Positions 1 to 64,000 of a stretch of 64,000 bases of DNA are shown here, piece by piece. Position 1 is the stretch's first letter. Every line of letters begins with the position of its first letter. The stretch lies in contig NZ_QKYK01000024.1 in the NCBI RefSeq assembly GCF_003426815.1, forward strand, positions 1-64,000. Reading direction: 5' to 3'. This stretch comes from Desertimonas flava (GTDB taxonomy: Bacteria > Actinomycetota > Acidimicrobiia > Acidimicrobiales > Ilumatobacteraceae). The position numbers and the translations under genes were made by a program. Below the pieces are notes generated by a model that saw nothing but the letters and a program-made list of their open reading frames with translations, ran no database searches and was not told the origin of the DNA.

Positions 1-234
1 ATCGACCCGTTCGGACCACCCACCAACGGCACCACCAACCTCGACAAACTCATCCCCACCTGTCAACACCACCACCACCGCATCCACGACCACCACCTGC
101 AACTCTCACTCGACCCCGCCACCCGCACCCTGACCATCACCCACCCCGACGGCCACCAAGAACTCCACCCCCACCACGACCGCCGACGACGACGAACCAG
201 CGCCGACCCCGGCACCCACACCAAAACCGCCTAA
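1..234 (+). CDS. HNH endonuclease, DUF222 family (3' end only)
   Basis: The window opens inside this gene; 77 codons remain before TAA. The residues LIPTCQHHHHRIHDHHLQL match the end of the HNH module found at the C-terminus of actinobacterial DUF222 proteins, where a Cys followed by His residues completes the metal site. A basic tail (RRRRR) follows. DUF222/HNH proteins occur in many copies in actinobacterial genomes and their role is unsettled; a nuclease linked to mobile elements is a common guess. A second family member lies at 18599-20008. The start and the DUF222 domain are outside the window. Confidence 0.75.
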   Translation: MDPFGPPTNGTTNLDKLIPTCQHHHHRIHDHHLQLSLDPATRTLTITHPDGHQELHPHHDRRRRRTSADPGTHTKTA

Positions 235-622
235 CCAACCACCACCCAGCCACCCCGACACGCCCCCACACCCCCCACCCCCACGACGGTGAGCCTGCCT
301 CGGGAACCCCGGACCGTTCGGTACCGCCGACCCGACCCCGTGCACCGGCGAACCGAACACCCACCCCTTTCAAGGCCGACCGGCGAGAGCGACACACCGG
401 CCGAACCCGACACCCAACGCACCGCACAACGGCCCGTCGGAACTCCCCGGAACGCGCTCACCTTCGCAGGCAGTCGGCCACCACCGACCCGAACCCGACG
501 ACCGGCGAACCCAGCACCTACCCCATCAAGGCCAACCGACGATCGCCACAGAGCGACCGAACCCGTCGCACAGCGAAGCAGCCGGACACTCTCTTCGGAT
601 CTGTTGGAGACGCGTCAGACGT
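235..622. other. Gene-free tract with imperfect direct repeat
   Basis: About 390 bases without a credible gene; the open frames here are the usual stop-poor frames of GC-rich DNA and have Arg/Pro-rich translations. Bases near 327-425 resemble those near 484-580 at an offset of about 156. Shared blocks include CCGACCCGA, CGGCGAACC and TCAAGGCC. No promoter or terminator is clear. Confidence 0.5.
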
Positions 623-1282
623 TCAGAAGACGCCGGCCGGCGGCAGCCCGTCGATCGCGGTGCGGCCGAGGAGCCACAGAAGCCGGGTGACGGGAGGGAG
701 CGACAGCGCCGCCGGCGGCAGTCCGGTGGCGCCCATCGGCTTGCGGGCGTTCCACGCCATCTCGAGCCGCCGGAGCTCCTCGCGCACGTACTCGGCGGGC
801 CAGTCGTCGGGCCCGTACCCGTCGACGCTGAGGTCGACGTGGTGGATCAGGACCTCCCGGCACCGCAGGAACGGCACGTCGGCCGTGGGCAGCGGGGCAC
901 CGCCCGAATTGACTCCCCCGCCGTCCCAGCGCTGCTGCCCGGCGATCTTGGCATCGAGGGCGGCCGCCGTGTCGCGGACGTCGTCGACGAGGACGTCCCA
1001 AGGTCGGTCGGCGCCGGCATCGATCCCCGCTGCCCGCCCGTCGGCGCCGCCGGGATACTGCTCGACGGACTCGCCACGCTCGGCGCCGTCGAGGATGCGC
1101 AGCAGTCCCTCGGCGTTGCGCGCCAGGTGGGTGAGCAGATGGCCTCGCGTCCAGCCGGGCAGCGCGGTCGCCGCACCGGGAGACGCTTCGGGCGTGCCGG
1201 ACATCGCCTCGAGGTGGGCGACCAGCCGGCCGTGAGCGTCGGCCAGCACGGCGGGTCCCCAGGTGACACTCGGTGCGCTCAT
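623..1282 (-). CDS. Maleylpyruvate isomerase/DinB-fold family protein
   Basis: A 219-residue protein of the DinB-like four-helix family that includes mycothiol-dependent maleylpyruvate isomerase. The family signature GHLLTHLARNAEGLLR gives the first metal-binding His, and REVLIHHVDL gives the Glu and last His of the expected H-E-H triad. The C-terminal part (about residues 150-219) fits the small MDMPI C-terminal domain. Members are metal-dependent, use mycothiol or have unknown reactions; the substrate cannot be told from sequence. The ATG start lies 81 bases from the divergent gnd start. The long upstream reading frame is antisense to gnd-zwf and was not used. Confidence 0.8.
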   Translation of the reverse strand: MSAPSVTWGPAVLADAHGRLVAHLEAMSGTPEASPGAATALPGWTRGHLLTHLARNAEGLLRILDGAERGESVEQYPGGADGRAAGIDAGADRPWDVLVDDVRDTAAALDAKIAGQQRWDGGGVNSGGAPLPTADVPFLRCREVLIHHVDLSVDGYGPDDWPAEYVREELRRLEMAWNARKPMGATGLPPAALSLPPVTRLLWLLGRTAIDGLPPAGVF

Positions 1283-1363
1283 CGCGCCAGTCTGGCCCGT
1301 GCGGACGCAGCCGGGGGCGATCGGTGGGATGCAACGGGGCCGCGGGCGTGGCAACCTGACGGC

Positions 1364-2424
<1,061 letters not shown>

Positions 2425-2428
<4 letters not shown>

Positions 2429-3900
2429 ATGCTCGACGTACCAGAGGTCGGCCACCGACGCCGATCATCACGCAGCCGGGCCGGCAGCGTCCGGCGGACG
2501 CCCTGGTGCTCTTCGGCGCCACCGGCGACCTCGCCAAGCGCAAGCTGTTCCCCGCGCTCTACCACATGGAGGATCGCGGCGAGCTGGACGTGCCGATCGT
2601 CGGCGTCGCCCGCAGCGACTGGACCGACTCCGACTTCCGCGACAACGCCATCGCCGCGATCGAGGCCTCGTTCCCACCGGCTCAGCCCGGTCGCAAGAAG
2701 TCGGGCCCCAAGGCCAGCGTGCTCAAGCGCCTGTCGCGTCGCCTCGATCTCGTGCAGGGCGACTACGCCGACGTCACCACGTGGGCCGCGTTGAAGAGCA
2801 CCCTCGACGAGCACGGGTCCAAGACCGCCGTCTACTACATGGCGATCCCGCCGTCGATGTTCCCCACGGTCGTCGAGTCGCTGGCGTCGGTCGGCCTCAA
2901 CGACCGCGGCCGCATCGTGGTCGAGAAGCCCTTCGGCCGCGACCTGGCATCAGCCCATGAGCTGAACAACGTGCTCCACGCCGTGTTCCCCGAGAACCAC
3001 ATCTTCCGCATCGACCACTATCTCGGCAAGGAGTCGGTGGAAGACCTTCTGGTCTTCCGCTTCTCCAACGCGCTGCTCGAGCCGGTGTGGAACCGCCGCT
3101 ACGTCCGCAGTGTGCAGATCACGATGTCCGAGACGATCGGCGTGGAAGGCCGCGGATCGTTCTACGACTCGGTCGGGGCGATCCGCGACGTCTTCCAGAA
3201 CCATCTGCTGCAGGTCGTCTCGCTGCTCGCCATGGAACCACCGGTCGGTCACGAGGCGAGCTACCTCCAGGACGAGAAGGCCAAGGTGCTCGCCGCCACG
3301 ACGGCGCTCGACTGCTCCACGCTCGTACGCGGCCAGTACGAGGGCTACCGTCTGGAGCCGGGCGTCGCGCCGAAGTCCAAGGTCGAGACGTTCGCCGCGG
3401 CGAAGCTCGAGATCGACTCGTGGCGTTGGGCCGGCGTGCCGTGGTACGTGCGGGTGGGCAAGGGTCTGGCCCAGGCCGCGACCGAGGCCGTCGTCGAGCT
3501 CCAATCGCCGCCCCGGATGCTGTTCGACGAGGCGGGAGGCCCGGCTCCCGAACGCAACCTCATCCGCCTGCGCCTCGGCAAGCGCGACGGCGTGACGTTC
3601 CACCTCCAAGCGAAGACCCCCGGCCCTCACCTCGACAGTGAATCGGTCGACGTCTCGGTCGACTTCGCCGCCACGCTCGGCGACCGCCGTGAGGCCTACG
3701 AGCGGCTCATCGGCGACGCCCTGGTCGGTTCACCACGCCGGTTCGCCCGCGAGGACACGGTCGAGCAGATGTGGCGCATCGTCGACCCCGCGCTCAGTGA
3801 ACGCAGCCCGGCGTTCCCCTACCCGATCGGGTCGTGGGGCCCGAAGGAGGCCGACTCGATCCTGGAGAACGGCGACAGCTGGTTCGCACCCAGCGTCTAG
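2425..3900 (+). CDS. zwf: Glucose-6-phosphate 1-dehydrogenase
   Basis: Oxidises glucose 6-phosphate to 6-phosphogluconolactone, the step before gnd when a lactonase acts between them. The 491-residue protein shows the coenzyme motif FGATGDLAKRKLFPALY (about residues 30-46), IVVEKPFGRDL, and the active-site signature RIDHYLGKESVEDLLVFRF with the catalytic His. The length is normal for the family. Its ATG overlaps the gnd stop by 4 bases. It is convergent with the response-regulator gene, whose stop lies only 13 bases downstream. No lactonase or OpcA gene is next to it. Confidence 0.96.
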
Positions 3901-3913
3901 ACGACCCGGTGCC

Positions 3914-4594
3914 TCAGTACGCCGTGCCGGTGAGCGGTTGACGCGGCGCCACGAGGCCGGACTCGTAGGCCATCACCACCAGCTGAGCCCTGTCGCGTGC
4001 CTGCAGCTTGGTCATCGCGCGGCTCACGTGCGTCTTGGCCGTGATCGGGCTGATCACCAGCTGGGCAGCGATCTCGTCGTTGTTGAGGCCACCGGCGACG
4101 AGGGCGACGACCTCCCGCTCACGATTCGTCAGCACGTCGAGCGCGTCCGGTCCGCCGCCGATCGGCGGGCGGGAGACGAACTCGGCGACCAACCGGCGGG
4201 TGATCGCCGGCGAGAACAACCCGTCACCTCGAACGGCGAGCCGCACGGCATGGAGCAGCTCGACCGGCTCGGTGTCCTTGACGAGGAAGCCGCTGGCGCC
4301 GGCTCGCAGCGCGTTGAACACGTACTCGTCGAGGCCGTAGTTGGTGAGCATCACCACGTGGACATCGGCGAGATCGGGGTGCTCGGCGATGCGACGCGTG
4401 GCCTCGATGCCGTCGAGCACGGGCATCTGCACATCGAGCAGCACGACATCGGGCACCAATTCGATCGCCAGGTCGACCCCGTCGCGGCCGTTGCCGGCCT
4501 CGCCCACGACCTCGATGTCGTCCTCGGCCTCGAGCAGGGCCCGGAACCCGGCCCGCATCAGCGGCTGATCGTCCACCAACAGCACGCGGATCAC
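3914..4594 (-). CDS. NarL/FixJ-family response regulator
   Basis: A 226-residue regulator: receiver domain with acidic residues VDDQ near the N-terminus, phospho-acceptor Asp54 in LLDVQMP and the switch Lys in FLVKDTEP, then a LuxR-type helix-turn-helix (LTNREREVVALVAGGLNNDEIA...). The GTG start was chosen because it makes a GTGA overlap with the kinase stop and gives the standard MIRVLLVDD beginning; the upstream extension is antisense-like and lacks homology. It presumably binds the palindrome at 5845-5864 and controls the kinase operon and/or the MMPL exporter; that link is inference. Confidence 0.92.
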   Translation of the reverse strand: MIRVLLVDDQPLMRAGFRALLEAEDDIEVVGEAGNGRDGVDLAIELVPDVVLLDVQMPVLDGIEATRRIAEHPDLADVHVVMLTNYGLDEYVFNALRAGASGFLVKDTEPVELLHAVRLAVRGDGLFSPAITRRLVAEFVSRPPIGGGPDALDVLTNREREVVALVAGGLNNDEIAAQLVISPITAKTHVSRAMTKLQARDRAQLVVMAYESGLVAPRQPLTGTAY

Positions 4595-5787
4595 GACACC
4601 GCTCCCGCCGTCATCGCCGTGCCGGCCAGCGGGAACGTCGCATGCACGGCGAATCCACCCGACGGCTGCGGCCCGGCCGTGAGCCGGCCACCGAAGCCGG
4701 CCACCCGCTCGCGCATCCCGATCAACCCGACGCCCGGGATCAGCGTTCCCCGCGCACAACCCCGGCCGTCGTCGTCCACCTCCACCACGAACTCGTCGGA
4801 GCCGTAGTGGAGCCGCACCGTCGCCGTCGCCGATCCGGCGTGACGCGAGACGTTCGTCAGTGACTCCTGCACCACCCGGTACGCCGCTTCGCTGACCCCG
4901 ACCGGCAGCGGCCGTTCCTGACCCGTCACGGTCACCTGGGCGGGCAGCCCCGCCGAGCGCGCCCGCTCGACGAGGTGCGGCAGTCGGTCGAGCCCGCTGC
5001 CATTGCGCGCGTCGCCGACGTCGTCGTTCTCCGCCGGCGGTCGCCGCAGGACCGTGAGCGTCGCCCGCAGCTCGCGGATCGCCTCGGCGCTGGCCTCCTC
5101 GATGGCGAGCAGGGCCGGCGGCACCTCCTCGCCGTGCTTGCGGGCCAGATGCACGGCCACCCCGGCCTGCACCTTGACGATCGAGATGCTGTGGGTGAGC
5201 GAGTCATGGAGGTCGCGTGCGATGCGGAGGCGTTCCTCACTGGCCCGTCGCCGCGCCAGTTCCTCGCGCGTCCGCTCGGCGTCGTAGGCCCGTTGCTCGA
5301 CCTCGCGGATGTACTCCTGGCGCTGACGCGACACCTGAGCCATCGCCCCGCCGGCCACCATCCAGCCGACCATCAAGAACTTGGCCTCGGCGAGGATGCG
5401 CATCGACCGGTCGAGCGACGGCACCGTGTTGACGACACAGCCGACGGCGAGCAGGCCGACGATCATCACGCCGAACGTGACCTTCCACTTCCCGGCCAGC
5501 ACCGCGGTGTACACCGACACCAGCACCGGCAACGTGGTGAGCAGGCCGGGATAGCCGAGCGCCTGGTATGTCAGCACGCACGCCGCCGTGATGACCAGCA
5601 CCACCACGGGAGCCTGCCGGCGGGCCACCAGGGCCGCCGACCCGACGATGAGCAGGGCCCGGCCGATCCAGTTCATGTCGCGCACCGACGTCTCGGCCAG
5701 CGCCGCCGCGGCGAGCGACAGCAACGCCACGACCACGGCGACGGCGACGTCGACGGCGCAGAGACAGGCGCGACGAGAGCAGCCCAT
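4591..5787 (-). CDS. Sensor histidine kinase, HisKA_3 type
   Basis: A 398-residue membrane kinase. The N-terminal 150 residues hold four to six hydrophobic segments with short loops, so it lacks a large extracellular sensor and probably senses in or at the membrane. A short coiled linker follows, then the HisKA_3 motif RIARDLHDSLTHSIS with phospho-acceptor His194. The HATPase domain carries the N box (VVQESLTNVSRHAG) and G box (VDDDGRG...GLIGMRERV). It partners with the response regulator encoded by the overlapping downstream gene. Its start faces a 360-base region shared with the MMPL gene, as is common for drug- or lipid-responsive actinobacterial systems. Confidence 0.93.
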   Translation of the reverse strand: MGCSRRACLCAVDVAVAVVVALLSLAAAALAETSVRDMNWIGRALLIVGSAALVARRQAPVVVLVITAACVLTYQALGYPGLLTTLPVLVSVYTAVLAGKWKVTFGVMIVGLLAVGCVVNTVPSLDRSMRILAEAKFLMVGWMVAGGAMAQVSRQRQEYIREVEQRAYDAERTREELARRRASEERLRIARDLHDSLTHSISIVKVQAGVAVHLARKHGEEVPPALLAIEEASAEAIRELRATLTVLRRPPAENDDVGDARNGSGLDRLPHLVERARSAGLPAQVTVTGQERPLPVGVSEAAYRVVQESLTNVSRHAGSATATVRLHYGSDEFVVEVDDDGRGCARGTLIPGVGLIGMRERVAGFGGRLTAGPQPSGGFAVHATFPLAGTAMTAGAVS

Positions 5788-5844
5788 CCCTGCAGGGTAA
5801 ACACCTTCTGGGTGGATCCGCCTGGTCCCAGGGGTGGATCTTCA

Positions 5845-5864
5845 CGTACTCCCCTGGGAGTACG
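5845..5864. promoter_or_regulatory. Perfect 9-2-9 palindrome, probable response-regulator operator
   Basis: CGTACTCCC-CT-GGGAGTACG is a perfect inverted repeat with 9-bp arms. It lies 57 bases upstream of the kinase start and about 280 upstream of the MMPL start. NarL/FixJ-type regulators bind short inverted repeats as dimers, and the adjacent two-component pair is the obvious candidate. Symmetry is seen directly; the protein assignment is inferred. Confidence 0.6.
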
Positions 5865-5942
5865 CGGACGCCGCCCTGCACCGACCGGCGTAGTCGAGGT
5901 TCATTCGCCAGGCCGACGACACGGCGGACCTGGAGGTTCACG

Positions 5943-5996
5943 ATGGTGGAGCCCAGTCGCGGGTCTCGTCCCCACCGTTCCGACGGCGACCGATGA
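5943..5996 (+). CDS. Possible 17-residue leader peptide
   Basis: An ATG frame of 17 codons ending in TGA, with the ideal Shine-Dalgarno GGAGG six bases before the start. The peptide is MVEPSRGSRPHRSDGDR. Its stop overlaps the ATG of the next short frame (ATGA at 5993-5996). No homology is known to me. The ribosome-binding site is the best in the region, which argues for translation. A regulatory leader is more likely than a functional protein. Confidence 0.4.
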   Translation: MVEPSRGSRPHRSDGDR

Positions 5997-6151
5997 GTTC
6001 GTGGCCCGGGCCCTGTCACAAACGCACGACGTGGTTCGTCAAACCCCCCGAGAACCACAGGCCCCCTCACCCACCACCCCCCGCCGCGCCGGCCCCGTCG
6101 GCACGGCGTCATCGACCGGCCCCGAGCCGGCTCAGCAAGGAGCAACCGTGA
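5993..6151 (+). CDS. Possible 52-residue Pro/Arg-rich leader ORF coupled to the MMPL gene
   Basis: This frame begins MSSWPGPCHKRTTWFVKPP and ends RLSKEQP. It starts in an ATGA overlap with the 17-codon ORF and stops in a GTGA overlap with the MMPL start at 6148. Two consecutive 4-bp overlaps of this kind are the normal sign of translational coupling in this genome. The middle is rich in Pro codons, including a run of CCC, which could slow ribosomes. The composition is unlike a folded protein, so it may be a leader or a chance frame. Confidence 0.35.
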   Translation: MSSWPGPCHKRTTWFVKPPENHRPPHPPPPAAPAPSARRHRPAPSRLSKEQP

Positions 6152-8571
6152 CGTACGTGGACGAACGCGTCCTCGAACCGGCGCCACCCCCCGGCGCCGG
6201 CTCGAATCACCCCAACCAGCGCGGAATTTTCGCTGGCCTCGGCCGCTGGGCGTACCGGCGCCGGTGGCTCGTCGTGGCCATCTGGGTCGCCGTCGCCGTG
6301 GTCGGTGGCGGTCTGCTCGGCGCCATCGGCACCGACACCAGGACCGAGTTCACGCTCCCGGACGTGGAGAGCCGCCGAGGAACCGACATCCTCGACGAGC
6401 ACTTCGGCGGTCAAGGCGCCGGAGCCAGCGGCACCATCGTCTTCACCACCGAGGCCGGTGTGACCGACCCCGCTGTGCAGGACGCGATGTCCGAGCTGTT
6501 CGACGAGGTCGGCCGGATCGACGGGGTGCTCGACGTGGCGAGCCCGTACGAGCCCGACGGCGCCCAACAGATCTCGTCGAACGCGAGCTCTGCCGGGCGG
6601 ATCGCCTATGCGACCGTGGAGCTCCCGTCGGACATCTCGGCGGAGGATGCCGTGTCGATCGGTGAGGACATCCGCGAGGCGGTCCCGGACATCGAAGGGC
6701 TCGACGTGCAGGTGGGTGGCATGATCTTCGCCGAGTTCGAGGAACCGACGGCCGAGCTGGTGGGCATCGCCTTCGCCATCCTCATCCTCATCGTGGCGTT
6801 CGGGTCGGTGCTGGCGATGGGCCTGCCGATCGGGCTCGGCATCGCCGGCATCGCCGTCGGCACGATCCTCGCCGGGTTCGTCTCGCACATCGTCGAGGTG
6901 CCCGAGTTCGCCCAGATGCTCGGCATCATGATCGGCCTCGGCGTCGGCATCGACTACGCCCTGTTCATCGTCACCCGGTTCCGTGAGAACCGCCACAACG
7001 GCCAGGACATCGAGCAGTCGATCGTCACGGCGATCAACACCGCCGGGCGGGCCACCGTGTTCGCCGGGTTCACCGTCGTGATCTCGCTGCTCGGCATGCT
7101 GCTGATGCAGCTCGGCTTCATCACCGGCATGGCCATCAGCGCGGCCACGGTCGTGGCGGTGACGATGATCGGTTCGGTCACCCTGCTGCCGGCGCTGATC
7201 GGATTCGTCGGCACCCGCATCGAGACGACGCGTTGGCGCGGCGTCATCGCCTCCGGTCTCGTCGCCCTGGCCCTGCTCGGTGTCGCCTTCGAGGTCAGCC
7301 CGCTGATGCTCGGCCTTCCGCTCGCCGTCATCGTGCTGCTCGCCGGCCTGGTGTTCGCCCCGCTCAAGCGTGAGCTGCCCAAGCGGCGCCAGCGCCCGAC
7401 GGAGCAGACCCTCGCCTACCGGTGGAGCCGCCTCATCCAGCATCGCCCATGGCCGGCGGCCCTCGCCGGTGTGGCCGTGCTGGTGGTCCTCGCCCTGCCG
7501 ATCTTCGGCCTGCGCCTCGGGTTCTCCGACGAGGGCAACTACCCGGCCGAGACCGAGACGCGCCAGGCGTATGACCTCACCACCGAGGGCTTCGGCCCCG
7601 GCTTCAACGGTCCGCTGATGCTCGCTTCGGAGCTCCCGGCCGGCACGTCGCCCGAGGCGCTCGAGGCAGTCACCGCCGCCCTGCGCGAGAACCCGGGCAT
7701 CGCCGGGGCCAGCGACGCGATCCTCAACGCCGAGGATCCGGCCGACGCCACAGCAGTGATGTGGCGGGCCTTCCCGACGACGGCGCCGCAGGACGAGGCG
7801 ACGACCAACCTCGTCAACGACCTGCGCGACGACATCCTGCCGGCGGCCACCGACGGCAGCGGGCTCGACATCGCCGTGACCGGCACGGTGGCGGCGAACA
7901 TCGACTTCTCCGACTACCTGTCTGCCCGGATGCCGTTGTTCCTGCTCGCCGTGCTCGCCCTGTCGTTCCTGTTGCTGATGGCGGTCTTCCGCTCGGTGCT
8001 CGTGCCGCTGAAGGCCGTGATCATGAACCTGCTCGGCATCGGCGCCGCCTACGGCATCATCATCGCCGGCTTCCAGTGGGGCTGGGCCGGGCCGCTGCTC
8101 AACGTGGACAGCGGACCGATCGAACCGTTCATGCCGATGATGCTGTTCGCCATCGTGTTCGGCCTGTCGATGGACTACGAGGTGTTCCTGCTCTCCCGTG
8201 TGAAGGAGGAGTGGGACCGCACCGGCGACAGCCACACGTCCGTCGCCAACGGCCTCGCCGCCACGGCTCGTGTGATCACGGCCGCCGCGCTGATCATGGT
8301 CGTCGTGTTCGGCGCCTTCATGCTCGGTGACGACCGCGTGATCAAGATGGCCGGCCTCGGCCTCGCCGCCGCGGTGCTGCTCGATGCAACGATCATCCGC
8401 ATGCTGCTCGTGCCGGCGACGATGGAGCTCCTCGGCGACCGCAACTGGTGGCTGCCACGGTGGCTCGACCGCATCCTGCCCAGCATCGACGTCGAAGGTC
8501 ACGGCGCCACCGAGGCCACCGACCTCGACATCCCGGACGACGCTCGCGAACTCGAGCCCGAGCCCGTCTGA
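6148..8571 (+). CDS. MMPL/RND-family membrane transporter
   Basis: An 807-residue protein of the MMPL family, proton-driven exporters of lipids or drugs in Actinomycetota. After one transmembrane helix (about residues 38-58) comes an extracytoplasmic domain, then a five- to six-helix block starting GIAFAILILIVAFGSV and including GLGVGIDYALFIVTRFREN. The same order then repeats, with GLSMDYEVFLLSRVKEEW in the second half; the paired GxxxDY motifs carry the proton-relay Asp-Tyr. The GTG start is preceded by AAGGAG at good spacing. It is divergent from the two-component pair, which probably regulates it. The cargo is unknown. Confidence 0.93.
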   Translation: MTYVDERVLEPAPPPGAGSNHPNQRGIFAGLGRWAYRRRWLVVAIWVAVAVVGGGLLGAIGTDTRTEFTLPDVESRRGTDILDEHFGGQGAGASGTIVFTTEAGVTDPAVQDAMSELFDEVGRIDGVLDVASPYEPDGAQQISSNASSAGRIAYATVELPSDISAEDAVSIGEDIREAVPDIEGLDVQVGGMIFAEFEEPTAELVGIAFAILILIVAFGSVLAMGLPIGLGIAGIAVGTILAGFVSHIVEVPEFAQMLGIMIGLGVGIDYALFIVTRFRENRHNGQDIEQSIVTAINTAGRATVFAGFTVVISLLGMLLMQLGFITGMAISAATVVAVTMIGSVTLLPALIGFVGTRIETTRWRGVIASGLVALALLGVAFEVSPLMLGLPLAVIVLLAGLVFAPLKRELPKRRQRPTEQTLAYRWSRLIQHRPWPAALAGVAVLVVLALPIFGLRLGFSDEGNYPAETETRQAYDLTTEGFGPGFNGPLMLASELPAGTSPEALEAVTAALRENPGIAGASDAILNAEDPADATAVMWRAFPTTAPQDEATTNLVNDLRDDILPAATDGSGLDIAVTGTVAANIDFSDYLSARMPLFLLAVLALSFLLLMAVFRSVLVPLKAVIMNLLGIGAAYGIIIAGFQWGWAGPLLNVDSGPIEPFMPMMLFAIVFGLSMDYEVFLLSRVKEEWDRTGDSHTSVANGLAATARVITAAALIMVVVFGAFMLGDDRVIKMAGLGLAAAVLLDATIIRMLLVPATMELLGDRNWWLPRWLDRILPSIDVEGHGATEATDLDIPDDARELEPEPV

Positions 8572-8596
8572 TCCAAGATCCCCCGCCGGGATTGGC

Positions 8597-8637
8597 CGAG
8601 CGTTACGGATGGTGCCTGGCACCATCCGTAACGCTCG
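8597..8637. terminator. Perfect 20-bp inverted repeat (bidirectional terminator or REP-like element)
   Basis: Arms of 20 bp (8597-8616 and 8618-8637) are exactly complementary around one central T, with the core GGTGCCTGGCACC. It sits between the convergent MMPL and DinB-like genes, so it can act on both transcripts. No T-run follows. A second element with nearly the same core lies at 12246-12278, also between convergent genes. Confidence 0.7.
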
Positions 8638-8704
8638 ACGCCATCTCTCGCTCAGCCTGGTGCCGCCGCACTTCGTGACGTCACGCGGTGGCGAGGGAGG
8701 CGTC

Positions 8705-9298
8705 TCAGAACGGCGAGAGACCCAGACGGTTGCGGACGGAGACCATCTCGCCGACGTGGTTGATGCGGTGGCCGATCGCCTCCCACTGCACGAAGAAGGA
8801 GGCCGGCTTGCCGGCCCACATGGCGTGGAGCCAGGGCACGGCGGCCTCGGCCACACCGGCCCGCTCGAGCGCCTCGCCGGCGGCCGGCACGTCGCCGAGC
8901 CGAGCGAGGTCGAGGGCGCCGAGCAGTTCTGTGCCCGTCGCCTGAACGCTCTCTGCGTAGGTGACGAGTGCCTCGACGTCGACGTCGGCGGTCAGGGCGA
9001 CGTCCTCGGTCTCGCCGAGCCCGGCGTGGGCCGGGTGACCTCCGAGACCGAGCCGGCCGCGCCACGTGGCCATGGCCGGATCACCGCCGGGGAGCACGGC
9101 ATTGATCGCCAGGTCGGCGTGATACGTGATGTGGTACAGCAGGTAGGCGATCGACGACCCGCCGTCCCCGACGCCGTCGCGCCACCGGTCCCGCGGCACG
9201 ATGTCGAGGATCGATCTCGCCATCCGGTCGAACGCCGACGCATGCTCGGTCAGGATCCATTCACGCAGCTCCACCACCCCATCATCGCCGAGCGGCAC
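8705..9298 (-). CDS. DinB-family protein
   Basis: A 197-residue putative metal-binding protein of the DinB/DUF664 superfamily. YHITYHADLAIN near residue 57 and HRINHVGEM near residue 176 provide the His pairs expected for the helical-bundle metal site. The usual arrangement is a small thiol-dependent or metal-dependent enzyme, but the reaction is unknown. The GTG at 9298 leaves only 20 bases to the divergent cobO; GTG codons at 9277 or 9274 would give more promoter space and are good alternatives. Downstream lies the 41-bp palindrome shared with the MMPL gene. Confidence 0.75.
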   Translation of the reverse strand: MPLGDDGVVELREWILTEHASAFDRMARSILDIVPRDRWRDGVGDGGSSIAYLLYHITYHADLAINAVLPGGDPAMATWRGRLGLGGHPAHAGLGETEDVALTADVDVEALVTYAESVQATGTELLGALDLARLGDVPAAGEALERAGVAEAAVPWLHAMWAGKPASFFVQWEAIGHRINHVGEMVSVRNRLGLSPF

Positions 9299-9306
9299 GC
9301 CGTTCG

Positions 9307-9312
9307 TACACT
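9307..9312 (+). promoter_or_regulatory. Possible -10 box of a leaderless cob transcript
   Basis: TACACT fits the TANNNT consensus of actinobacterial -10 boxes and lies six bases before the cobO GTG, so transcription would start at or next to the start codon. No good -35 is visible and there is no Shine-Dalgarno. Confidence 0.4.
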
Positions 9313-9318
9313 GACCGC

Positions 9319-9885
9319 GTGCCGACCGAAGCTCTGACCGAAGACCCGCGTCCCGACGATCAACAGCGGGCTCCGTCCGTCGTCGTGCTCAACACCGGCG
9401 ACGGCAAGGGCAAGAGCTCCGCCGCGTTCGGCGTGATGATCCGCAGTCTCGCCCGCGGGTGGCCGGTCGCCGTCGTCCAGTTCGTGAAGTCCGGCAAGTG
9501 GAACGTGGGCGAGGAGAAGATCGGCCGCCAGCTCGGCGCCGACTGGTTCAACGTCGGCGACGGGTTCACCTGGGAGTCCGACAACCTCGAGCACGACAAG
9601 GCGCTGGCGCGGGAGGGCTGGGAGAAGGCCGCCGAGCTGATCGCCGCTGGGGAGCACCGCCTGGTCGTGCTCGACGAGATCACCTACCTCTGCACGTGGG
9701 GCTGGATCGACACGGCAGCCGTCGCCGCGGCCATCCGTGACCGTCCCGCCAAGGTCAACATCGTCCTCACCGGCCGCGACGCCCCCGACGAGCTGATCGA
9801 GGTCGCCGACACGGTCACCGAGATGCGCAAGGTGAAGCATGCCTACGACGCCGGCATCGACGCCCTGCGCGGCATCGAGTACTGA
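9319..9885 (+). CDS. cobO: Cob(I)yrinic acid a,c-diamide adenosyltransferase
   Basis: Transfers the 5'-deoxyadenosyl group from ATP to the corrinoid cobalt in adenosylcobalamin synthesis. The 188-residue protein has the CobO/BtuR P-loop NTGDGKGKSSAAFGVMIR (residues 25-42), the block LDEITYLCTWGWID and the conserved end LTGRDAPDELIEVADTVTEM. Length is typical. It is first of a compact + strand run cobO-cobU-cobT-cobS; cobU starts 9 bases after its stop. No cobalamin riboswitch fits in the 20-base gap upstream, so B12 control at this locus, if any, must come from another mechanism. Confidence 0.95.
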   Translation: MPTEALTEDPRPDDQQRAPSVVVLNTGDGKGKSSAAFGVMIRSLARGWPVAVVQFVKSGKWNVGEEKIGRQLGADWFNVGDGFTWESDNLEHDKALAREGWEKAAELIAAGEHRLVVLDEITYLCTWGWIDTAAVAAAIRDRPAKVNIVLTGRDAPDELIEVADTVTEMRKVKHAYDAGIDALRGIEY

Positions 9886-9894
9886 GCGACGGGC

Positions 9895-10446
9895 GTGACC
9901 GTCACGTTCCTGGTCGGCGGGGCGCGCAGTGGCAAGAGCCGCTTCGCCGTCGAGTTCGGCCGCCGTCACGAGGCGGCCGGGGGCACCGTCTCGTTCGTCG
10001 CCACCGCCCCTCGCCTCGACGACGCCGACTGGGCCGAACGCATCGACCGGCACATCGCCGAGCGCCCGGCGTGGCGGACGATCGAGGAACCCGTCGACCT
10101 CGTCTCGGCGCTCACCACGGCCGGCGACGACCTGGCGATCGTCGATTGCCTCACGCTGTGGGTGTCCAACCTGATGTTCGCCGAGCAGGACGACGAGGCG
10201 ATCCTCGCCGCCGCCGCCGAGCTCTCCGACGTCGCCCGGAGCCGTTCCGCCCCGACCGTCGTGGTGAGCAACGAAGTCGGCCTGGGCATCCACCCCCACA
10301 CCGAGCTCGGCCGCCGCTTCCGTGACGTGCTCGGCACGGTCAATCAACGGGTGGGCACGGCCGCCGACCGCTGCCTGTTGTTCGTCGCCGGCCGGGCCGT
10401 CGACCTCGCCGATCCCTTCGACCTCATCTCCCCGGAGTCCCGATGA
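9895..10446 (+). CDS. cobU: Adenosylcobinamide kinase / guanylyltransferase
   Basis: Bifunctional enzyme that phosphorylates adenosylcobinamide and adds GMP, giving AdoCbi-GDP for CobS. The 183-residue protein starts with the P-loop FLVGGARSGKSRFA, followed by VDCLTLWVSNLM and the family block VSNEVGLGIHPHTELGRRFR. Length matches CobU/CobP. It starts with GTG 9 bases after cobO, and its end overlaps the cobT ATG by 4 bases. Confidence 0.95.
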   Translation: MTVTFLVGGARSGKSRFAVEFGRRHEAAGGTVSFVATAPRLDDADWAERIDRHIAERPAWRTIEEPVDLVSALTTAGDDLAIVDCLTLWVSNLMFAEQDDEAILAAAAELSDVARSRSAPTVVVSNEVGLGIHPHTELGRRFRDVLGTVNQRVGTAADRCLLFVAGRAVDLADPFDLISPESR

Positions 10447-11468
10447 ACCTTCGCGACCTGCTCGCCGATCTGCCCGGCCCCGATGCCGACGCCGTGGCCG
10501 CCGTGCACGCCCGTGCCGCCGACATCCTCCGTCCGCCTGGCGCGCTGCAGTGGCTCGACGATCTCGCCGCGTGGATCGCCGGCTGGCATCGCAATCCCCG
10601 TCCTCGTGTCGAACGTCCGGTCGGCCTGGTGTTCGCCGGTGACCACGGCGTGGCCGCCGCCGCCAAGGTCAGCGCCTACAACCCCGACGTCACCGCGGCG
10701 ATGTTCACCGCTTACCAGCAGGGCCGTTCCACGATCAACGCCTTCGCCCGCCACGCCGGCGCCACGCTGCAGGCGATCGACGTCGGCATCGGCAAGCCGA
10801 CCGGCGACATCCGCTACGAGGCGGCGCTGTCGCCCGAACGGTTCGCCGAGATCGTCGACATCGCCGTCGCCGCCGTCGACGAGGTGGTCGATCAGCGCCA
10901 CGGTGACCTCCTGGTGCTCGGCGAGATGGGCATCGGCAACACCACCCCGTCGGCGGCGATCTCGGCCGCCCTCGCCGGCGGCGAGGCGGCGGCGTGGGTC
11001 GGCCGGGGCACCGGCATCGACGACGAGGGACTGGCCCGCAAACGCACGGTCGTCAAAGAAGCGGTGCGGCGCATCGCCGGAGTCACCGACCCGCTCGAGG
11101 TGCTGCGCGAGGTGGGCGGCTCGGAGCTCGTCGCCATCGCTGCGGCGGTCGTGGCGGCCCGGCGGCGATCCCTACCGGTCGTACTCGACGGCTACGTCGT
11201 CACGTCCTCGGTCCTCCCGCTGGTGTCGGTCGACGCCCGCGCCCTCGACCACTGCATCGTCGGTCACTGCTCGGCCGAACCGGGTCACCGTTTGCTGCTC
11301 GAGCGGCTCGGGCAGCGGCCGCTGCTCGACCTCGACATGCGCCTCGGCGAAGGCAGCGGGGCGATGGCCGCCGTGCCGCTCGTCGCCATGGCGTGCGCCG
11401 GGATCTCGGAGGTGCCCACGTTCGCCGAGTGGTTCGGCGGCGAGGCGTCGGGCGCGCCGGCCGACTGA
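10443..11468 (+). CDS. cobT: Nicotinate-nucleotide--dimethylbenzimidazole phosphoribosyltransferase
   Basis: Makes alpha-ribazole phosphate, the lower-ligand precursor of cobalamin. The 341-residue protein contains VFAGDHGVAA, LGEMGIGNTTPSAAIS and, near the C-terminus, RLGEGSGAMAAVPLV, which carries the catalytic Glu. Length fits CobT. It overlaps cobU by 4 bases, and cobS follows after 10 bases, so the products of the cobU and cobT steps feed directly into CobS. Confidence 0.95.
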   Translation: MNLRDLLADLPGPDADAVAAVHARAADILRPPGALQWLDDLAAWIAGWHRNPRPRVERPVGLVFAGDHGVAAAAKVSAYNPDVTAAMFTAYQQGRSTINAFARHAGATLQAIDVGIGKPTGDIRYEAALSPERFAEIVDIAVAAVDEVVDQRHGDLLVLGEMGIGNTTPSAAISAALAGGEAAAWVGRGTGIDDEGLARKRTVVKEAVRRIAGVTDPLEVLREVGGSELVAIAAAVVAARRRSLPVVLDGYVVTSSVLPLVSVDARALDHCIVGHCSAEPGHRLLLERLGQRPLLDLDMRLGEGSGAMAAVPLVAMACAGISEVPTFAEWFGGEASGAPAD

Positions 11469-11478
11469 CGATCTCGCC

Positions 11479-12231
11479 ATGTCCCTGCCGGGCGCCGTCC
11501 AGTTCCTCACGCGGGTGCCGATCCGCCTGCCGCGGGCGGCAACGGCCCGGGCGATCGTGCCCTGGTTCCCGGTGGTCGGTGCGGCCGTCGGCGCCGTGGT
11601 CGGCCTGGTGGCGATCGGCCTCGACCGAGTGCTGGCCCCGTTCCCCGCAGCGGCCGTCGGCGTCCTCGCCGGCGTGACGATCACCGGCGCGTTCCACGAA
11701 GACGGCTTCGCCGACAGTGCCGATGCCATCGCCGGAGGCGCCACCCGGGAGCGACGCCTGGAGATCCTCCGGGACTCGCGGCTCGGCACCTACGGCACGG
11801 CCGCCGTGTGCGGATCGATCGTCCTCCGCGTCGCCGCCGTGACCTCGCTGCTCGACGCCGGCTGGAAGACCACGATCGCCGCGTGCGTCGCGGCCCACGC
11901 CATCGCCCGCGTCGCCGGTGTGGTGCTGATGGTCACCGTCGCCCCGGCCGAGCCGGATGGGCTCGGTGCCGCGTTCGCCAGGGAGGTCTCGGCCCGGAGG
12001 GCGGGCGCCACGACCGCCGTCGCCGTCGCCATCGGGGCCGCCGCGACGGGCTGGTGGGTGGGTCCGTTCGCCGTCGCCACCGCCGCCGCCATCCTCCTCG
12101 TCGCCGTGCTCGCCCGCCGGTCGTTCGGGGGCGTGAACGGCGACCTGCTCGGAGCCGCTGAGCAGGTCGCCGAAATCGCCGTGCTGCTGACGGCGAGCGG
12201 CCTCGCCGTCCACCAGGTCTGGTGGGCCTGA
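11479..12231 (+). CDS. cobS: Adenosylcobinamide-GDP ribazoletransferase (cobalamin synthase)
   Basis: Membrane enzyme joining AdoCbi-GDP and alpha-ribazole (phosphate). The 250-residue protein has several hydrophobic helices and the family motifs FHEDGFADSADAIAGG with acidic metal ligands, REILRDSRLGTYG-type block (here LEILRDSRLGTYG) and GGVNGDLLGAAEQ near the end. The ATG at 11479 was chosen because the longer frame upstream is in a shadow of cobT. It ends the cob run; a palindromic terminator-like element lies just downstream. Confidence 0.93.
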   Translation: MSLPGAVQFLTRVPIRLPRAATARAIVPWFPVVGAAVGAVVGLVAIGLDRVLAPFPAAAVGVLAGVTITGAFHEDGFADSADAIAGGATRERRLEILRDSRLGTYGTAAVCGSIVLRVAAVTSLLDAGWKTTIAACVAAHAIARVAGVVLMVTVAPAEPDGLGAAFAREVSARRAGATTAVAVAIGAAATGWWVGPFAVATAAAILLVAVLARRSFGGVNGDLLGAAEQVAEIAVLLTASGLAVHQVWWA

Positions 12232-12245
12232 GCGCGCCGAATCGT

Positions 12246-12278
12246 CCTGACGGTTGGCGCCTGGCACCAACCGTCAGG
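12246..12278. terminator. 16-bp inverted repeat between convergent genes (terminator or REP-like)
   Basis: Arms 12246-12261 and 12263-12278 pair with one mismatch (G opposite T in RNA) around a central T. The core GGCGCCTGGCACC is nearly the same as in the element at 8597-8637, while the outer arm sequence differs. It lies between cobS and the convergent TauD-like gene. No T-run. Confidence 0.65.
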
Positions 12279-12296
12279 TGACCGCGACGGGCTCCG

Positions 12297-13130
12297 TCAG
12301 CGGACGGGCTCGGGCACGTACGGCGTGACGATGTCGAGCTGGCCGGCCGGGATCTTCACCGCTCCGGTCGTCCACGCCCAAATCGAGACCACCTTGCGGT
12401 CGGTGTCGACGTAGGCCTCACGGCCGTGGAGCATGCGGTAGTTGTCGATGCAGAGCAGCTGTCCGGCCTCGAGCCGGAAGCGGGGACCGGTCGAGCGGGC
12501 TTCGGCGACGGCGAGGCCCCACCGCTCGACGAACGGGTAGTGGTCGGTCTCGTCGGGACCGAGCCGCGGCAACTGGTACGGGTGGGAGCGCACCTGGGCC
12601 CGGCCGCCGGAGGAGAAGCGGGCGATCGGCGCCGGCTCGCCCTGAGGGAAGTTGGGCTCCGAGTGGTCGATCGGCTCGTCCCAGAGGAAGTCGGCCAGCT
12701 GTGTGTCCTCGGCCGAGAGAATCGTCGCCAGCTTGAGGGCGTCGACGAGGAACGAGGCGCCGCCGATCGAGCACGGCTTGTCGCACCACAGGAACATGTG
12801 GTCCGGCGCGAAGTCACCGAACCCGTAGCCGTCGTTGTGCGCCGGCTGTGTCTTGTCGTAGCTGCCGAGGTGACGCTTGCGCCCGCGGGCGTCGACCGGC
12901 TGCTCGGCCACCACGGCGGCCGACTCGTCGCCCGCCGCCTTGGTGGCCTCGAACTGCGGCGCGATGCGCAGCACGCGGCCGGCGAGCATCGCCGAACCGA
13001 ACGCCACGGCGTCCTCGACGGTCGTGATGCCCGACACCACGGCGGCGCCGTCGAGGGCGACGAGGCCGCGGGCCTGGGCGGGTGTGGTCGCTCGGGACGG
13101 GATCAGGTTGGCGGCGCGTACGTCGATCAT
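12297..13130 (-). CDS. TauD/TfdA-family Fe(II)/2-oxoglutarate oxygenase
   Basis: A 277-residue oxygenase. The metal-binding triad is visible as His98-x-Asp100 (HNDGYGFGD) and His235 in MLHGREAY, followed by Arg residues that could hold 2-oxoglutarate. Such enzymes hydroxylate taurine, aryloxyacids, carnitine-like or peptide substrates, so the substrate is open. The ATG is preceded by GAGGAA at six bases. It shares strand and architecture with the next gene at 13213-14001, from which it probably arose by duplication. Both face away from the ABC importer that follows. Confidence 0.85.
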   Translation of the reverse strand: MIDVRAANLIPSRATTPAQARGLVALDGAAVVSGITTVEDAVAFGSAMLAGRVLRIAPQFEATKAAGDESAAVVAEQPVDARGRKRHLGSYDKTQPAHNDGYGFGDFAPDHMFLWCDKPCSIGGASFLVDALKLATILSAEDTQLADFLWDEPIDHSEPNFPQGEPAPIARFSSGGRAQVRSHPYQLPRLGPDETDHYPFVERWGLAVAEARSTGPRFRLEAGQLLCIDNYRMLHGREAYVDTDRKVVSIWAWTTGAVKIPAGQLDIVTPYVPEPVR

Positions 13131-13212
13131 CGGGGTTCCTCGCAGTCTGTGGTCGGTGGTGGTGGTGTCGTCGGTCGTCAGGTTCGTCAGATGTTCGTTC
13201 GCCGTCGCCGGG

Positions 13213-14001
13213 TCACTCCGCGGCCAGCGCGGCGTAGCGGCTGTCGGAGTGCAGCGGGCCGTCGGGGACGCGATGGGCGGCGGTGGTCCACACCCAGACC
13301 CGCCACATCAGTCGCTCGATGTCGGCGTAGGCCTCGCGCCCGTGCATCATCCGGTAGTTGTCGATCACGGCCACGTCACCGGGACGCAGCTTGAACCGGC
13401 GCGCCGTCCTCGACGCCCGGGCGATGGCGTCCCACCAGGCTCCGATCATCGCCGCGTCGATCTCGGGATCGTCGCTGTTGAGCGCCGGGCGCTGGTGGAC
13501 GAATCGCCGCATCATCAGCCGTCCCTCCCTCGTCCGCCCGATCACGGGTGAGCACGAGGGCTGCATGCCCGGCTCGGTCTGGTCCACCGGCACCGTCTGG
13601 AGACGGCGCAGCAGCTCGCCACCTGCAGGATGGGCACCGAGGCGGGCGACGACGTCGTCGCCGTCGACGAGGAACGACTCGCCACCGTGCGGGGAGGCGG
13701 TGGCGCAGCTGAGGAGGAAGTAGTCGGGGTAGGCGTCGCCGTAGGCGAACCCGTCGGTGTGGGGCTCGAGCGGCGTGGTGTGGTCGATCATCGGCAGCCG
13801 CCGGTCGCGCTCGCCGCCGGCCCGCACCAGTGACGGATCGGGTGCGCGCAGGACCGCGGCGCCGAAGATCGCGTGCGCGGCGGCGACGGCATCGTCCGCG
13901 GAGGTGCCCCAACCGGCGAGGACGGCCGCGCCGTCGCGTTCGACGATCCGACGAACCTCACCTGGCTCGGTGGTGACCACCGGAACGAGACCACACTCCA
14001 T
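13213..14001 (-). CDS. TauD/TfdA-family Fe(II)/2-oxoglutarate oxygenase (paralogue)
   Basis: A 262-residue relative of the neighbouring oxygenase. The triad is His81-x-Asp83 (HTDGFAYGDAYPDYF) and His220 in MMHGREAY; the shared sequence DNYRM(M/L)HGREAY and the WxWTT block show that the two are paralogues. The ATG at 14001 is used because the frame upstream runs antisense through the ABC ATPase. It is divergent from the importer operon with about 110 bases between, so a shared control region is likely. Substrate unknown; the importer cargo is the obvious candidate. Confidence 0.85.
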   Translation of the reverse strand: MECGLVPVVTTEPGEVRRIVERDGAAVLAGWGTSADDAVAAAHAIFGAAVLRAPDPSLVRAGGERDRRLPMIDHTTPLEPHTDGFAYGDAYPDYFLLSCATASPHGGESFLVDGDDVVARLGAHPAGGELLRRLQTVPVDQTEPGMQPSCSPVIGRTREGRLMMRRFVHQRPALNSDDPEIDAAMIGAWWDAIARASRTARRFKLRPGDVAVIDNYRMMHGREAYADIERLMWRVWVWTTAAHRVPDGPLHSDSRYAALAAE

Positions 14002-14112
14002 GGCCTGACGGTACGGATCGCTGATTACCTGCCGATCAACCAGCCGTGACGATCGCGTTTCCGGCGACCCCGGGTGCGCTCCACCTTTATGCGCTGTCAA
14101 CGGGGACGAAAC

Positions 14113-14937
14113 ATGCCCGACCCACCGCAGGCGTACAACACGACCATGCACGACGCCAGCGGGATCTCCATCCGCGGTCTCTCCAAACAGTTCCGCCTCG
14201 GCCGCGGTGACGTCCGGGCGATCGAGCGTGTCGATCTCTCCGCGCCAGCCGGATCGTTCACCGCCCTGCTCGGCCCCAGCGGCTGCGGCAAGTCGACGGT
14301 GCTGCGGATCCTCGCCGACCTCGAGACGCCGACGACCGGCGAGGTGCTCGTGCACGGCGAACCGCCGGCGGCGGTGCGCACGTCGGGCGCCCTCGGCATC
14401 GCCTTCCAGGACGCCGCCCTGCTGCCGTGGCGCACGGTGCATCAGAACATCGCCCTCGCCGCCCAGGTGACCGGGCGGCCGGTCGACGACGCGGCGATCG
14501 CCGCGCTGATCGAGCTCGTCGGCCTCGGCGGATTCGAGCGGGCCCGACCGGCCCAGCTGTCGGGCGGCATGCGCCAGCGTTGCGCGATCGCCCGGGCCCT
14601 GGTCACCGACCCGACCGTGCTGCTCCTCGACGAGCCGTTCGGCGCGCTCGACGAGATGACCCGCCGCCACATGAACATCGAGCTGCAGCGCATCTGGTCG
14701 GAGCGCTCGGTGACGACGCTCCTGGTGACGCACTCCATCGACGAGGCCGTGCTGCTCGCCGACCAGGTCGTCGTGATGACTCCTCGACCGGCACGCATCG
14801 CGGCGGTGGTCGACATCCCGTTCGCCCGTCCCCGGCTCCCCGAACTGACCCGGACGCCAGAGTTCCACGCCGTCGTCGACGAGATCTCGGGCCTGCTCTT
14901 CGACCGCTTCGCCCCGACCGCCCTGGCGGCCGGGTGA
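14113..14937 (+). CDS. ABC transporter ATP-binding protein, nitrate/sulfonate/taurine type
   Basis: Energises an importer of the SsuB/TauB/NrtD class. Visible motifs are Walker [12 protein letters not shown], the Q-loop ([11 protein letters not shown], typical of this class), the signature [15 protein letters not shown] and Walker [21 protein letters not shown] took the ATG at 14113; ATGs at 14074, 14089 and 14146 are also in frame and none has a convincing Shine-Dalgarno. Its TGA overlaps the GTG start of the first permease. Together with two different permeases and a Tat-type binding protein it forms a complete importer. Confidence 0.9.
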
Positions 14938-15740
14938 CGGACACGATGCTCACGACGATCGACCGGCCGCGGCTCCCCTCCCCCCGGGGAGCCGCGGCCG
15001 CCGCAACGTGGATCCAGCGCGCCATCGGCATCGCCGCGTACCTCGCGCTCTGGGAGATCGCCGGCCGCCGGCAGTGGCTCGGCCGCACCTTCCCACCCGT
15101 CTCGGACATCGTCGACAAGGTCATCGATCCGGCCCAGCGCGACGTCGTGCTGCGCGCACTCCGGACCACGGCCACGTCGAGCGGTCTCGGCTTCGTGATC
15201 GGCGTGACCGCCGCCGTCGTCGGCGCGGTGGCCGCCCTGGTCGTACCGGTCCTGCGGCCCGGCATCAACCAGCTGGCCACGATCCTCCACGCGATGCCCG
15301 TGATCGCTCTCGCCCCGCTGTTCATCGTCACGCTCGGACGGGAGCGCACACCCGTGGCGATCGCCGCCCTCGCCGCCGGCTTCGCCATGTTCGTCGCCGC
15401 CACTGCGGCCGTCGAGACGGCGCGGCCCATCCATCACGACGTCTTCACCGCGCTCGGCTCGAGCCGGCGCCGGCGACTCGTCAGCCTGCAACTGCCGGCA
15501 GCCCTCCCCGGCCTCGCCGACGGCCTCCGCCTCGCCGCGCCGGCCGCCGTTCTCGGTGCCGTCCTCGGCGAGTGGTTCGGCGCCCCGCGGGGCATCGGCG
15601 TGCTGATCGTGAGCGCCATGCAGAACTACCAGATCGCCTTGCTGTGGGCCGCGGCCGTGCTCGCCGCCGTGCTGTCGATGCTGACGTTCGGCGCGTTCAC
15701 CGCGCTGGCCCGCTGGACCACCGAACGATGGGGAGTGTGA
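14934..15740 (+). CDS. ABC transporter permease, SsuC/TauC-like (first)
   Basis: A 268-residue inner-membrane protein with about six helices. The EAA-type cytoplasmic loop that contacts the ATPase is seen as [20 protein letters not shown], and [13 protein letters not shown] matches the conserved end of this permease class. The GTG start overlaps the ATPase stop (GTGA); an in-frame ATG at 14946 is an alternative. Importers of this class usually use one permease as a homodimer, but here a second, distinct permease follows immediately, suggesting a heterodimer. Confidence 0.88.
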
Positions 15741-15742
15741 AC

Positions 15743-16597
15743 ATGGCCATCGCCGATCTCGATGCGCTGCAGCGCGCTGACGACACCCTGGCCAGCACAT
15801 CGCGGGTCGACAACAGCCGGGCGATCCCGTCGGCCGTCGTCCGACGCACCGTCACGGCGGTGGGGCGATTCGTGAGCCGGTGGTGGGCCGTCGCCCTGGT
15901 CGTCGTCGTGTGGCAGCTGTGGGTGTCGCTGACCGGCTTCAACAGCATCGTGCTCCCCCGGCCCACCGACGTGGTCGCCGACCTCGTCGGCCACCCCGGT
16001 GCCTACGCCGGCGACACGGCCCGCACGATCGGCCTCGCCCTCGTCGGCATCGCCATCGGGATGGCGATGGGGTTCGCCGTCGCCGTCGCCACGTGGGCGT
16101 CGTCCATCGTCGCCGGTGCCATCAGCCCGCTCGTGCTGATGCTGCGCTCGATCCCCATCGTCGCCGTCATCCCTGTCGTCGCCCGCGTCGTCGGCTACGG
16201 CAACAAGGTCGTGCCGATCGTGACGATCATGCTGGCCTTCTTCCCCGCCTACGTCATGACCACGTCGGGGTTGCGCTCCGCCTCGTCCACGTCGATCGAC
16301 CTGCTGCGGGCGCTCGGCTCGTCGCGCTGGACGCTCCTGCGACGGGTGCTCGTGCCGTCGGCGATCCCCAACCTGCTCGTGGCGCTCCGGCTCTGTGCGT
16401 CCAGCGCTGTACTCGCCGCGATGGTCGCCGAGTTCCTCGCGGGGACCAACGGCCTCGGCCGGCTCTTCTCGAACAGTCGCGTCCGGTTCGACAACGAGCG
16501 GGCGTGGGGTGCCGCCCTCATCGCCACCGCGCTGTCGGTCGTCTTCTTCCAGTTGGCCCTGCGCGTCGAGCGCTGGGGCCGGGCCCGGTTCCGCTGA
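15743..16597 (+). CDS. ABC transporter permease, SsuC/TauC-like (second)
   Basis: A 284-residue permease with about six transmembrane segments after a 45-residue cytoplasmic N-terminus. The ATPase-contact loop is SIDLLRALGSSRWTLLRRV, and EFLAGTNGLGRLF matches the class-specific C-terminal block. The ATG was chosen because GGGGAG lies seven bases upstream; a GTG at 15737 overlaps the previous stop. It probably pairs with the first permease. Four copies of a 13-base repeat follow its stop. Confidence 0.88.
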   Translation: MAIADLDALQRADDTLASTSRVDNSRAIPSAVVRRTVTAVGRFVSRWWAVALVVVVWQLWVSLTGFNSIVLPRPTDVVADLVGHPGAYAGDTARTIGLALVGIAIGMAMGFAVAVATWASSIVAGAISPLVLMLRSIPIVAVIPVVARVVGYGNKVVPIVTIMLAFFPAYVMTTSGLRSASSTSIDLLRALGSSRWTLLRRVLVPSAIPNLLVALRLCASSAVLAAMVAEFLAGTNGLGRLFSNSRVRFDNERAWGAALIATALSVVFFQLALRVERWGRARFR

Positions 16598-16609
16598 CCC
16601 GATCCCCCT

Positions 16610-16661
16610 CACGCAATCCCGCCACGCAATCCCACCACGCAATCTCGCCACGCAATCCCAC
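16610..16661 (+). repeat. Tandem repeat, four copies of a 13-base unit
   Basis: CACGCAATCCCGC, CACGCAATCCCAC, CACGCAATCTCGC and CACGCAATCCCAC follow one another without gaps in the 82-base space between permease and binding-protein genes, 18 bases before the latter's start. A fifth partial copy (CACGATGAC) follows. The unit length is not that of a CRISPR. It may set mRNA spacing or arise by slippage. Confidence 0.85.
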
Positions 16662-16679
16662 CACGATGACTGGAGCACC

Positions 16680-17783
16680 ATGACCCCACGCCCGGCTCTA
16701 CCCATTGCATCGACGATGCTGACGCGACGCCGCATTCTCGCGGCCGGGGCGTCCGGCCTGGCGGCCCTCGCCGTCGGCGGGCGATCCGCGGGTGCCCGTT
16801 CCCTGGCGACGGCACGCCGGCTGCCGATGTCGTCCTCGCCGGTGACGCTGGACATCGCCATGGGCTGGATCAAGAACGTGGAGTACGCCGGGTCGTGGCT
16901 GGCGATCGAGAACGGCTTCTACGAGGCCGAGGGCCTGGAGGCGAACTACCTACAGGGTGGCCCCAACGCGCCGGCGCCGCCCGTTGCCATCGCCGCCGGC
17001 GACGGGGTGATCGGCGTGATGCCGAGCATGACGACGCTGCTCGACGCCATCAACGAGGGCAACGACTTCGTCGTGTTCGGCACCCAGTACCAGTCGTCTC
17101 CCGGCGCCGTGCTCTCGCTCGCCGACAAGCCGGTCACCAAGCCCGAGGACCTCGTCGGCATCACGTTCCTCGGTCAGGAGGGCGTCAACGTGTTGATCGA
17201 CGCCGTGCTCGACATCGCCGGCCTCCCGAAGGACTACGACTTCGTCGTCGCCGGCTTCACCCCCGATCCGCTGATCGAGGGCCAGGGCGACGCCTACTCG
17301 TGCTTCGCGGTCAACCAGCCGATCACCCTGGAACAGCAGGGAATGGTGGAAGGCGAGGACTTCGTGGTCACCACGTGGGCCGACCTCGGCCTGCCGAGCT
17401 ACTCCAACCTCTTCTTCGCCGAACGGTCGTGGCTGGCCGACAATCGCGACACCGTCGTCGGCTTCATCCGGGCGACCATCAAGGGCTGGGAACAGAACGA
17501 GGTCGACCCGGCGGTGGCCGCAGCCCTCGCCGTGGAGAAGTACGGCGCCGACCTCGGGCTCGATCTCGCCCAGCAGACGCGCCAGAACGAACTGCAGATC
17601 CCGCTCATGAAGAGCGACCTCACCGACGCGTCGGGGTTGTTCCGCATCGACCCGGAGCTGTGGGACGGGGCGATGACCGCGGCCTACCTCGCCGCCGACC
17701 GCGAGTCGGCGCCGGCGGCCGCCGACGTGCTCGACCTCACCATCCTCGACGACGTCTTCGGCGACGCCACCACGCTGCTGTGA
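16680..17783 (+). CDS. ABC transporter substrate-binding protein, NMT1/THI5-like, Tat-exported
   Basis: A 367-residue binding protein. A twin-arginine signal (MLTRRRILAAGASGLAALAV) begins at residue 13, so export is probably folded, through Tat; the first 12 residues may be dispensable if the ATG at 16716 is the real start. The mature part begins VTLDIAMGWIKNVEYAGSWL and has AIENGFYEAEGLEA, as in NMT1/THI5-like and sulfonate/nitrate/pyrimidine-precursor binding proteins. GGAG lies upstream of the chosen start. No lipobox Cys is seen. The cargo cannot be named; the neighbouring oxygenases suggest a small anionic or amine compound that is oxidised after uptake. Confidence 0.87.
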   Translation: MTPRPALPIASTMLTRRRILAAGASGLAALAVGGRSAGARSLATARRLPMSSSPVTLDIAMGWIKNVEYAGSWLAIENGFYEAEGLEANYLQGGPNAPAPPVAIAAGDGVIGVMPSMTTLLDAINEGNDFVVFGTQYQSSPGAVLSLADKPVTKPEDLVGITFLGQEGVNVLIDAVLDIAGLPKDYDFVVAGFTPDPLIEGQGDAYSCFAVNQPITLEQQGMVEGEDFVVTTWADLGLPSYSNLFFAERSWLADNRDTVVGFIRATIKGWEQNEVDPAVAAALAVEKYGADLGLDLAQQTRQNELQIPLMKSDLTDASGLFRIDPELWDGAMTAAYLAADRESAPAAADVLDLTILDDVFGDATTLL

Positions 17784-18556
17784 GCGCCGGGATGTCCTCC
17801 ACCACCTCCGACACGCTCGTCGAGGCGTTCCAGCGCGACGGCTACGTCGTCGTGTCCGGCCTGTTCAGCGACAGGGAGCTGGACGCCCTCGACACCGCCA
17901 TGGCCGCCCTCCAACGGGGCGTGGCCACGGGAGCGATCGACCGGGCCCGGTACGCCGGGGACTACCTCACGTCGGCGGCGCCCGGCGAGACGCTGCCGTT
18001 CGTCAACTACGTCAAGGACGTCACGACGCTGTCGGCCGAGGCCGATGCTGCGTTCACCCACCCGGTGCTCGTCGAGCTGATCCGGCGGGGTCTCGACGTT
18101 GACGACGTGTGGCGCTTCGGCGAGGAGCACGGCTCCCGGTTCGGCGTCGTGTACCAGGACTCGAGACCGGGTCAGGAGTCGGGGTACAGCAGGATCGGCT
18201 GGCACTCGGACCACCAGGCCTTCCCCAACTCCGACTTCTTCCCGTCCGTGGCGCTGACGCTCCACCTCGATGCCACGTCGCCCGCCAACGGCTTCCTGCG
18301 CGTCGTGCCCGGCAGCCATCTGTGGCCGACCGACGGGATGCCGCTCGGGTTCGAGAAGATCGCCGGCGAGGTGGCGGTGTACTGCGATCGCGGCGACGTG
18401 ATCCTCCACCACTGCGATCTCTGGCACTCGGCGGCGAGGGCGACCGAGGACCCGCCCGGTGGGATCCGCCGTCACCTCCGCGGCAGCTGGAACGCCGGCC
18501 GTCGCCCCGAGCCGGGCGAGGAGATCGAGGCGTTCAACAAGAACGCCGCTCGCTGA
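17780..18556 (+). CDS. Phytanoyl-CoA dioxygenase (PhyH)-family oxygenase
   Basis: A 258-residue Fe(II)/2-oxoglutarate enzyme of the PhyH family, the third such oxygenase at this locus but of a different subfamily from the two TauD-like ones. Triad residues are His142-x-Asp144 in GWHSDHQAFPNSDFF and His216 in LWHSAA, with downstream Arg residues that could bind 2-oxoglutarate. The GTG start makes a GTGA overlap with the binding-protein stop, so it is the last gene of the importer operon; an ATG at 17792 is also possible. Operon membership suggests it acts on the imported compound. Confidence 0.88.
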   Translation: MSAGMSSTTSDTLVEAFQRDGYVVVSGLFSDRELDALDTAMAALQRGVATGAIDRARYAGDYLTSAAPGETLPFVNYVKDVTTLSAEADAAFTHPVLVELIRRGLDVDDVWRFGEEHGSRFGVVYQDSRPGQESGYSRIGWHSDHQAFPNSDFFPSVALTLHLDATSPANGFLRVVPGSHLWPTDGMPLGFEKIAGEVAVYCDRGDVILHHCDLWHSAARATEDPPGGIRRHLRGSWNAGRRPEPGEEIEAFNKNAAR

Positions 18557-18598
18557 GTCGATGACGGGACCTAGCCTCCCGAGTACCGGGTGGTCGGG

Positions 18599-20008
18599 CT
18601 ATCGGCGCCGGGTTCCGGGTCCGAAGACGGGCGGTGGTGGCGTGGTGTAGGTCCGCCCGGTGGGGGTGGTGATCGTTAACGTGGGCGAGTTCGGATGGCC
18701 AGATGTGGAGCGTTTGGTGACGGTCCAGCCGGGGAGCTCCTTGATCTGGTTGTAGGAAGCGCACGCGAGTTGGCCGTTGGCGACGGCGGAGTCGCCGCTG
18801 CGCCGGTAGGGGTCGACGTGATCGAGCTCGAGGCCGTGGTCGGTGTCGCACACCGGCATACGGCACACGTTGGCGTCTCGGGCACGGATCCAGCGGGCGG
18901 CATGGGGATGGAACCGTCGGCGGTGCTGATCGACGGCACACACGGTGTCGTCGGCGGGGTCGGTGAGCAGTCGCCGCACCCAGACCTCCACTCCCGACCC
19001 CACCCCTGTGCTCGCGTCGGGTTGGTTGGTGATCGTGTCGAGGAACTCGCGGGCCCAGGCGGCGGGGATGGGGCCGTAGCCGGTGATGACGCCGGGTTCG
19101 GTGCCGGTGCCGAGGAGCGATTCGGCGGGGATGGTGATGTCGAATTCGATGTGCACACCGGGACGGTCGCGTCGTCCGGACAGCAGATCGACGAACATGT
19201 CGGCGCGCAATTGGTCGAGCGCCCGCTCGTCACCGTTGCTGCGCGCCTCGCGTGCAGCCCGGTCCAAGGTGCCGTAGGCGGCGACGCCGTCACGCATCGG
19301 CACCAGGCCGGTGATGCGAACCATGCCGTCGGCGACGGGCCGGATGGTGACACTGCGTTGTTCGGCGGCGCGAGCGTGGCGCTCGAGAAATCCGGCCTCG
19401 TCGAGCTCGATCGCCAGACGGCGGGCTGCGGATTCGGCTTTGCCGACACCCAACCCGACCAATTGGTGGGCGAGATCGGTGTCGACCCGGCGGGCCAACT
19501 CGTCGCACATGTGCTGACACTCGCGCACGACGACTGTGGCGACTCGTTCGGACACGTCCCCAGAGCGCAGCAGCCCCCCGAGGATCGGGGACCGGGCATC
19601 GAGTTGCCGGGCCAACCGCATGTCGGCCGCGGCGTGCTGCGGCGAGACCCGTCGAGCGAGGCCCAGTTCGTCGGAGACGCCGCGCCCGACCCACCGGGCA
19701 GGCACTCCCTGGTCGCGATGCTCGATGATCGTCGCGTCGGCGAACGCGACCGACACCTCGGCCCGCAACCCGGCCGCAGCGTTGACGATCCGTTCCAGCA
19801 GTGTCACCTGCTCAACCTGACCATCGGTGGTCGACGCTGGACCCATCGCGACGATCACACTCAGCATGTCGGACAACCGATCGACGAGTGCCTGATCGCC
19901 AGCCGGCAACGACGACCGCGATGTACGAGGCGGTGGTGGGTCTGGTGTCGGTGCTGGGGCCGTCGCGTACGCGGCGCCAGGGGGTGGGGAATCAGTCGAG
20001 TGCCACAT
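18599..20008 (-). CDS. DUF222 domain HNH endonuclease-like protein
   Basis: A 469-residue member of the DUF222/HNH family. The N-terminal two thirds are the alpha-helical DUF222 domain (for example RRVSPQHAAADMRLARQLDA). The C-terminal HNH module has CRMPVCDTDHGLELDHVDPY, with the His of the HNH motif, then ACASYNQIKELPGW. Relatives have a second Cys or His pair here (C-x-x-C/H); in this protein the last ligand is replaced by Tyr419, so the zinc knuckle may be impaired. The gene is flanked by a 600-base gene-poor stretch with a decayed glyA fragment, consistent with an unstable site. Confidence 0.85.
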   Translation of the reverse strand: MWHSTDSPPPGAAYATAPAPTPDPPPPRTSRSSLPAGDQALVDRLSDMLSVIVAMGPASTTDGQVEQVTLLERIVNAAAGLRAEVSVAFADATIIEHRDQGVPARWVGRGVSDELGLARRVSPQHAAADMRLARQLDARSPILGGLLRSGDVSERVATVVVRECQHMCDELARRVDTDLAHQLVGLGVGKAESAARRLAIELDEAGFLERHARAAEQRSVTIRPVADGMVRITGLVPMRDGVAAYGTLDRAAREARSNGDERALDQLRADMFVDLLSGRRDRPGVHIEFDITIPAESLLGTGTEPGVITGYGPIPAAWAREFLDTITNQPDASTGVGSGVEVWVRRLLTDPADDTVCAVDQHRRRFHPHAARWIRARDANVCRMPVCDTDHGLELDHVDPYRRSGDSAVANGQLACASYNQIKELPGWTVTKRSTSGHPNSPTLTITTPTGRTYTTPPPPVFGPGTRRR

Positions 20009-20420
20009 CGGGGCCTCCTCGCGGTCTGCTCACTTGCAGGGCGACGCATGTCGCCGATTCCCTCAGAAGACGATCCGACTCAGTGTCCGATCCCAGGACC
20101 CAGCGTTGCGGGTTCGGGGATCGGGGCCGAGCTCCACGGCTGGGCACGACATTCGATCCCGTCGAGGTCGTCCATCAATCTATCAGAGGCACGTTCTGTG
20201 AACCACTCATTTCTGCGATTTCTGCGGCATTGTCAGTCTCAGCCATCACATGCTGCCGACCGGACTCCTAACAAGGCAGAACTGGCATTCGCCTCTGGTC
20301 GAGACGTCGAGCGCCCGTGTTCGGAGAACGCGTGTCGGCCAGTGCAGACATCGACCGACCGACACGCTCGGAGCTACCGGAGTGCCACCGGTGACCAGTC
20401 GGACACCGCGGCGCAGGAGT
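20009..20420. other. Gene-free region
   Basis: No credible gene. Part of it, about 20170-20320, is less GC-rich than its surroundings and contains stops in several frames. A 9-bp stem (20330-20338 with 20359-20367, 20-base loop) is present but has no T-run. I see no tRNA, no insertion-sequence ends and no promoter I would defend. Confidence 0.5.
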
Positions 20421-20602
20421 CCATCGCATGGTGGCGAAGTTGATCTTGCGGGGGTAGGCCGAGTAGCCGGCGATCAACACGAGCGGCTTGAACTCGCGGG
20501 CAGAAGCGGCCACCTGGTCGTAGTCGAGGCGTCGATGCCCGAATGAGGCTGCACATAGGCGTGTTCCGCGCCGAACAGCGCTGTGGCGTGTTCGGCCGGA
20601 TC
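20421..20602 (-). pseudogene. glyA: Serine hydroxymethyltransferase fragment (decayed glyA)
   Basis: Two pieces of serine hydroxymethyltransferase are seen on the minus strand in different frames. The first reads [20 protein letters not shown] and continues SGIDA (to about 20528), matching the family's helix and substrate-site block. The second reads [20 protein letters not shown] followed by [14 protein letters not shown]. In intact enzymes of this subgroup about 80 residues lie between them, so an internal deletion and frame change at about 20526 are needed. N-terminal and catalytic Lys regions are absent. It begins 8 bases beyond the rpiR-like stop, so the rearrangement that placed that gene may have broken it. 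Confidence 0.8.
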
Positions 20603-20609
20603 GGGTGCC

Positions 20610-21470
20610 TCACGGCCCGTCGACGCCGCTCTCGACGAGGGCGAGCAAGGCCGGCGACACCGACGCGTCCGGGCCGATGGCGGCGGCGACGGCGAGGCGG
20701 ATCGCCTCCATCGTGGCGAACTGGACGACGGTGGAGATCGGCTGGCGGGGATGGGCCTCGCCGGTCGCCACCCCACCGAAGATCACGTTGTGGTCGGCAT
20801 GCTCGGCGGCGAGCGACCGCGAGAACGTGCTGACCAGGATGACGGTCGCCCCGCGCTCCCTGGCCACCCGGGCGACGAGGCGGGCGTGGCGATGGCTGCC
20901 CGTGAAGCAGACGACGATGCAGACGTCGCCCGGCGCGAGCGTGCTGGCGACGACGATCTGACGTTGGAAGTCGGTCGGGGACTCGACGGCGAGGGAGAGC
21001 CCGGCGAGACCGAGGGCGAGCGCCTCGCCGGCGGGGACCGACCACCCGTACGACACCACGGCGACCCGGCGGGCCGACGAGATCGCCACACCGACCGCCG
21101 CCACGACGGACTCGTCGATCGTCGACGCGGCGTGGACGAGCGCACTCGCAGCAGCGCGGAGGAAGGCCCCGGCCGAACCGTCGGCTTCGTCACCGTCGTC
21201 GGCGTCACCTGCTCCGGCCGCCTGGGCGTCGACCGCCAGCCGCATCACACACTCGCGGAAACCGGAGAACCCGAGTTGTTGGCACGTGCGCACCACGGTG
21301 GCGGGGGACGTGTCGGAGCGCTCGGCGATCTCACCGGCCGATGCCCGCGCCAACTCCTGGCTGGTCATGGCGAGCAGCACCTCGGCGACACGCCGCTGGC
21401 CGGGATGCAGCGAGGGCGCCGCGGCACGAACCTGGTCCCACGCCTGACCGAGCGTTGCTGACGCGTTCAT
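20610..21470 (-). CDS. MurR/RpiR-family transcriptional regulator
   Basis: A 286-residue regulator. The N-terminal helix-turn-helix (about residues 20-75) includes [20 protein letters not shown] and [23 protein letters not shown], the standard RpiR recognition region. The C-terminal SIS domain (about 120-270) starts [17 protein letters not shown] and would bind a phosphosugar or related phosphoester. It is divergent from an Ugp-like uptake operon and very likely controls it through the inverted repeat at 21546-21562. The ligand is unknown. Confidence 0.9.
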
Positions 21471-21545
21471 GGCGTCGCTCCGCGGACTTCAGCCTCGCTT
21501 CGACCCGATGTCACCACCCGTTCACCGTCCCCTGCTTCGATGTCT

Positions 21546-21562
21546 GTGAAACACAATTTCAC
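21546..21562. promoter_or_regulatory. Probable RpiR operator
   Basis: GTGAAA-CACAA-TTTCAC is a perfect inverted repeat with 6-bp arms. TGAAA(N5)TTTCA is the common form of RpiR-family sites. It lies 75 bases from the rpiR-like start and 75 from the binding-protein start, so one dimer could control both directions. A half-site-like GTTTCACG occurs at about 21589. Confidence 0.65.
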
Positions 21563-21637
21563 CGTAGCACCGCTCGACGGATCAGCGTTTCACGCCATCT
21601 CGGCCCCGGTCCCCCACTTCACGGAGCACTCCCCACC

Positions 21638-23032
21638 ATGTCACACCCTCCCGTCCCGCGCCGCCGACCCGACCGTCGGCACGTCAGCGCCGGCGCCGTG
21701 CTCGCCGGCGCGCTGGCCGCGCTCGCCACGACCGCGCCAACGGCTGACGCAGCCAGCGACGATCTCGCCATCGACCTCCCGGCAATCCCCGCCGGCACCG
21801 AGGTCGACATCTCGTTCGAGTCGTACAACTTTGCCATGGCCGGCGCCGGCGCCGACACGATGAACCAGCTCGTCGACGAGTTCGAGGCTGCGCACCCGAA
21901 CATCCACGTCGAACGGCGCACGCCGACCGACATGGCCAACTTCACGGCGAGCGTGCAACAAGAGATCGTCGCGGGCGACCCGCCGTCGCTCGCCCAGATG
22001 CTCTTCCAGACCGACCTCATCGTCAACCAGCTCGGCGCGCCGAGCTGGGACTCACTCCTCGGAGCAGAGGGCGTCGACGCCTACTTCGACGGGCGTCTCA
22101 CCGGCGACCACCCGGTTCACGACCGGGCCGCGGTGCTCGGGGACTACGGCGGCGAGACCTACCTGTTCCCCTTCGTCTTCTCCACGCCGACGCTGTTTCT
22201 CAACCGCACGCTGTTCGAAGCGGCCGGGCTCGACCCCGATGCCCCGCCGGCGACGTGGGACGAAGTCCGCGCCGCCGCCTCGGCGGTCACCGAACAGACC
22301 GAGGCCGACGGCATCTACGTGCAGTGCACAGGCGAGCCGACCACCGACTGGTGCTACCAGGGCATCGTCAAGTCGAACGGGGCGACGCCGATCAGCGCCG
22401 ACCTGTCGACGCTGGCGTTCGACAGCCCCGAGGCGATCGAGGCCACCGAGATGCTCGCCGGACTGGTGTCCGACGAACTGTTCCCCGACGTGGCCGGAGC
22501 GGACGCGACCGAAGCGTTCATCAACGGCGACCTCGCCATGATCCTCACCTCGTCAGTGCTGACGGGCTCGTTCCTCCCCGCGGCAGCGGCCAACGGGTGG
22601 CAGCTCGACGCCACCGGACTCCCGGCGTTCGGCGACCGGCCCGTCGTGCCGACCAACAGCGGTTCCGGTTTGGCGACGTTCGCCACCGACCCGCTCGAGC
22701 AGCGCGCCGCGTTCGAACTCGTCACGTTCCTCACGTCCGACCACGCGTACTCGATCATCACGTCGCAGATCGGGTACCTCCCGCTGCGCACCGGGATCGT
22801 CGACGAGCCCGACCTGCTCGGCCCCTGGCTCGAAGAGCACCCGTTCCTTCAGGACAACCTCGACCAACTCGATCACCTCGAACCCTGGCTGTTCCCGCCG
22901 GGAACGGAGGGGCCCCAGATCACCACGATCTGGCTCGACGCCATCAGCCAGGTCGTGTTCGACGGCGCCGACGCCGCCGCCACCCTCGCCGACGCCCAAG
23001 CCCGCGCCACCGACCTCATGCCCGGAAACTGA
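21638..23032 (+). CDS. ABC transporter extracellular solute-binding protein, family 1 (UgpB-like)
   Basis: A 464-residue binding protein. A signal peptide with basic start (RRRPDRRH) and hydrophobic core (VLAGALAALATTAPTADA) ends near residue 36; no lipobox Cys is seen. The mature protein has the family-1 features: NQLVDEFEAAHPNIHVE near the start, FPFVFSTPTLFLNRTLFEAA with the hinge region, and AFINGDLAMILTSS in the middle. This group includes glycerol-3-phosphate (UgpB) and sugar-binding proteins. It is first of an operon with a UgpC-like ATPase and UgpA/UgpE-like permeases interleaved with two phosphatase genes, so a phosphorylated cargo is plausible. Confidence 0.88.
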   Translation: MSHPPVPRRRPDRRHVSAGAVLAGALAALATTAPTADAASDDLAIDLPAIPAGTEVDISFESYNFAMAGAGADTMNQLVDEFEAAHPNIHVERRTPTDMANFTASVQQEIVAGDPPSLAQMLFQTDLIVNQLGAPSWDSLLGAEGVDAYFDGRLTGDHPVHDRAAVLGDYGGETYLFPFVFSTPTLFLNRTLFEAAGLDPDAPPATWDEVRAAASAVTEQTEADGIYVQCTGEPTTDWCYQGIVKSNGATPISADLSTLAFDSPEAIEATEMLAGLVSDELFPDVAGADATEAFINGDLAMILTSSVLTGSFLPAAAANGWQLDATGLPAFGDRPVVPTNSGSGLATFATDPLEQRAAFELVTFLTSDHAYSIITSQIGYLPLRTGIVDEPDLLGPWLEEHPFLQDNLDQLDHLEPWLFPPGTEGPQITTIWLDAISQVVFDGADAAATLADAQARATDLMPGN

Positions 23033-23046
23033 GAGGACCTCTCCCC

Positions 23047-23958
23047 ATGGCCAACCGCACCCACCGCATCGTCCAGATCACCGACACCCACATCGTCGAC
23101 GAGGGCGAAATGCTCTACGGCTCGGTCGACACCGCAGCCAACCTGCAGCACGCCCTCGAGACGGTCGCCGACAATGCCGAGGGTCTCGATGCCCTCGTGC
23201 TCACCGGCGACCTCGCCAACGACGGCTCCCCCGACGCCTACCGGCGGCTCCGAGCCATCGTCGACCCCGCTGCCGAACGGCTCGGCGTGCCCGTGTTCTA
23301 CGGCATCGGCAACCACGACCACCGCGACGCTTTCCGGAGCGGACTCCTCGACGGTGCCGCAGCGCCGGCGGGCACGCTGCCTGCGGGCACCGAGAGCGAC
23401 GGGCAGCGAGGCGAGCTCGCCCCCGTCGACTACGTCGTCGACCTCGACGGGCTGCGCATCGTGATGGTCGACTCGACCGTGCCCGGGTCCCATCGCGGCG
23501 AGTTGACGCTCGAGCAGCTCGGCTGGCTGGCGACGACGCTCGCCGAGCCGGCGCCCGCCGGCACGCTGCTGACGATCCACCACCCGCCGTTCAACACCGC
23601 CAAGCCGGAGACGGACGCGGTCGTCGATCTGATGGCCAGCGCGATGTTCGACGACTTCTCCGGGCTCGGCGAGGCCCTGCGCGGCACCGACGTGATGACG
23701 GTGCTCGCCGGGCACTACCACGAGCCGCTGGGCGGCCAGCTCGCCGGCGTGCCGGTGTGGGCCGGGCCGTCGACCGCGATGTCGCACGAGGTCGGCCCCG
23801 ACACGTTCCGCATCGTGCCGAGCAGCGGGTACAGCGTGATCGACGTCTTCGACGACCGCACCGTGGTGGCCAGGGCGATCAACTGCCTGCCCCGGCCGGT
23901 CCTGTTCGAGATGTCGATGGCCGACCTGCGCGAGCACATCGAACAGGCCGCCCACTGA
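23047..23958 (+). CDS. Metallophosphoesterase, CpdA/Icc/GpdQ-like
   Basis: A 303-residue calcineurin-like phosphoesterase. All metal motifs are present in order: QITDTHIVD (DxH), LTGDLAND (GD), YGIGNHDHRDAF (GNHD), LTIHHPPFN and LAGHYHEPLGG (GHxH). Class III members cleave cyclic nucleotides or glycerophosphodiesters. A GAGAGG ribosome site precedes the ATG, 14 bases after the binding-protein stop. No signal peptide is seen, so it should act in the cytoplasm on the imported compound. Its place inside an Ugp-like operon favours a phosphodiester substrate over cAMP; that is inference. Confidence 0.88.
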   Translation: MANRTHRIVQITDTHIVDEGEMLYGSVDTAANLQHALETVADNAEGLDALVLTGDLANDGSPDAYRRLRAIVDPAAERLGVPVFYGIGNHDHRDAFRSGLLDGAAAPAGTLPAGTESDGQRGELAPVDYVVDLDGLRIVMVDSTVPGSHRGELTLEQLGWLATTLAEPAPAGTLLTIHHPPFNTAKPETDAVVDLMASAMFDDFSGLGEALRGTDVMTVLAGHYHEPLGGQLAGVPVWAGPSTAMSHEVGPDTFRIVPSSGYSVIDVFDDRTVVARAINCLPRPVLFEMSMADLREHIEQAAH

Positions 23959-23959
23959 G

Positions 23960-25098
<1,139 letters not shown>

Positions 25099-25102
<4 letters not shown>

Positions 25103-25827
25103 GTCTCACGGACCTCGCCGATCGCCTGCTGCCACTCTCGGGTGTGTTCAACGCCCGCGACATCGGCGGCTACGACACGCCTGCAGGACCGGTCGCATGG
25201 GGCCGGCTGTTCCGCACCGCCGGCCTCGACCTGCTCGACGACGCCGACCGATCGCTGCTCGCCGAGCGAGCCGTCCGCACGGTGCTCGACCTGCGACGCG
25301 ACGACGAACGGACCGAACGTCCGAGCGCGCTCGGCAACCTGCCGGTCTCGGTGGTGCACATCTCGATCTCCAGCGGCGCACCGGCCGACTTCACCGAGAT
25401 CCCCGACCTCGACACCGTCTACCGCCAGATGGTGCGGTGCTCGGGTCCGGCGCTCGCGGCCGCCGTCACCGCTCTCGCCGAGCCCGAGGCCCTGCCGGCG
25501 ATCGTGCATTGCACCGCCGGCAAGGACCGCACCGGTCTGGTCGTGGCCTTCGTGCTCGTCCTGCTCGGCGTGGACGACGACACGGTCATCGCCGACTACT
25601 CGGCCAGCGCGAGCCTGCTCGGCCACGCCTTCGCCGACCGGCTCGCCGGCGTCGACGCCGAAGCCCTCGAGCGCCTCGCTCCGCTGCTCGGATCGCCCCC
25701 CGAGCTCATCAGCGCCGTGCTCGCCGAGATTCGCGACACCCACGGTGACGTCGAGCGGTTCCTCGTGCACCATGGCATGTCCGAAGACGTGCCCGGCAGG
25801 TTGCGCCGGGCTCTGGTCGAGCCGTGA
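25099..25827 (+). CDS. Tyrosine-phosphatase-family protein
   Basis: A 242-residue cysteine phosphatase of the family often annotated Y_phosphatase3. The P-loop IVHCTAGKDRTGLV has the catalytic Cys and Arg of the HCxxGKDRT signature, and FNARDIGGYDTPAGPV near the N-terminus is the family's NxRDxGG block. Homologues dephosphorylate phosphotyrosine, phosphoinositides or small phosphoesters. It overlaps the ATPase upstream and the permease downstream by 4 bases each, so it is a true operon member and probably acts on the imported substrate or its product after the metallophosphoesterase. Confidence 0.88.
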
Positions 25828-26807
25828 CGACGTTGGTGCTGGTGCCGGCGGTCCCGGTACCGGTTGCCGACGACGGCGCGGTCCACGACTCCACGGCGCT
25901 CGCCCGTCGCCGGCCGATGGCCACACGGGTCGCCGCCTATGCCATTCCCTACCTCCTGCTCGCCCCGGCCGCGCTGACCCTGGCGATCTGGACGTACCGT
26001 CCGTTGGCGTCGACGATCGGTCTGTCGTTCCACGACTGGAACCTGCTGCCGACGACACCGAAGGAATGGGTGGGGACGCGGAACTACGCCGAGATCCTGC
26101 GCCTCCCCGAACTGCGCAGGTCGCTCGGCATCACCGGCTGGATGATGCTGGGCCTGGTGCCGTTCACCCTGGTGATCCCCACCGTCGTCGCCCTCGTCAC
26201 CCACCGGATGGGCACGCGTTCGCGCAACCTCTACCGGGCCGCGCTGTTCGTGCCGGTGCTCATCACGCCGGTGGTCGCGGCGGCCGTGTGGCGCTGGCTG
26301 CTCAGCACGTCGGGCGGGGTGTACCAGCAGCCCCTCGAGTGGCTCGGTCGCGACCCGGTCAACTGGTTCCGAGACGCCCGCCCCGCTCTCGTCGCCGTCG
26401 TCCTGGTCGCCGGCTGGAAGATGCTTGGTTTCGCCACGTTGATGGTGTCGGCCGGGGTCTCCAGCATCGATCCGTCCTACCAGGAAGCGGCCTCGATCGA
26501 CGGCGCATCCGACCGCCGCATCCGCTGGCGGGTCACGCTGCCGCTGCTCTCACCGACGCTCACGTTCATGGGCCTGATGACGGTACTGCTCACGGCACAG
26601 TGGCTGTTCCCCTTGATCCAGCTCCTCACCCAGGGCGGCCCCGCCGGTGCCACCACCAACGTCTACTACCTGCTCTACACGATGGGGTTCACGAGCTTCG
26701 ATGCCGGCCGCTCGTCGGCCGCCGGCGTGCTGTTCTTCGCGGCGTTCGGGATCCTCGCCGTCGGGTGCTTGAAGCTGATGGACAAGCTCAGCTTCTACGA
26801 CGACTGA
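25824..26807 (+). CDS. ABC transporter permease, UgpA/MalF-like
   Basis: A 327-residue permease with about six helices, beginning YAIPYLLLAPAALTLAIWTY after a 35-residue cytoplasmic start. The EAA loop that docks on the ATPase is YQEAASIDGASDRRIRWRVT. TLPLLSPTLTF and IQLLTQGGPAGATTNVYYL are typical of the CUT1 class. GTG start overlaps the phosphatase stop. The partner permease follows after 52 bases. Confidence 0.92.
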   Translation: MTTLVLVPAVPVPVADDGAVHDSTALARRRPMATRVAAYAIPYLLLAPAALTLAIWTYRPLASTIGLSFHDWNLLPTTPKEWVGTRNYAEILRLPELRRSLGITGWMMLGLVPFTLVIPTVVALVTHRMGTRSRNLYRAALFVPVLITPVVAAAVWRWLLSTSGGVYQQPLEWLGRDPVNWFRDARPALVAVVLVAGWKMLGFATLMVSAGVSSIDPSYQEAASIDGASDRRIRWRVTLPLLSPTLTFMGLMTVLLTAQWLFPLIQLLTQGGPAGATTNVYYLLYTMGFTSFDAGRSSAAGVLFFAAFGILAVGCLKLMDKLSFYDD

Positions 26808-26859
26808 TGTTTCGACCGGTCCCCCTCCCGCTCGAATCCGACCGACAGGACTCGTTGAC

Positions 26860-27750
26860 ATGACTGCGACACTCACCCTCGTCGACGCCGCCACGGCGCT
26901 CGACACCTACCCGGATGCGCCGACGCAACCGTCGGCGCCGCCTCGCCGGCACCGGCGCTGGCGGGTCCACGTGGTGATGACGGCGATCGCCGTGTTCAGC
27001 TGCTTCCCCGTCTACTGGATGCTCGTCACCGCGCTCCGCGAGCCGGGCCACGAGTACGACCAGACCCCGATCCCGTGGCCGCCGTCGCTGGACAGCCTGC
27101 GGTACGTGTTCGACACGCTGCCGGTGTGGCGGATGCTCGGCAACACGATGGTGTTCGCCGTCGCCGTGACCGCGGCCCAGCTGTTCACCAGCCTCCTCGC
27201 TGCCTATGCGTTCGCGCGCTGGGAGTTCTTCGGCAAGAACCTGCTGTTCGCCGCGTTCCTGGCGACATGGCTCGTGCCGTTCCAGGTGACGATGATCCCC
27301 AACTACGTGTTGCTCTCCGAACGGCATTGGCTGGACTCGCTCGCCGGGATCGTCGTGCCGCAACTCGCCGGCGCCTACGGAGTGCTGATGCTGCGCCAGC
27401 ACATGAAGGGCTTCCCCACCGAGATCCTCGACGCCGCGCGCTTGGACGGCAAGGGTCCACTGACCACGCTCTGGCGCGTGATCGTGCCCAACATCCAGGG
27501 TCCGCTCACCGCCCTCGGGCTGCTGCTCTTCGTGACGGCGTGGAACGACTACCTGTGGCCGATGCTGGTGTTCCGCAACGCCGACTCGGTGATCCAAGTC
27601 GGTGTGCAGTCGCTCATCGCGTCGGAGGGCTCGAACAACTGGGGCGCCGTGATGGCGGCGTCCGCCCTGGCGTGCATACCGCTGCTCGTGCTGTTCGTCG
27701 TCCTGCAACGGCGCCTGATCGACGCCTTCGTGCGCTCCGGACTGAAGTAG
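26860..27750 (+). CDS. ABC transporter permease, UgpE/MalG-like
   Basis: A 296-residue permease with about six helices. FPVYWMLVTALREP is the usual MalG-class opening, and the EAA loop reads ILDAARLDGKGPLTTLWRVI. The long cytoplasmic N-terminus contains PPRRHRRWR. It pairs with the preceding permease and completes the importer. The gene ends three bases before the convergent glutathione peroxidase stop, leaving no room for a separate terminator. Confidence 0.92.
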   Translation: MTATLTLVDAATALDTYPDAPTQPSAPPRRHRRWRVHVVMTAIAVFSCFPVYWMLVTALREPGHEYDQTPIPWPPSLDSLRYVFDTLPVWRMLGNTMVFAVAVTAAQLFTSLLAAYAFARWEFFGKNLLFAAFLATWLVPFQVTMIPNYVLLSERHWLDSLAGIVVPQLAGAYGVLMLRQHMKGFPTEILDAARLDGKGPLTTLWRVIVPNIQGPLTALGLLLFVTAWNDYLWPMLVFRNADSVIQVGVQSLIASEGSNNWGAVMAASALACIPLLVLFVVLQRRLIDAFVRSGLK

Positions 27751-27753
27751 CGA

Positions 27754-28314
27754 TCAGCCGGCGACCTGGCCGTCGTCGAGCTCGGACGCGAGGGCGGCGA
27801 CGAGCGCCGGGTCGTCGGGGGTGACCGTCGGGGCGAAGCGGCCGACCACCCGGCCGTCCCGGCTGACGAGGAACTTCTCGAAGTTCCAGAGCACGTCGGG
27901 GTCCTCGGTCGGGGTCATGCCGAAGCCACGGAGACGATCACGGAACGCCTCCTTGTCCCCGGTCGCCGACGGCGCCTGCGCCGTGAGCTCGCGGTACAGC
28001 GGGTGCTGGTCCTCGCCCACGACGCTGATCTTCGAGAACAGCGGGAAATCCACCGAGTAGTTGGTGGCGCAGAAGTCGGCGATCTCGGTGTTGGTGCCCG
28101 GCTCCTGGCCGCCGAAGTTGTTGGCGGGGAACCCGAGGACCGCGAATCCGCGGTCGCGGTACTCGCTGTACAGGGCTTCCAGCGCCTCGTACTGCGGGGT
28201 GAGCCCGCACTTCGAGGCGACGTTGACGACGAGCAGCACGTCGCCGGCGTAGTCGCCGAGCGTGGTCGCCTCACCGTTGATCGTCTCGACGGGGATCTCC
28301 TGCAGCGCGGTCAT
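27754..28314 (-). CDS. Glutathione peroxidase-family thiol peroxidase
   Basis: A 186-residue peroxidase of the GPx family. The catalytic Cys36 is in VNVASKCGLTPQY, the Gln in FPANNFGGQEPGTN and the Trp in VLWNFEKFLV, completing the GPx tetrad together with an Asn. A Cys codon, not TGA, is at the active site, so it is not a selenoprotein. Bacterial members mostly use thioredoxin. The ATG at 28314 gives MTALQEIPVETINGE; the longer frame upstream has no homology. It is divergent from the xylose operon. Confidence 0.93.
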   Translation of the reverse strand: MTALQEIPVETINGEATTLGDYAGDVLLVVNVASKCGLTPQYEALEALYSEYRDRGFAVLGFPANNFGGQEPGTNTEIADFCATNYSVDFPLFSKISVVGEDQHPLYRELTAQAPSATGDKEAFRDRLRGFGMTPTEDPDVLWNFEKFLVSRDGRVVGRFAPTVTPDDPALVAALASELDDGQVAG

Positions 28315-28613
28315 ACGGTCTCCAGATCGTGATGTCGTCGGCGGCCAGTCCGCCGATGCTCGACGGGGCCAACCGCCGGACACCATCGGGCATTCCCGAG
28401 CGTCCTGAACTCTTTTGTTCGATCCCTTTACAAAGCCGCCGGCGAAGAGTAAGAAATGGGCCGCAGGCGCCGGAGCCCGATCGCAACGCTCCGCAACTGC
28501 CCCGTGGGGGAGTCACGGGGGCGGACGGGCGGAACGACGCGTTCCGGTGCCGGCACAGCAAGTCAAGGCATCACCAACGCCCGGCCAGGGGCTGGGCAAC
28601 ACAGGGGGTACAC
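28315..28613. promoter_or_regulatory. Divergent region upstream of the xylose operon
   Basis: About 300 bases between glutathione peroxidase and the xylose binding-protein gene. Most is GC-rich, but 28401-28460 is an AT-richer island. It holds TCTTTTGTTC and CTTTACAAAG (within 28411-28435), an imperfect inverted repeat that may be the ROK-regulator operator or the promoter. GGGGG at 28604-28608 serves as ribosome site for the next gene. Confidence 0.5.
28411..28435. promoter_or_regulatory. Possible ROK/XylR operator
   Basis: CTTTTGT and TACAAAG flank ten bases and form an imperfect dyad in an otherwise GC-rich region, about 180 bases before the xylose binding-protein start. XylR-type ROK repressors bind A/T-rich dyads. 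The assignment to the regulator at 32204-33496 is inferred. Confidence 0.4.
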
Positions 28614-29837
28614 GTGAGAAGGTCCACTCGTCTCGCATCGCTGATCGCCGTCGGGGGCCTCGGCCTGCTCGCGGCGTCCAGCGGCATCGCCAGCGCCACG
28701 ACGGCGCCTCCCGGCACCGACGGCGCGTCGGCACCGGCTGGGCCCGCCCGCATCGGCGTCATCCTGCCCGACACCCAGAGCTCGGACCGGTGGGAGACCG
28801 CCGACCGGCCGTTCCTGGCCGAGGCATTCGAGGCGGCCGGCGTCGACTACGACATCCAGAACGCCGAGGGCGACGCCGCCAACATGGCCACCATCGCCGA
28901 CCAGATGATCGCCAACGGGGCCACCGTGCTGATGATCGTCAACCTCGACAGCGAGTCGGGTGCGCAGATCCAGCAGAAGGCCGCCGACGCGGGCATCCCG
29001 ACGATCGACTACGACCGCCTCACGCTGAACGGCTCGGCCTCGGTGTACGTGTCGTTCGACAACGTGCAGGTCGGCGTGCTCCAGGGTGAGGGACTCGTCA
29101 AGTGCCTCGAGGACCGCGGGGCGGAGAACCCGGCGATCGCCGTGCTCAACGGCTCGCCCACCGACAACAACGCCACGCTGTTCGCCGAGGGCTACAACTC
29201 GGTGCTCCAGCCCCTCTTCGACGACGGCACGTTCACGCTGGTCGACGACCAATCGGTCCCCGACTGGAACAACGAGCAGGGCGGCCAGATCTTCGAGCAG
29301 ATGCTCGCCGGCGCCAACGGCGAGATCGACGGTGTCCTGGCGGCCAACGACGGTCTCGGCGGCGCCGTGATTACGGTGCTCCAGGCCAACAACCTGCAGG
29401 TCCCCGTGACCGGGCAGGACGCCACCGTCGAGGGCCTGCGCTACATCCTCCAGGGTGACCAGTGCATGACCGTGTACAAGGCCGTTCGCACCGAGGCCCA
29501 GGCCGCCGCCGCAGCTGCGATCGCCCTGGCCAACGGCGAGGAGCCCGAGACGACCGGCACCGTGACCGACACCGAGTCGGGCCGCGAGGTCCCCGCGGTC
29601 CTCGCCACGCCGGTGCCGATCTACGCCGAGAACGTCAACGACGTCGTCGCCGACGGCTACCAGACCTGGGCCGACGTGTGCACCGGGCTCGAGGACCTGT
29701 GCGAAGAGTACGGCGTGGTCGACCCGGGCATGGGCGGTGGGTCCGAGGCTGCCGGCACCGACATGGCCGGCACCGACATGGCCGGCACCGAGGCGGCCGG
29801 CACCGACATGGCGACCGCCACCACCGCAGGCGGCTGA
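28614..29837 (+). CDS. xylF: Xylose-type ABC transporter substrate-binding protein
   Basis: A 407-residue periplasmic-binding-protein-like protein of the sugar type (Peripla_BP_4). A signal peptide (RRSTRLASLIAVGGLGLLAA) is followed by IGVILPDTQSSDRW and the sugar-site blocks IVNLDSESGA, TIDYDRLTLNGSASVYVSFD, GVLAANDGLGG and VPVTGQDATVEGL, as in XylF. The GTG start has GGGGG upstream. The C-terminus carries a low-complexity tail with GTDMA repeats not needed for binding. The operon context with xylose isomerase supports xylose, though related pentoses are possible. Confidence 0.88.
   Translation: MRRSTRLASLIAVGGLGLLAASSGIASATTAPPGTDGASAPAGPARIGVILPDTQSSDRWETADRPFLAEAFEAAGVDYDIQNAEGDAANMATIADQMIANGATVLMIVNLDSESGAQIQQKAADAGIPTIDYDRLTLNGSASVYVSFDNVQVGVLQGEGLVKCLEDRGAENPAIAVLNGSPTDNNATLFAEGYNSVLQPLFDDGTFTLVDDQSVPDWNNEQGGQIFEQMLAGANGEIDGVLAANDGLGGAVITVLQANNLQVPVTGQDATVEGLRYILQGDQCMTVYKAVRTEAQAAAAAAIALANGEEPETTGTVTDTESGREVPAVLATPVPIYAENVNDVVADGYQTWADVCTGLEDLCEEYGVVDPGMGGGSEAAGTDMAGTDMAGTEAAGTDMATATTAGG
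29751..29810 (+). repeat. Tandem 15-base repeat at the 3' end of the binding-protein gene
   Basis: Four copies of GCCGGCACCGACATG, the third ending GAGGCG, encode AGTDM-AGTDM-AGTEA-AGTDM. The unit keeps frame, so copy number can change without breaking the gene. The tail lies after the folded domain. Confidence 0.9.
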
Positions 29838-29853
29838 GCCGCCACGATCACCA

Positions 29854-29902
29854 CGACGGGCGCCGGCGAGCCGGTGCATGGACCACTCACCGGCGCCCGT
29901 CG
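29854..29902 (+). terminator. Stem-loop between binding-protein and ATPase genes
   Basis: Arms CGACGGGCGCCGG (29854-29866) and CCGGCGCCCGTCG (29890-29902) are perfectly complementary over 13 bp, with a 23-base loop. There is no T-run. Such stems after the binding-protein gene commonly protect its mRNA or lower readthrough so that the binding protein is made in excess over membrane components. Confidence 0.7.
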
Positions 29903-29941
29903 ATCGTTCCTGCCCACCGCTTCGAAGGATTGCCGACGGCC

Positions 29942-30739
29942 GTGACCACGACCACCCTCGACCCCACGCCCCAGCCTGCGTCCGCCGATCCGAGCGAGCC
30001 GATCCTCGAGCTCCGCGGCGTCAACAAGAGCTTCGGCGCCGTCCACGTGCTGCACGACGTCGACTTCACCGTGCACCGCGGCGCCGTCACCGCGCTGGTC
30101 GGCGACAACGGCGCCGGCAAGAGCACGCTCATCAAGTGCATCACCGGCATCTACGGCATCGACTCCGGCGACGTGTTCTTCGAGGGCCAACCGGTCGCCA
30201 TCCACACCCCGCGCGATGCGGCCGCTCTCGGCATCGAGGTCGTGTACCAGGACCTCGCCCTGTGCGACAACCTCGACATCGTGCAGAACATGTTCCTCGG
30301 CCGCGAGAGCCGCCGCTTCGGCACGCTCGACGAGGCGTCGATGGAGCTCCTGGCCCGCCAGGTCCTCGCCAGCCTCTCGGTGCGCACGGTCAAGAGCGTG
30401 CGCCAGTCGGTCGGCAGCCTGTCGGGCGGCCAGCGTCAGACCGTGGCGATCGCCAAGGCCGTGCTGTGGAACTCCAAGGTCGTCCTCCTCGACGAGCCGA
30501 CGGCCGCGCTCGGCGTGGCCCAGACCCGCCAGGTCCTCGACCTCGTCCGGCGCCTCGCCGACAACGGGCTCGGCGTCGTGCTGATCAGCCACAACATGCT
30601 CGACGTGCTCGAGGTCGCCGACGACATCTGCGCCCTCTACCTCGGCCGGGTCGCCGACCACGTGCCGCGCCGCGACGTCAACCAGTCGCAGCTGGTCGAG
30701 CTGATGACCACAGGCAGCGCATCGGCGGTCGGCAAGTGA
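29942..30739 (+). CDS. Sugar ABC transporter ATP-binding protein, single-domain XylG/FrcA-like
   Basis: A 265-residue ATPase with one ABC domain. Motifs: Walker A LVGDNGAGKSTLIKCITGI, Q-loop VVYQDLALCDNLDIVQNMF, signature SLSGGQRQTVAIAKAV and Walker B VVLLDEPTAALGV. XylG, RbsA and AraG are about 500 residues with two fused domains; this protein is half that, as in the FrcA type, so it should act as a homodimer. GAAGGA lies 13 bases before the GTG. Its stop overlaps the permease start (GTGA). Confidence 0.9.
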   Translation: MTTTTLDPTPQPASADPSEPILELRGVNKSFGAVHVLHDVDFTVHRGAVTALVGDNGAGKSTLIKCITGIYGIDSGDVFFEGQPVAIHTPRDAAALGIEVVYQDLALCDNLDIVQNMFLGRESRRFGTLDEASMELLARQVLASLSVRTVKSVRQSVGSLSGGQRQTVAIAKAVLWNSKVVLLDEPTAALGVAQTRQVLDLVRRLADNGLGVVLISHNMLDVLEVADDICALYLGRVADHVPRRDVNQSQLVELMTTGSASAVGK

Positions 30740-32217
30740 CCACCGAGCTCCTCCCCAACCCCGAGGCGAGTGACCCCGGGACGCCGGTCGAGTCCACCGG
30801 TTCGGTGGCCGTCTCCGACTTCGGCAACGACGCCGGCCCCACCACGGTCGGCGACGCCGTGCGCGACTACATCGGCAAGGTTCGCGGCGGCGAGCCCGGC
30901 GTGCTGCCGGCGCTCGGCGGCCTGCTCCTGTTGTGCCTGATCTTCACGCTCACCAAGTCGACGTTCCTCACCGACTTCAACATCGCCAACCTGCTCCAGC
31001 AGGCGACGTGGCTGATCATCCTCGCCATGGGGGTGACGTTCGTGCTGCTGATCGGCGAGATCGACCTCGCCGCCGGGGCGACGATGGGCGTCACCGGCGC
31101 TGTGATCTACCTCCGCGTCAACGATGGGATGCCCGGCGCGGCGACGGCGATCGCCTGCGGGATCATCGGCCTCGGCCTCGCCGCCGCGGTCGCCCGGCTG
31201 TCGAGGCAGCGCCTCGGCGCCAACGGCGGCATCGGTGCCGGCGTCGTCGTCGGGCTCGGCGCCGGCGTCCTGCTCGCCGTGGTGGCACCGAACACCACGC
31301 TCGCGGTGTTGTTCGGGATGATCGTCGGCATCGCCATGGGAACGTTCACCGGTCTGCTGGTCTCCAAGGTCGGGATCCCGAGCTTCGTCGTGACGCTGGC
31401 GCTGTTCCTCGGCTGGCAGGGGCTGCTGCTCAAGATCGCCAAGCAAGGCGGGACGATCCGCGTGCAGGACAAGTTCCTCCAGACGATCGGGACCACCTCG
31501 ATGCCGCCAGCGCTCGGGTGGGTGTTGTTCGCCGTGGTCATCGGCGGGTACGTGGTCATGTCCACGGCCACGCGGCGCGGCCGAGTGGCCAAGGGCGTGA
31601 GCGCGCAACCGCTGTCGGTCATCGCGGGCAAGGCGATCGCCATCGGCGCCGTCTGGGCGTTCGCCACCTGGCGGCTCAATCAGAACCGGGCCACCCGCAA
31701 CGCCACCAAGCCCATCGAGGGCGTGCCGTGGGTCGTGCCCCTCGTCCTCGCCCTCGCCGTGATCCTCACGTTCGTTCTCGCCCGCACGGCGTGGGGACGG
31801 CACCTCTACGCCGTCGGTGGCAACGCCGAGGCGGCGCGCCGCGCTGGCATCAACGTCGGGCGCATCCGCCTCACGGCGTTCGCGCTCGTCGGCTTCATGG
31901 CCACGATCGCCGGACTGCTCTACGGGTCGCGCGTCGGCTCGATCACGCCGCAGACCGGTGCCGGCACCGAACTCCTGCAGGCGGTCGGCGCCGCCGTGGT
32001 GGGCGGCGTCAGCCTGTTCGGCGGCCGTGGCAAGATCGTCTATCCCATCGTCGGCGGTCTCGTCCTCGCCGTGATCAACAACGGCCTCGGCCTCTACACC
32101 AAGATCCTCGGCACCGACGTCGATGCCGGCTTCAAGAACATGGTGGCCGCCGCAGTCCTCCTCCTCGCCGGCAGCTTCGACGCACTCAGCCGGCGCAGCG
32201 CTCGTGCTGCGGGCTGA
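30736..32217 (+). CDS. xylH: Xylose-type ABC transporter permease
   Basis: A 493-residue permease of the branched-chain/ribose/xylose class. After an 50-residue cytoplasmic start it has GLLLLCLIFTLTKSTFLTDF, then WLIILAMGVTFVLLIGEIDLAAG, the conserved core of XylH/RbsC. An extra stretch of helices and a basic loop (about residues 270-320) makes it longer than RbsC, as in XylH. AVGGNAEAARRAGINVGRIR is the ATPase-contact loop. GTG overlaps the ATPase stop; the regulator gene begins inside its last codons. Confidence 0.9.
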   Translation: MTTELLPNPEASDPGTPVESTGSVAVSDFGNDAGPTTVGDAVRDYIGKVRGGEPGVLPALGGLLLLCLIFTLTKSTFLTDFNIANLLQQATWLIILAMGVTFVLLIGEIDLAAGATMGVTGAVIYLRVNDGMPGAATAIACGIIGLGLAAAVARLSRQRLGANGGIGAGVVVGLGAGVLLAVVAPNTTLAVLFGMIVGIAMGTFTGLLVSKVGIPSFVVTLALFLGWQGLLLKIAKQGGTIRVQDKFLQTIGTTSMPPALGWVLFAVVIGGYVVMSTATRRGRVAKGVSAQPLSVIAGKAIAIGAVWAFATWRLNQNRATRNATKPIEGVPWVVPLVLALAVILTFVLARTAWGRHLYAVGGNAEAARRAGINVGRIRLTAFALVGFMATIAGLLYGSRVGSITPQTGAGTELLQAVGAAVVGGVSLFGGRGKIVYPIVGGLVLAVINNGLGLYTKILGTDVDAGFKNMVAAAVLLLAGSFDALSRRSARAAG

Positions 32218-33496
32218 TCGGCTCCGCCCTGCCGGTCCGGCCGATCAGGGCGCGGTCCGCCGCCACAACCTCGCCCTCGTGCTGCGTCTGCTGTCGGAAC
32301 TCGGTCCCCAGTCCCGAGCCGCCGTCGCCAGCCAGACCGGCCTCACGCGCAGCACGACCTCGACGCTCGTCAGCGACCTCATCGAGCGTGGCTTGGTCCG
32401 CGAGCTCGGCGTCAACGCCGGCCAGCGCGTCGGCCGGCCGGCGACGCTGCTCGAGCTCGACGGCACCGGCCTCGCCGCCATCGGGATGGAGCTCAACGTC
32501 GGCGCGCTCACGACGACGGTCGTCGATCTCGGCGGCCGGGTCCTGCTCGAACGGCGCCGCCCGCTGCACAGCGCCGAGCGGCCGCTCGAGGAGGTGATCG
32601 GCGAGGTGCTCTGCGAGATCGCCGACGCCCGCAGCAAGATCGGCGACGACATCGACATCCTCGGCCTCGGCCTCGCCGTCGCCGGCCTGGTCGACTCCCG
32701 GACCGGCGTCGTCCACGTGGCCCCCAACCTCGGTTGGCACGACGAGCCGTTCGGCGAGCAGCTCCACGAGGCCCTGGCCACGACCGACCTCCACGAGGTG
32801 CCGATCGTGATCGACAACGAGGCCAACTTCGGTGCCCTCGCCGAACACGCCTGGGGACGCGCTGACGGCGTCGACGACTTCGTGTACGTGCTCGCCGAGC
32901 ACGGCGTGGGCGGCGGGGTGTTCTCCGGCGGCCACCTGGTGAGTGGCGCCAACGGCTACGCCGGCGAGGTCGGCCACATGACGCTCGTGCGTGGCGGTGA
33001 CCGCTGCGGCTGCGGCTCGCGCGGCTGTTGGGAGACCCTCATCGGGCTGCCGGCGATGCTGCGCGCCGCCGTGCCCGACGTCGCCGAGGCGCTGATCGCC
33101 GACGACCTGGTGAGCCCCGAAGAGAAGGTCGCCGTCGTCGTCGAGCGGGCCCGGCGCGGCGACCGCATCGCCGTCGGCGCGCTGGACGAGCTCGGCGAGT
33201 GGTTCGGCATCGGTGTCGGCAACCTCGTCGACGTCTTCAATCCCCGACTCGTCGTGATCGCCGGTGCCCTCGCCGAGGTCGCCGAGTGGATCGTCCCTGC
33301 GGCGATGCGGGTCCTCGCCCGCGGCACGGTGGCCGCCGGCGCCGCCGGGTGCGTCATCCACACCTCGTCGCTGGGCCACCGCGCGGCCTCGATCGGCGCC
33401 GCGCTCGGCTGCATCCAGCGGGTCCACGCCGATCCCACCGTCGTCCGTCGTGACGACGCCGTCCATCAGAACACCACGTCAGGAGCCACCCGATGA
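32204..33496 (+). CDS. xylR: ROK-family transcriptional repressor, XylR-like
   Basis: A 430-residue ROK protein. The N-terminal winged helix (about residues 15-75) includes [20 protein letters not shown] and [20 protein letters not shown]. The sugar-kinase-like domain carries the ROK zinc site [20 protein letters not shown]. The GTG start overlaps the permease end by 14 bases. With a DNA-binding domain it should be a repressor rather than a kinase, relieved by xylose. Its end overlaps xylA by 4 bases. Confidence 0.9.
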
Positions 33497-34818
33497 CCGA
33501 CTTCTTCCCCGAGATCGACACGATCCCCTACGCCGGACCCGACACCGACAATCCGTTGGCGTTCCGCTGGTACGACGCCGACCGCGTCGTGCGGGGCCGC
33601 ACGATGCGCGACCACCTGCGGTTCGCCGTCTGCTACTGGCACAGCTTCAACTGGGACGGGTTCGACATCTTCGGCGACGGCACGCTCGATCGGCCGTGGC
33701 TCGACCGCTCGCTCGACCCGATCGCCGCCGCCGAACGCAAGATGGACGTCGCCTTCGAGTTCTTCGCCAAGCTCGGCACACCGTTCTGGTGCTTCCACGA
33801 CTTCGACATCGCTCCCGAAGGGGCGACGTTCAAGGAGTCGGCCGCCAACGTCGACCGCCTGGCCGACCGGGCCGCCGAACACCAGCAGCAGACCGGCGTC
33901 GAACTGCTCTGGGGCACGGCGAAGCTCTTCGCCAACCGGCGCTACATGGCCGGCGCGGCGACCAACCCCGACCCCGAGGTGTTCGCCTACGCCGCCGGCC
34001 AGGTCGCCCACTGCATGGACGTGACCCACCGGCTCGGCGGCCACAACTACGTGCTGTGGGGCGGCCGCGAGGGCTATGACACGCTGCTCAACACCGACAT
34101 GGCGCGCGAGCTCGACCAGCTGGCCCGGTTCCTCCACCTCGCCGTCGAGCACAAGCATCGCATCGGTTTCCAGGGGACGATCCTGATCGAGCCCAAGCCG
34201 TTCGAACCGACCAAGCACCAGTACGACTACGACAGCGCCACGGTGTTCGGGTTCCTCCAGCGCCACGGGCTCGAGGACGAGATCAAGGTCAACATCGAGG
34301 TCAACCACGCCACGTTGTCGGGGCACGACTTCGCCCACGAGATCGCCGTCGCCGCCAACTGCGGGATCTTCGGCTCGATCGACGCCAATGCCGGCGACGA
34401 CCGCCTCGGCTGGGACCTCGACCGGTTCCCGGTGTCGGTCGAGGCGATGTCGCTCGGGATGCTCGAGATCCTCCGCGCCGGTGGCTTCACCACCGGGGGC
34501 CTGAACTTCGACTGCAAGCTGCGTCGCCAGTCGATCGCACGCGACGACCTGTTCCGCGCCCACATCGGCGGCATCGACACGATGGCCCGGGCGCTGCTCG
34601 TGGCCGACGCGCTGATCACCGACGGCGAGCTCGACCGCTTCCGGGCCGACCGCTACGCCGGCTGGGACGGCGAGTTCGGCCAGCGCCTGCTCGCCGGCGA
34701 GCTCTCGTTCGAGGCCCTGCGCGAGCGGGCCGAGTCGGCGGCCGAGCCGCAGCCGGTCTCCGGTCGCCAGGAGCATCTCGAGAACCTGGTGAACCGCTAC
34801 CTCGTCACCGCCCGCTGA
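33493..34818 (+). CDS. xylA: Xylose isomerase
   Basis: Interconverts D-xylose and D-xylulose. The 441-residue protein shows [18 protein letters not shown] near residue 45, [13 protein letters not shown] with the catalytic His, [30 protein letters not shown] with the metal-binding Glu, and [18 protein letters not shown] followed by SIDANAGD. The length and sequence fit the longer class II isomerases. It is last in the operon. No xylulokinase gene follows; an MFS gene begins 28 bases later. Confidence 0.96.
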
Positions 34819-34846
34819 CGCCGGGGGGTGTGACGAGCGTGATTGT

Positions 34847-36310
34847 GTGAGCGGTCCGCCGGACCGCCAGGATGGCTCGGTGCCCAGCCTCCGTCGCCCG
34901 TCTCAGCCGGTGGTCGTGGCGATCGTCTACGTGGCGGCGATGTTCGTCACGATCCTCGACACGACGATCGTCCACGTCACGCTCCCGACGCTCGCCCAGG
35001 AGTTCGGGGTCGGCATCGGGTCGATCGAGTGGGTCGTCACCGGATACCTGCTCAGCCTCGCCGTGTGGATCCCGGCGTCGGGCTGGATCGGCGATCGCGT
35101 CGGGACCAAGCGGACGCTCCTGTTCGCCATCGCGGTGTTCACCGTGGCGTCGGCCCTGTGCGGGGTCTCTGCGAGCTTGGGCCAGCTCGTCGCCTTCCGC
35201 ATCCTGCAGGGCGTCGGCGGCGGCATGCTCGCACCGGTCGGCCTGGCGATGCTCTACCGGGCCTTCCCACCCGAGCGCCGGGCCCAGGCGTCGAAGGTAC
35301 TGATCATCCCCACGGCCGTCGCCCCGGCTCTCGGACCGATCGTCGGCGGCGCCCTCATCGAGTCGGCGTCGTGGCATTGGGTGTTCCTCGTCAACGTGCC
35401 GATCGGCATCGCCGTGTTCGTGTTCGGGGCCGTGTACCTCCACGAACAGCGGGAGCCGAGCGCCGGCCGCTTCGACCTGCCCGGCTTCGTCCTCGCCGGA
35501 GGAGCGCTCGCCCTCATCCTGTTCGCCATGAGCGAGGGGCCGAGGGCGGGCTGGGGCGCGCCCGTCACCGTGATCACCGGCCTCGGCGGCATCGCCGCGG
35601 CGGCGGCGCTCGTCGTCGTCGAGCTGCGCACCGCCCAGCCCATGCTCACGCTGCCGCTCCTCGGCAATCGGCTGTTCCGCTCCACCAACGCGGTGTCGAT
35701 CTTCGCCACGGCGGCGTTCATCGGCACCCTCTTCCTGATGCCCGTGATGCTCCAGCAGGTCCGTGGGGCCTCGGCGCTGGAGAGCGGTCTCACCACCTTC
35801 CCCGAAGCCCTCGGCGTGCTCGCCCTGTCGCAGCTGGTCGGCCGGCTCTACGTCCGCGTCGGCCCCCGGGCGTTGATGGTGTTCGGCATGGCGGCGATGG
35901 GCGGGCTCCTCATCGCCGTGTCACGGGTGGGGTTGGAGACCAACGAGTGGGCCATCCGCGGCTTGATGTTCGCCCTCGGCGGCTCGTTCTCGTTCCTCAT
36001 CATCGCCCTGCAGGCGTCCTCGTTCGCCACGATCGCCCCGGCCGACACCGGGCGGGCCTCGGCGCTGTACAACACGCAACGCCAAGTGTCCCAGGCCCTG
36101 GGCGTGGCCCTGCTGGCGAGCACGCTCGCCGCGTTCCTGCCCGACGGATCGGACGGCTCGTCGGCGGGCGATCTCGGGGCCTACCAGAAGGCCTTCCTCA
36201 TCGCCGCCGTGATCGCCTTCGTCGGGTCGATCGTCGCCATCCGCGTGCCCGACGCCGATGCCCATGCCACCCGCGTAGCCCGGCATCGCGCGCCGGCCAC
36301 CGCCGACTGA
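34847..36310 (+). CDS. MFS transporter, DHA2 (EmrB/QacA-like) family
   Basis: A 487-residue exporter with about 14 transmembrane helices. Signature blocks are FVTILDTTIVHVTLPTLAQE (motif D1 of the 14-helix class), GWIGDRVGTKRTLLFAI (motif A) and RILQGVGGGMLAPVGLAML (motif C region), plus the C-terminal SALYNTQRQVSQALGVALLA. Substrates of this class are drugs, dyes or metabolites. GTG at 34847 and GTG at 34880 are both possible starts. It may be cotranscribed with xylA by proximity, but no functional link is evident. A short palindrome (36311-36331) lies just after its stop. Confidence 0.9.
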   Translation: MSGPPDRQDGSVPSLRRPSQPVVVAIVYVAAMFVTILDTTIVHVTLPTLAQEFGVGIGSIEWVVTGYLLSLAVWIPASGWIGDRVGTKRTLLFAIAVFTVASALCGVSASLGQLVAFRILQGVGGGMLAPVGLAMLYRAFPPERRAQASKVLIIPTAVAPALGPIVGGALIESASWHWVFLVNVPIGIAVFVFGAVYLHEQREPSAGRFDLPGFVLAGGALALILFAMSEGPRAGWGAPVTVITGLGGIAAAAALVVVELRTAQPMLTLPLLGNRLFRSTNAVSIFATAAFIGTLFLMPVMLQQVRGASALESGLTTFPEALGVLALSQLVGRLYVRVGPRALMVFGMAAMGGLLIAVSRVGLETNEWAIRGLMFALGGSFSFLIIALQASSFATIAPADTGRASALYNTQRQVSQALGVALLASTLAAFLPDGSDGSSAGDLGAYQKAFLIAAVIAFVGSIVAIRVPDADAHATRVARHRAPATAD

Positions 36311-36331
36311 GCCCATCGGCGCCGATCGGGC
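36311..36331. terminator. Short GC-rich dyad between convergent genes
   Basis: GCCC-ATCGGCGCCGAT-C-GGGC is a near-perfect dyad occupying most of the 25 bases between the MFS and repeat-protein stops. It could form a small hairpin in either transcript. No T-run. Confidence 0.4.
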
Positions 36332-36335
36332 GCGA

Positions 36336-37394
36336 CTACGGCGCCGACGTCGGCGTGGCGCTGGCCGCGCCCGGATTGCTGGTGGGGTCGCGCGGGTCGT
36401 AGCCGTCGAACTGCTCGCGGTCGTCGTACCCGTCGCCGTCGGTGTCGGGGTTGAACGGATCCGAGTTGCCGTCCTTGGCCTCGAGATAGTCGCTGACCGT
36501 GTCGCCGTCGGTGTCGTAGGTGTTCGGGTTGGTGCCGTAGATGTTGATCTCGTCGACGTCGGGGAGGCCATCGCCGTCCGTGTCGGCCGTGGGGTCGATG
36601 GTGGTGGGCGGCGAGGTGGGCGCCGGCGTGGTCTGCGGCTGGGTGGGGGTTGCGCCGTTGCCGTTGTCGTTGCCGTTGCCCGTCGGGGCGGTGGTCGGCG
36701 GGACCTCGTCACTCACCGGGGCGGCGGCCGGACCGACGATCGCGGCCAGCACGACCACGGGCACGTCCCCGGCGTTGCTGAGTGTCACCTCGCCGACGAT
36801 CGCCCGGGTCGTTCCGGCGGTGACCTCGCCGCCGTCGGACGCGGTGGCCACGCCGGCGGTGACGAAGATCAGAGCCGAGACGTCGGACCGCACCGTGAGC
36901 GACTCGCCGTTCTCGAGGACGTCGCGCACCAGGTCGAGGTCGCGGAGGCCGTCGCCCGGATCGAACGCATCGGCGCCGTCGCCCTGGTCGATGGCGATCT
37001 CGTGCACGAACGCGCCTGGCGTCGGCTCGATGCGAGTCGCCGAGTTGGCCGGCCGGAACGTGGCCTCGCCGTCGGCGAGCAGCCAGCCGAGCCCGGCGGG
37101 CTCGCTCACCCGGATCGGTCCGGCGTCGGCGGCCTCGCTCGCGGCCACGAGGAACGTCGGCGACGCGCTGTCGATGCCCACCGGCGCGGTGCCGATGTCG
37201 TTGGAGACGAGCCGCCAATGGTGGGCTCCGGCGCTGAAGGAGGCGACGCCCTGGGCGATCACCTGGGCGTGGCCGGAGGCCGGCGGGATCGGCGCCGCGG
37301 TGGGACGGGCCAGGGCGGACGACGCGCCCACGGCGACGACCGCAGCGGACAGGGTGAGCGCGAGCGCGCCGCGGGAGATCGAAGATGCCCTCAT
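36336..37394 (-). CDS. Secreted protein with thrombospondin type 3-like calcium repeats
   Basis: A 352-residue exported protein. A signal peptide (about residues 1-29, ending ASSALARP) precedes a domain of about 190 residues that I do not recognise, containing FRPANSATRIEPTPGAFVHE. A Thr/Pro/Asn/Gly-rich linker follows (about 230-270). The C-terminus has DTDGDGLPDVDEINIYGTNP and two further DTDGD units, as in TSP3/calcium-binding stalk repeats. The protein probably binds calcium outside the cell; the lack of a sorting motif or membrane anchor suggests release or loose wall association. Confidence 0.75.
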   Translation of the reverse strand: MRASSISRGALALTLSAAVVAVGASSALARPTAAPIPPASGHAQVIAQGVASFSAGAHHWRLVSNDIGTAPVGIDSASPTFLVAASEAADAGPIRVSEPAGLGWLLADGEATFRPANSATRIEPTPGAFVHEIAIDQGDGADAFDPGDGLRDLDLVRDVLENGESLTVRSDVSALIFVTAGVATASDGGEVTAGTTRAIVGEVTLSNAGDVPVVVLAAIVGPAAAPVSDEVPPTTAPTGNGNDNGNGATPTQPQTTPAPTSPPTTIDPTADTDGDGLPDVDEINIYGTNPNTYDTDGDTVSDYLEAKDGNSDPFNPDTDGDGYDDREQFDGYDPRDPTSNPGAASATPTSAP

Positions 37395-37465
37395 GGGTCA
37401 GAAACGTAGCGAACGGTCTCCCCGACTGGCCGCGAATTAGCGACGGGGGTCGGCGGTCCCCGGCG

Positions 37466-38263
37466 TCAGGTGCGGGCCACGGGCCGGGACGGGTCGGTGG
37501 CCCACCCGGACCACGACCCGACGTAGAGTCGGCCCCTCCCCCGCCCAGCCTGTTCGGCGGCGAGCAGGTTCACGCACGCCGTCACCCCGGAGCCGCAGTA
37601 GAAGATCGTGCCGGCGCCGGCGCCGACCGACTCGAACCGGGCCTGCACATCGGCGACCGGCGCGAGACGACCGTCGGGGCCGATGTTGTCGGAGAAGGGC
37701 AACGAGCGCGCACCGGGCACGTGACCGGGGCGCGGGTCGAGTGGCGTCTGCTCCCCGCGATAGCGCGACGCCGAGCGGCTGTCGACCACGAGCCCGCGGG
37801 CGGCGGCCGCGGCCACCTCGTCGGCCTCGACGGTGGCGCCGGCCGGCCACTCGACGACACGGCGGGTGACCCCGACGACCGGCGGATCGCCGGACTCGAG
37901 CGGGCCGGTCCACGACGCAAGCCCGCCGTCGAGCACTGCCGCTTCTTGCCCGACCGTCCGCAACATCCACACGAATCGCGACGCCGCAACGGAGCCGGCG
38001 TCGTCGTAGGCGACGACCACCACGCCGTCGGGCACGCCGGCCGCACCGAGACCGGCGGCGAACGCCTCCGGCGTCGGCAGCGGGTGCCGCCCGATGATCG
38101 GTCCACCCTCCCCCGACAGCACCGCCTCGAGGTCGACGTACCGCGCACCGGGAACGTGACCGGCGACGAAGGCGTCACGATCGCTGCCCGCCGTCGTCCA
38201 ACGGACGTCGACGAGCAGCGCGCCCGCAGGGATCGCGTCGGGCGCAATGAACGGGCTGATCAT
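37466..38263 (-). CDS. Sulfurtransferase, two rhodanese domains (thiosulfate/3-mercaptopyruvate type)
   Basis: A 265-residue protein with two rhodanese modules. The N-terminal one (about 1-115) is inactive-type, with LLVDVRWTTAGSDRD and AFVAGHVPGARYVDLE. The C-terminal one holds the active-site loop YCGSGVTACVN with Cys223. CGSGVTA is close to the loops of SseA-type mercaptopyruvate/thiosulfate sulfurtransferases, and length is typical. It moves sulfane sulfur to cyanide or thiols. It lies 31 bases after the DUF983 gene on the same strand. Confidence 0.9.
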   Translation of the reverse strand: MISPFIAPDAIPAGALLVDVRWTTAGSDRDAFVAGHVPGARYVDLEAVLSGEGGPIIGRHPLPTPEAFAAGLGAAGVPDGVVVVAYDDAGSVAASRFVWMLRTVGQEAAVLDGGLASWTGPLESGDPPVVGVTRRVVEWPAGATVEADEVAAAAARGLVVDSRSASRYRGEQTPLDPRPGHVPGARSLPFSDNIGPDGRLAPVADVQARFESVGAGAGTIFYCGSGVTACVNLLAAEQAGRGRGRLYVGSWSGWATDPSRPVART

Positions 38264-38294
38264 CGTGGCTCCGCAGGCATCGAGGGGGCAGGGA

Positions 38295-38726
38295 TCAGGG
38301 AACGAACGGTGGCGCGCCGTCGCCGGGTTCGGGCGGTCGCATCATCAGGTCGACGGCCTGCCAGATCGTGTAGGTCATCGGATAGATGAGCGTCGGGATC
38401 GTCACGGCACCGATGCCGAGGATGATCACGATCGGCAGGACGGCAACGTCGGGCAGCGTGGCGATGACCCCGATGGCCACCCCCACCACGAGCAGGCCGA
38501 ACGTGATGACGGCGTTGATCGCGGCCGCGCCGAGCTCGAAGCCCTCGTATCCGCGTTGCCAGCTGATGCCGCACGTGTGGCAGCGGTCTTGCTTGGAGAA
38601 CCAGCCGGTGAAGAAGGCCCGGCGCCCACCGCACCACGCACAACGTCGGCGGGCACCCCGCCAGAGCATTCGCCCGAAACCGGGACGATCGGTACGGCCC
38701 GGAGCGGCCGCGGCGGCTCGATTCAC
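38295..38726 (-). CDS. DUF983-family membrane protein with zinc ribbon
   Basis: A 143-residue protein. CAWCGGRRAFFTGWFSKQ and CHTCGISWQRGYEGFELGAA give two CxxC pairs expected to bind zinc, followed by two hydrophobic helices (AVITFGLLVVGVAIGVIATL and VLPIVIILGIGAVTIPTLIY). This is the DUF983 layout; function unknown. GTG at 38726 is used because it leaves four bases from the cobD stop; an ATG inside at MLWRGARRRC is possible. It sits between cbiB/cobD and the rhodanese on the same strand. Confidence 0.8.
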   Translation of the reverse strand: MNRAAAAAPGRTDRPGFGRMLWRGARRRCAWCGGRRAFFTGWFSKQDRCHTCGISWQRGYEGFELGAAAINAVITFGLLVVGVAIGVIATLPDVAVLPIVIILGIGAVTIPTLIYPMTYTIWQAVDLMMRPPEPGDGAPPFVP

Positions 38727-38730
38727 GACA

Positions 38731-39672
38731 TCAATCGTGCCAGAGGCTCGGCCGATTGCGGGGATTCCTGAGACAGAACCCCAGTCTGGCGACGCAGAGG
38801 AGCCCGGCGACGGCGGCGGTCGAGGTCTGTCGCAGCCAGATCGCGGCACGGACGTCATCGGGGGACGGCGGACGTCCTCGGCCCAGCCGCCCCCGGTTCT
38901 CGACGACGTCGCCGTATCGGTTGCTGCCGCCGAGCCCCACATCGAGCGCGGCCGCGTACGCCGCCTCGATCACACCTCCGTTCGGTGACGGGTGGGCGGA
39001 GGCATCGCGGCGAATCGTCTGCTGCACCGCCCGAGCACGTCGCGGTCGAGCGAGGGCGACGCCGAGCGCAGCCAGCCGGGCGGGCACGAAGTTGACGACA
39101 TCGTCGAGTCGCGCGCTGGCCCAACCGAAACGGCCGTAGTGCTCGTTGCGGTGGCCGACCATGGCGTCGAGGGTGTTGACGGCGCGGTGTACGAGGACGC
39201 CGGGCGCGCCGGCGATCGTCCCCCACCAGAGCGTGGCGACGACGGCGTCGACGCTGTTCTCGGCGACCGACTCGATCACCGCCCGGCTCAGATCCGTCGC
39301 GTCCAGCAGATCGGTGTCGCGGCCGACGAGGGAGCGGACCCGGAGGCGGGCGGCGTGGAGGTCGCCGGCACGGCAGAGGTCGGCCACGGCCTTCGCCTCG
39401 CCATCGAGCATCCTCCCGGCCGCACAGACGGCGACGGCGACAGCCGCGGCCGGGCGAGGACCGACCAGCCGGCGCACGGCCGTGCCGGCACCCGCAGCGA
39501 TGGCGACGCCGGCGACGAGGTGACCGAGCCCGGCGGACCGGTGGTCGCGGTACGACACCTGCTCGAGCCGCCGCATGACCGACCCGAACCAGACGACCGG
39601 ATGGACCCGGGCGGGCGGCTCGCCGAGGACGGCATCGATCGCCAGACCGGCGACGGCCCAGGTCGGCGTCAT
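38731..39672 (-). CDS. cobD: Adenosylcobinamide-phosphate synthase
   Basis: Joins adenosylcobyric acid to aminopropanol (phosphate) in cobalamin assembly; called CbiB in the anaerobic-pathway naming. The 313-residue membrane protein has DAVLGEPPARVHPVVWFG at the start, IESVAENSVDAVVATLWW and APGVLVHRAVNTLDAMVGHR followed by NEHYGRFGWASARLDDVVNF, all diagnostic. ATG overlaps the cobC stop by 4 bases. Its product feeds CobU and CobS encoded 27 kb away. Confidence 0.94.
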   Translation of the reverse strand: MTPTWAVAGLAIDAVLGEPPARVHPVVWFGSVMRRLEQVSYRDHRSAGLGHLVAGVAIAAGAGTAVRRLVGPRPAAAVAVAVCAAGRMLDGEAKAVADLCRAGDLHAARLRVRSLVGRDTDLLDATDLSRAVIESVAENSVDAVVATLWWGTIAGAPGVLVHRAVNTLDAMVGHRNEHYGRFGWASARLDDVVNFVPARLAALGVALARPRRARAVQQTIRRDASAHPSPNGGVIEAAYAAALDVGLGGSNRYGDVVENRGRLGRGRPPSPDDVRAAIWLRQTSTAAVAGLLCVARLGFCLRNPRNRPSLWHD

Positions 39673-40625
39673 CGCCGGGACGCAGCGAGGGCGTCGACGG
39701 CGCCGAGCACGCGGTCGAGGTCATTCGGGTGCGGGACGGCCATGCGGAAGGTCCCAGGCAGGCCGAACGACGAGCAGTCGCGCACGATGACGCCGTGGCG
39801 GGCGAGTCGACGACGGAGATCGGGCTCGCGGACGAGCACCCAGTTCACGTCCGTGTCGTCGGCGTCGATGCCTCGATCGCGCAGCCCGGCGACGAGGGCG
39901 CGGCGGGCCTCACCGATCGCGAGCATCCAGCGGGGCAGGTCGGTCATGTCCAGCATCGGCCCGACGACCTCGGCGGCCAGCGTCGACACCGACCAGCGCG
40001 GCTGGCGGGCGCGCACTGCGTCGGCTTGCTCGGCGGTCGGGGCGATGGCGTAGCCGAGGCGGAGTCCAGGACAGGCCCACAGCTTGGTGAGCGAGCCCAG
40101 TCGCCAGGCGTCGGCGTCGCCGCGCGACCACTCCCCCGTCGCGAGCGGGTAGAACGCCTCGTCCCAGACGGCCGCGGCGTCCGCGGCGTCCGCGAGCCGG
40201 CCGAACGGGCTCGACGGGTTCGACCGCCAGCGCCCGGCATCGGCGGCGACTCGCGGGAGGTGACGCCGATAGAGCGCGAAGTCGGGATCGACCACGTGGC
40301 CCGCGCCGACGACCGCGGCGACAAGGGCGATCGCCTCGGCCCCGCCGTTGGTCAGCACGATTCGGTCGATCGGCACGCCGATCGCTCCCGCCAGCGCGGC
40401 GGTGGCCTCTGTCGCGTCGGGGTAGCGCGTGACGGTGGGTGCCAGTGATGCGACCAGCGCGGCGACGTCGGGAGCGACGGGGTTGAGACTGGCTGACAGA
40501 TCGAGCACGTCGGTGACGTCGAGCCCGAGCATCATCGCCAACCGAGCGCCGTCGTCGCCATGCTCCTGCACACCGCCCGACGATAGACACCGGACGTCCG
40601 GCGGCTCGAGCGAGTGCTCAGGCAT
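39669..40625 (-). CDS. cobC: Threonine-phosphate decarboxylase-like PLP enzyme of cobalamin synthesis
   Basis: A 318-residue fold-type I PLP enzyme related to histidinol-phosphate aminotransferase. The pairing with cobD and the sequences GVQEHGDDGARLAMM and LDLSASLNPVAPDV fit CobC/CobD-type L-threonine-O-3-phosphate decarboxylase, which makes the aminopropanol phosphate linker. PLP Lys181 is in GSLTKLWACPGLRLGY. The ATG at 40625 overlaps the CGNR gene stop by 8 bases; a GTG at about 40568 just before GVQEHGDDGA is an alternative. The naming of cobC/cobD differs between species. Confidence 0.88.
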   Translation of the reverse strand: MPEHSLEPPDVRCLSSGGVQEHGDDGARLAMMLGLDVTDVLDLSASLNPVAPDVAALVASLAPTVTRYPDATEATAALAGAIGVPIDRIVLTNGGAEAIALVAAVVGAGHVVDPDFALYRRHLPRVAADAGRWRSNPSSPFGRLADAADAAAVWDEAFYPLATGEWSRGDADAWRLGSLTKLWACPGLRLGYAIAPTAEQADAVRARQPRWSVSTLAAEVVGPMLDMTDLPRWMLAIGEARRALVAGLRDRGIDADDTDVNWVLVREPDLRRRLARHGVIVRDCSSFGLPGTFRMAVPHPNDLDRVLGAVDALAASRR

Positions 40626-41175
40626 CGATCGTCGTCGACCGCCGGCGGCGGAAGGCGGCCGCCTTCACCCGGTTCTGGCACATCACCGAGCAGAACCGGC
40701 GGCTGCCGTTCTTGGACACGTCGATGAACACCTGGCCGCAGCCGGGCCGCTCGCACGTGCCGATGCGATGGCCCCCGCCCTCGCTGATCAGGCGGGCGAG
40801 CGCCTCGGCGCAGATCGACGCCCACATCGGCAACAGCTCGGCGTCGGCGCTGTGGTGGTGCATGCGCCAGGTGCCGTCGGGATCCTTGGCCAGATGCGGG
40901 CGGGCCGGATGGTCGGCCAGCAGGCCGTTGAGCCCGGCGGCCGCGGCGTCGATGTCGTCGAGGTGGCACGCGTCGAAGATGGCGCGCAGATCCGCCGCCA
41001 GGGCGGCGAAGCCCTTCGCATGGCGGGCCTCGAGCGCAGCGAGGGACGGCGGGTCCACGGCGAGGATCTCGCGCAGGTCGGACAGGTCCGCGTCGCCGGC
41101 GACTCGGTTCACCAGCTCGGCGGCGACGAACAGCCCGGTGTCGGCGTAACCACCTATCGGCACTTGACCAGTCAC
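40618..41175 (-). CDS. CGNR zinc-finger (ABATE-domain) putative regulator
   Basis: A 185-residue protein. The N-terminal ABATE-like domain begins TGLFVAAELVNRVAG. The C-terminal zinc finger is CERPGCGQVFIDVSKNGSRR followed by FCSVMCQNRVKAAAFRRRR; the name motif CGNR appears as CQNR. The family is thought to be stress-linked transcription factors. GTG at 41175 was chosen for the AGAGAGG ribosome site six bases upstream; the longer frame crosses the divergent GNAT start. Position just before cobC may be incidental or coupling. Confidence 0.85.
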   Translation of the reverse strand: MTGQVPIGGYADTGLFVAAELVNRVAGDADLSDLREILAVDPPSLAALEARHAKGFAALAADLRAIFDACHLDDIDAAAAGLNGLLADHPARPHLAKDPDGTWRMHHHSADAELLPMWASICAEALARLISEGGGHRIGTCERPGCGQVFIDVSKNGSRRFCSVMCQNRVKAAAFRRRRSTTIDA

Positions 41176-41203
41176 GCGTTCCTCTCTAGAGTCGTCACTG
41201 TCT
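41176..41203. promoter_or_regulatory. Compact divergent control region, CGNR regulator and GNAT
   Basis: Only 28 bases separate the two starts. They hold the 8-bp palindrome CTCTAGAG (41184-41191), the regulator's Shine-Dalgarno on the minus strand (41181-41187) and a possible plus-strand -10 TAGAGT (41187-41192). Self-binding by the CGNR protein would affect both genes. Confidence 0.4.
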
Positions 41204-41704
41204 ATGAACACTACACCAGTGATGCAGCTCCGGCCGGCCCGTCCGGCCGACGTGGACGCGATCGCCACGATCTGGCGGACAGGTTGGATCGACGGGCACG
41301 CCGGTCACGTGCCGTCGGCGCTGGCCGATCACCGCAGCGAGTCCGACCTGGCCCGCCTGGCCGCGGCGCGCGTCGACGACACCACGGTGGCCGTGGTGGA
41401 GGGCGAGGTGGTCGGCTTCGTGACCGTGCACGACGACGAGCTCGAACAGGTCTACGTCGCCGGCCCGGCCCGGGGTACCGGCGTCGTCAGCGCGCTGCTC
41501 CACGCTGGCGAGCGCGCCGTCGCCCGGCACCACCGGTCGGCCTGGCTGGCCGTCGTGGCCGGCAACGTCCGGGCCCGGCGGTGCTACGAACGGCACGGAT
41601 GGCGCGACGCCGGCGCGTTCACGTACGCCGCCGACACGGGCGCGGGTTCGTTCGCCGTGCCCGCACACCGCTACGTGAAGACGGTCGCCGGAGCGTCCCG
41701 ATGA
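41204..41704 (+). CDS. GNAT-family N-acetyltransferase
   Basis: A 166-residue acetyltransferase. It starts with the common MQLRPARPADVDAIATIW and has the acetyl-CoA site EQVYVAGPARGTGVVSALLH (motif A, here ARGTGV for the usual RGxGxG/A), followed by GNVRARRCYERHGWRDAG (motif B). Substrate unknown. The stop overlaps the SDR start by 4 bases. Confidence 0.88.
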   Translation: MNTTPVMQLRPARPADVDAIATIWRTGWIDGHAGHVPSALADHRSESDLARLAAARVDDTTVAVVEGEVVGFVTVHDDELEQVYVAGPARGTGVVSALLHAGERAVARHHRSAWLAVVAGNVRARRCYERHGWRDAGAFTYAADTGAGSFAVPAHRYVKTVAGASR

Positions 41705-42612
41705 CCGGGCCGCTCGCCGGCCGGGTCGCCCTCGTCGCCGGGGCCAGCCGGGCCGCCGGACGTGGCATCGCCGTCGCCCTCGGCGCGGCGGGAGCGACCG
41801 TCTACTGCACCGGCCGCACCACCCGCTCGACGCCGTCGGAGATGAAGCGGCCCGAGACGATCGAGGAGACCGCCGAGCTCGTCGCCGCCGCGGGAGGAAC
41901 GGGCATCGCCGTGCCTGTCGACCACCTCGACCGCGACGCCGTCGCCGCCCTCGTCGCCCGCATCGATGCTGAGCAGGGGGCCCTCCACGTGCTCGTCAAC
42001 GGCATCTGGGGCGCGACCACCATGGAGTGGAACGCCACGGTGTGGGAGTCCGACCTCGACAACGGGCTCGCCACCCTGCGCCGGGCCATCGACGCCCACG
42101 CCGTCACGGCCCATTTCGCCCTGCCCCTGCTGATCCGCTCCCGCGGCGGTCTGGTGGTCGAGGTGACCGACGGGACCGCCGGGTACAACGCGACGAACTA
42201 CCGCGTCTCGTTCTTCTACGACCTCGCCAAGGCGGCGAACCTGCGCATGGCGTTCGCCCTCGGCCACGAGCTGGCGCCGCATGGAGGGACGGCGGTGGCC
42301 GTGACGCCGGGCTGGCTGCGCTCGGAGGCGATGCTCGATGCCTACGGCGTCACCGAGACGAACTGGCGCGACGCCACCGCCGTGAGCCCGCACTTCGCCA
42401 TCTCCGAGAGCCCGACGTTCGTCGGTCGGGCGGTGGCAGCCCTCGCGGCCGATCCCGACGTCGCCCGCTGGAACCAGCAGTCGTTGTCCAGCGGTCGACT
42501 CGCGCGCGAGTACGGCTTCACCGACGTCGACGGCAGCCGCCCCGACGCCTGGCGGTACGTCGTCGAAGTCCAAGACCGCGACCTGCCCGCCGACGCCACC
42601 GGCTATCGCTGA
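41701..42612 (+). CDS. Short-chain dehydrogenase/reductase
   Basis: A 303-residue SDR. The cofactor site VALVAGASRAAGRGIAVALG begins at residue 9, followed by VNGIWGATT for the NNAG position and the catalytic Tyr-Lys in FFYDLAKAANLRMA. Ser precedes as VSFF. The C-terminal extension (about residue 240 on) is longer than in classical 250-residue SDRs and resembles the extended bacterial group with DGSRPDAWRY ends. Substrate unknown. It is cotranslated with the GNAT gene. Confidence 0.88.
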   Translation: MTGPLAGRVALVAGASRAAGRGIAVALGAAGATVYCTGRTTRSTPSEMKRPETIEETAELVAAAGGTGIAVPVDHLDRDAVAALVARIDAEQGALHVLVNGIWGATTMEWNATVWESDLDNGLATLRRAIDAHAVTAHFALPLLIRSRGGLVVEVTDGTAGYNATNYRVSFFYDLAKAANLRMAFALGHELAPHGGTAVAVTPGWLRSEAMLDAYGVTETNWRDATAVSPHFAISESPTFVGRAVAALAADPDVARWNQQSLSSGRLAREYGFTDVDGSRPDAWRYVVEVQDRDLPADATGYR

Positions 42613-42649
42613 CGTCGTCGAGCTGGTCGTTCCACGATCGGCCCCGCGG

Positions 42650-44041
42650 TCAGTCGGTGACCGGCACCTGGCCCGTCTCGCGGTCGCCCACCGGTGCCAG
42701 CTCGATCTCGTTGGTGTGGTCGTACAGGACCGGCGAGGCGGGCCGGCGCGGAGGCGGGACGATGGGCAGCTCCCCGGATCGCCGCAGGTCGGCGATGCTG
42801 CGGCCCGGTGCCGTGGACGGGTGCACGCGAGCCCAGCGTCTCGACGCCCGCCGGGCCACCACGTACCGTCGCCGGCCGGCGACGGCGGCGATGAGCATCA
42901 CGAGGACCCCCGCGGCCGCCAGTGGCCAGCGCAGCAGGCTGCGCCCCGGGTCTCGCGACGCGCCATCGTCGGTGCTGGAGGCGGTGTCGGCAGCGACCGG
43001 AGCCCCGGCCGTGGCGATCGTGGTCGCAGGCATGGAGGGAGCGGCGGTCGTCGACGTCGGGACAGCGGTGGTCGTCGACGCCGCCTCGGGATCCTCGAAC
43101 ACACCCATCCGGCGCGCCGTGGCGATGTCGACGGCGCCGGTGACCTGCAGGTTGCCGTCGGCGCGCTGATAGGCGGCGACCGCCGCCATCGTGTCGTTGC
43201 CGTACACACCGTCGGCGCCGCCGGGCAGGTCGATGCCGGCCGCCACGAGTGCTTCCTGCACGGCGCTGACCTCCTCCCCCTCGGCTCCCGGCACCAGCAC
43301 GGTCCACGGCGCCTCGGACGGGCTGACGTTCTCCCCGGCCAGCACGCGCCCGACGATCCCGGCGATGAACGTCGTCACGGCGTCGACGCCGCGCGGCGTG
43401 AGATGCACGCCGTCGCCCTCGAACCAGCCGGACGAGCCGTTCGACCACGTGGCCCAGTCGGCCACCTGCAGGAAACCGTCGGACGCCTCGGCCGCGGCGA
43501 CGAGCTGGTCGTTGTACTCACGGAACGTGTTGATGCTCGAGTACTCCTGCGGATCGGAGTAGTCCACCCCGTCGTTCGTGCGCAGGAGCAGCCACACGAC
43601 GTGCTCGACGCCCTGGTCACGCGCCTCGTCGACGACGCCTTCGATCGCCTCGTCGATCGTCCAGACGGGATCGTTGTAGCCGCTCATGATCACGAGCAGC
43701 TCGCCGAGCTGGCCGTCCAGGGTGTTCATCGCCCCGATCACGTTCTGCGACCGGTAGCCCTCGCGGCTGATGCACGACTGCTCGATCGTGCGCCGGCACG
43801 ACTCGGCGCTGAGGACGAAGTTGTACTGCTCGAGCGCCCCGTAGTCGGCGTACCAGCGCACGCCGCTCAGCGTCGAGTCGCCGATGAGGCTGATGTGCGG
43901 TGCGTCGCCCGCTCCGTCGAAGACCACGGTCTGGTCGGCCCGGACCACAGCGGCACGGGGACCGAACCCGGCCAGCCCGGCGGCCGCCGAGGCGGCGAGG
44001 ACGAGCGCCATCCGGCGCGGGAGCTGACCACGGTTCGTCAT
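42650..44041 (-). CDS. Exported SGNH hydrolase with peptidoglycan-binding domain and C-terminal anchor
   Basis: A 463-residue protein. A signal peptide (RRMALVLAASAAAGLAGFG) precedes an SGNH/GDSL esterase domain: block I LIGDSTLSG with nucleophile Ser56, block III-like GYNDP (Asn123) and block V GDGVHLTP with Asp210 and His213. A peptidoglycan-binding_1-like repeat follows (about 245-312; EEVSAVQEALVAAGIDLPGG). Then come a Thr/Ala/Pro linker, one transmembrane helix (371-389) and a basic cytoplasmic tail of about 70 residues. It could deacetylate wall or surface polysaccharides. It is divergent from the LysM peptidase gene. Confidence 0.82.
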   Translation of the reverse strand: MTNRGQLPRRMALVLAASAAAGLAGFGPRAAVVRADQTVVFDGAGDAPHISLIGDSTLSGVRWYADYGALEQYNFVLSAESCRRTIEQSCISREGYRSQNVIGAMNTLDGQLGELLVIMSGYNDPVWTIDEAIEGVVDEARDQGVEHVVWLLLRTNDGVDYSDPQEYSSINTFREYNDQLVAAAEASDGFLQVADWATWSNGSSGWFEGDGVHLTPRGVDAVTTFIAGIVGRVLAGENVSPSEAPWTVLVPGAEGEEVSAVQEALVAAGIDLPGGADGVYGNDTMAAVAAYQRADGNLQVTGAVDIATARRMGVFEDPEAASTTTAVPTSTTAAPSMPATTIATAGAPVAADTASSTDDGASRDPGRSLLRWPLAAAGVLVMLIAAVAGRRRYVVARRASRRWARVHPSTAPGRSIADLRRSGELPIVPPPRRPASPVLYDHTNEIELAPVGDRETGQVPVTD

Positions 44042-44052
44042 GAGATCGTCAC

Positions 44053-44058
44053 AAACTA
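44053..44058 (-). promoter_or_regulatory. Possible -10 box for the SGNH gene
   Basis: Read on the minus strand this is TAGTTT, a TANNNT-type -10 in the only AT-rich spot of a 64-base divergent gap, 11 bases before the ATG. No -35 is clear. Confidence 0.3.
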
Positions 44059-44105
44059 CCCGCCGTCGTCGCGGCGGTCGACCCGCCGGCTGCAAAGATG
44101 AACCC

Positions 44106-45239
44106 GTGAGGGCACTCGTTCGCCGGTTCCGGCATCTCGGTCTCGCGGCCGCCGCGCTCGGCGCGTCCATCGGGGTCGTCCCGTCGATCGTCGGGGGAGC
44201 CGATTCGTCATCGAGGCATGACGTCGCGGCGGCGGTGAACGACGTCGCGCCGGCGGCGAGCGACGTCGCCGCCGGCGGCACGTACACGGTGCGCCGCGGC
44301 GACTATCTCTACGGCATCGCCCGCGCGACCGGAACCGACCTCGACACCCTCCTCGCCCTCAACGGCCTCACGCTGCGCTCCCTCATCCTGCCGGGCCAGG
44401 TCCTGAAGCTCGGCGGCGCGGCGAGCCCGAACAGCCAGGCGACACCGGAGTGGTCCGGAGCGACGTACACCGTGCGTCGCGGTGACTACCTGTACGGCAT
44501 CGCCCGGACGACCGGAACCGAACTCGGCACCCTGCTCGCCCTCAACGGCCTCACGCCGCGCTCGCTCATCCTGCCGGGCCAGGTCCTGAAGATCTCTGGC
44601 GCCGCGCCGAGTGCGAGCGACACGTACACGGTGGCGAGCGGCGACTGCTGGTCGTGCATCGCCCGGCGGTTGGGCGTGACACTGCGCGAGCTGCTCGCCG
44701 CCAACGGGGCCACCACGTCCACGGTGATCCATCCTGGCCAGCGCATCGCCGTGCCGGCCGGTGCGGCACCGGTCACCGACTCGCCCGTCACGGCGTCACC
44801 GCCGCTCGTCGCCGCGCCACGGCCGAACGCGTCCGATCCACAGCTGGTCGCCGAGCTCGACGAAGCCGTCGGCGCGTGGCGGGTTCAGCTCGCCGCGACC
44901 CTCGGCGGCCGCCCGGTACGCATCGTGTGGGACAGCTCGATCCTGGCCGGCGCCGACGCCGTCGCCGAACGAACGCTCACGATCAGGGTGCACCCGAGGA
45001 TGCAGGAGCGGTCAACACGAGTCCTGCACGACATCCTTGCCCACGAGTTCGGCCACATCGTGGTCCTCATCGCCGTCGAGCGCGGGGCGCTCGCCGATCC
45101 CGGCATCTGTCACGAGAAGGTGGCCGACGAGATCGCCTCGCGCCTTCGCGCCAAGACCGTGCTGCTGCACCGGACGGCGTCGTGCACGTGGGACGCGGCG
45201 CGGGCGATCGCCGACGACGTCATGGCGCAGGGGTTCTGA
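44106..45239 (+). CDS. Secreted protein with three LysM domains and an HExxH metallopeptidase-like domain
   Basis: A 377-residue protein. The N-terminus (GLAAAALGASIGVVPSIVGG) is a signal or anchor. LysM units start at about residues 59, 120 and 173; the first two share TYTVRRGDYLYGIAR and are recent duplicates. The C-terminal half (about 240-377) ends with LHDILAHEFGHIVVLIAVE, where HEFGH (313-317) is an HExxH zinc-peptidase motif; ADEIASRL downstream may supply the third ligand. The domain is unfamiliar to me otherwise. It likely binds cell wall through LysM and cleaves protein or peptide there. Confidence 0.8.
   Translation: MRALVRRFRHLGLAAAALGASIGVVPSIVGGADSSSRHDVAAAVNDVAPAASDVAAGGTYTVRRGDYLYGIARATGTDLDTLLALNGLTLRSLILPGQVLKLGGAASPNSQATPEWSGATYTVRRGDYLYGIARTTGTELGTLLALNGLTPRSLILPGQVLKISGAAPSASDTYTVASGDCWSCIARRLGVTLRELLAANGATTSTVIHPGQRIAVPAGAAPVTDSPVTASPPLVAAPRPNASDPQLVAELDEAVGAWRVQLAATLGGRPVRIVWDSSILAGADAVAERTLTIRVHPRMQERSTRVLHDILAHEFGHIVVLIAVERGALADPGICHEKVADEIASRLRAKTVLLHRTASCTWDAARAIADDVMAQGF
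44280..44593 (+). repeat. Duplicated LysM-coding segments
   Basis: Segments 44280-44409 and 44463-44592 agree at all but about 12 of 130 positions (roughly 91%), most differences being at third codon positions. The 53-base spacer encodes the linker. The third LysM copy at about 44622 is far more divergent. Confidence 0.85.
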
Positions 45240-45310
45240 GGAATCCTCTCGACGGGGACATCGTGGTCACGGTGACAGTCGGGGTTGGCCGACCGGTGGG
45301 CGCTGCATCG

Positions 45311-46783
45311 CTAGTGGTCTGTCGACATCCGGGCGGGGGCCGTCATCCAGGGATGCTCGCGCAGGAACGTCGACATCACGCCGCGGCGGGACACCGGGCC
45401 GAGCGTGGCGTTGGCGAGCGAGCGAGACTCCTCCTCGCCAACCGGCGGGCAACGCCGGGACGGGACGTCGATGCCGTACAACGCGGCGGCGTTGTGGGAG
45501 AGGATGCGCGCCTTCACGTCGTCGGTGAGCGCCGGGTAGCCGTACTGCTCCTGGAAGCTCGGCGTGATCTCGAACGTGCGGAAGGCGGCGATCTGGTCCT
45601 GGGGGCTCCCGTACCAGATCGAGTCGGTCCCCCACAGGATGCGGTCGGGCCCGAAGGCCGCGAGCAGCTTGCCCAGGACATGGGCCGCCTCGTCGGGGTT
45701 GCCCATCACGATCCGCCAGGTGGAGCCGAGCTCGGCGTAGACGTTGCCGCCGGGCCCGATGCCGGCGTCGGCGGCACTGCGCACCAGGCGATCGACGCCC
45801 GTGAGCGCTGACGCCTCCTGGTCGGCGTCGTAGGCGCGCTCGGGCGTCCCGGACTCGTAGCCGGAGTGATACACGCAGAAGGCGAGGTCGGGATGGGCGG
45901 CTGCCGCCGGCCCGATATCGGAGGGCGAGGCCCACCGGTTGCCGCCCGACAGTCCCTTGTGCACGGCGACGATCGGGACGCCCGACGCGCGGACGGCCTC
46001 GATGAACCGCTGGCCGATCGGCGCCGCGGACGGGTCGTGGTCGTCGAGTGCCCAGCCGGTCGGCGCATGCGTGTACGCCTTCCACGCGGCGAGCGCGTGC
46101 GTCGAGGCCAGCTCGAGCATCGATGCCTCGACCGCCTCGATCGGGCCCACGTCCGGGACGGCGTGCCCCTGGACGAGCACCCGTCCGTCGCCGCACAGCT
46201 CGTCGGCGAGCGCACGCCCCCGCTCCATGGCGTCGATCGACAGGGGGTCGGGGTCGGCGACCACGGGCACGGCCGAGATCACGGCGACCGCGGTGTCGCT
46301 CTGGTTGAACACCAGGTCGTACCAGTGGTCGACCGAGAAGCAGTCGCCGGGGTCGTCCTCGCCGCACCCCGCCTGGGGAAACCCAGCGCCGAACGTCTCG
46401 ACGTTCTCGAGGAAGTGCGTCTGGACGTCGATCACCGGCGCCGTACCGACCGGGCCGTGGACGACCTCGCACGCCGCGTCCTGGTCGCGGGCGACGGCCG
46501 GATCGACACGGAACCGCCCGCCGCGCTCCCGGCCGGTCGCTCGGGCGCGGTCGGCCGCCGCCCCCTCGAGGGCGACCAACCCGGCCGCCATGCCGGCGGC
46601 CGACGTCAAGAAGCGACGACGAGACCAGCCGTGGCGCCGGGCGTGGATGTCGGCCGCGTCCCTCGCCCTGCGCATCGCCTCGCGCCGCAGGTCGTCGAGA
46701 GGCGATGGCAGATACTCGCCGTTCGAGCACGGCCAGAGCTTGAGCGGGAGACGCTCGTCGTCGTCCACGCGACCATCGAACAC
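45311..46783 (-). CDS. Tat-exported amidohydrolase (amidohydrolase_2/COG2159 family)
   Basis: A 490-residue TIM-barrel hydrolase. An unusually long n-region of about 50 residues (including SNGEYLPSPLDDLRREAMRR) comes before the twin-arginine motif SRRRFLTSAAGMAAG (about 54-68). The metal site starts VIDVQTHFLE, where one His of the usual DxHxH is Gln; later ligands may be VAVHKG, VYHSGYES and WGTDSIWYG with its Asp. The family includes decarboxylases and hydrolases such as ACMSD. The GTG start lies within the loop of a perfect hairpin; ATG at 46675 (MRRARDAAD) would give a shorter, more usual Tat signal. Confidence 0.82.
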   Translation of the reverse strand: MFDGRVDDDERLPLKLWPCSNGEYLPSPLDDLRREAMRRARDAADIHARRHGWSRRRFLTSAAGMAAGLVALEGAAADRARATGRERGGRFRVDPAVARDQDAACEVVHGPVGTAPVIDVQTHFLENVETFGAGFPQAGCGEDDPGDCFSVDHWYDLVFNQSDTAVAVISAVPVVADPDPLSIDAMERGRALADELCGDGRVLVQGHAVPDVGPIEAVEASMLELASTHALAAWKAYTHAPTGWALDDHDPSAAPIGQRFIEAVRASGVPIVAVHKGLSGGNRWASPSDIGPAAAAHPDLAFCVYHSGYESGTPERAYDADQEASALTGVDRLVRSAADAGIGPGGNVYAELGSTWRIVMGNPDEAAHVLGKLLAAFGPDRILWGTDSIWYGSPQDQIAAFRTFEITPSFQEQYGYPALTDDVKARILSHNAAALYGIDVPSRRCPPVGEEESRSLANATLGPVSRRGVMSTFLREHPWMTAPARMSTDH

Positions 46784-46793
46784 CGATGGTCGC
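46769..46793. promoter_or_regulatory. Perfect 10-bp hairpin around the amidohydrolase start codon
   Basis: GCGACCATCG (46769-46778) and CGATGGTCGC (46784-46793) pair fully around AACAC. In the minus-strand mRNA the five-base loop is GTGTT and contains the annotated GTG start. It lies in the 32-base gap after the aminotransferase stop, so it may terminate that mRNA, hide the ribosome site, or argue for the downstream ATG. Confidence 0.55.
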
Positions 46794-46815
46794 CCGGTGT
46801 CGAGCGAGATCGGCG

Positions 46816-49182
<2,367 letters not shown>

Positions 49183-49183
<1 letters not shown>

Positions 49184-50088
49184 TGAGCCCGCCGTCGCAG
49201 CTCACGTTGAACCTCGACGGCATCGAGCCGCTGCACGCTCCGGTGCTCGTGCTCGCCCTCGACGGCCTGTTCGACGTGCTGTCGGTGGCCAGTTCGGCGC
49301 TCGAGCACATCGTGCCCGACGAGGCGGCGGTGACGATCGGCGAGATCGACCCCGACCCGTTCTACGACTTCACCGTCGAGCGTCCAGCGATCGAGCTCGT
49401 GGACGACCCCGACGACGAGGCGAGCGGCAGCCGGCCCGTGATCGTGTGGCCGAGCAACGTGATCCGCTTCGTGAGGACGGGCGGCGCCCACGACATCGTC
49501 GCCCTCGACGGCGTCGAGCCGCACCTCGCCTGGCCGACGTTCGTGCGGTGCATCACCACGGTCATCGAGCAGCTCGGTATCGACCTCGTCGTCACGCTGG
49601 GCGCGGTCGCCGACACCACGCCGCACACGCGGATGCCCACGGTCACGGGGAGCACGAGCGATCCGGTCCTGGCCCGGCGGCTCGCCCTCGCGCCGCCGTC
49701 GTACATCGGGCCAACCGGTGTTGTCGGCGTGTTGCACAGCACGCTCGAGGCGGTCGGCACGCCGACCGTGTCGCTGCGCGTCGGTGTGCCCCACTACCTG
49801 AACGCCGGTGAGCATCCGCGCTGCGTCGCGGCGCTGGTGCGGCATGTCTCGCACGTGATCGACGTGCCGATCGTCGTCGATCTGAGCGACGCCATCGCCC
49901 ACTGGGAGGATGCCCACACGGCTGCGATCGCCGACGACGAACAGCTGCGTGACTACGTGCGGATCATCGAGGCCGAGTACGACCGCCGCCACGAGGCCAA
50001 GCTGGCCGAGGGTGGCGACATCGCCGCCCAGTTCGAGCAGTTCCTGCGCGATCACCCCGACGACCACCCACCGGCCGGCGAGGTGTGA
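49183..50088 (+). CDS. PAC2-family protein
   Basis: A 301-residue protein of the PAC2 family (proteasome assembly chaperone 2-like; purine nucleoside phosphorylase-like fold). Family blocks are VLALDGLFDVLSVASSAL near the start, ITTVIEQLGIDLVVTLGAVA and the middle TPHTRMPTVTGSTSD, then SLRVGVPHYLNAGEHPRCVA. Bacterial members occur in Actinomycetota; their role may involve proteasome assembly or nucleotide binding. It starts one base into the serC stop. A hairpin follows. Confidence 0.88.
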
Positions 50089-50122
50089 GCGGAGAGAGCA
50101 GGAACCTGCTCCCTCCGCTCAC
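50085..50122. terminator. Terminator-like hairpin between convergent genes
   Basis: GTGAGCGGAG-A-GAGCAGG pairs with CCTGCTC-C-CTCCGCTCAC around a two-base AA loop; 17 of 18 positions pair. It begins at the PAC2 stop codon and ends 13 bases before the convergent metY-like stop, so it can act on both. No T-run. Confidence 0.7.
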
Positions 50123-50134
50123 AGATCCCGAGGT

Positions 50135-51466
50135 TCAGCCGGCGGCCGCGGCGGCGAAGCCCCGCTCGAGGTCGGCGAGGATGTCGTCGATCGTCTCGAG
50201 CCCGACGCTCAGGCGCACGAGGCCCGGCGTCACGGCCGACGCTGCCTGCTCCTCGGCGGTGAGCTGACTGTGCGTGGTGCTCGCCGGGTGAATGACGAGG
50301 CTGCGGACATCGCCGATGTTGGCGACGTGGCTGTGCAGCGTGAGCGCCTCGACGAAACGCCTGCCCGCCTCGAGGCCACCTCTGATCTCGAAGGCGAGGA
50401 CCGAGCCGAAGCCTTTGCCGCCCCCGTACTTCTTGGCCCGGTCGTGGTAGGGGCTGCTCGGCAGGCCCGCGTAGTTGATCGAGAGCACGTCGTCGCGGCC
50501 GTCGAGAAACTCGGCGACAGCCTGGGCGTTGGCGAAGTGGCGCTCCATGCGCAGGCTCAGCGTCTCGATGCCCTGGAGCAGCAGGAAGGCGTTGAACGGA
50601 GAGACCGCCGCGCCGATGTCCCGCAGCAGCTGGACTCGTGCCTTGATGGCGAAGGCGCCCGGCCCGAGTGCGGGCCAGTAGGCGAGGCCGTGGTAGCTGG
50701 GGTCCGGCTCGGTGAAGTTCGCGAAGCGGCCCGACGCACCGAAGTCGAACGTCCCGCCGTCGACGATCGCCCCGGCGATCGACGTGCCGTGTCCTCCGAT
50801 GAACTTGGTGAGGCTGTGCACCACGATGTCGGCACCGTGCTCGAGTGGCCGGATGAGGTACGGCGTCGGCACCGTGTTGTCGATGATGAGTGGGATGCCG
50901 GCGGCGTGAGCCACGCCGGCGACGCCCTCGATGTCGAACACGTCGTTCTTCGGGTTGGGAATCATCTCGCCGTAGAACGCCTTGGTGGTGGGACGGATCG
51001 CCGCCTCCCACGCCGCGAGGTCGTCGGGGTCGTCGACGAACGTCACCTCGATGCCCATCTTGGGCAGCGTGTAGTGCAGCAGATTGTAGGTGCCCCCGTA
51101 CAGCGAGGCCGACGACACGACGTGGTCGCCGGCCTCGGCGAGGTTGAGGAGCGCCAGCGTCTGGGCGGCCTGGCCCGAACCGACCACGAGCGTGCCGGGG
51201 AGCCCGATCGCCGTGGTCACGCCGCCTTCGAGGGCGTTGAGCCGCGCCTCGAGCGCCCCCTGGGTGGGGTTCATGATGCGCGTGTAGACGTTGCCCACCT
51301 CGGAGAGGGCGAACAGGTTCGCCGCGTGCTCGGTGCTCTTGAACTGGAAGCTCGTCGTCTGGTAGATCGGCACCGCCCGAGCGCCGGTGGCCGGGTCGGG
51401 GCTGGAGCCGGCGTGAATCTGACGGGTCTCGAAGCCCCAGGCAGCGGACGGATCGGTGTCACTCAT
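50135..51466 (-). CDS. metY: O-acetylhomoserine sulfhydrylase / aminocarboxypropyltransferase
   Basis: Makes homocysteine from O-acetylhomoserine and sulfide. The 443-residue protein is of the Cys/Met-metabolism PLP family: [20 protein letters not shown] at the start, [47 protein letters not shown] and PLP Lys221 in [15 protein letters not shown]. The length and the insertion around [14 protein letters not shown] distinguish MetY from the shorter cystathionine enzymes. A well-formed promoter lies directly upstream. Confidence 0.95.
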
Positions 51467-51474
51467 GGTCGCCG

Positions 51475-51503
51475 ATCATAGGACACCAATACCTGACCTC
51501 CAA
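51475..51503 (-). promoter_or_regulatory. Promoter of metY
   Basis: On the minus strand TTGGAG (51498-51503) and TATGAT (51475-51480) are 17 bases apart, the best sigma-70-like promoter in the window. The -10 ends eight bases before the metY ATG, so the transcript would be leaderless or have a leader of a base or two; no riboswitch or Shine-Dalgarno fits. Confidence 0.65.
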
Positions 51504-51573
51504 GGTCGGAATTCCGGGTCGGTTGCCGTCCTACGATGGCGCCCAGCGACCCGGCGAGAACGTCCGCCAGCGC

Positions 51574-52620
51574 TCACGAGACGAGCCGCCGGTCGAAGCG
51601 CTCGACGACCGTGTCCGACGTGAGACGGCTGACCCAGTTGGCGAGTGAGTAGTCATCGAAGTTCGCCGGGGGGCCGACGGGGCGCGTCAGCGCGGCGAGC
51701 TGCTCCTGCAGCTTGGCGCCATCGATCCCGTCGGCATCGCGCTCGATGAGCACGACACGGCTCGGATCGTAGAACGGCTCGTGTCTGATGAACTGGTTCG
51801 TCGTCACGAGGATCGCCCCGGTCGCCAAGGTCTCGAACGTTCTCATCGTCAGACCGGCCTGATCGGTCCGCGGGATGTCGAGCACAGCGTGCGATTCTCG
51901 GAACCGCGCAGCGATCACGTCTCGTGGCAGCGAGGTCGTGGACACCTGCGACCACGAGACGTTCGTGTGTTCACGAGTGACGTACTTCGTGACCGCGAAG
52001 TACCACCGAGCCTGCACAAAGAGATGGACGAACGCGTCCGCCCCCTCCGGGCACGCGGCCGACACGATCGGGTAGCGGTCCGAGTGAAGGGTCCCGACGA
52101 AGCACACGTCCCACCTGGGCCGCCTCGTGGCAGGACGACTCGACGGCTGGCGCACACCGCCTGTCTCGAAATCGCTCGTGTAGAACAACGGGAGATACGT
52201 GAGGTCCGCCCGTTGGGCGACGTCGTTGGGATCGAACGAGAAGCGCACGTCGAAGAGATCGAGAATCTCGACGGAGTTCGGGTTGTTCGCGATCGAGTCG
52301 AACGTGTAGTAGATCCACCGGGCCTGCGACGTCTGAGAGCGAAGCGCTTCGAGGAACCATCGAGGAACAGCCTCACCCTTGACGACGACGACCGTGTCGA
52401 AGGCGAGCCCTTCGATGCGTCGATGCTGCTCGAGGTAGTACCGGTCAATGAGGTACTTGAGTGACTGCCGACTCCACCGAATGGCAGCGCGAACCAGTGA
52501 ACTGTTGGACGGGCGCTCGTCAATGAGAGTGACGTCGAAGCCCTGCCGTTCGAACTCTGCAACGATGTCCTTCTCGTAGCCGAAAAAGGACGGGGTGATG
52601 AGAAGCGCGCGTGGCCGCAT
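51574..52620 (-). CDS. CgeB-like glycosyltransferase family protein
   Basis: A 348-residue protein. It starts RALLITPSFFGYEKDIVAEF, has VCFVGTLHSDRYPIVSA in the middle and ends with a C-terminal block like GT-B proteins of the CgeB/spore-maturation type: LDIPRTDQAGLTMRTFETLA followed by TGAILVTTN and the acidic residue region. No membrane segments. It probably adds a sugar to the surface polysaccharide made by this locus. ATG at 52620 is preferred; the longer frame runs into the sugar-transferase gene. Assignment to a CAZy family is uncertain. Confidence 0.75.
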   Translation of the reverse strand: MRPRALLITPSFFGYEKDIVAEFERQGFDVTLIDERPSNSSLVRAAIRWSRQSLKYLIDRYYLEQHRRIEGLAFDTVVVVKGEAVPRWFLEALRSQTSQARWIYYTFDSIANNPNSVEILDLFDVRFSFDPNDVAQRADLTYLPLFYTSDFETGGVRQPSSRPATRRPRWDVCFVGTLHSDRYPIVSAACPEGADAFVHLFVQARWYFAVTKYVTREHTNVSWSQVSTTSLPRDVIAARFRESHAVLDIPRTDQAGLTMRTFETLATGAILVTTNQFIRHEPFYDPSRVVLIERDADGIDGAKLQEQLAALTRPVGPPANFDDYSLANWVSRLTSDTVVERFDRRLVS

Positions 52621-52646
52621 GACTCTGCCGTGGTGTGCGTGCGCTG

Positions 52647-53465
52647 TCAGTGACAGCCGCGGCGCTTCAGGACGGAAGGGATCGTCCTGAGCAGGATCAT
52701 CAGATCGGCCTGGAACGTCCATCCTTCGACGTACTCGGCGTCGAGCATGGCTCGTTCGGGGTACCTGATGTCGTTGCGACCGTTCACCTGCCACGGTCCG
52801 GTGATCCCGGGCACAGCCTCGAGGTACGCTCCTCGCCAGGGGCCGTAGAGCCCGAGCTCGTCAGGTACGACGGGCCGGGGACCGACGAGACTCATGGAGC
52901 CGACGAGAACGTTGAACAGCTGCGGCAGCTCGTCGAGCGACGTGCGACGCAACAGGCGGCCGAACCCGAAGACCCGCGGATCCTCGTGGAGAAGAAGCTT
53001 GTAGTCGTTGCCGACATAGCGTGCGTGCAGGTCCGGATCGGCCCGCAAACGATGCTCGGAATCTCGGTACATCGTCCGGAACTTGAGGCAGCGGAAGTGC
53101 CGTCCGCCATGGCCCACCCGCTCCTGCCCGAACAGAGGATTGCCCGGCGACGAAACGACGACGCCGATTGCCAAGATCACCAGCAGGGGGGAGAGCACGA
53201 CGATCAGGAGCGCCGCAGCGACGACGTCGAAGGCGCGCTTGGCTTGTCGACCTCGACGGTCGTACCGGTCAGAGATCCGGGCCGGATCGAACCCTTGAGC
53301 ACTCGTCGGAGGCACCGCAACCGGACGCAGTAGCCCGGATAACGGCTCCACTGCGATTGTCCGATGGACAGCGAATTCCTCCGATTGGAGTGATTCAAGC
53401 GAGGTCAGTGATTCAAACCGAGAATTTGGCGCGCTCGAGAGAGCGACCGCCGTCCGCTCATTCAA
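52647..53465 (-). CDS. Undecaprenyl-phosphate sugar-1-phosphate transferase (priming enzyme)
   Basis: A 272-residue protein of the bacterial sugar transferase family (WbaP/WcaJ catalytic module). KRAFDVVAAALLIVVLSPLL is the re-entrant helix region, followed by GQERVGHGGRHFRCLKFRTM, LRRTSLDELPQLFNVLVGSM with the catalytic Asp-Glu, SLVGPRPVVPDEL and PGITGPWQVNGRNDI. It loads the first sugar phosphate on the lipid carrier. The usual N-terminal four-helix and CoA-binding-like domains are missing. I chose the TTG at 53465 for its GGAG site seven bases upstream; a GTG at about 53354 is the alternative. Confidence 0.88.
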   Translation of the reverse strand: MNERTAVALSSAPNSRFESLTSLESLQSEEFAVHRTIAVEPLSGLLRPVAVPPTSAQGFDPARISDRYDRRGRQAKRAFDVVAAALLIVVLSPLLVILAIGVVVSSPGNPLFGQERVGHGGRHFRCLKFRTMYRDSEHRLRADPDLHARYVGNDYKLLLHEDPRVFGFGRLLRRTSLDELPQLFNVLVGSMSLVGPRPVVPDELGLYGPWRGAYLEAVPGITGPWQVNGRNDIRYPERAMLDAEYVEGWTFQADLMILLRTIPSVLKRRGCH

Positions 53466-53687
53466 GGTATGTCTCCACGACGCAGCGAAAGAGCTGCACT
53501 CACGCGGGGGCCCGCCGGCCCACCACTTCTTCGGCAACGCCGAAGTCCGCCTAATATTGCCTACGGCGCGAGGGCTCCGCCGAGCCCATAGATTCCGCCG
53601 TGGCTGTATGGTAGCACACCGGGCTCGCAGGCGGCAGGAAAAAGCTGTGACGAGTTGGTGCAACGGCGATCAGCTCGCGAGGAGGCG
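53466..53687. promoter_or_regulatory. Divergent region within the polysaccharide locus
   Basis: About 220 bases between the priming-enzyme gene and the rightward glycosyltransferase run. It has an AT-rich spot (about 53550-53615) with AATATTG and TGTATGGTAGCAC. TATGGT at 53607-53612 might be a plus-strand -10, and its complement TACCAT a minus-strand one. Open frames here read as low-quality shadows. Confidence 0.35.
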
Positions 53688-54908
53688 ATGGTGGGACATG
53701 TGAGCAGCAGGGTGCGATGCCTGTGGTTGAGCTCGGACGTTCCGTTTCCCGAGCACTCCGGCCGCATGCTCTACAGCGCCGGCCTGTCCGGCGCACTGGC
53801 TGCGGCGGGCGTCGAGGTGGTCGCCCTCGGGATCGACGACACCGGACAATCCCCGCCCGAGTCCTGCCCGGTCGTCTGGCGACCGATCGAGCGAGAGCCG
53901 ACACCGTCGCTCCTGCGCAAGGTTGCGAGCCGGTGGCCGAGCAGCGTCTTCGATCGGCGCACCGGTCCGTATCGCCAGGCCTTGTCCGCTGCGATCCGCG
54001 AGGGCGGATGGGACGTCGCGGTCATCGACTTCCTCGCGATGTCGTGGACCATGCCGATTCTCCGCGCCGCGGGGATACCGGTCGTGTTCGCCTCACAGAA
54101 CTACGAGTCGGCGTTGCGCAGGGACGTCCTCGACGTCGTCTCATGGCGAGATCCGGCCAAGCTCCCGCTGATGTACGACGCCTTTCGAGTGCGCCGATGC
54201 GAACGGATGTTGCTCACAGGGAGTGCGCTCGTCACGGCGGTGACGGAGTCCGACGCTGCTCACTTCCGGCGGGAAGGAGCCACGAACGTACTGGTGGCCA
54301 CGCCCGGGTACTCCGGCAGCAGGGTGCACCACCGGACGATCTCCGATGCCACCCCGCGCGTCGCAGCCGTCGTCGGAAGCCTGATGTGGCACGTCAAGCG
54401 GCGCAACCTCCAGCAGTTCGTCGAGGCCGCCGACGACATCCTTGCCAGTGCGGGGATCGAGCTGCGGGTCGTTGGTGCCACCCCACCCGATTTCGATCCG
54501 CACCAGTTCAGCAAGGCTCGCAGCGTTCGGTTCACCGGTGCTGTCGACAGCATCGACGATCAGCTCACTGACGTTCGCGTCGGGGTGATCTCGGAACGCG
54601 GCGGTGGTGGGTTCAAGCTCAAAGCCCTCGACTACGTGTTCCATCGTGTACCGATGGCAGTCCTCGATGGGTCGATGGACGGTCTCCCGCTGCGGCCGGA
54701 CGTCGACTATGTCCGCGCGGCATCCGAGGACGTGCTGGCGCGTCGGATCGTCGAGCTGATCGACGACCCGGCCGAGTGCCAGCGAATGCAGGCCAGCGCG
54801 TTCGACCGTTGTGCGGAGCTCTTCGAGTGGTCGACACGCGGGCGACTCCTGAAGGACGAGATCGAAAAGTTGGTGTACGCCTCCCACCGGGTCGCCGCCT
54901 GCAGATGA
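53688..54908 (+). CDS. Glycosyltransferase, GT-B fold (GT4-like)
   Basis: A 406-residue glycosyltransferase. The N-terminal Rossmann half opens VRCLWLSSDVPFPEHSGRML and contains VVFASQNYESALRRDVLDVV; the C-terminal half has VGSLMWHVKRRNLQQFVEAA and VGVISERGGGGFKLKALDYV, where KLKALDY takes the place of the usual GT4 K-x-x-E-x-(M/F) donor block. Sugar and linkage unknown. GGAGG lies at 53681-53685, close to the ATG; GTG at 53691 or 53700 would have better spacing. Starts the rightward run; overlaps the next gene by 4 bases. Confidence 0.85.
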   Translation: MVGHVSSRVRCLWLSSDVPFPEHSGRMLYSAGLSGALAAAGVEVVALGIDDTGQSPPESCPVVWRPIEREPTPSLLRKVASRWPSSVFDRRTGPYRQALSAAIREGGWDVAVIDFLAMSWTMPILRAAGIPVVFASQNYESALRRDVLDVVSWRDPAKLPLMYDAFRVRRCERMLLTGSALVTAVTESDAAHFRREGATNVLVATPGYSGSRVHHRTISDATPRVAAVVGSLMWHVKRRNLQQFVEAADDILASAGIELRVVGATPPDFDPHQFSKARSVRFTGAVDSIDDQLTDVRVGVISERGGGGFKLKALDYVFHRVPMAVLDGSMDGLPLRPDVDYVRAASEDVLARRIVELIDDPAECQRMQASAFDRCAELFEWSTRGRLLKDEIEKLVYASHRVAACR

Positions 54909-56059
54909 CATCAGTCGACGTGCTGCTGGTCAGTCCCCCAACGCCTGTGTGGGGTGCACAACTCCGCATGCTGGATTACGCCCCGGCACTTGCCGAGCGT
55001 GGTGTGCGATTGACGCTTGCCTCGCCACCGGACGGGGACTTTCACGCCCGCTGGGTCGGATGTGGGCTCCCCCACCGGGCGGTCGACCTGCCGATGCTCG
55101 ACGGGATCCGTGACCCGGAAACGGATCGTCGTCCGCCGCCGCACCAGTTGGCCGCCACGCTCGCGCGAGCTGCACGAGGTACGGGCTCGCTGGCGAGAGC
55201 CATAGGCGACGTGGACGCCGTCTGGTCGTTCTACCTCCGCAGTCATCCCGCGTCGGTCATCGCCGCCCGGCTGCGCCGCGTCCCGGTCGTCGTGGAGGTG
55301 GTCGACATCGTGAGTCCGGGCATCGGCCGCCGGATACTCCAGCGTTGCTCGGCCAGTGCCGACGCGACGATCGTCAACAGCGCGGCCACCGGCGCCGCCC
55401 TCGAGGGACGCGGCCGCAACGTCCACATCATCCACCCTGGCGTCGACATCGAGCGCTTCGAACCCGGACCGACGTCGCTGGCGACACGACGCGTTCTCGC
55501 CGACGATGGCGGCGTCCTCTTTGGAATCGCCGGCCGTATCGACGAGGACAAGGGAATCGACGTGCTCATCGAGGCCTTCGCCCGCGTGCCACGCGAACTC
55601 GACGCCCGCCTTGCTGTCATCGGGGCGGTCGGGATGTCGAGCGAGGCTGCGGCCGACCGCTTGAGGGCCAGAGCCGCAGAGCTCCTGGGCGGCAGGGCCC
55701 GGTTCGTCGGACGACGCGACGACATGCCCGACGTCCTGCGCTGCCTCGACGTGCTGGTCAACGCGTCTCCGGCGGAACCGTTCGGCCGCAGCGTCCTGGA
55801 GGCACAGGCGACCGGTGTGGCGGTCATCGGTTCCCGTCAGGGAGGGATACCGGAATTCGTCTCCGACGGAAGCACCGGCCTGCTCGTGCAGCCGAGCGAC
55901 GCCGACGATCTGGCCAGGGCCATGACCACACTCGCAGCCGATGCCGGGCTGCGGCAACGCCTCGGTGCGGCCGCTCGTGCCCAGGCGGTGGCCGACTTCA
56001 ACATCGTCGACCGATATGACCAAGTCGCCGAGCTCCTCATCGAACTGGTGCGCCCCTGA
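54905..56059 (+). CDS. Glycosyltransferase family 4 protein
   Basis: A 384-residue GT-B enzyme. VDVLLVSPPTPVWGAQLRML opens the N-terminal domain, and the C-terminal domain holds FGIAGRIDEDKGIDVLIEAF, then LVNASPAEPFGRSVLEAQAT with the E-x7-E donor-binding motif and GIPEFVSDGSTGLLV. These are standard GT4 features. Starts in an ATGA overlap and shares one base with the next start. Acceptor and donor unknown. Confidence 0.92.
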   Translation: MTSVDVLLVSPPTPVWGAQLRMLDYAPALAERGVRLTLASPPDGDFHARWVGCGLPHRAVDLPMLDGIRDPETDRRPPPHQLAATLARAARGTGSLARAIGDVDAVWSFYLRSHPASVIAARLRRVPVVVEVVDIVSPGIGRRILQRCSASADATIVNSAATGAALEGRGRNVHIIHPGVDIERFEPGPTSLATRRVLADDGGVLFGIAGRIDEDKGIDVLIEAFARVPRELDARLAVIGAVGMSSEAAADRLRARAAELLGGRARFVGRRDDMPDVLRCLDVLVNASPAEPFGRSVLEAQATGVAVIGSRQGGIPEFVSDGSTGLLVQPSDADDLARAMTTLAADAGLRQRLGAAARAQAVADFNIVDRYDQVAELLIELVRP

Positions 56060-57447
56060 TGATGCTCGCTGCCGGACTCCTCGCCGCGGCAGCGGTGTTC
56101 CTGACGGCGCGTCGCTGGGAGATCCGTGGATGCCCCGAGCGCTTCGTCGCCCTCGTGGTCGTGTTCCTGCTCGCAGAGTGTCTGCTCTACCCAGCCCAGG
56201 CCCAGGCACCGACCGGTCCCTTTCGCATCCCGCTCCTCGGCGGGAGCGTCCGCACGCAGGATGCCCTGGTGGCGATCGGCGTGTTCGCTCGGCTCACCAG
56301 CCGTCCGCTGCCTCCGCGCGTGAGCGGAACTGGGGTGCTGTGGTTCGCTGCGTTCGTCTGGCTTCTGACGGCGACCGCACGGGGCGTCTTGGCCGGTCAC
56401 CCCACCAACCTGGTCCTCTTCTCGGCGATGTCGCTCGCCGGCCTGTTCGGCGGTCGGCTGCTCGTGGCCGGCTGCGATCCATACCGTCTCGCGACCATGC
56501 TGCAGGGCTGGTGGTTGCTCCCGCTCTCGGTCATCCTGCTCGTGCTGTTCCCGCTGACGGCCAGCGACGGCGACAACCCCGGATACCTCGGGACCGATCT
56601 CGGCACCATTCATGTCGACACGGCATCGGTCTTCGTCGCTCTGGGCACGTGCGTCCTGCTTGTGAAGTGGAGCGGACGGCAGGGACCCAACTGGCTGGCG
56701 TGGGCGCCGCTCGCGCTCCTCATCACTCCGTTCGCCATCGAGCAGCGAGCGACACTGGTTCACCTCGGTGCGACGGTTCTCGTCATCGGGTGGGCGATGA
56801 CTCGTCCTCAGTGGCGTTCGAACATCCGCCTCCCTCGTGCCCATCTGTTGTGGGCGTCGCTGGTCGTGGTAGCCGCCTTGATGGTGCTCGTCATCGTGCA
56901 GCTCAGCCAGCCGAAGGGAACGATGCCATTCTCCGACTACTACCAGGACACGTTCTTCTCGACCGGCCAGCAGCTCTCGGCGGCAGCCCGCACCGAGGCC
57001 TATGACTTCGCCCTCGACGAGTGGGCCCGCGCCCCTGTGTACGGCCACGGACTCGGCCACTCCTACGAGATCATTCCGCCCGGTGAGTTCGAGGTACGAA
57101 CGTTGGGAACGTTCGACAACGTGCCCCTCGACCTGCTCGTGCGCTCGGGGGCCGTCGGCCTGGTGCTCTTCGGACTGGCGTACGTGTCCACGATTCGGAA
57201 CGGTTTTGCCGTGTGGCGGGGCGACCGGCGCCGTACCATCGCGGCTCTCGCCCTCGCCGCAGCAGCGACGCTGGTGGGACTCGCTGCCAAGTCGATGTTC
57301 GAGTCGATCCTCGAGAAAGGGAAGCTGGCGTTGCTGATTGGACTCTGTGCAGGTGTGGTCGCCGCGACGCGCAGCTCCGAGGTTCGGCCGGGCAAGCAGC
57401 CCGAATTCGCTCCACCCGACGACGCCCGGCAGTCCGTATGGACCTGA
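56059..57447 (+). CDS. O-antigen ligase/polymerase-like membrane protein (Wzy type)
   Basis: A 462-residue protein with 10-12 hydrophobic segments. A large extracytoplasmic loop near residues 295-350 contains TGQQLSAAARTEAYDFALDE and APVYGHGLGHSY, matching the R/H-x(n)-G-x-G-H features of the Wzy_C/O-antigen ligase family. It should polymerise or transfer the oligosaccharide repeat on the outer face of the membrane. Located between glycosyltransferase and Wzz-like genes as expected. It ends 10 bases inside the next gene. Confidence 0.85.
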   Translation: MMLAAGLLAAAAVFLTARRWEIRGCPERFVALVVVFLLAECLLYPAQAQAPTGPFRIPLLGGSVRTQDALVAIGVFARLTSRPLPPRVSGTGVLWFAAFVWLLTATARGVLAGHPTNLVLFSAMSLAGLFGGRLLVAGCDPYRLATMLQGWWLLPLSVILLVLFPLTASDGDNPGYLGTDLGTIHVDTASVFVALGTCVLLVKWSGRQGPNWLAWAPLALLITPFAIEQRATLVHLGATVLVIGWAMTRPQWRSNIRLPRAHLLWASLVVVAALMVLVIVQLSQPKGTMPFSDYYQDTFFSTGQQLSAAARTEAYDFALDEWARAPVYGHGLGHSYEIIPPGEFEVRTLGTFDNVPLDLLVRSGAVGLVLFGLAYVSTIRNGFAVWRGDRRRTIAALALAAAATLVGLAAKSMFESILEKGKLALLIGLCAGVVAATRSSEVRPGKQPEFAPPDDARQSVWT

Positions 57448-58766
57448 TCGAGGTCCGCCGCGCTCTACGCCGCTTCTGGCTGCCGAGCCTCGCAGTACTC
57501 CTGCTCACCCTGGTGGCGAGCTATGTGGCGGCGACCCGCGGCGAGGTGCGCTATGAGTCCACCGCGGTCGTCACGGTGACACCCATTCCGGGGGTCGGCG
57601 GCAGCGCAGACGCGGTGCGTTTCTACCTTCCTGCGATCGTCGAGCGTGTCGGGTCGAGGTCGTTCCGCGCCGAACTCACCGAATCGCTCTCCGAAGAGAC
57701 GCTGGCCGCGGCCGACGAGCTGACGGCGGTGAACGACGTCAACACCGGAATCGTTCGCATCACCGCTGATGGAACAGACGCCGCCGCGGTCGCCGAGATG
57801 GCGAACACGGCAGCAGAGAGCATCGTTGACGCCTTCGCACCCGCTCCCGGCACATCCGTTGCGGTTGTGGTGGAGATCATCGACGAGGCCGGACCCGGTA
57901 CGGAGTACGGGAACGACAACGTGGCTGCCATCATGCTCGCCGGCCTCGTGCTCGGCTTGATCCTCGCCGCCAGTACGGCCATGGTCTGGCAACGGTGGAG
58001 CCGCTCACTCGATCCGGCGACTCGCATCCGCAACAATGTCGGTGTCCCGGTGCTCGCCGTGCTTCCAAACCTCCCCGAGCTTCGGGCCGCGGAAGGCGAT
58101 CTGGCCCAGGTCATCACGTCAGGCCCTGCCCGCGTCGTCGAGCCGTTCCAGGCTCTCCGGTCACGCCTGGAGGGCGTGTTGCGCGGCGGCGCCGAGTCGC
58201 CGCTGGCCGTCACGTCATGGCAGCAGGACGAGGGGCGGACCACGGTCACGGCGGCGCTCGGGCTCATGCTCGCTGCGGTCGGACATGATGTCGTGGCGAT
58301 CGACGCCGATCTTCGTGACCCGCACCTTCACGAGCTGCTCGGCGCGCCGCTGGCGGTGGGACTTGCGGAACTCGACCACGTCGGTGTCGGCAAGGTCGTC
58401 GTACAGACGCCTCAAACCGGGCTCGGTCTGGTCGCTGCGGGGATCGCCAAGACCCACCCATCCCAGATCCTCGCGATGGCGTTGCCACCGACGCTCGCCG
58501 AGATCGCGGCACGGACTCCGAAGCCGACGATGTTGATCGATGCTCCGCCGTTGAGTTCGGCACATCACCGAGGCGCAAGAGAGCAGATGCCGGCCGAGAC
58601 AGCGACGGTGCTCGGCGCAGCTCGGAGTGTGCTGCTGGTGATCGACCCGACGACGAGGTACCTGCCCGAGATCGCTGTTGCCGTCCAGCGCCTACGTGAG
58701 GATGGTGTGTTCATCGTCGGCGCCGTACTCAACGGACGGCGGCGGCGACCGTGGAGGCGTCCTTGA
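57438..58766 (+). CDS. Chain-length determinant protein with degenerate BY-kinase domain (Wzz-like)
   Basis: A 442-residue protein. The N-terminal Wzz domain has two helices (about 15-32 and 158-176) flanking an extracytoplasmic part. The cytoplasmic C-terminus is a MinD/BY-kinase-like P-loop domain: Walker A region WQQDEGRTTVTAALGLML, Walker A' VAIDADLRDPHLHELLG and Walker B MLIDAPPL. The Walker A Lys (usual GEGKT/S) is Arg267, and no C-terminal Tyr cluster is present, so kinase activity is doubtful. It probably sets polymer length. Stop overlaps the next TTG start. Confidence 0.85.
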   Translation: MDLIEVRRALRRFWLPSLAVLLLTLVASYVAATRGEVRYESTAVVTVTPIPGVGGSADAVRFYLPAIVERVGSRSFRAELTESLSEETLAAADELTAVNDVNTGIVRITADGTDAAAVAEMANTAAESIVDAFAPAPGTSVAVVVEIIDEAGPGTEYGNDNVAAIMLAGLVLGLILAASTAMVWQRWSRSLDPATRIRNNVGVPVLAVLPNLPELRAAEGDLAQVITSGPARVVEPFQALRSRLEGVLRGGAESPLAVTSWQQDEGRTTVTAALGLMLAAVGHDVVAIDADLRDPHLHELLGAPLAVGLAELDHVGVGKVVVQTPQTGLGLVAAGIAKTHPSQILAMALPPTLAEIAARTPKPTMLIDAPPLSSAHHRGAREQMPAETATVLGAARSVLLVIDPTTRYLPEIAVAVQRLREDGVFIVGAVLNGRRRRPWRRP

Positions 58767-59764
58767 GCCTCGAGCCTGATGCTGGCAGGACGCCCGCCAA
58801 CATCGATGCGGCCACGCGCATCTCGGCGATCGTGTGCACGCGGAATCGGTCGGAGTGGGCGGTGAAAGCAGTCGCCAGTCTGTTGGCCCAAGATGTTCCC
58901 GACGATCAGCTCGAACTCATCGTCGTCGACAACGCCTCCACCGATGACACAGGCGTGCTCCTCCCGGAACTCGTCGCCCGACATCCAGGCGGGCGATACC
59001 TCCTCGAACCGGAACTGGGCCTTTCCCACGCTCGCAACCGTGGCATCCTCGAATCGACAGGGGACGTGGTCGCTTTTCTCGACGACGACGCCGAGGCGCT
59101 TCCCGGCTGGGCACGCCATCATCTCGACCGCTACGCCGACCGCGATGTCGTCGGCGTGGCAGGGCGGATCGACCTGGATTGGCCGAGGGAACGCCCGGTG
59201 TGGCTTCCCTCTCGTTGGGACGGAATGTACGCCGGCCTCGACCTCGGCCCGGACGGTCGCGATCTGGACCCACCGGCAATTCCGTACGGGGCGAACATGT
59301 CGTTCCGGCGCGACGCGCTGGAGGGAGATGCGATGTTCGACCCCAATCTCGGGCGTCGTGGGGAGGACCTGATCTCCGGTGAGGAACACGAGTTGTTCGC
59401 ACGGCTGCGCGCTTCTGGTCGACTCGTCTACGCACCAGACGCTCGTGTGACCCACCATGTTCTTCCGGGACGCGTCACCGCACGATGGTTCCTGCGGCGC
59501 GTGTGGGCCCAGGGCCGCACCAACGTTCGGCTCGCCACCGTGCTGCGCGACCGTCGCTCTCGCCCCGGCTGGCTGGCGCGCGCCGGCTACGCCGCTGTTC
59601 AGACTGCGGCTTCGCTGGTGCTCTTCGCAGCTCGGAGCGTGAGGGGGTCGACCCCATCGGCGCGGATGGACCGCCTCGCCCTCGCGGTTCAAACCGCCGC
59701 GATCTCCAAGGAAGCACTTCGAATGGCAGTGCGAAGGTCACCCCGCCCGAGCGCGGCGTCGTAG
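58763..59764 (+). CDS. Glycosyltransferase family 2 protein
   Basis: A 333-residue GT-A enzyme. ISAIVCTRNRSEWAVKAVAS and VVDNASTDDTG give the nucleotide-binding part, and VVAFLDDDAEALPGW carries the DxD-type metal motif (DDD). GANMSFRRDAL and GEEHELFARLRASG are usual acceptor-side blocks. TTG at 58763 is preferred: GGAGG lies at 58753-58757 and the start makes a TTGA overlap with the Wzz-like stop. The upstream GTG at 58751 lies in the ribosome site itself. It ends the rightward run; the flippase gene is convergent 36 bases on. Confidence 0.9.
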   Translation: MSLEPDAGRTPANIDAATRISAIVCTRNRSEWAVKAVASLLAQDVPDDQLELIVVDNASTDDTGVLLPELVARHPGGRYLLEPELGLSHARNRGILESTGDVVAFLDDDAEALPGWARHHLDRYADRDVVGVAGRIDLDWPRERPVWLPSRWDGMYAGLDLGPDGRDLDPPAIPYGANMSFRRDALEGDAMFDPNLGRRGEDLISGEEHELFARLRASGRLVYAPDARVTHHVLPGRVTARWFLRRVWAQGRTNVRLATVLRDRRSRPGWLARAGYAAVQTAASLVLFAARSVRGSTPSARMDRLALAVQTAAISKEALRMAVRRSPRPSAAS

Positions 59765-59800
59765 CGCCGCCGCCTTACTCGCCGTGGGTCGCGGCTCGCA

Positions 59801-61339
59801 TCAGTCGCTGCGAAGCACACTCAGTGCCGGGTCAGGTCCCGTGATGCCGACGCCAGCTGCGGCCGGCCGGGCCTGGCGTCTGCGCGAGAGTCCGGCGATC
59901 GAGCGGCACTCTGAGAGCACCGCGGGCCAGAGCATGCGGACAACCACCGCATACGCAACCATGGCCGGAATCGTCGCCAGGATGAGCACGACGATCGGCG
60001 CCCCTCCCAGTCGCTCGACCGACCAGGCAACGACCAGCCAGGTGACCGCAAGGACGACGGATCCGACCGCTGTTGGCACGTGAGCGGCGAGGAACCGCGA
60101 CCAGGGAAGATCGATGATCCGTGCGACGTAGAGGGTCTGGGGCAGGGCGACGGACAGTGAGACGATTCCGACGCTCAGCGCCACCGCGTTGATGCCCCAC
60201 TGCACGGAGACGAGGTAGCCGGTGAGGTACAGGGTGACGTTGACGGCCGTCCAGCGGAACACGAGGTCGGTTCGACCGCAGGCGGTGCAGAGTGGCGACA
60301 GCAGCCATCGCGAGATCATGGTGAGGGCTGCGAGGGCGAGAAGTTGCACCGGAACGATGGCATTGTGCCACTCGTCGCCGAAGATGAGCGGCACACCGAC
60401 GTCGGCACCGACAGCCATCAGCACCAGCATCGGCCACACGAGCAGGACGACGAACTTCGTCGCTGTGATGAACCAGTTGCGTATTCGCTCGGGCTCGTCC
60501 TGCAGCCGTGAGAACACTGGCAGGGCAACGTCGTTGACCGCCGAGCCGATCAGCTGGAGCGGGAAGCGCTGGAGACGGTAGGCGACCGCATAGTACGCGA
60601 GCGCGGTCGGTCCCAGCACCCTGCCGATCACGAGGTTGTCGGCGTTCTGGCTGGCGAACATCATCAACTGGGCGCCGAGCAGGCCGACGCTGAATCGGAA
60701 CAGGCCCCCGAGCTGGCCTCGCTCGAAGCCGAACCGCGGCCATCCCCGCATCCCGATCAAGCACATCAACACCAAGACGTCGGTGACGATGGTCTGGACC
60801 ACGAGCGTCCAGTAGCCGGCTCCAGCCGTGATCGCGATCAGCCCGGCGACACCACCGACGACCACTGCCGATGATTGGATGACGGCGAGCTGGCGGAACT
60901 CGAAGGCCCGACGAGACGTCATCAACGGGACGATGGTCAACCCCTTGACGAGGAGGTTCACGCTGAGGACTCGGAGGACGCCGACCAGCTCAGGAGTCCG
61001 GAAGAAATCAGCGAGGGATGGGGCAAGCAAGATCGTCGCGACCATGAACACCAGCGCCATCGACACGTTGAGGGTCGCCACGGTTCGGATGTCGCCATCG
61101 CGCAGGTTCTGGCGTTGCACGAGCGCAGCTCCGAAACCCTGGTCGAGCAGCAGCATGACCAGCGAGATGTACACGGTCGCGGCCGCCATGATGCCGAAGT
61201 CGCCGGGCCCCAGCAGACGTGCGAACAACATCGTGAACAGCAGGCGACCCCCCGTCGCCCCCACCATTTGCAGCATCGCCCACCGAACGCTGTGGGCGGC
61301 GGTCGCTCGAAGCGTGTCGACGTGCTCAGGCCCGGCCAT
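59801..61339 (-). CDS. Polysaccharide flippase (Wzx/WzxC, MOP superfamily)
   Basis: A 512-residue membrane protein with about 12-14 helices. The N-terminus LLFTMLFARLLGPGDFGIMA, with FGxxA after the first helix, is the standard polysaccharide-export (PST) signature; RRAFEFRQLAVIQSSAVVVG is the conserved second block. It flips the lipid-linked repeat to the outer leaflet before Wzy acts. ATG at 61339 has GAGGG five bases upstream, formed by the previous stop; a GTG at 61345 is an alternative. Part of the leftward run with a GT2 and an AlkP-like gene. Confidence 0.92.
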   Translation of the reverse strand: MAGPEHVDTLRATAAHSVRWAMLQMVGATGGRLLFTMLFARLLGPGDFGIMAAATVYISLVMLLLDQGFGAALVQRQNLRDGDIRTVATLNVSMALVFMVATILLAPSLADFFRTPELVGVLRVLSVNLLVKGLTIVPLMTSRRAFEFRQLAVIQSSAVVVGGVAGLIAITAGAGYWTLVVQTIVTDVLVLMCLIGMRGWPRFGFERGQLGGLFRFSVGLLGAQLMMFASQNADNLVIGRVLGPTALAYYAVAYRLQRFPLQLIGSAVNDVALPVFSRLQDEPERIRNWFITATKFVVLLVWPMLVLMAVGADVGVPLIFGDEWHNAIVPVQLLALAALTMISRWLLSPLCTACGRTDLVFRWTAVNVTLYLTGYLVSVQWGINAVALSVGIVSLSVALPQTLYVARIIDLPWSRFLAAHVPTAVGSVVLAVTWLVVAWSVERLGGAPIVVLILATIPAMVAYAVVVRMLWPAVLSECRSIAGLSRRRQARPAAAGVGITGPDPALSVLRSD

Positions 61340-61347
61340 CGGCACCC

Positions 61348-62277
61348 TCAGCTGCCATGGACGACGGTGTACTCGTCATAACGGATGCCCGCGAGGCCCG
61401 TGAGCAGACCAGCCCCCAGTGAGATGTGCTTGAGACCGGTCAGGGTCGCCGCGCGTCCGCGTGAGAGACCCACCAGCGCCTGGGGGATCCCCCGGGCGAT
61501 GTGTAAGCAGCCGTTGGCGGCGCGCCGCAGGCGCCGCCACCAGGTGTCCTGAAGATCGCGCAGACAGAGGCTGAGCGTGTTGCCCCGCCGATACTCCCGC
61601 TTCAACACCCACCACGGATTGACCCGGGAGGCTGGTACCGAATCGTGCACGATCGCGTCATCCGCCCAGACGATGGAGAAACCCTGGTTGACCGCGCGCT
61701 GGAAGAAGTGGGTGTCGTCGCCACCGTTCAGGCCCATCGCCTCGTTGAACGGCGCCGGGTCGCCAGGGGGGAAGACGCGTGCCGCGATGAGTACGTTGCT
61801 CGTGCGGGCGTAATCGATGCGCTGTCCGGTCGCGAACCGTGGACGTTCGTAGAAGCCGCCCTCCACCGCCCAGGTCGGCGGCGGCTCCTCGAAAAGCGGC
61901 AGGACCGTCCCGGTGACGACATCCGCTCCGGTACTGCGTTGAACTCGAAGCAACTCGGCGAGCCAATTGGTCTCCGCGAGCTCGTCGTCGTCGAGGAACG
62001 CGATGAAGTCGGAGCCGCGCGCCATGCGTACGGCGGTGTTGCGCCCGAACGGAATGCCACGGCGCCGCTCGCTCGCGTAGACCAACTCCCACGGCATGTC
62101 GCCCTGCCAGCGCTCGACGAGCGGCCTCGCCGACTCGGCGGGATCGTTGTCGACGATGATCACCTTCACCTCATAGGCGTCGCCGGGATCCTCGAGCTTC
62201 GCCAGGCTGGCGAGGAGCGCCGCGAGGCCAACAGGTCGGTTGTAGGTGAGCGCGCACACCGCAACCGTCGTCGCCAT
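61348..62277 (-). CDS. Glycosyltransferase family 2 protein
   Basis: A 309-residue GT-A enzyme. VAVCALTYNRPVGLAALLAS and VIIVDNDPAESARP form the donor site, and FIAFLDDDELAETNWLAELL holds the metal-binding DDD. LNGGDDTHFFQRAVNQGFSI is the usual ED/catalytic-base region, here with GDD. A C-terminal amphipathic section (LHIARGIPQALVGLSRG) may touch the membrane. Start ATG with the next upstream stop 4 bases away. Donor and acceptor unknown. Confidence 0.9.
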   Translation of the reverse strand: MATTVAVCALTYNRPVGLAALLASLAKLEDPGDAYEVKVIIVDNDPAESARPLVERWQGDMPWELVYASERRRGIPFGRNTAVRMARGSDFIAFLDDDELAETNWLAELLRVQRSTGADVVTGTVLPLFEEPPPTWAVEGGFYERPRFATGQRIDYARTSNVLIAARVFPPGDPAPFNEAMGLNGGDDTHFFQRAVNQGFSIVWADDAIVHDSVPASRVNPWWVLKREYRRGNTLSLCLRDLQDTWWRRLRRAANGCLHIARGIPQALVGLSRGRAATLTGLKHISLGAGLLTGLAGIRYDEYTVVHGS

Positions 62278-62281
62278 CGGA

Positions 62282-63982
62282 CTAGCCAGCCGCGACGGGG
62301 CGGGTCATCATCGCTCGACCGGCGAGATCGGCATCGGGTTCCTTGCCGAGCAGCGCAAGAACGGTTGGCGTCAGATCGAACGCGCTCCGAGTCCCGAGGT
62401 CATCGTGACCGATTCCCGGTCCTGCGATGACGGCGAATCCGTTCGAGCTGTGTTCGCCCGTCCGGTTGAAGGCGACGGGACCGATGACGCCCGCCTGCGG
62501 ATGCTCGAGGGCGTCGAACGGCTCCTTCCACAAGACGACCAGATCGCCGTCGGCGCCACCCGGAGCAAGCGGATCGTCGGCGCGTACGCGGATCACCTCG
62601 TCGACCACTTCCCGGCCCGTGCGGGGATTGCGGCTCTGACGGATGATCTCCTCGAACTCATCACACGCCCGGTGATAGTCACCGGGCGCGACGATCCCGT
62701 CACGTTCGCGACCTTGCAGGTTGATCCGCACGTGCGCATCGGAGAAGGTCGGCAGGGTGAACCAGCGCATCCGCGGCCAGTACGCCCGATACCACATCGG
62801 TGGCTGCCAGGTGACGTCGCCGCGCTGGGCGATCACCTCCTCGACCGTGAACGATGTCTCCGGCTCCGGCGGATCGCGAAGCTCCCAGGGCATCCGCGGC
62901 TCGGGCAGGCCCTTCAGCCGCCGCCGCAGTTTGAGCACCCGCTCGAGCGCGTCGTCAGGGGCCACCGCGGTGGCCAAACGCCGAGTCCGCCCCGTCAGGC
63001 CCTCGCCGAAGCGGCGGCGCACCGTCGTCAGCCAGTGCTGACGTTCGCTCGGCACGACGAAGCCACTGCTGTCGGCCAGTGACTTGCTCTCGCCTCGGAT
63101 ACCGAGCAACGAGCGATTGAATTCGAGCCGGTGCAGGAGTTCGGGCAACAGCACCATCGACGGCACGTCGTTGGCATTCGGCTGCATCCCGTGCACGGCG
63201 AACACCACGACGGTCGTGTCCGAGGGCAGCGCCTCGATCAAACGGCCGACCTCTGCGTCGACGGCACTGTAGACCTCGATCAGCCGGCGGCGCGCCTGAC
63301 CCCCCGTCTTCGACCGGTGCAGCGGATGCCTCTCGTCGATGCCGTGCCACATGTGGTGGCCGGCAGAGTGCGGTTCGGACATGACCGTGAACAGGAAGTC
63401 CCAGTCGGGCTCTCGCTCCATCAACCACTGCACCGCGTCCACGCGCCGGCGAGCGCCCTCGATGTTGACCTCCGCGAGCGTGTCGATGAACTGCGGCACG
63501 TACCACGCGCCGTCGTAGTCGTTCTCGAAACCGGGATGCGTGCCGAATCGGGCGTCGACCTCGGCAAGCACTCCTCGTGGCTCCGACGCCCGGGCGAACT
63601 GCGGGGAGTGAGCTCCCCACGCCGTCACCTGTACTCCGTTGACACGGCTGTCCGGCACCGAATGAGGCACATCGAAGGCGATCACCTTGGTGTCCTCGCC
63701 GAGGGCATAGAACGGTGCCACCGGGTGGGCGCCGATCGTGTAGGCGTCGTACGACTCAGGATCGAACTCCACGGTGCTCCAGTACCCGTTGGAGGTCGCC
63801 GTGCGCCCGGTCAAGAACTGCGTCCACGGCAGCTCCGATCGATACGGAATCACGTTCTCGAGCACGCACCGACTGCCTCGCGCAAGAAGCGAACTCAAAG
63901 CTGGCATGCGCCCCGCAGCGGCGAGTTGCTCGGCAACCCGCCACTCCATCGCGTCCAGACCGATCGCGGCCACCCTGCCCAT
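62282..63982 (-). CDS. Alkaline-phosphatase-superfamily protein (type I phosphodiesterase-like)
   Basis: A 566-residue protein. VAAIGLDAMEWRVAEQLAAA and MPALSSLLARGS open the AlkP-type metal domain, and PWTQFLTGRTATSNGYW has the nucleophile Thr. SEPHSAGHHMWHG supplies the D/H-x3-H type ligands. At VVFAVHGMQPNANDVPSMVL the usual Asp-His pair is Val-His. The C-terminal part ends DLTPTVLALLGKEPDADLAG, as in nucleotide pyrophosphatase-type enzymes. No signal peptide. AGGAGG precedes the ATG. Position suggests transfer or removal of a phospho-substituent on the polysaccharide. Confidence 0.82.
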   Translation of the reverse strand: MGRVAAIGLDAMEWRVAEQLAAAGRMPALSSLLARGSRCVLENVIPYRSELPWTQFLTGRTATSNGYWSTVEFDPESYDAYTIGAHPVAPFYALGEDTKVIAFDVPHSVPDSRVNGVQVTAWGAHSPQFARASEPRGVLAEVDARFGTHPGFENDYDGAWYVPQFIDTLAEVNIEGARRRVDAVQWLMEREPDWDFLFTVMSEPHSAGHHMWHGIDERHPLHRSKTGGQARRRLIEVYSAVDAEVGRLIEALPSDTTVVVFAVHGMQPNANDVPSMVLLPELLHRLEFNRSLLGIRGESKSLADSSGFVVPSERQHWLTTVRRRFGEGLTGRTRRLATAVAPDDALERVLKLRRRLKGLPEPRMPWELRDPPEPETSFTVEEVIAQRGDVTWQPPMWYRAYWPRMRWFTLPTFSDAHVRINLQGRERDGIVAPGDYHRACDEFEEIIRQSRNPRTGREVVDEVIRVRADDPLAPGGADGDLVVLWKEPFDALEHPQAGVIGPVAFNRTGEHSSNGFAVIAGPGIGHDDLGTRSAFDLTPTVLALLGKEPDADLAGRAMMTRPVAAG

Positions 63983-64000
63983 TCTCGTGTCCTCCTGTCC

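Follow-up and report, generated by a model that had tools for sequence, protein, structure and literature searches.

Systems of the TauABCD and SsuABC kind combine an ABC importer with a TauD-family oxygenase. Import and 2-oxoglutarate (2OG) oxygenase chemistry also meet in a riboswitch-controlled methylguanidine operon, whose 2OG oxygenase makes N-(hydroxymethyl)guanidine (PMC12508155). Free bases are substrates of other 2OG oxygenases, such as fungal XanA (PMC5746545) and thymine dioxygenase (5c3p), and AlkB acts on nucleic acids (PMC13296781). The latter paper states that a demethylation route of modified bases had not been established in E. coli, and proposes a deaminase route that covers N6-methyl purines and leaves out their N6,N6-dimethyl counterparts.

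Here we analysed positions 1 to 64,000 of contig NZ_QKYK01000024.1 of Desertimonas flava (Acidimicrobiia; GCF_003426815.1), a 64,000-nucleotide stretch hereafter called the window. Seven genes occupy positions 12297-18556 (Table 1), where the first-pass annotation had placed them. A tightly spaced plus-strand operon encodes an ATPase, permeases P1 and P2, a binding protein (SBP) and a PhyH-type oxygenase, and the TauD/TfdA-type genes T2 and T1 diverge from it. The most likely start of the ATPase gene is ATG 14113, with GGGGA upstream (alternative, ATG 14146), and that of T2 is ATG 14001. The P1 gene, which starts with GTG, shares 4 nt with the end of the ATPase gene, and P2 could alternatively begin at GTG 15737.

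Table 1. Genes and non-coding features of the locus in the window
Feature	Positions	Strand	Match or remark
T1, TauD/TfdA-type Fe(II)/2OG oxygenase, 277 aa	12297..13130	-	PF02668, 67.4 bits
T2, second TauD/TfdA-type oxygenase, 262 aa	13213..14001	-	PF02668, 99.5 bits
Divergent intergenic region, T2/importer operon	14002..14112		starts compared; no Rfam family match
ABC ATPase	14113..14937	+	PF00005, 111.5 bits (run on 14146-14937)
Permease P1	14934..15740	+	PF00528, 68.4 bits
Permease P2	15743..16597	+	PF00528, 81.4 bits
Short tandem array, 13-bp unit x 4.3	16602..16665		gap before SBP gene
SBP, NMT1/THI5 type, 367 aa	16680..17783	+	PF09084, 98.8 bits (gathering score 20.5)
PhyH-type Fe(II)/2OG oxygenase, 258 aa	17780..18556	+	PF05721, 84.8 bits

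All Pfam matches lay above gathering scores, which bears out the claim of a complete importer with ATPase, two permeases and an NMT1/THI5-type SBP. The two permeases (about 30% identical, cross-matches 29-31%) had been regarded as an oddity; they are normal for such importers, two permease matches being present in 22 of the 23 mapped homologous loci (L035-L057). The divergent pair T1 and T2 was rightly called paralogous (34% identity), and both belong to PF02668 by profile match and HxD...H triad. It had also been claimed that all three oxygenases keep HxD and the distal His, and these residues indeed showed no variation across 10 aligned TauD and 7 aligned PhyH sequences, those of the window included: H98/D100 and H235 in T1, which also has the invariant R245, and H142/D144 and H216 in PhyH, a member of PF05721. 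The reported overlap of the PhyH and SBP genes depends on the start, because GTG 17780 and ATG 17792 are both possible: it stands with the former (4 nt) and gives way to an 8-nt gap after the SBP stop with the latter.

The SBP N terminus contains TRRRIL, read off the sequence, which we take to be a twin-arginine (Tat) signal motif. Its predicted structure (pLDDT 87.9) best matched 4nmy (Z 30.4 over 289 residues, rmsd 3.2) and 3ix1 (Z 29.7), and profile and matching fold make it a member of PF09084. In the same ranking SsuA reached Z 21.7 and TauA, at Foldseek rank 24, Z 17.9, neither being closest. The SBP resembles thiamin/pyrimidine binders (ThiY, the thiamin-bound SBP, Thi5) more than TauA or SsuA, a kinship judged by structure ranking, not by a tree, so that families outside the ranking may be nearer. 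Together with the purine-catabolic wider neighbourhood described below, this leaves the earlier comparison with sulfonate and taurine systems unsupported. The likeness to TauABCD/SsuABC lies in the pairing of an ABC importer with a TauD-family oxygenase; the window differs in an SBP nearer another group, in three oxygenases from two families, and in TauD proteins nearer TmpA and GBBH.

Catabolism of a quaternary amine, an aminophosphonate or a sulfonate (TmpA/GBBH/TauD-like) would agree with T2, which by profile is nearest TmpA and gamma-butyrobetaine dioxygenase. The nearest folds of its predicted structure (pLDDT 88.6) are TmpA and gamma-butyrobetaine hydroxylase (TM 0.65) and not base hydroxylases, which counts against a purine substrate. 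We nevertheless regard such catabolism as improbable, given that T2 fell far below the equivalog cut-offs of TmpA (56.3 vs 400 bits), gamma-butyrobetaine dioxygenase (48.6 vs 414.75) and trimethyllysine dioxygenase (41.1 vs 268.3), that the SBP scored lower with SsuA and TauA than with its top match, and that the deaminase and purine genes of relatives misfit. T1 scored lower than T2 with the same three profiles, below their cut-offs, and PhyH stayed below that of ectoine hydroxylase (26.4 vs 336.5 bits).

The window importer and ThiXYZ/NMT1-THI5 importers (ThiY 3ix1, thiamin-bound 4nmy) appear to share SBP family, fold and N-heteroaromatic ligand class. Since no solved binder is closer than 3ix1 and 4nmy, salvage of a thiamin precursor or a pyrimidine was considered as well; it seems very unlikely, as no TPP riboswitch was found in the window and 10 related loci, no thi genes were recognised in the loci inspected, and the His of the ThiY motif DWxPNxxHT (3ix1, 4nmy) is replaced in the SBP by Tyr69, with Glu68 beside it (HMMER alignments; profile consensus f). 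The Tyr69 column holds Phe in nearly all of 13 aligned rows, and Glu68 is invariant in these rows and variable in a wider set of 27. The oxygenase genes attached to the window importer are a further difference from ThiXYZ.

The gene set is conserved in other genomes and is not a private assembly. In L108 it lies on one contig and one strand in the order ATP-P1-P2-SBP-T2-T1-PhyH, and two genomes carry it over two contigs each, G833 (L179 and L068; SBP 69% identical; ATPase beyond the reach of the L179 contig) and G832 (L184 and L067; SBP 68% identical). In sister operons an adenine-deaminase-like gene, AddB, occupies the place of the second TauD gene. G831 (L066/L183) has ATP-P1-P2-SBP-AddB-T with TetR and PhyH, and a 4-nt overlap between AddB and the end of the SBP gene in L066; G1100 has T1/TetR/ATP-P1-P2-SBP-AddB/PhyH, and G845 an AddB-type cluster with no PhyH within the 12 kb retrieved, the clusters of both G1100 and G845 having been recovered by TauD-profile search without PhyH as query. 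AddB scored above cut-off with PF00962 and TIGR01430, and its nearest solved chain is 3ou8. This version, with one TauD, was found in one Acidimicrobiales MAG and in Pseudonocardiaceae, and the carriers include cultured Pseudonocardia such as strain CNS-004 (L120). The partition between AddB and a second TauD is drawn from nine genomes, uncorrected for kinship, of which five are MAGs and one, that of D. flava, has a completeness figure (96.6%, contamination 3.05%); four of the nine lack AddB, and three of these four are MAGs.

In trees, T1 formed a 100/100 clade with the L108 sequence and five from the Pseudonocardia family, and T2 grouped with L117 (95/90) and with T2 of L108 (92/91); PhyH orthologues are 70-73% identical in L066, L067 and L068. 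Recurrence of the set upholds the proposed coupling of uptake to dedicated Fe(II)/2OG oxygenases. The first-pass annotation had named homologous loci consistently lacking the oxygenases as refuting; because the set recurs, this is not the case for close orthologues, and more distant homologues vary. A near copy of T1, L195 (48%), had no adjoining SBP, permease or PhyH match, which counts against a purine-dedicated system; the same absence was noted for the more distant TauD copies L064, L065, L176, L185 and L196-L199. Searching 200 genomes of the D. flava family with the SBP returned its own match alone at 1e-60, and a plasmid tblastn with T1, T2 and PhyH gave no match at 1e-10.

For the PhyH subfamily, a collection of 84,980 species genomes yielded 300 candidate stretches, of which 129 were confirmed as relatives, and the window protein is the sole match to the subfamily profile in the D. 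flava genome at 1e-20. At 59 of 80 PhyH loci, some on short contigs, no SBP was seen, and in some of those inspected PhyH sits among unrelated genes; both observations count against a purine role. An AlkB-type (ALKBH3-like) gene adjoins PhyH in L073 and L076-L079 and counts in favour, tempered by the 89-94% AlkB identity across these five loci, which represent one MAG lineage. AlkB/ALKBH3 dealkylases are likewise 2OG oxygenases, but they act on nucleic acids and the window enzymes come from other families.

Wider relatives adjoin genes for 8-oxoguanine deaminase, adenine deaminase, xanthine dehydrogenase (XDH), nucleoside hydrolase and VanA_C-type Rieske proteins, and a relative of T2, L063, sits in a purine-gene cluster; this setting suggests a purine-type ligand. 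A nucleobase is further indicated by the conserved set with AddB attached in sister operons, by the pyrimidine/thiamin binders nearest the SBP, and by a paralogous importer of the same genome (L044), whose adjoining oxygenase has thymine dioxygenase as best solved match (2.4e-41), followed by an ethylene/succinate-forming enzyme (9.2e-40). On the other side, neither the locus nor its flanks, which are cob genes (from translations) and a DUF222 gene, contain purine-catabolic genes, and the D. flava genome has no AddB orthologue. It does encode, elsewhere, homologues of 8-oxoguanine deaminase and XDH, the latter sharing 67% identity with the XDH of the L063 cluster.

On balance, we lean towards the locus being a unit that takes up a purine-type nucleobase and breaks it down oxidatively, the base being likely an (amino)purine with an N-alkyl group or some other modification. 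The genes present, the conservation of the set, the folds and the catalytic residues are directly established; we infer the purine-type ligand class with moderate confidence and the N-dealkylation chemistry with weaker confidence. The Tat-exported SBP would capture the base outside the membrane for import by the P1/P2/ATPase complex, and T1, T2 and PhyH would oxidise it inside the cell; plausibly, N-alkyl carbons would be hydroxylated and lost as aldehyde, freeing an ordinary purine, which the 8-oxoguanine-deaminase and XDH homologues could process further. The same purine neighbourhood also speaks for import followed by ring hydroxylation, i.e. XanA-like xanthine oxidation without molybdenum; we consider this unlikely, as the XDH homologue is present and a XanA-like replacement is therefore not obviously needed. 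Like XanA and 5c3p, the window enzymes would act on free bases, and a 5c3p-like enzyme adjoins the sister importer; they differ in being short TauD and PhyH types.

Uptake and oxidative demethylation of an alkylguanidine would have a precedent in MgdH/MgdL, which pairs an ABC importer with N-demethylation by a 2OG oxygenase (PMC12508155). Its probability appears slighter still than that of thiamin-type salvage: no guanidine riboswitch was found in the window and 10 related loci, and relatives have an adenine-deaminase-like partner and a purine neighbourhood. The methylguanidine operon differs from the window locus in its partner genes and in its riboswitch control. In sum, SBP ranking, cut-offs, riboswitch absence and the purine genes of relatives led us to set aside the taurine/sulfonate, thiamin-precursor, quaternary-amine and guanidine readings.

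More tentatively than the purine assignment itself, the locus may represent a bacterial pathway dedicated to N-alkylated purines in free form, in which an importer serves position-specific alkyl-stripping 2OG oxygenases (two TauD, one PhyH) with interchangeable builds, AddB plus one TauD or two TauD without deaminase. If so, modified-base demethylation could be assigned to a named importer together with three non-heme iron enzymes, drawn from two families, in a system spanning Acidimicrobiia and cultured Pseudonocardia and offering a possible new recycling route for modified nucleobases. The PhyH subfamily, so far uncharacterised, also gains a context from the locus. The gene set is apparently undescribed so far, a judgement based solely on a literature search, with most subscription journals outside its scope, in which no paper on it was recognised.

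Among non-coding elements, no riboswitch matched Rfam at gathering score in the window and 10 related loci, leaving no ligand with support from such an element. Two microRNA matches were dismissed, far below their gathering scores, and no palindrome in the divergent gap passed a simple scan. The tandem array ahead of the SBP gene is a candidate element, its tie to the import and oxidation system being conjectural.

The positions that the first-pass annotation had given for all seven genes proved correct when checked against the window sequence, which lies within contig C17 of a 6.2 Mb genome (G000; 96.6% complete, 3.05% contamination). Both minus-strand oxygenases, T1 and T2, belong to TauD (PF02668) and share 34% identity; the plus-strand products were assigned by Pfam to ABC_tran (ATPase), BPD_transp_1 twice (permeases P1 and P2), NMT1 (PF09084, binding protein SBP) and PhyH (PF05721), all seven above their gathering scores. 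T2 likely starts at ATG 14001 and the ATPase at ATG 14113. From the ATPase through P2, and again from SBP into PhyH, neighbouring frames touch or share a few bases; the sole gap, between P2 and SBP, is occupied by a tandem array, which contains all three exact copies of CCACGCAATC in the window (0.22 expected).

The data show a conserved co-occurrence of these genes, along with their folds and catalytic triads. Related loci are listed in the table; several of them carry an adenine-deaminase-like gene, AddB, which in genome G831 overlaps the SBP stop by 4 nt.

Window features and gene orders of related loci (T, TauD-type gene; percentages, identity to the window protein)
Feature or locus	Position or contig	Content	Remark
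13-bp tandem array	window 16602-16665	unit CACGCAATCCCAC x 4.3	operon's only sizeable gap
DUF222 gene	window 18599-20008	opposite strand	directly downstream of PhyH
RpiR/SIS regulator; phosphodiesterase-like gene	window 20610-25102	with an apparent sugar-type ABC importer, which the regulator adjoins	importer and phosphodiesterase-like gene read from translations
L108		ATPase, P1, P2, SBP, T2, T1, PhyH, in this order	one strand
G833, L179	C499	P1, P2, SBP (69%), T, T	contig ends within P1
G833, L068	separate contig	PhyH (73%)	
G832, L184	C468	ATPase, P1, P2, SBP (68%), T	T cut
G832, L067	C385	T, T, PhyH (70%)	first T cut
G831		ATPase, P1, P2, SBP, AddB, T	T cut; TetR and PhyH (71%) beyond the ATPase's other side
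Pseudonocardia L126		T1, importer, AddB, PhyH	
Pseudonocardia L120		T1, importer, AddB, PhyH	AddB and P2 frames broken
L138		importer, AddB, PhyH	no T
G1100		T1, TetR, ATPase, P1, P2, SBP, AddB, PhyH	whole cluster
G845		as G1100	no PhyH in the 12 kb fetched; contig begins 0.8 kb before T1
AlkB-PhyH gene pair	L079:9279-10735	AlkB-type gene overlaps PhyH	AlkB-type product ALKBH3-like
Urease alpha gene	L104:13634-15361	between PhyH and NMT1-type importer	Frankia nepalensis

Conservation was surveyed with SBP and with PhyH as queries. SBP matched at 1e-40 in 19 of 296 genomes of the class, the own one included, five of which (G272, G361, G397, G448, G454) offered short loci only. Of the 18 regions fetched around such matches, 15 came from 13 other genomes. 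A PhyH homologue (42-55%) was found in six of these 15 (L040, L041, L048, L049, L050, L052) but was missing from the three paralogous regions of the own genome, and T1 or T2 matched in none of the 18. The PhyH alignment was scanned over 84,980 species genomes, and 80 of 129 confirmed relatives were kept. At 1e-12 these loci contained SBP (21), P1 (20), P2 (21), AddB (11), T2 (5), T1 (3) and an ATPase (24, a few of which, at 30-37%, are other ATPases). Since no SBP was in reach at 59 of the 80, several being short contigs, and PhyH stood amid unrelated genes at some loci read (e.g. Williamsia L090), the PhyH subfamily is wider than the importer system. Four contigs of the PhyH set, L072, L074, L092 and L123, match contigs of the SBP survey in length (22,010, 54,177, 18,322 and 47,721), so the two surveys overlap.

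As a control of the bait, TauD queries were used in place of PhyH. Among 292 class genomes, T2 matched at 1e-12 in three others: in G299 (46%) inside a purine cluster that has an ATPase of 66% identity and lacks matches to SBP, a permease or PhyH, and in G375 (39%) and G273 (34%) with no purine or importer context. Across 396 phylum genomes, three others matched at 1e-25, namely G273 and G299 again and the distant, context-free G708. In the family of G838, 8 of 297 genomes matched at 1e-50, G838 included, with a query alignment (A3) that includes sequences originally found via PhyH; of the three other near T1 copies, two belong to the cluster (G1100 and G845 in the table), G916 has a lone T1 (48%), and G979, G921, G943 and G843 have distant copies without context.

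In the tree, T1 and T2 fall into distinct subfamilies: seven T1 rows make up a clade supported at 100/100, and T2 groups with L117 (95/90) and with T2 of L108 (92/91, under the starred level). Their closest NCBIfam equivalogs (TmpA, gamma-butyrobetaine dioxygenase and trimethyllysine dioxygenase) all score far below cut-off, PhyH reaches 26.4 of 336.5 bits for ectoine hydroxylase, and SBP matches no NCBIfam equivalog at 0.01. The T2 model (pLDDT 88.6) first matches TmpA and GBBH (TM about 0.65 by query length), but these matches of a predicted fold name no substrate. The SBP model (pLDDT 87.9) lies nearest to thiamin-bound 4nmy (Z 30.4, rmsd 3.2 over 289 residues) and formylaminopyrimidine-binding 3ix1 (Z 29.7, rmsd 3.5 over 293), with Thi5 (Z 26.9), SsuA (21.7) and TauA (17.9) following. 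In the profile alignment its Tyr69 occupies the column of the DWxPNxxHT His of 3ix1 and 4nmy; the preceding Glu68 is constant throughout the 13 rows of alignment A7, though not across the 27 rows of A5.

Hints to the ligand come from neighbouring genes. AddB falls in PF00962 and, with 299 bits, exceeds the TIGR01430 cut-off of 216.55. It shares the motif HLEG with its closest solved chain, 3ou8, while 3rys has HIEG, and 6n9m and 6n91 have HLDG; HLEG or HIEG as against HLDG marks base over nucleoside deaminases. We take 3ou8 to be PA0148. A title cited in PMC6281700 presents PA0148 as an adenine-deaminating enzyme. Wider importer relatives adjoin an 8-oxoguanine deaminase (L049, 597 bits against a cut-off of 532), adenine deaminase, xanthine dehydrogenase, nucleoside hydrolase, and Rieske oxygenases whose C terminus is of the vanillate-demethylase type. 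For every kind, one or two examples were tested, and the rest were identified by BLAST or by reading translations. The urease placement in Frankia nepalensis is consistent with nitrogen scavenging.

Five MAG loci from a single lineage (L073, L076, L077, L078, L079) have an AlkB-type gene immediately upstream of the PhyH homologue, and L105, L126, L138, L193 and L194 have one near the cluster, which makes 10 of 88 loci examined. The AlkB genes of L073 and L076 are 89%, and that of the Microthrix-labelled L078 94%, identical to that of L079, an Actinomycetota MAG; the species name in the record titles of L073 and L076 (Bifidobacterium breve) looks wrong.

With moderate confidence, we infer that the importer would take up a purine-type ligand. 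More tentatively, the oxygenases may perform oxidative N-dealkylation, which fits both AlkB chemistry and the importer-oxygenase logic of methylguanidine use described in PMC12508155. Against this mechanism count the finding of nothing purine-specific within the window itself and the action of the solved relatives nearest T2 on quaternary amines. Each of the importer, oxygenase and deaminase families is already known; the literature searched yielded neither their combination nor its likely role.

In nine genomes, like the others compared mostly drafts or MAGs, TauD is part of an importer locus, intact or split. The four having two TauD genes (G000, G832, G833, G834) lack AddB at 50% identity or more, their sole match at 1e-40 being one of 38% in G834, whereas all five with one (G831, G836, G838, G845, G1100) have AddB beside the importer. 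Outside this count stand G835, G841, G299 and G916 (TauD otherwise arranged, AddB of at least 50% somewhere in each), G839 and G840 (AddB, no near TauD) and G837 (neither). On one reading, a single exocyclic nitrogen is the target of both the second TauD and the deaminase; on another, the pattern reflects two related ligands.

The own genome encodes homologues of 8-oxoguanine deaminase (64%) and xanthine dehydrogenase (67%), and at least three further NMT1-type importers (L044 on C67, L045 on C73, L046 on C35), with eight SBP matches in all. By reading, two DIOX_N-type 2-oxoglutarate oxygenases adjoin the importer of L044 and one that of L045, which also has Rieske genes, and an amidohydrolase adjoins that of L046. 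For the one DIOX_N protein tested with Pfam, the best solved chain was thymine dioxygenase (2.4e-41), closely followed by an ethylene/succinate-forming enzyme (9.2e-40). Molybdenum hydroxylase homologues are many in this genome, a single xanthine dehydrogenase query matching on nine contigs.
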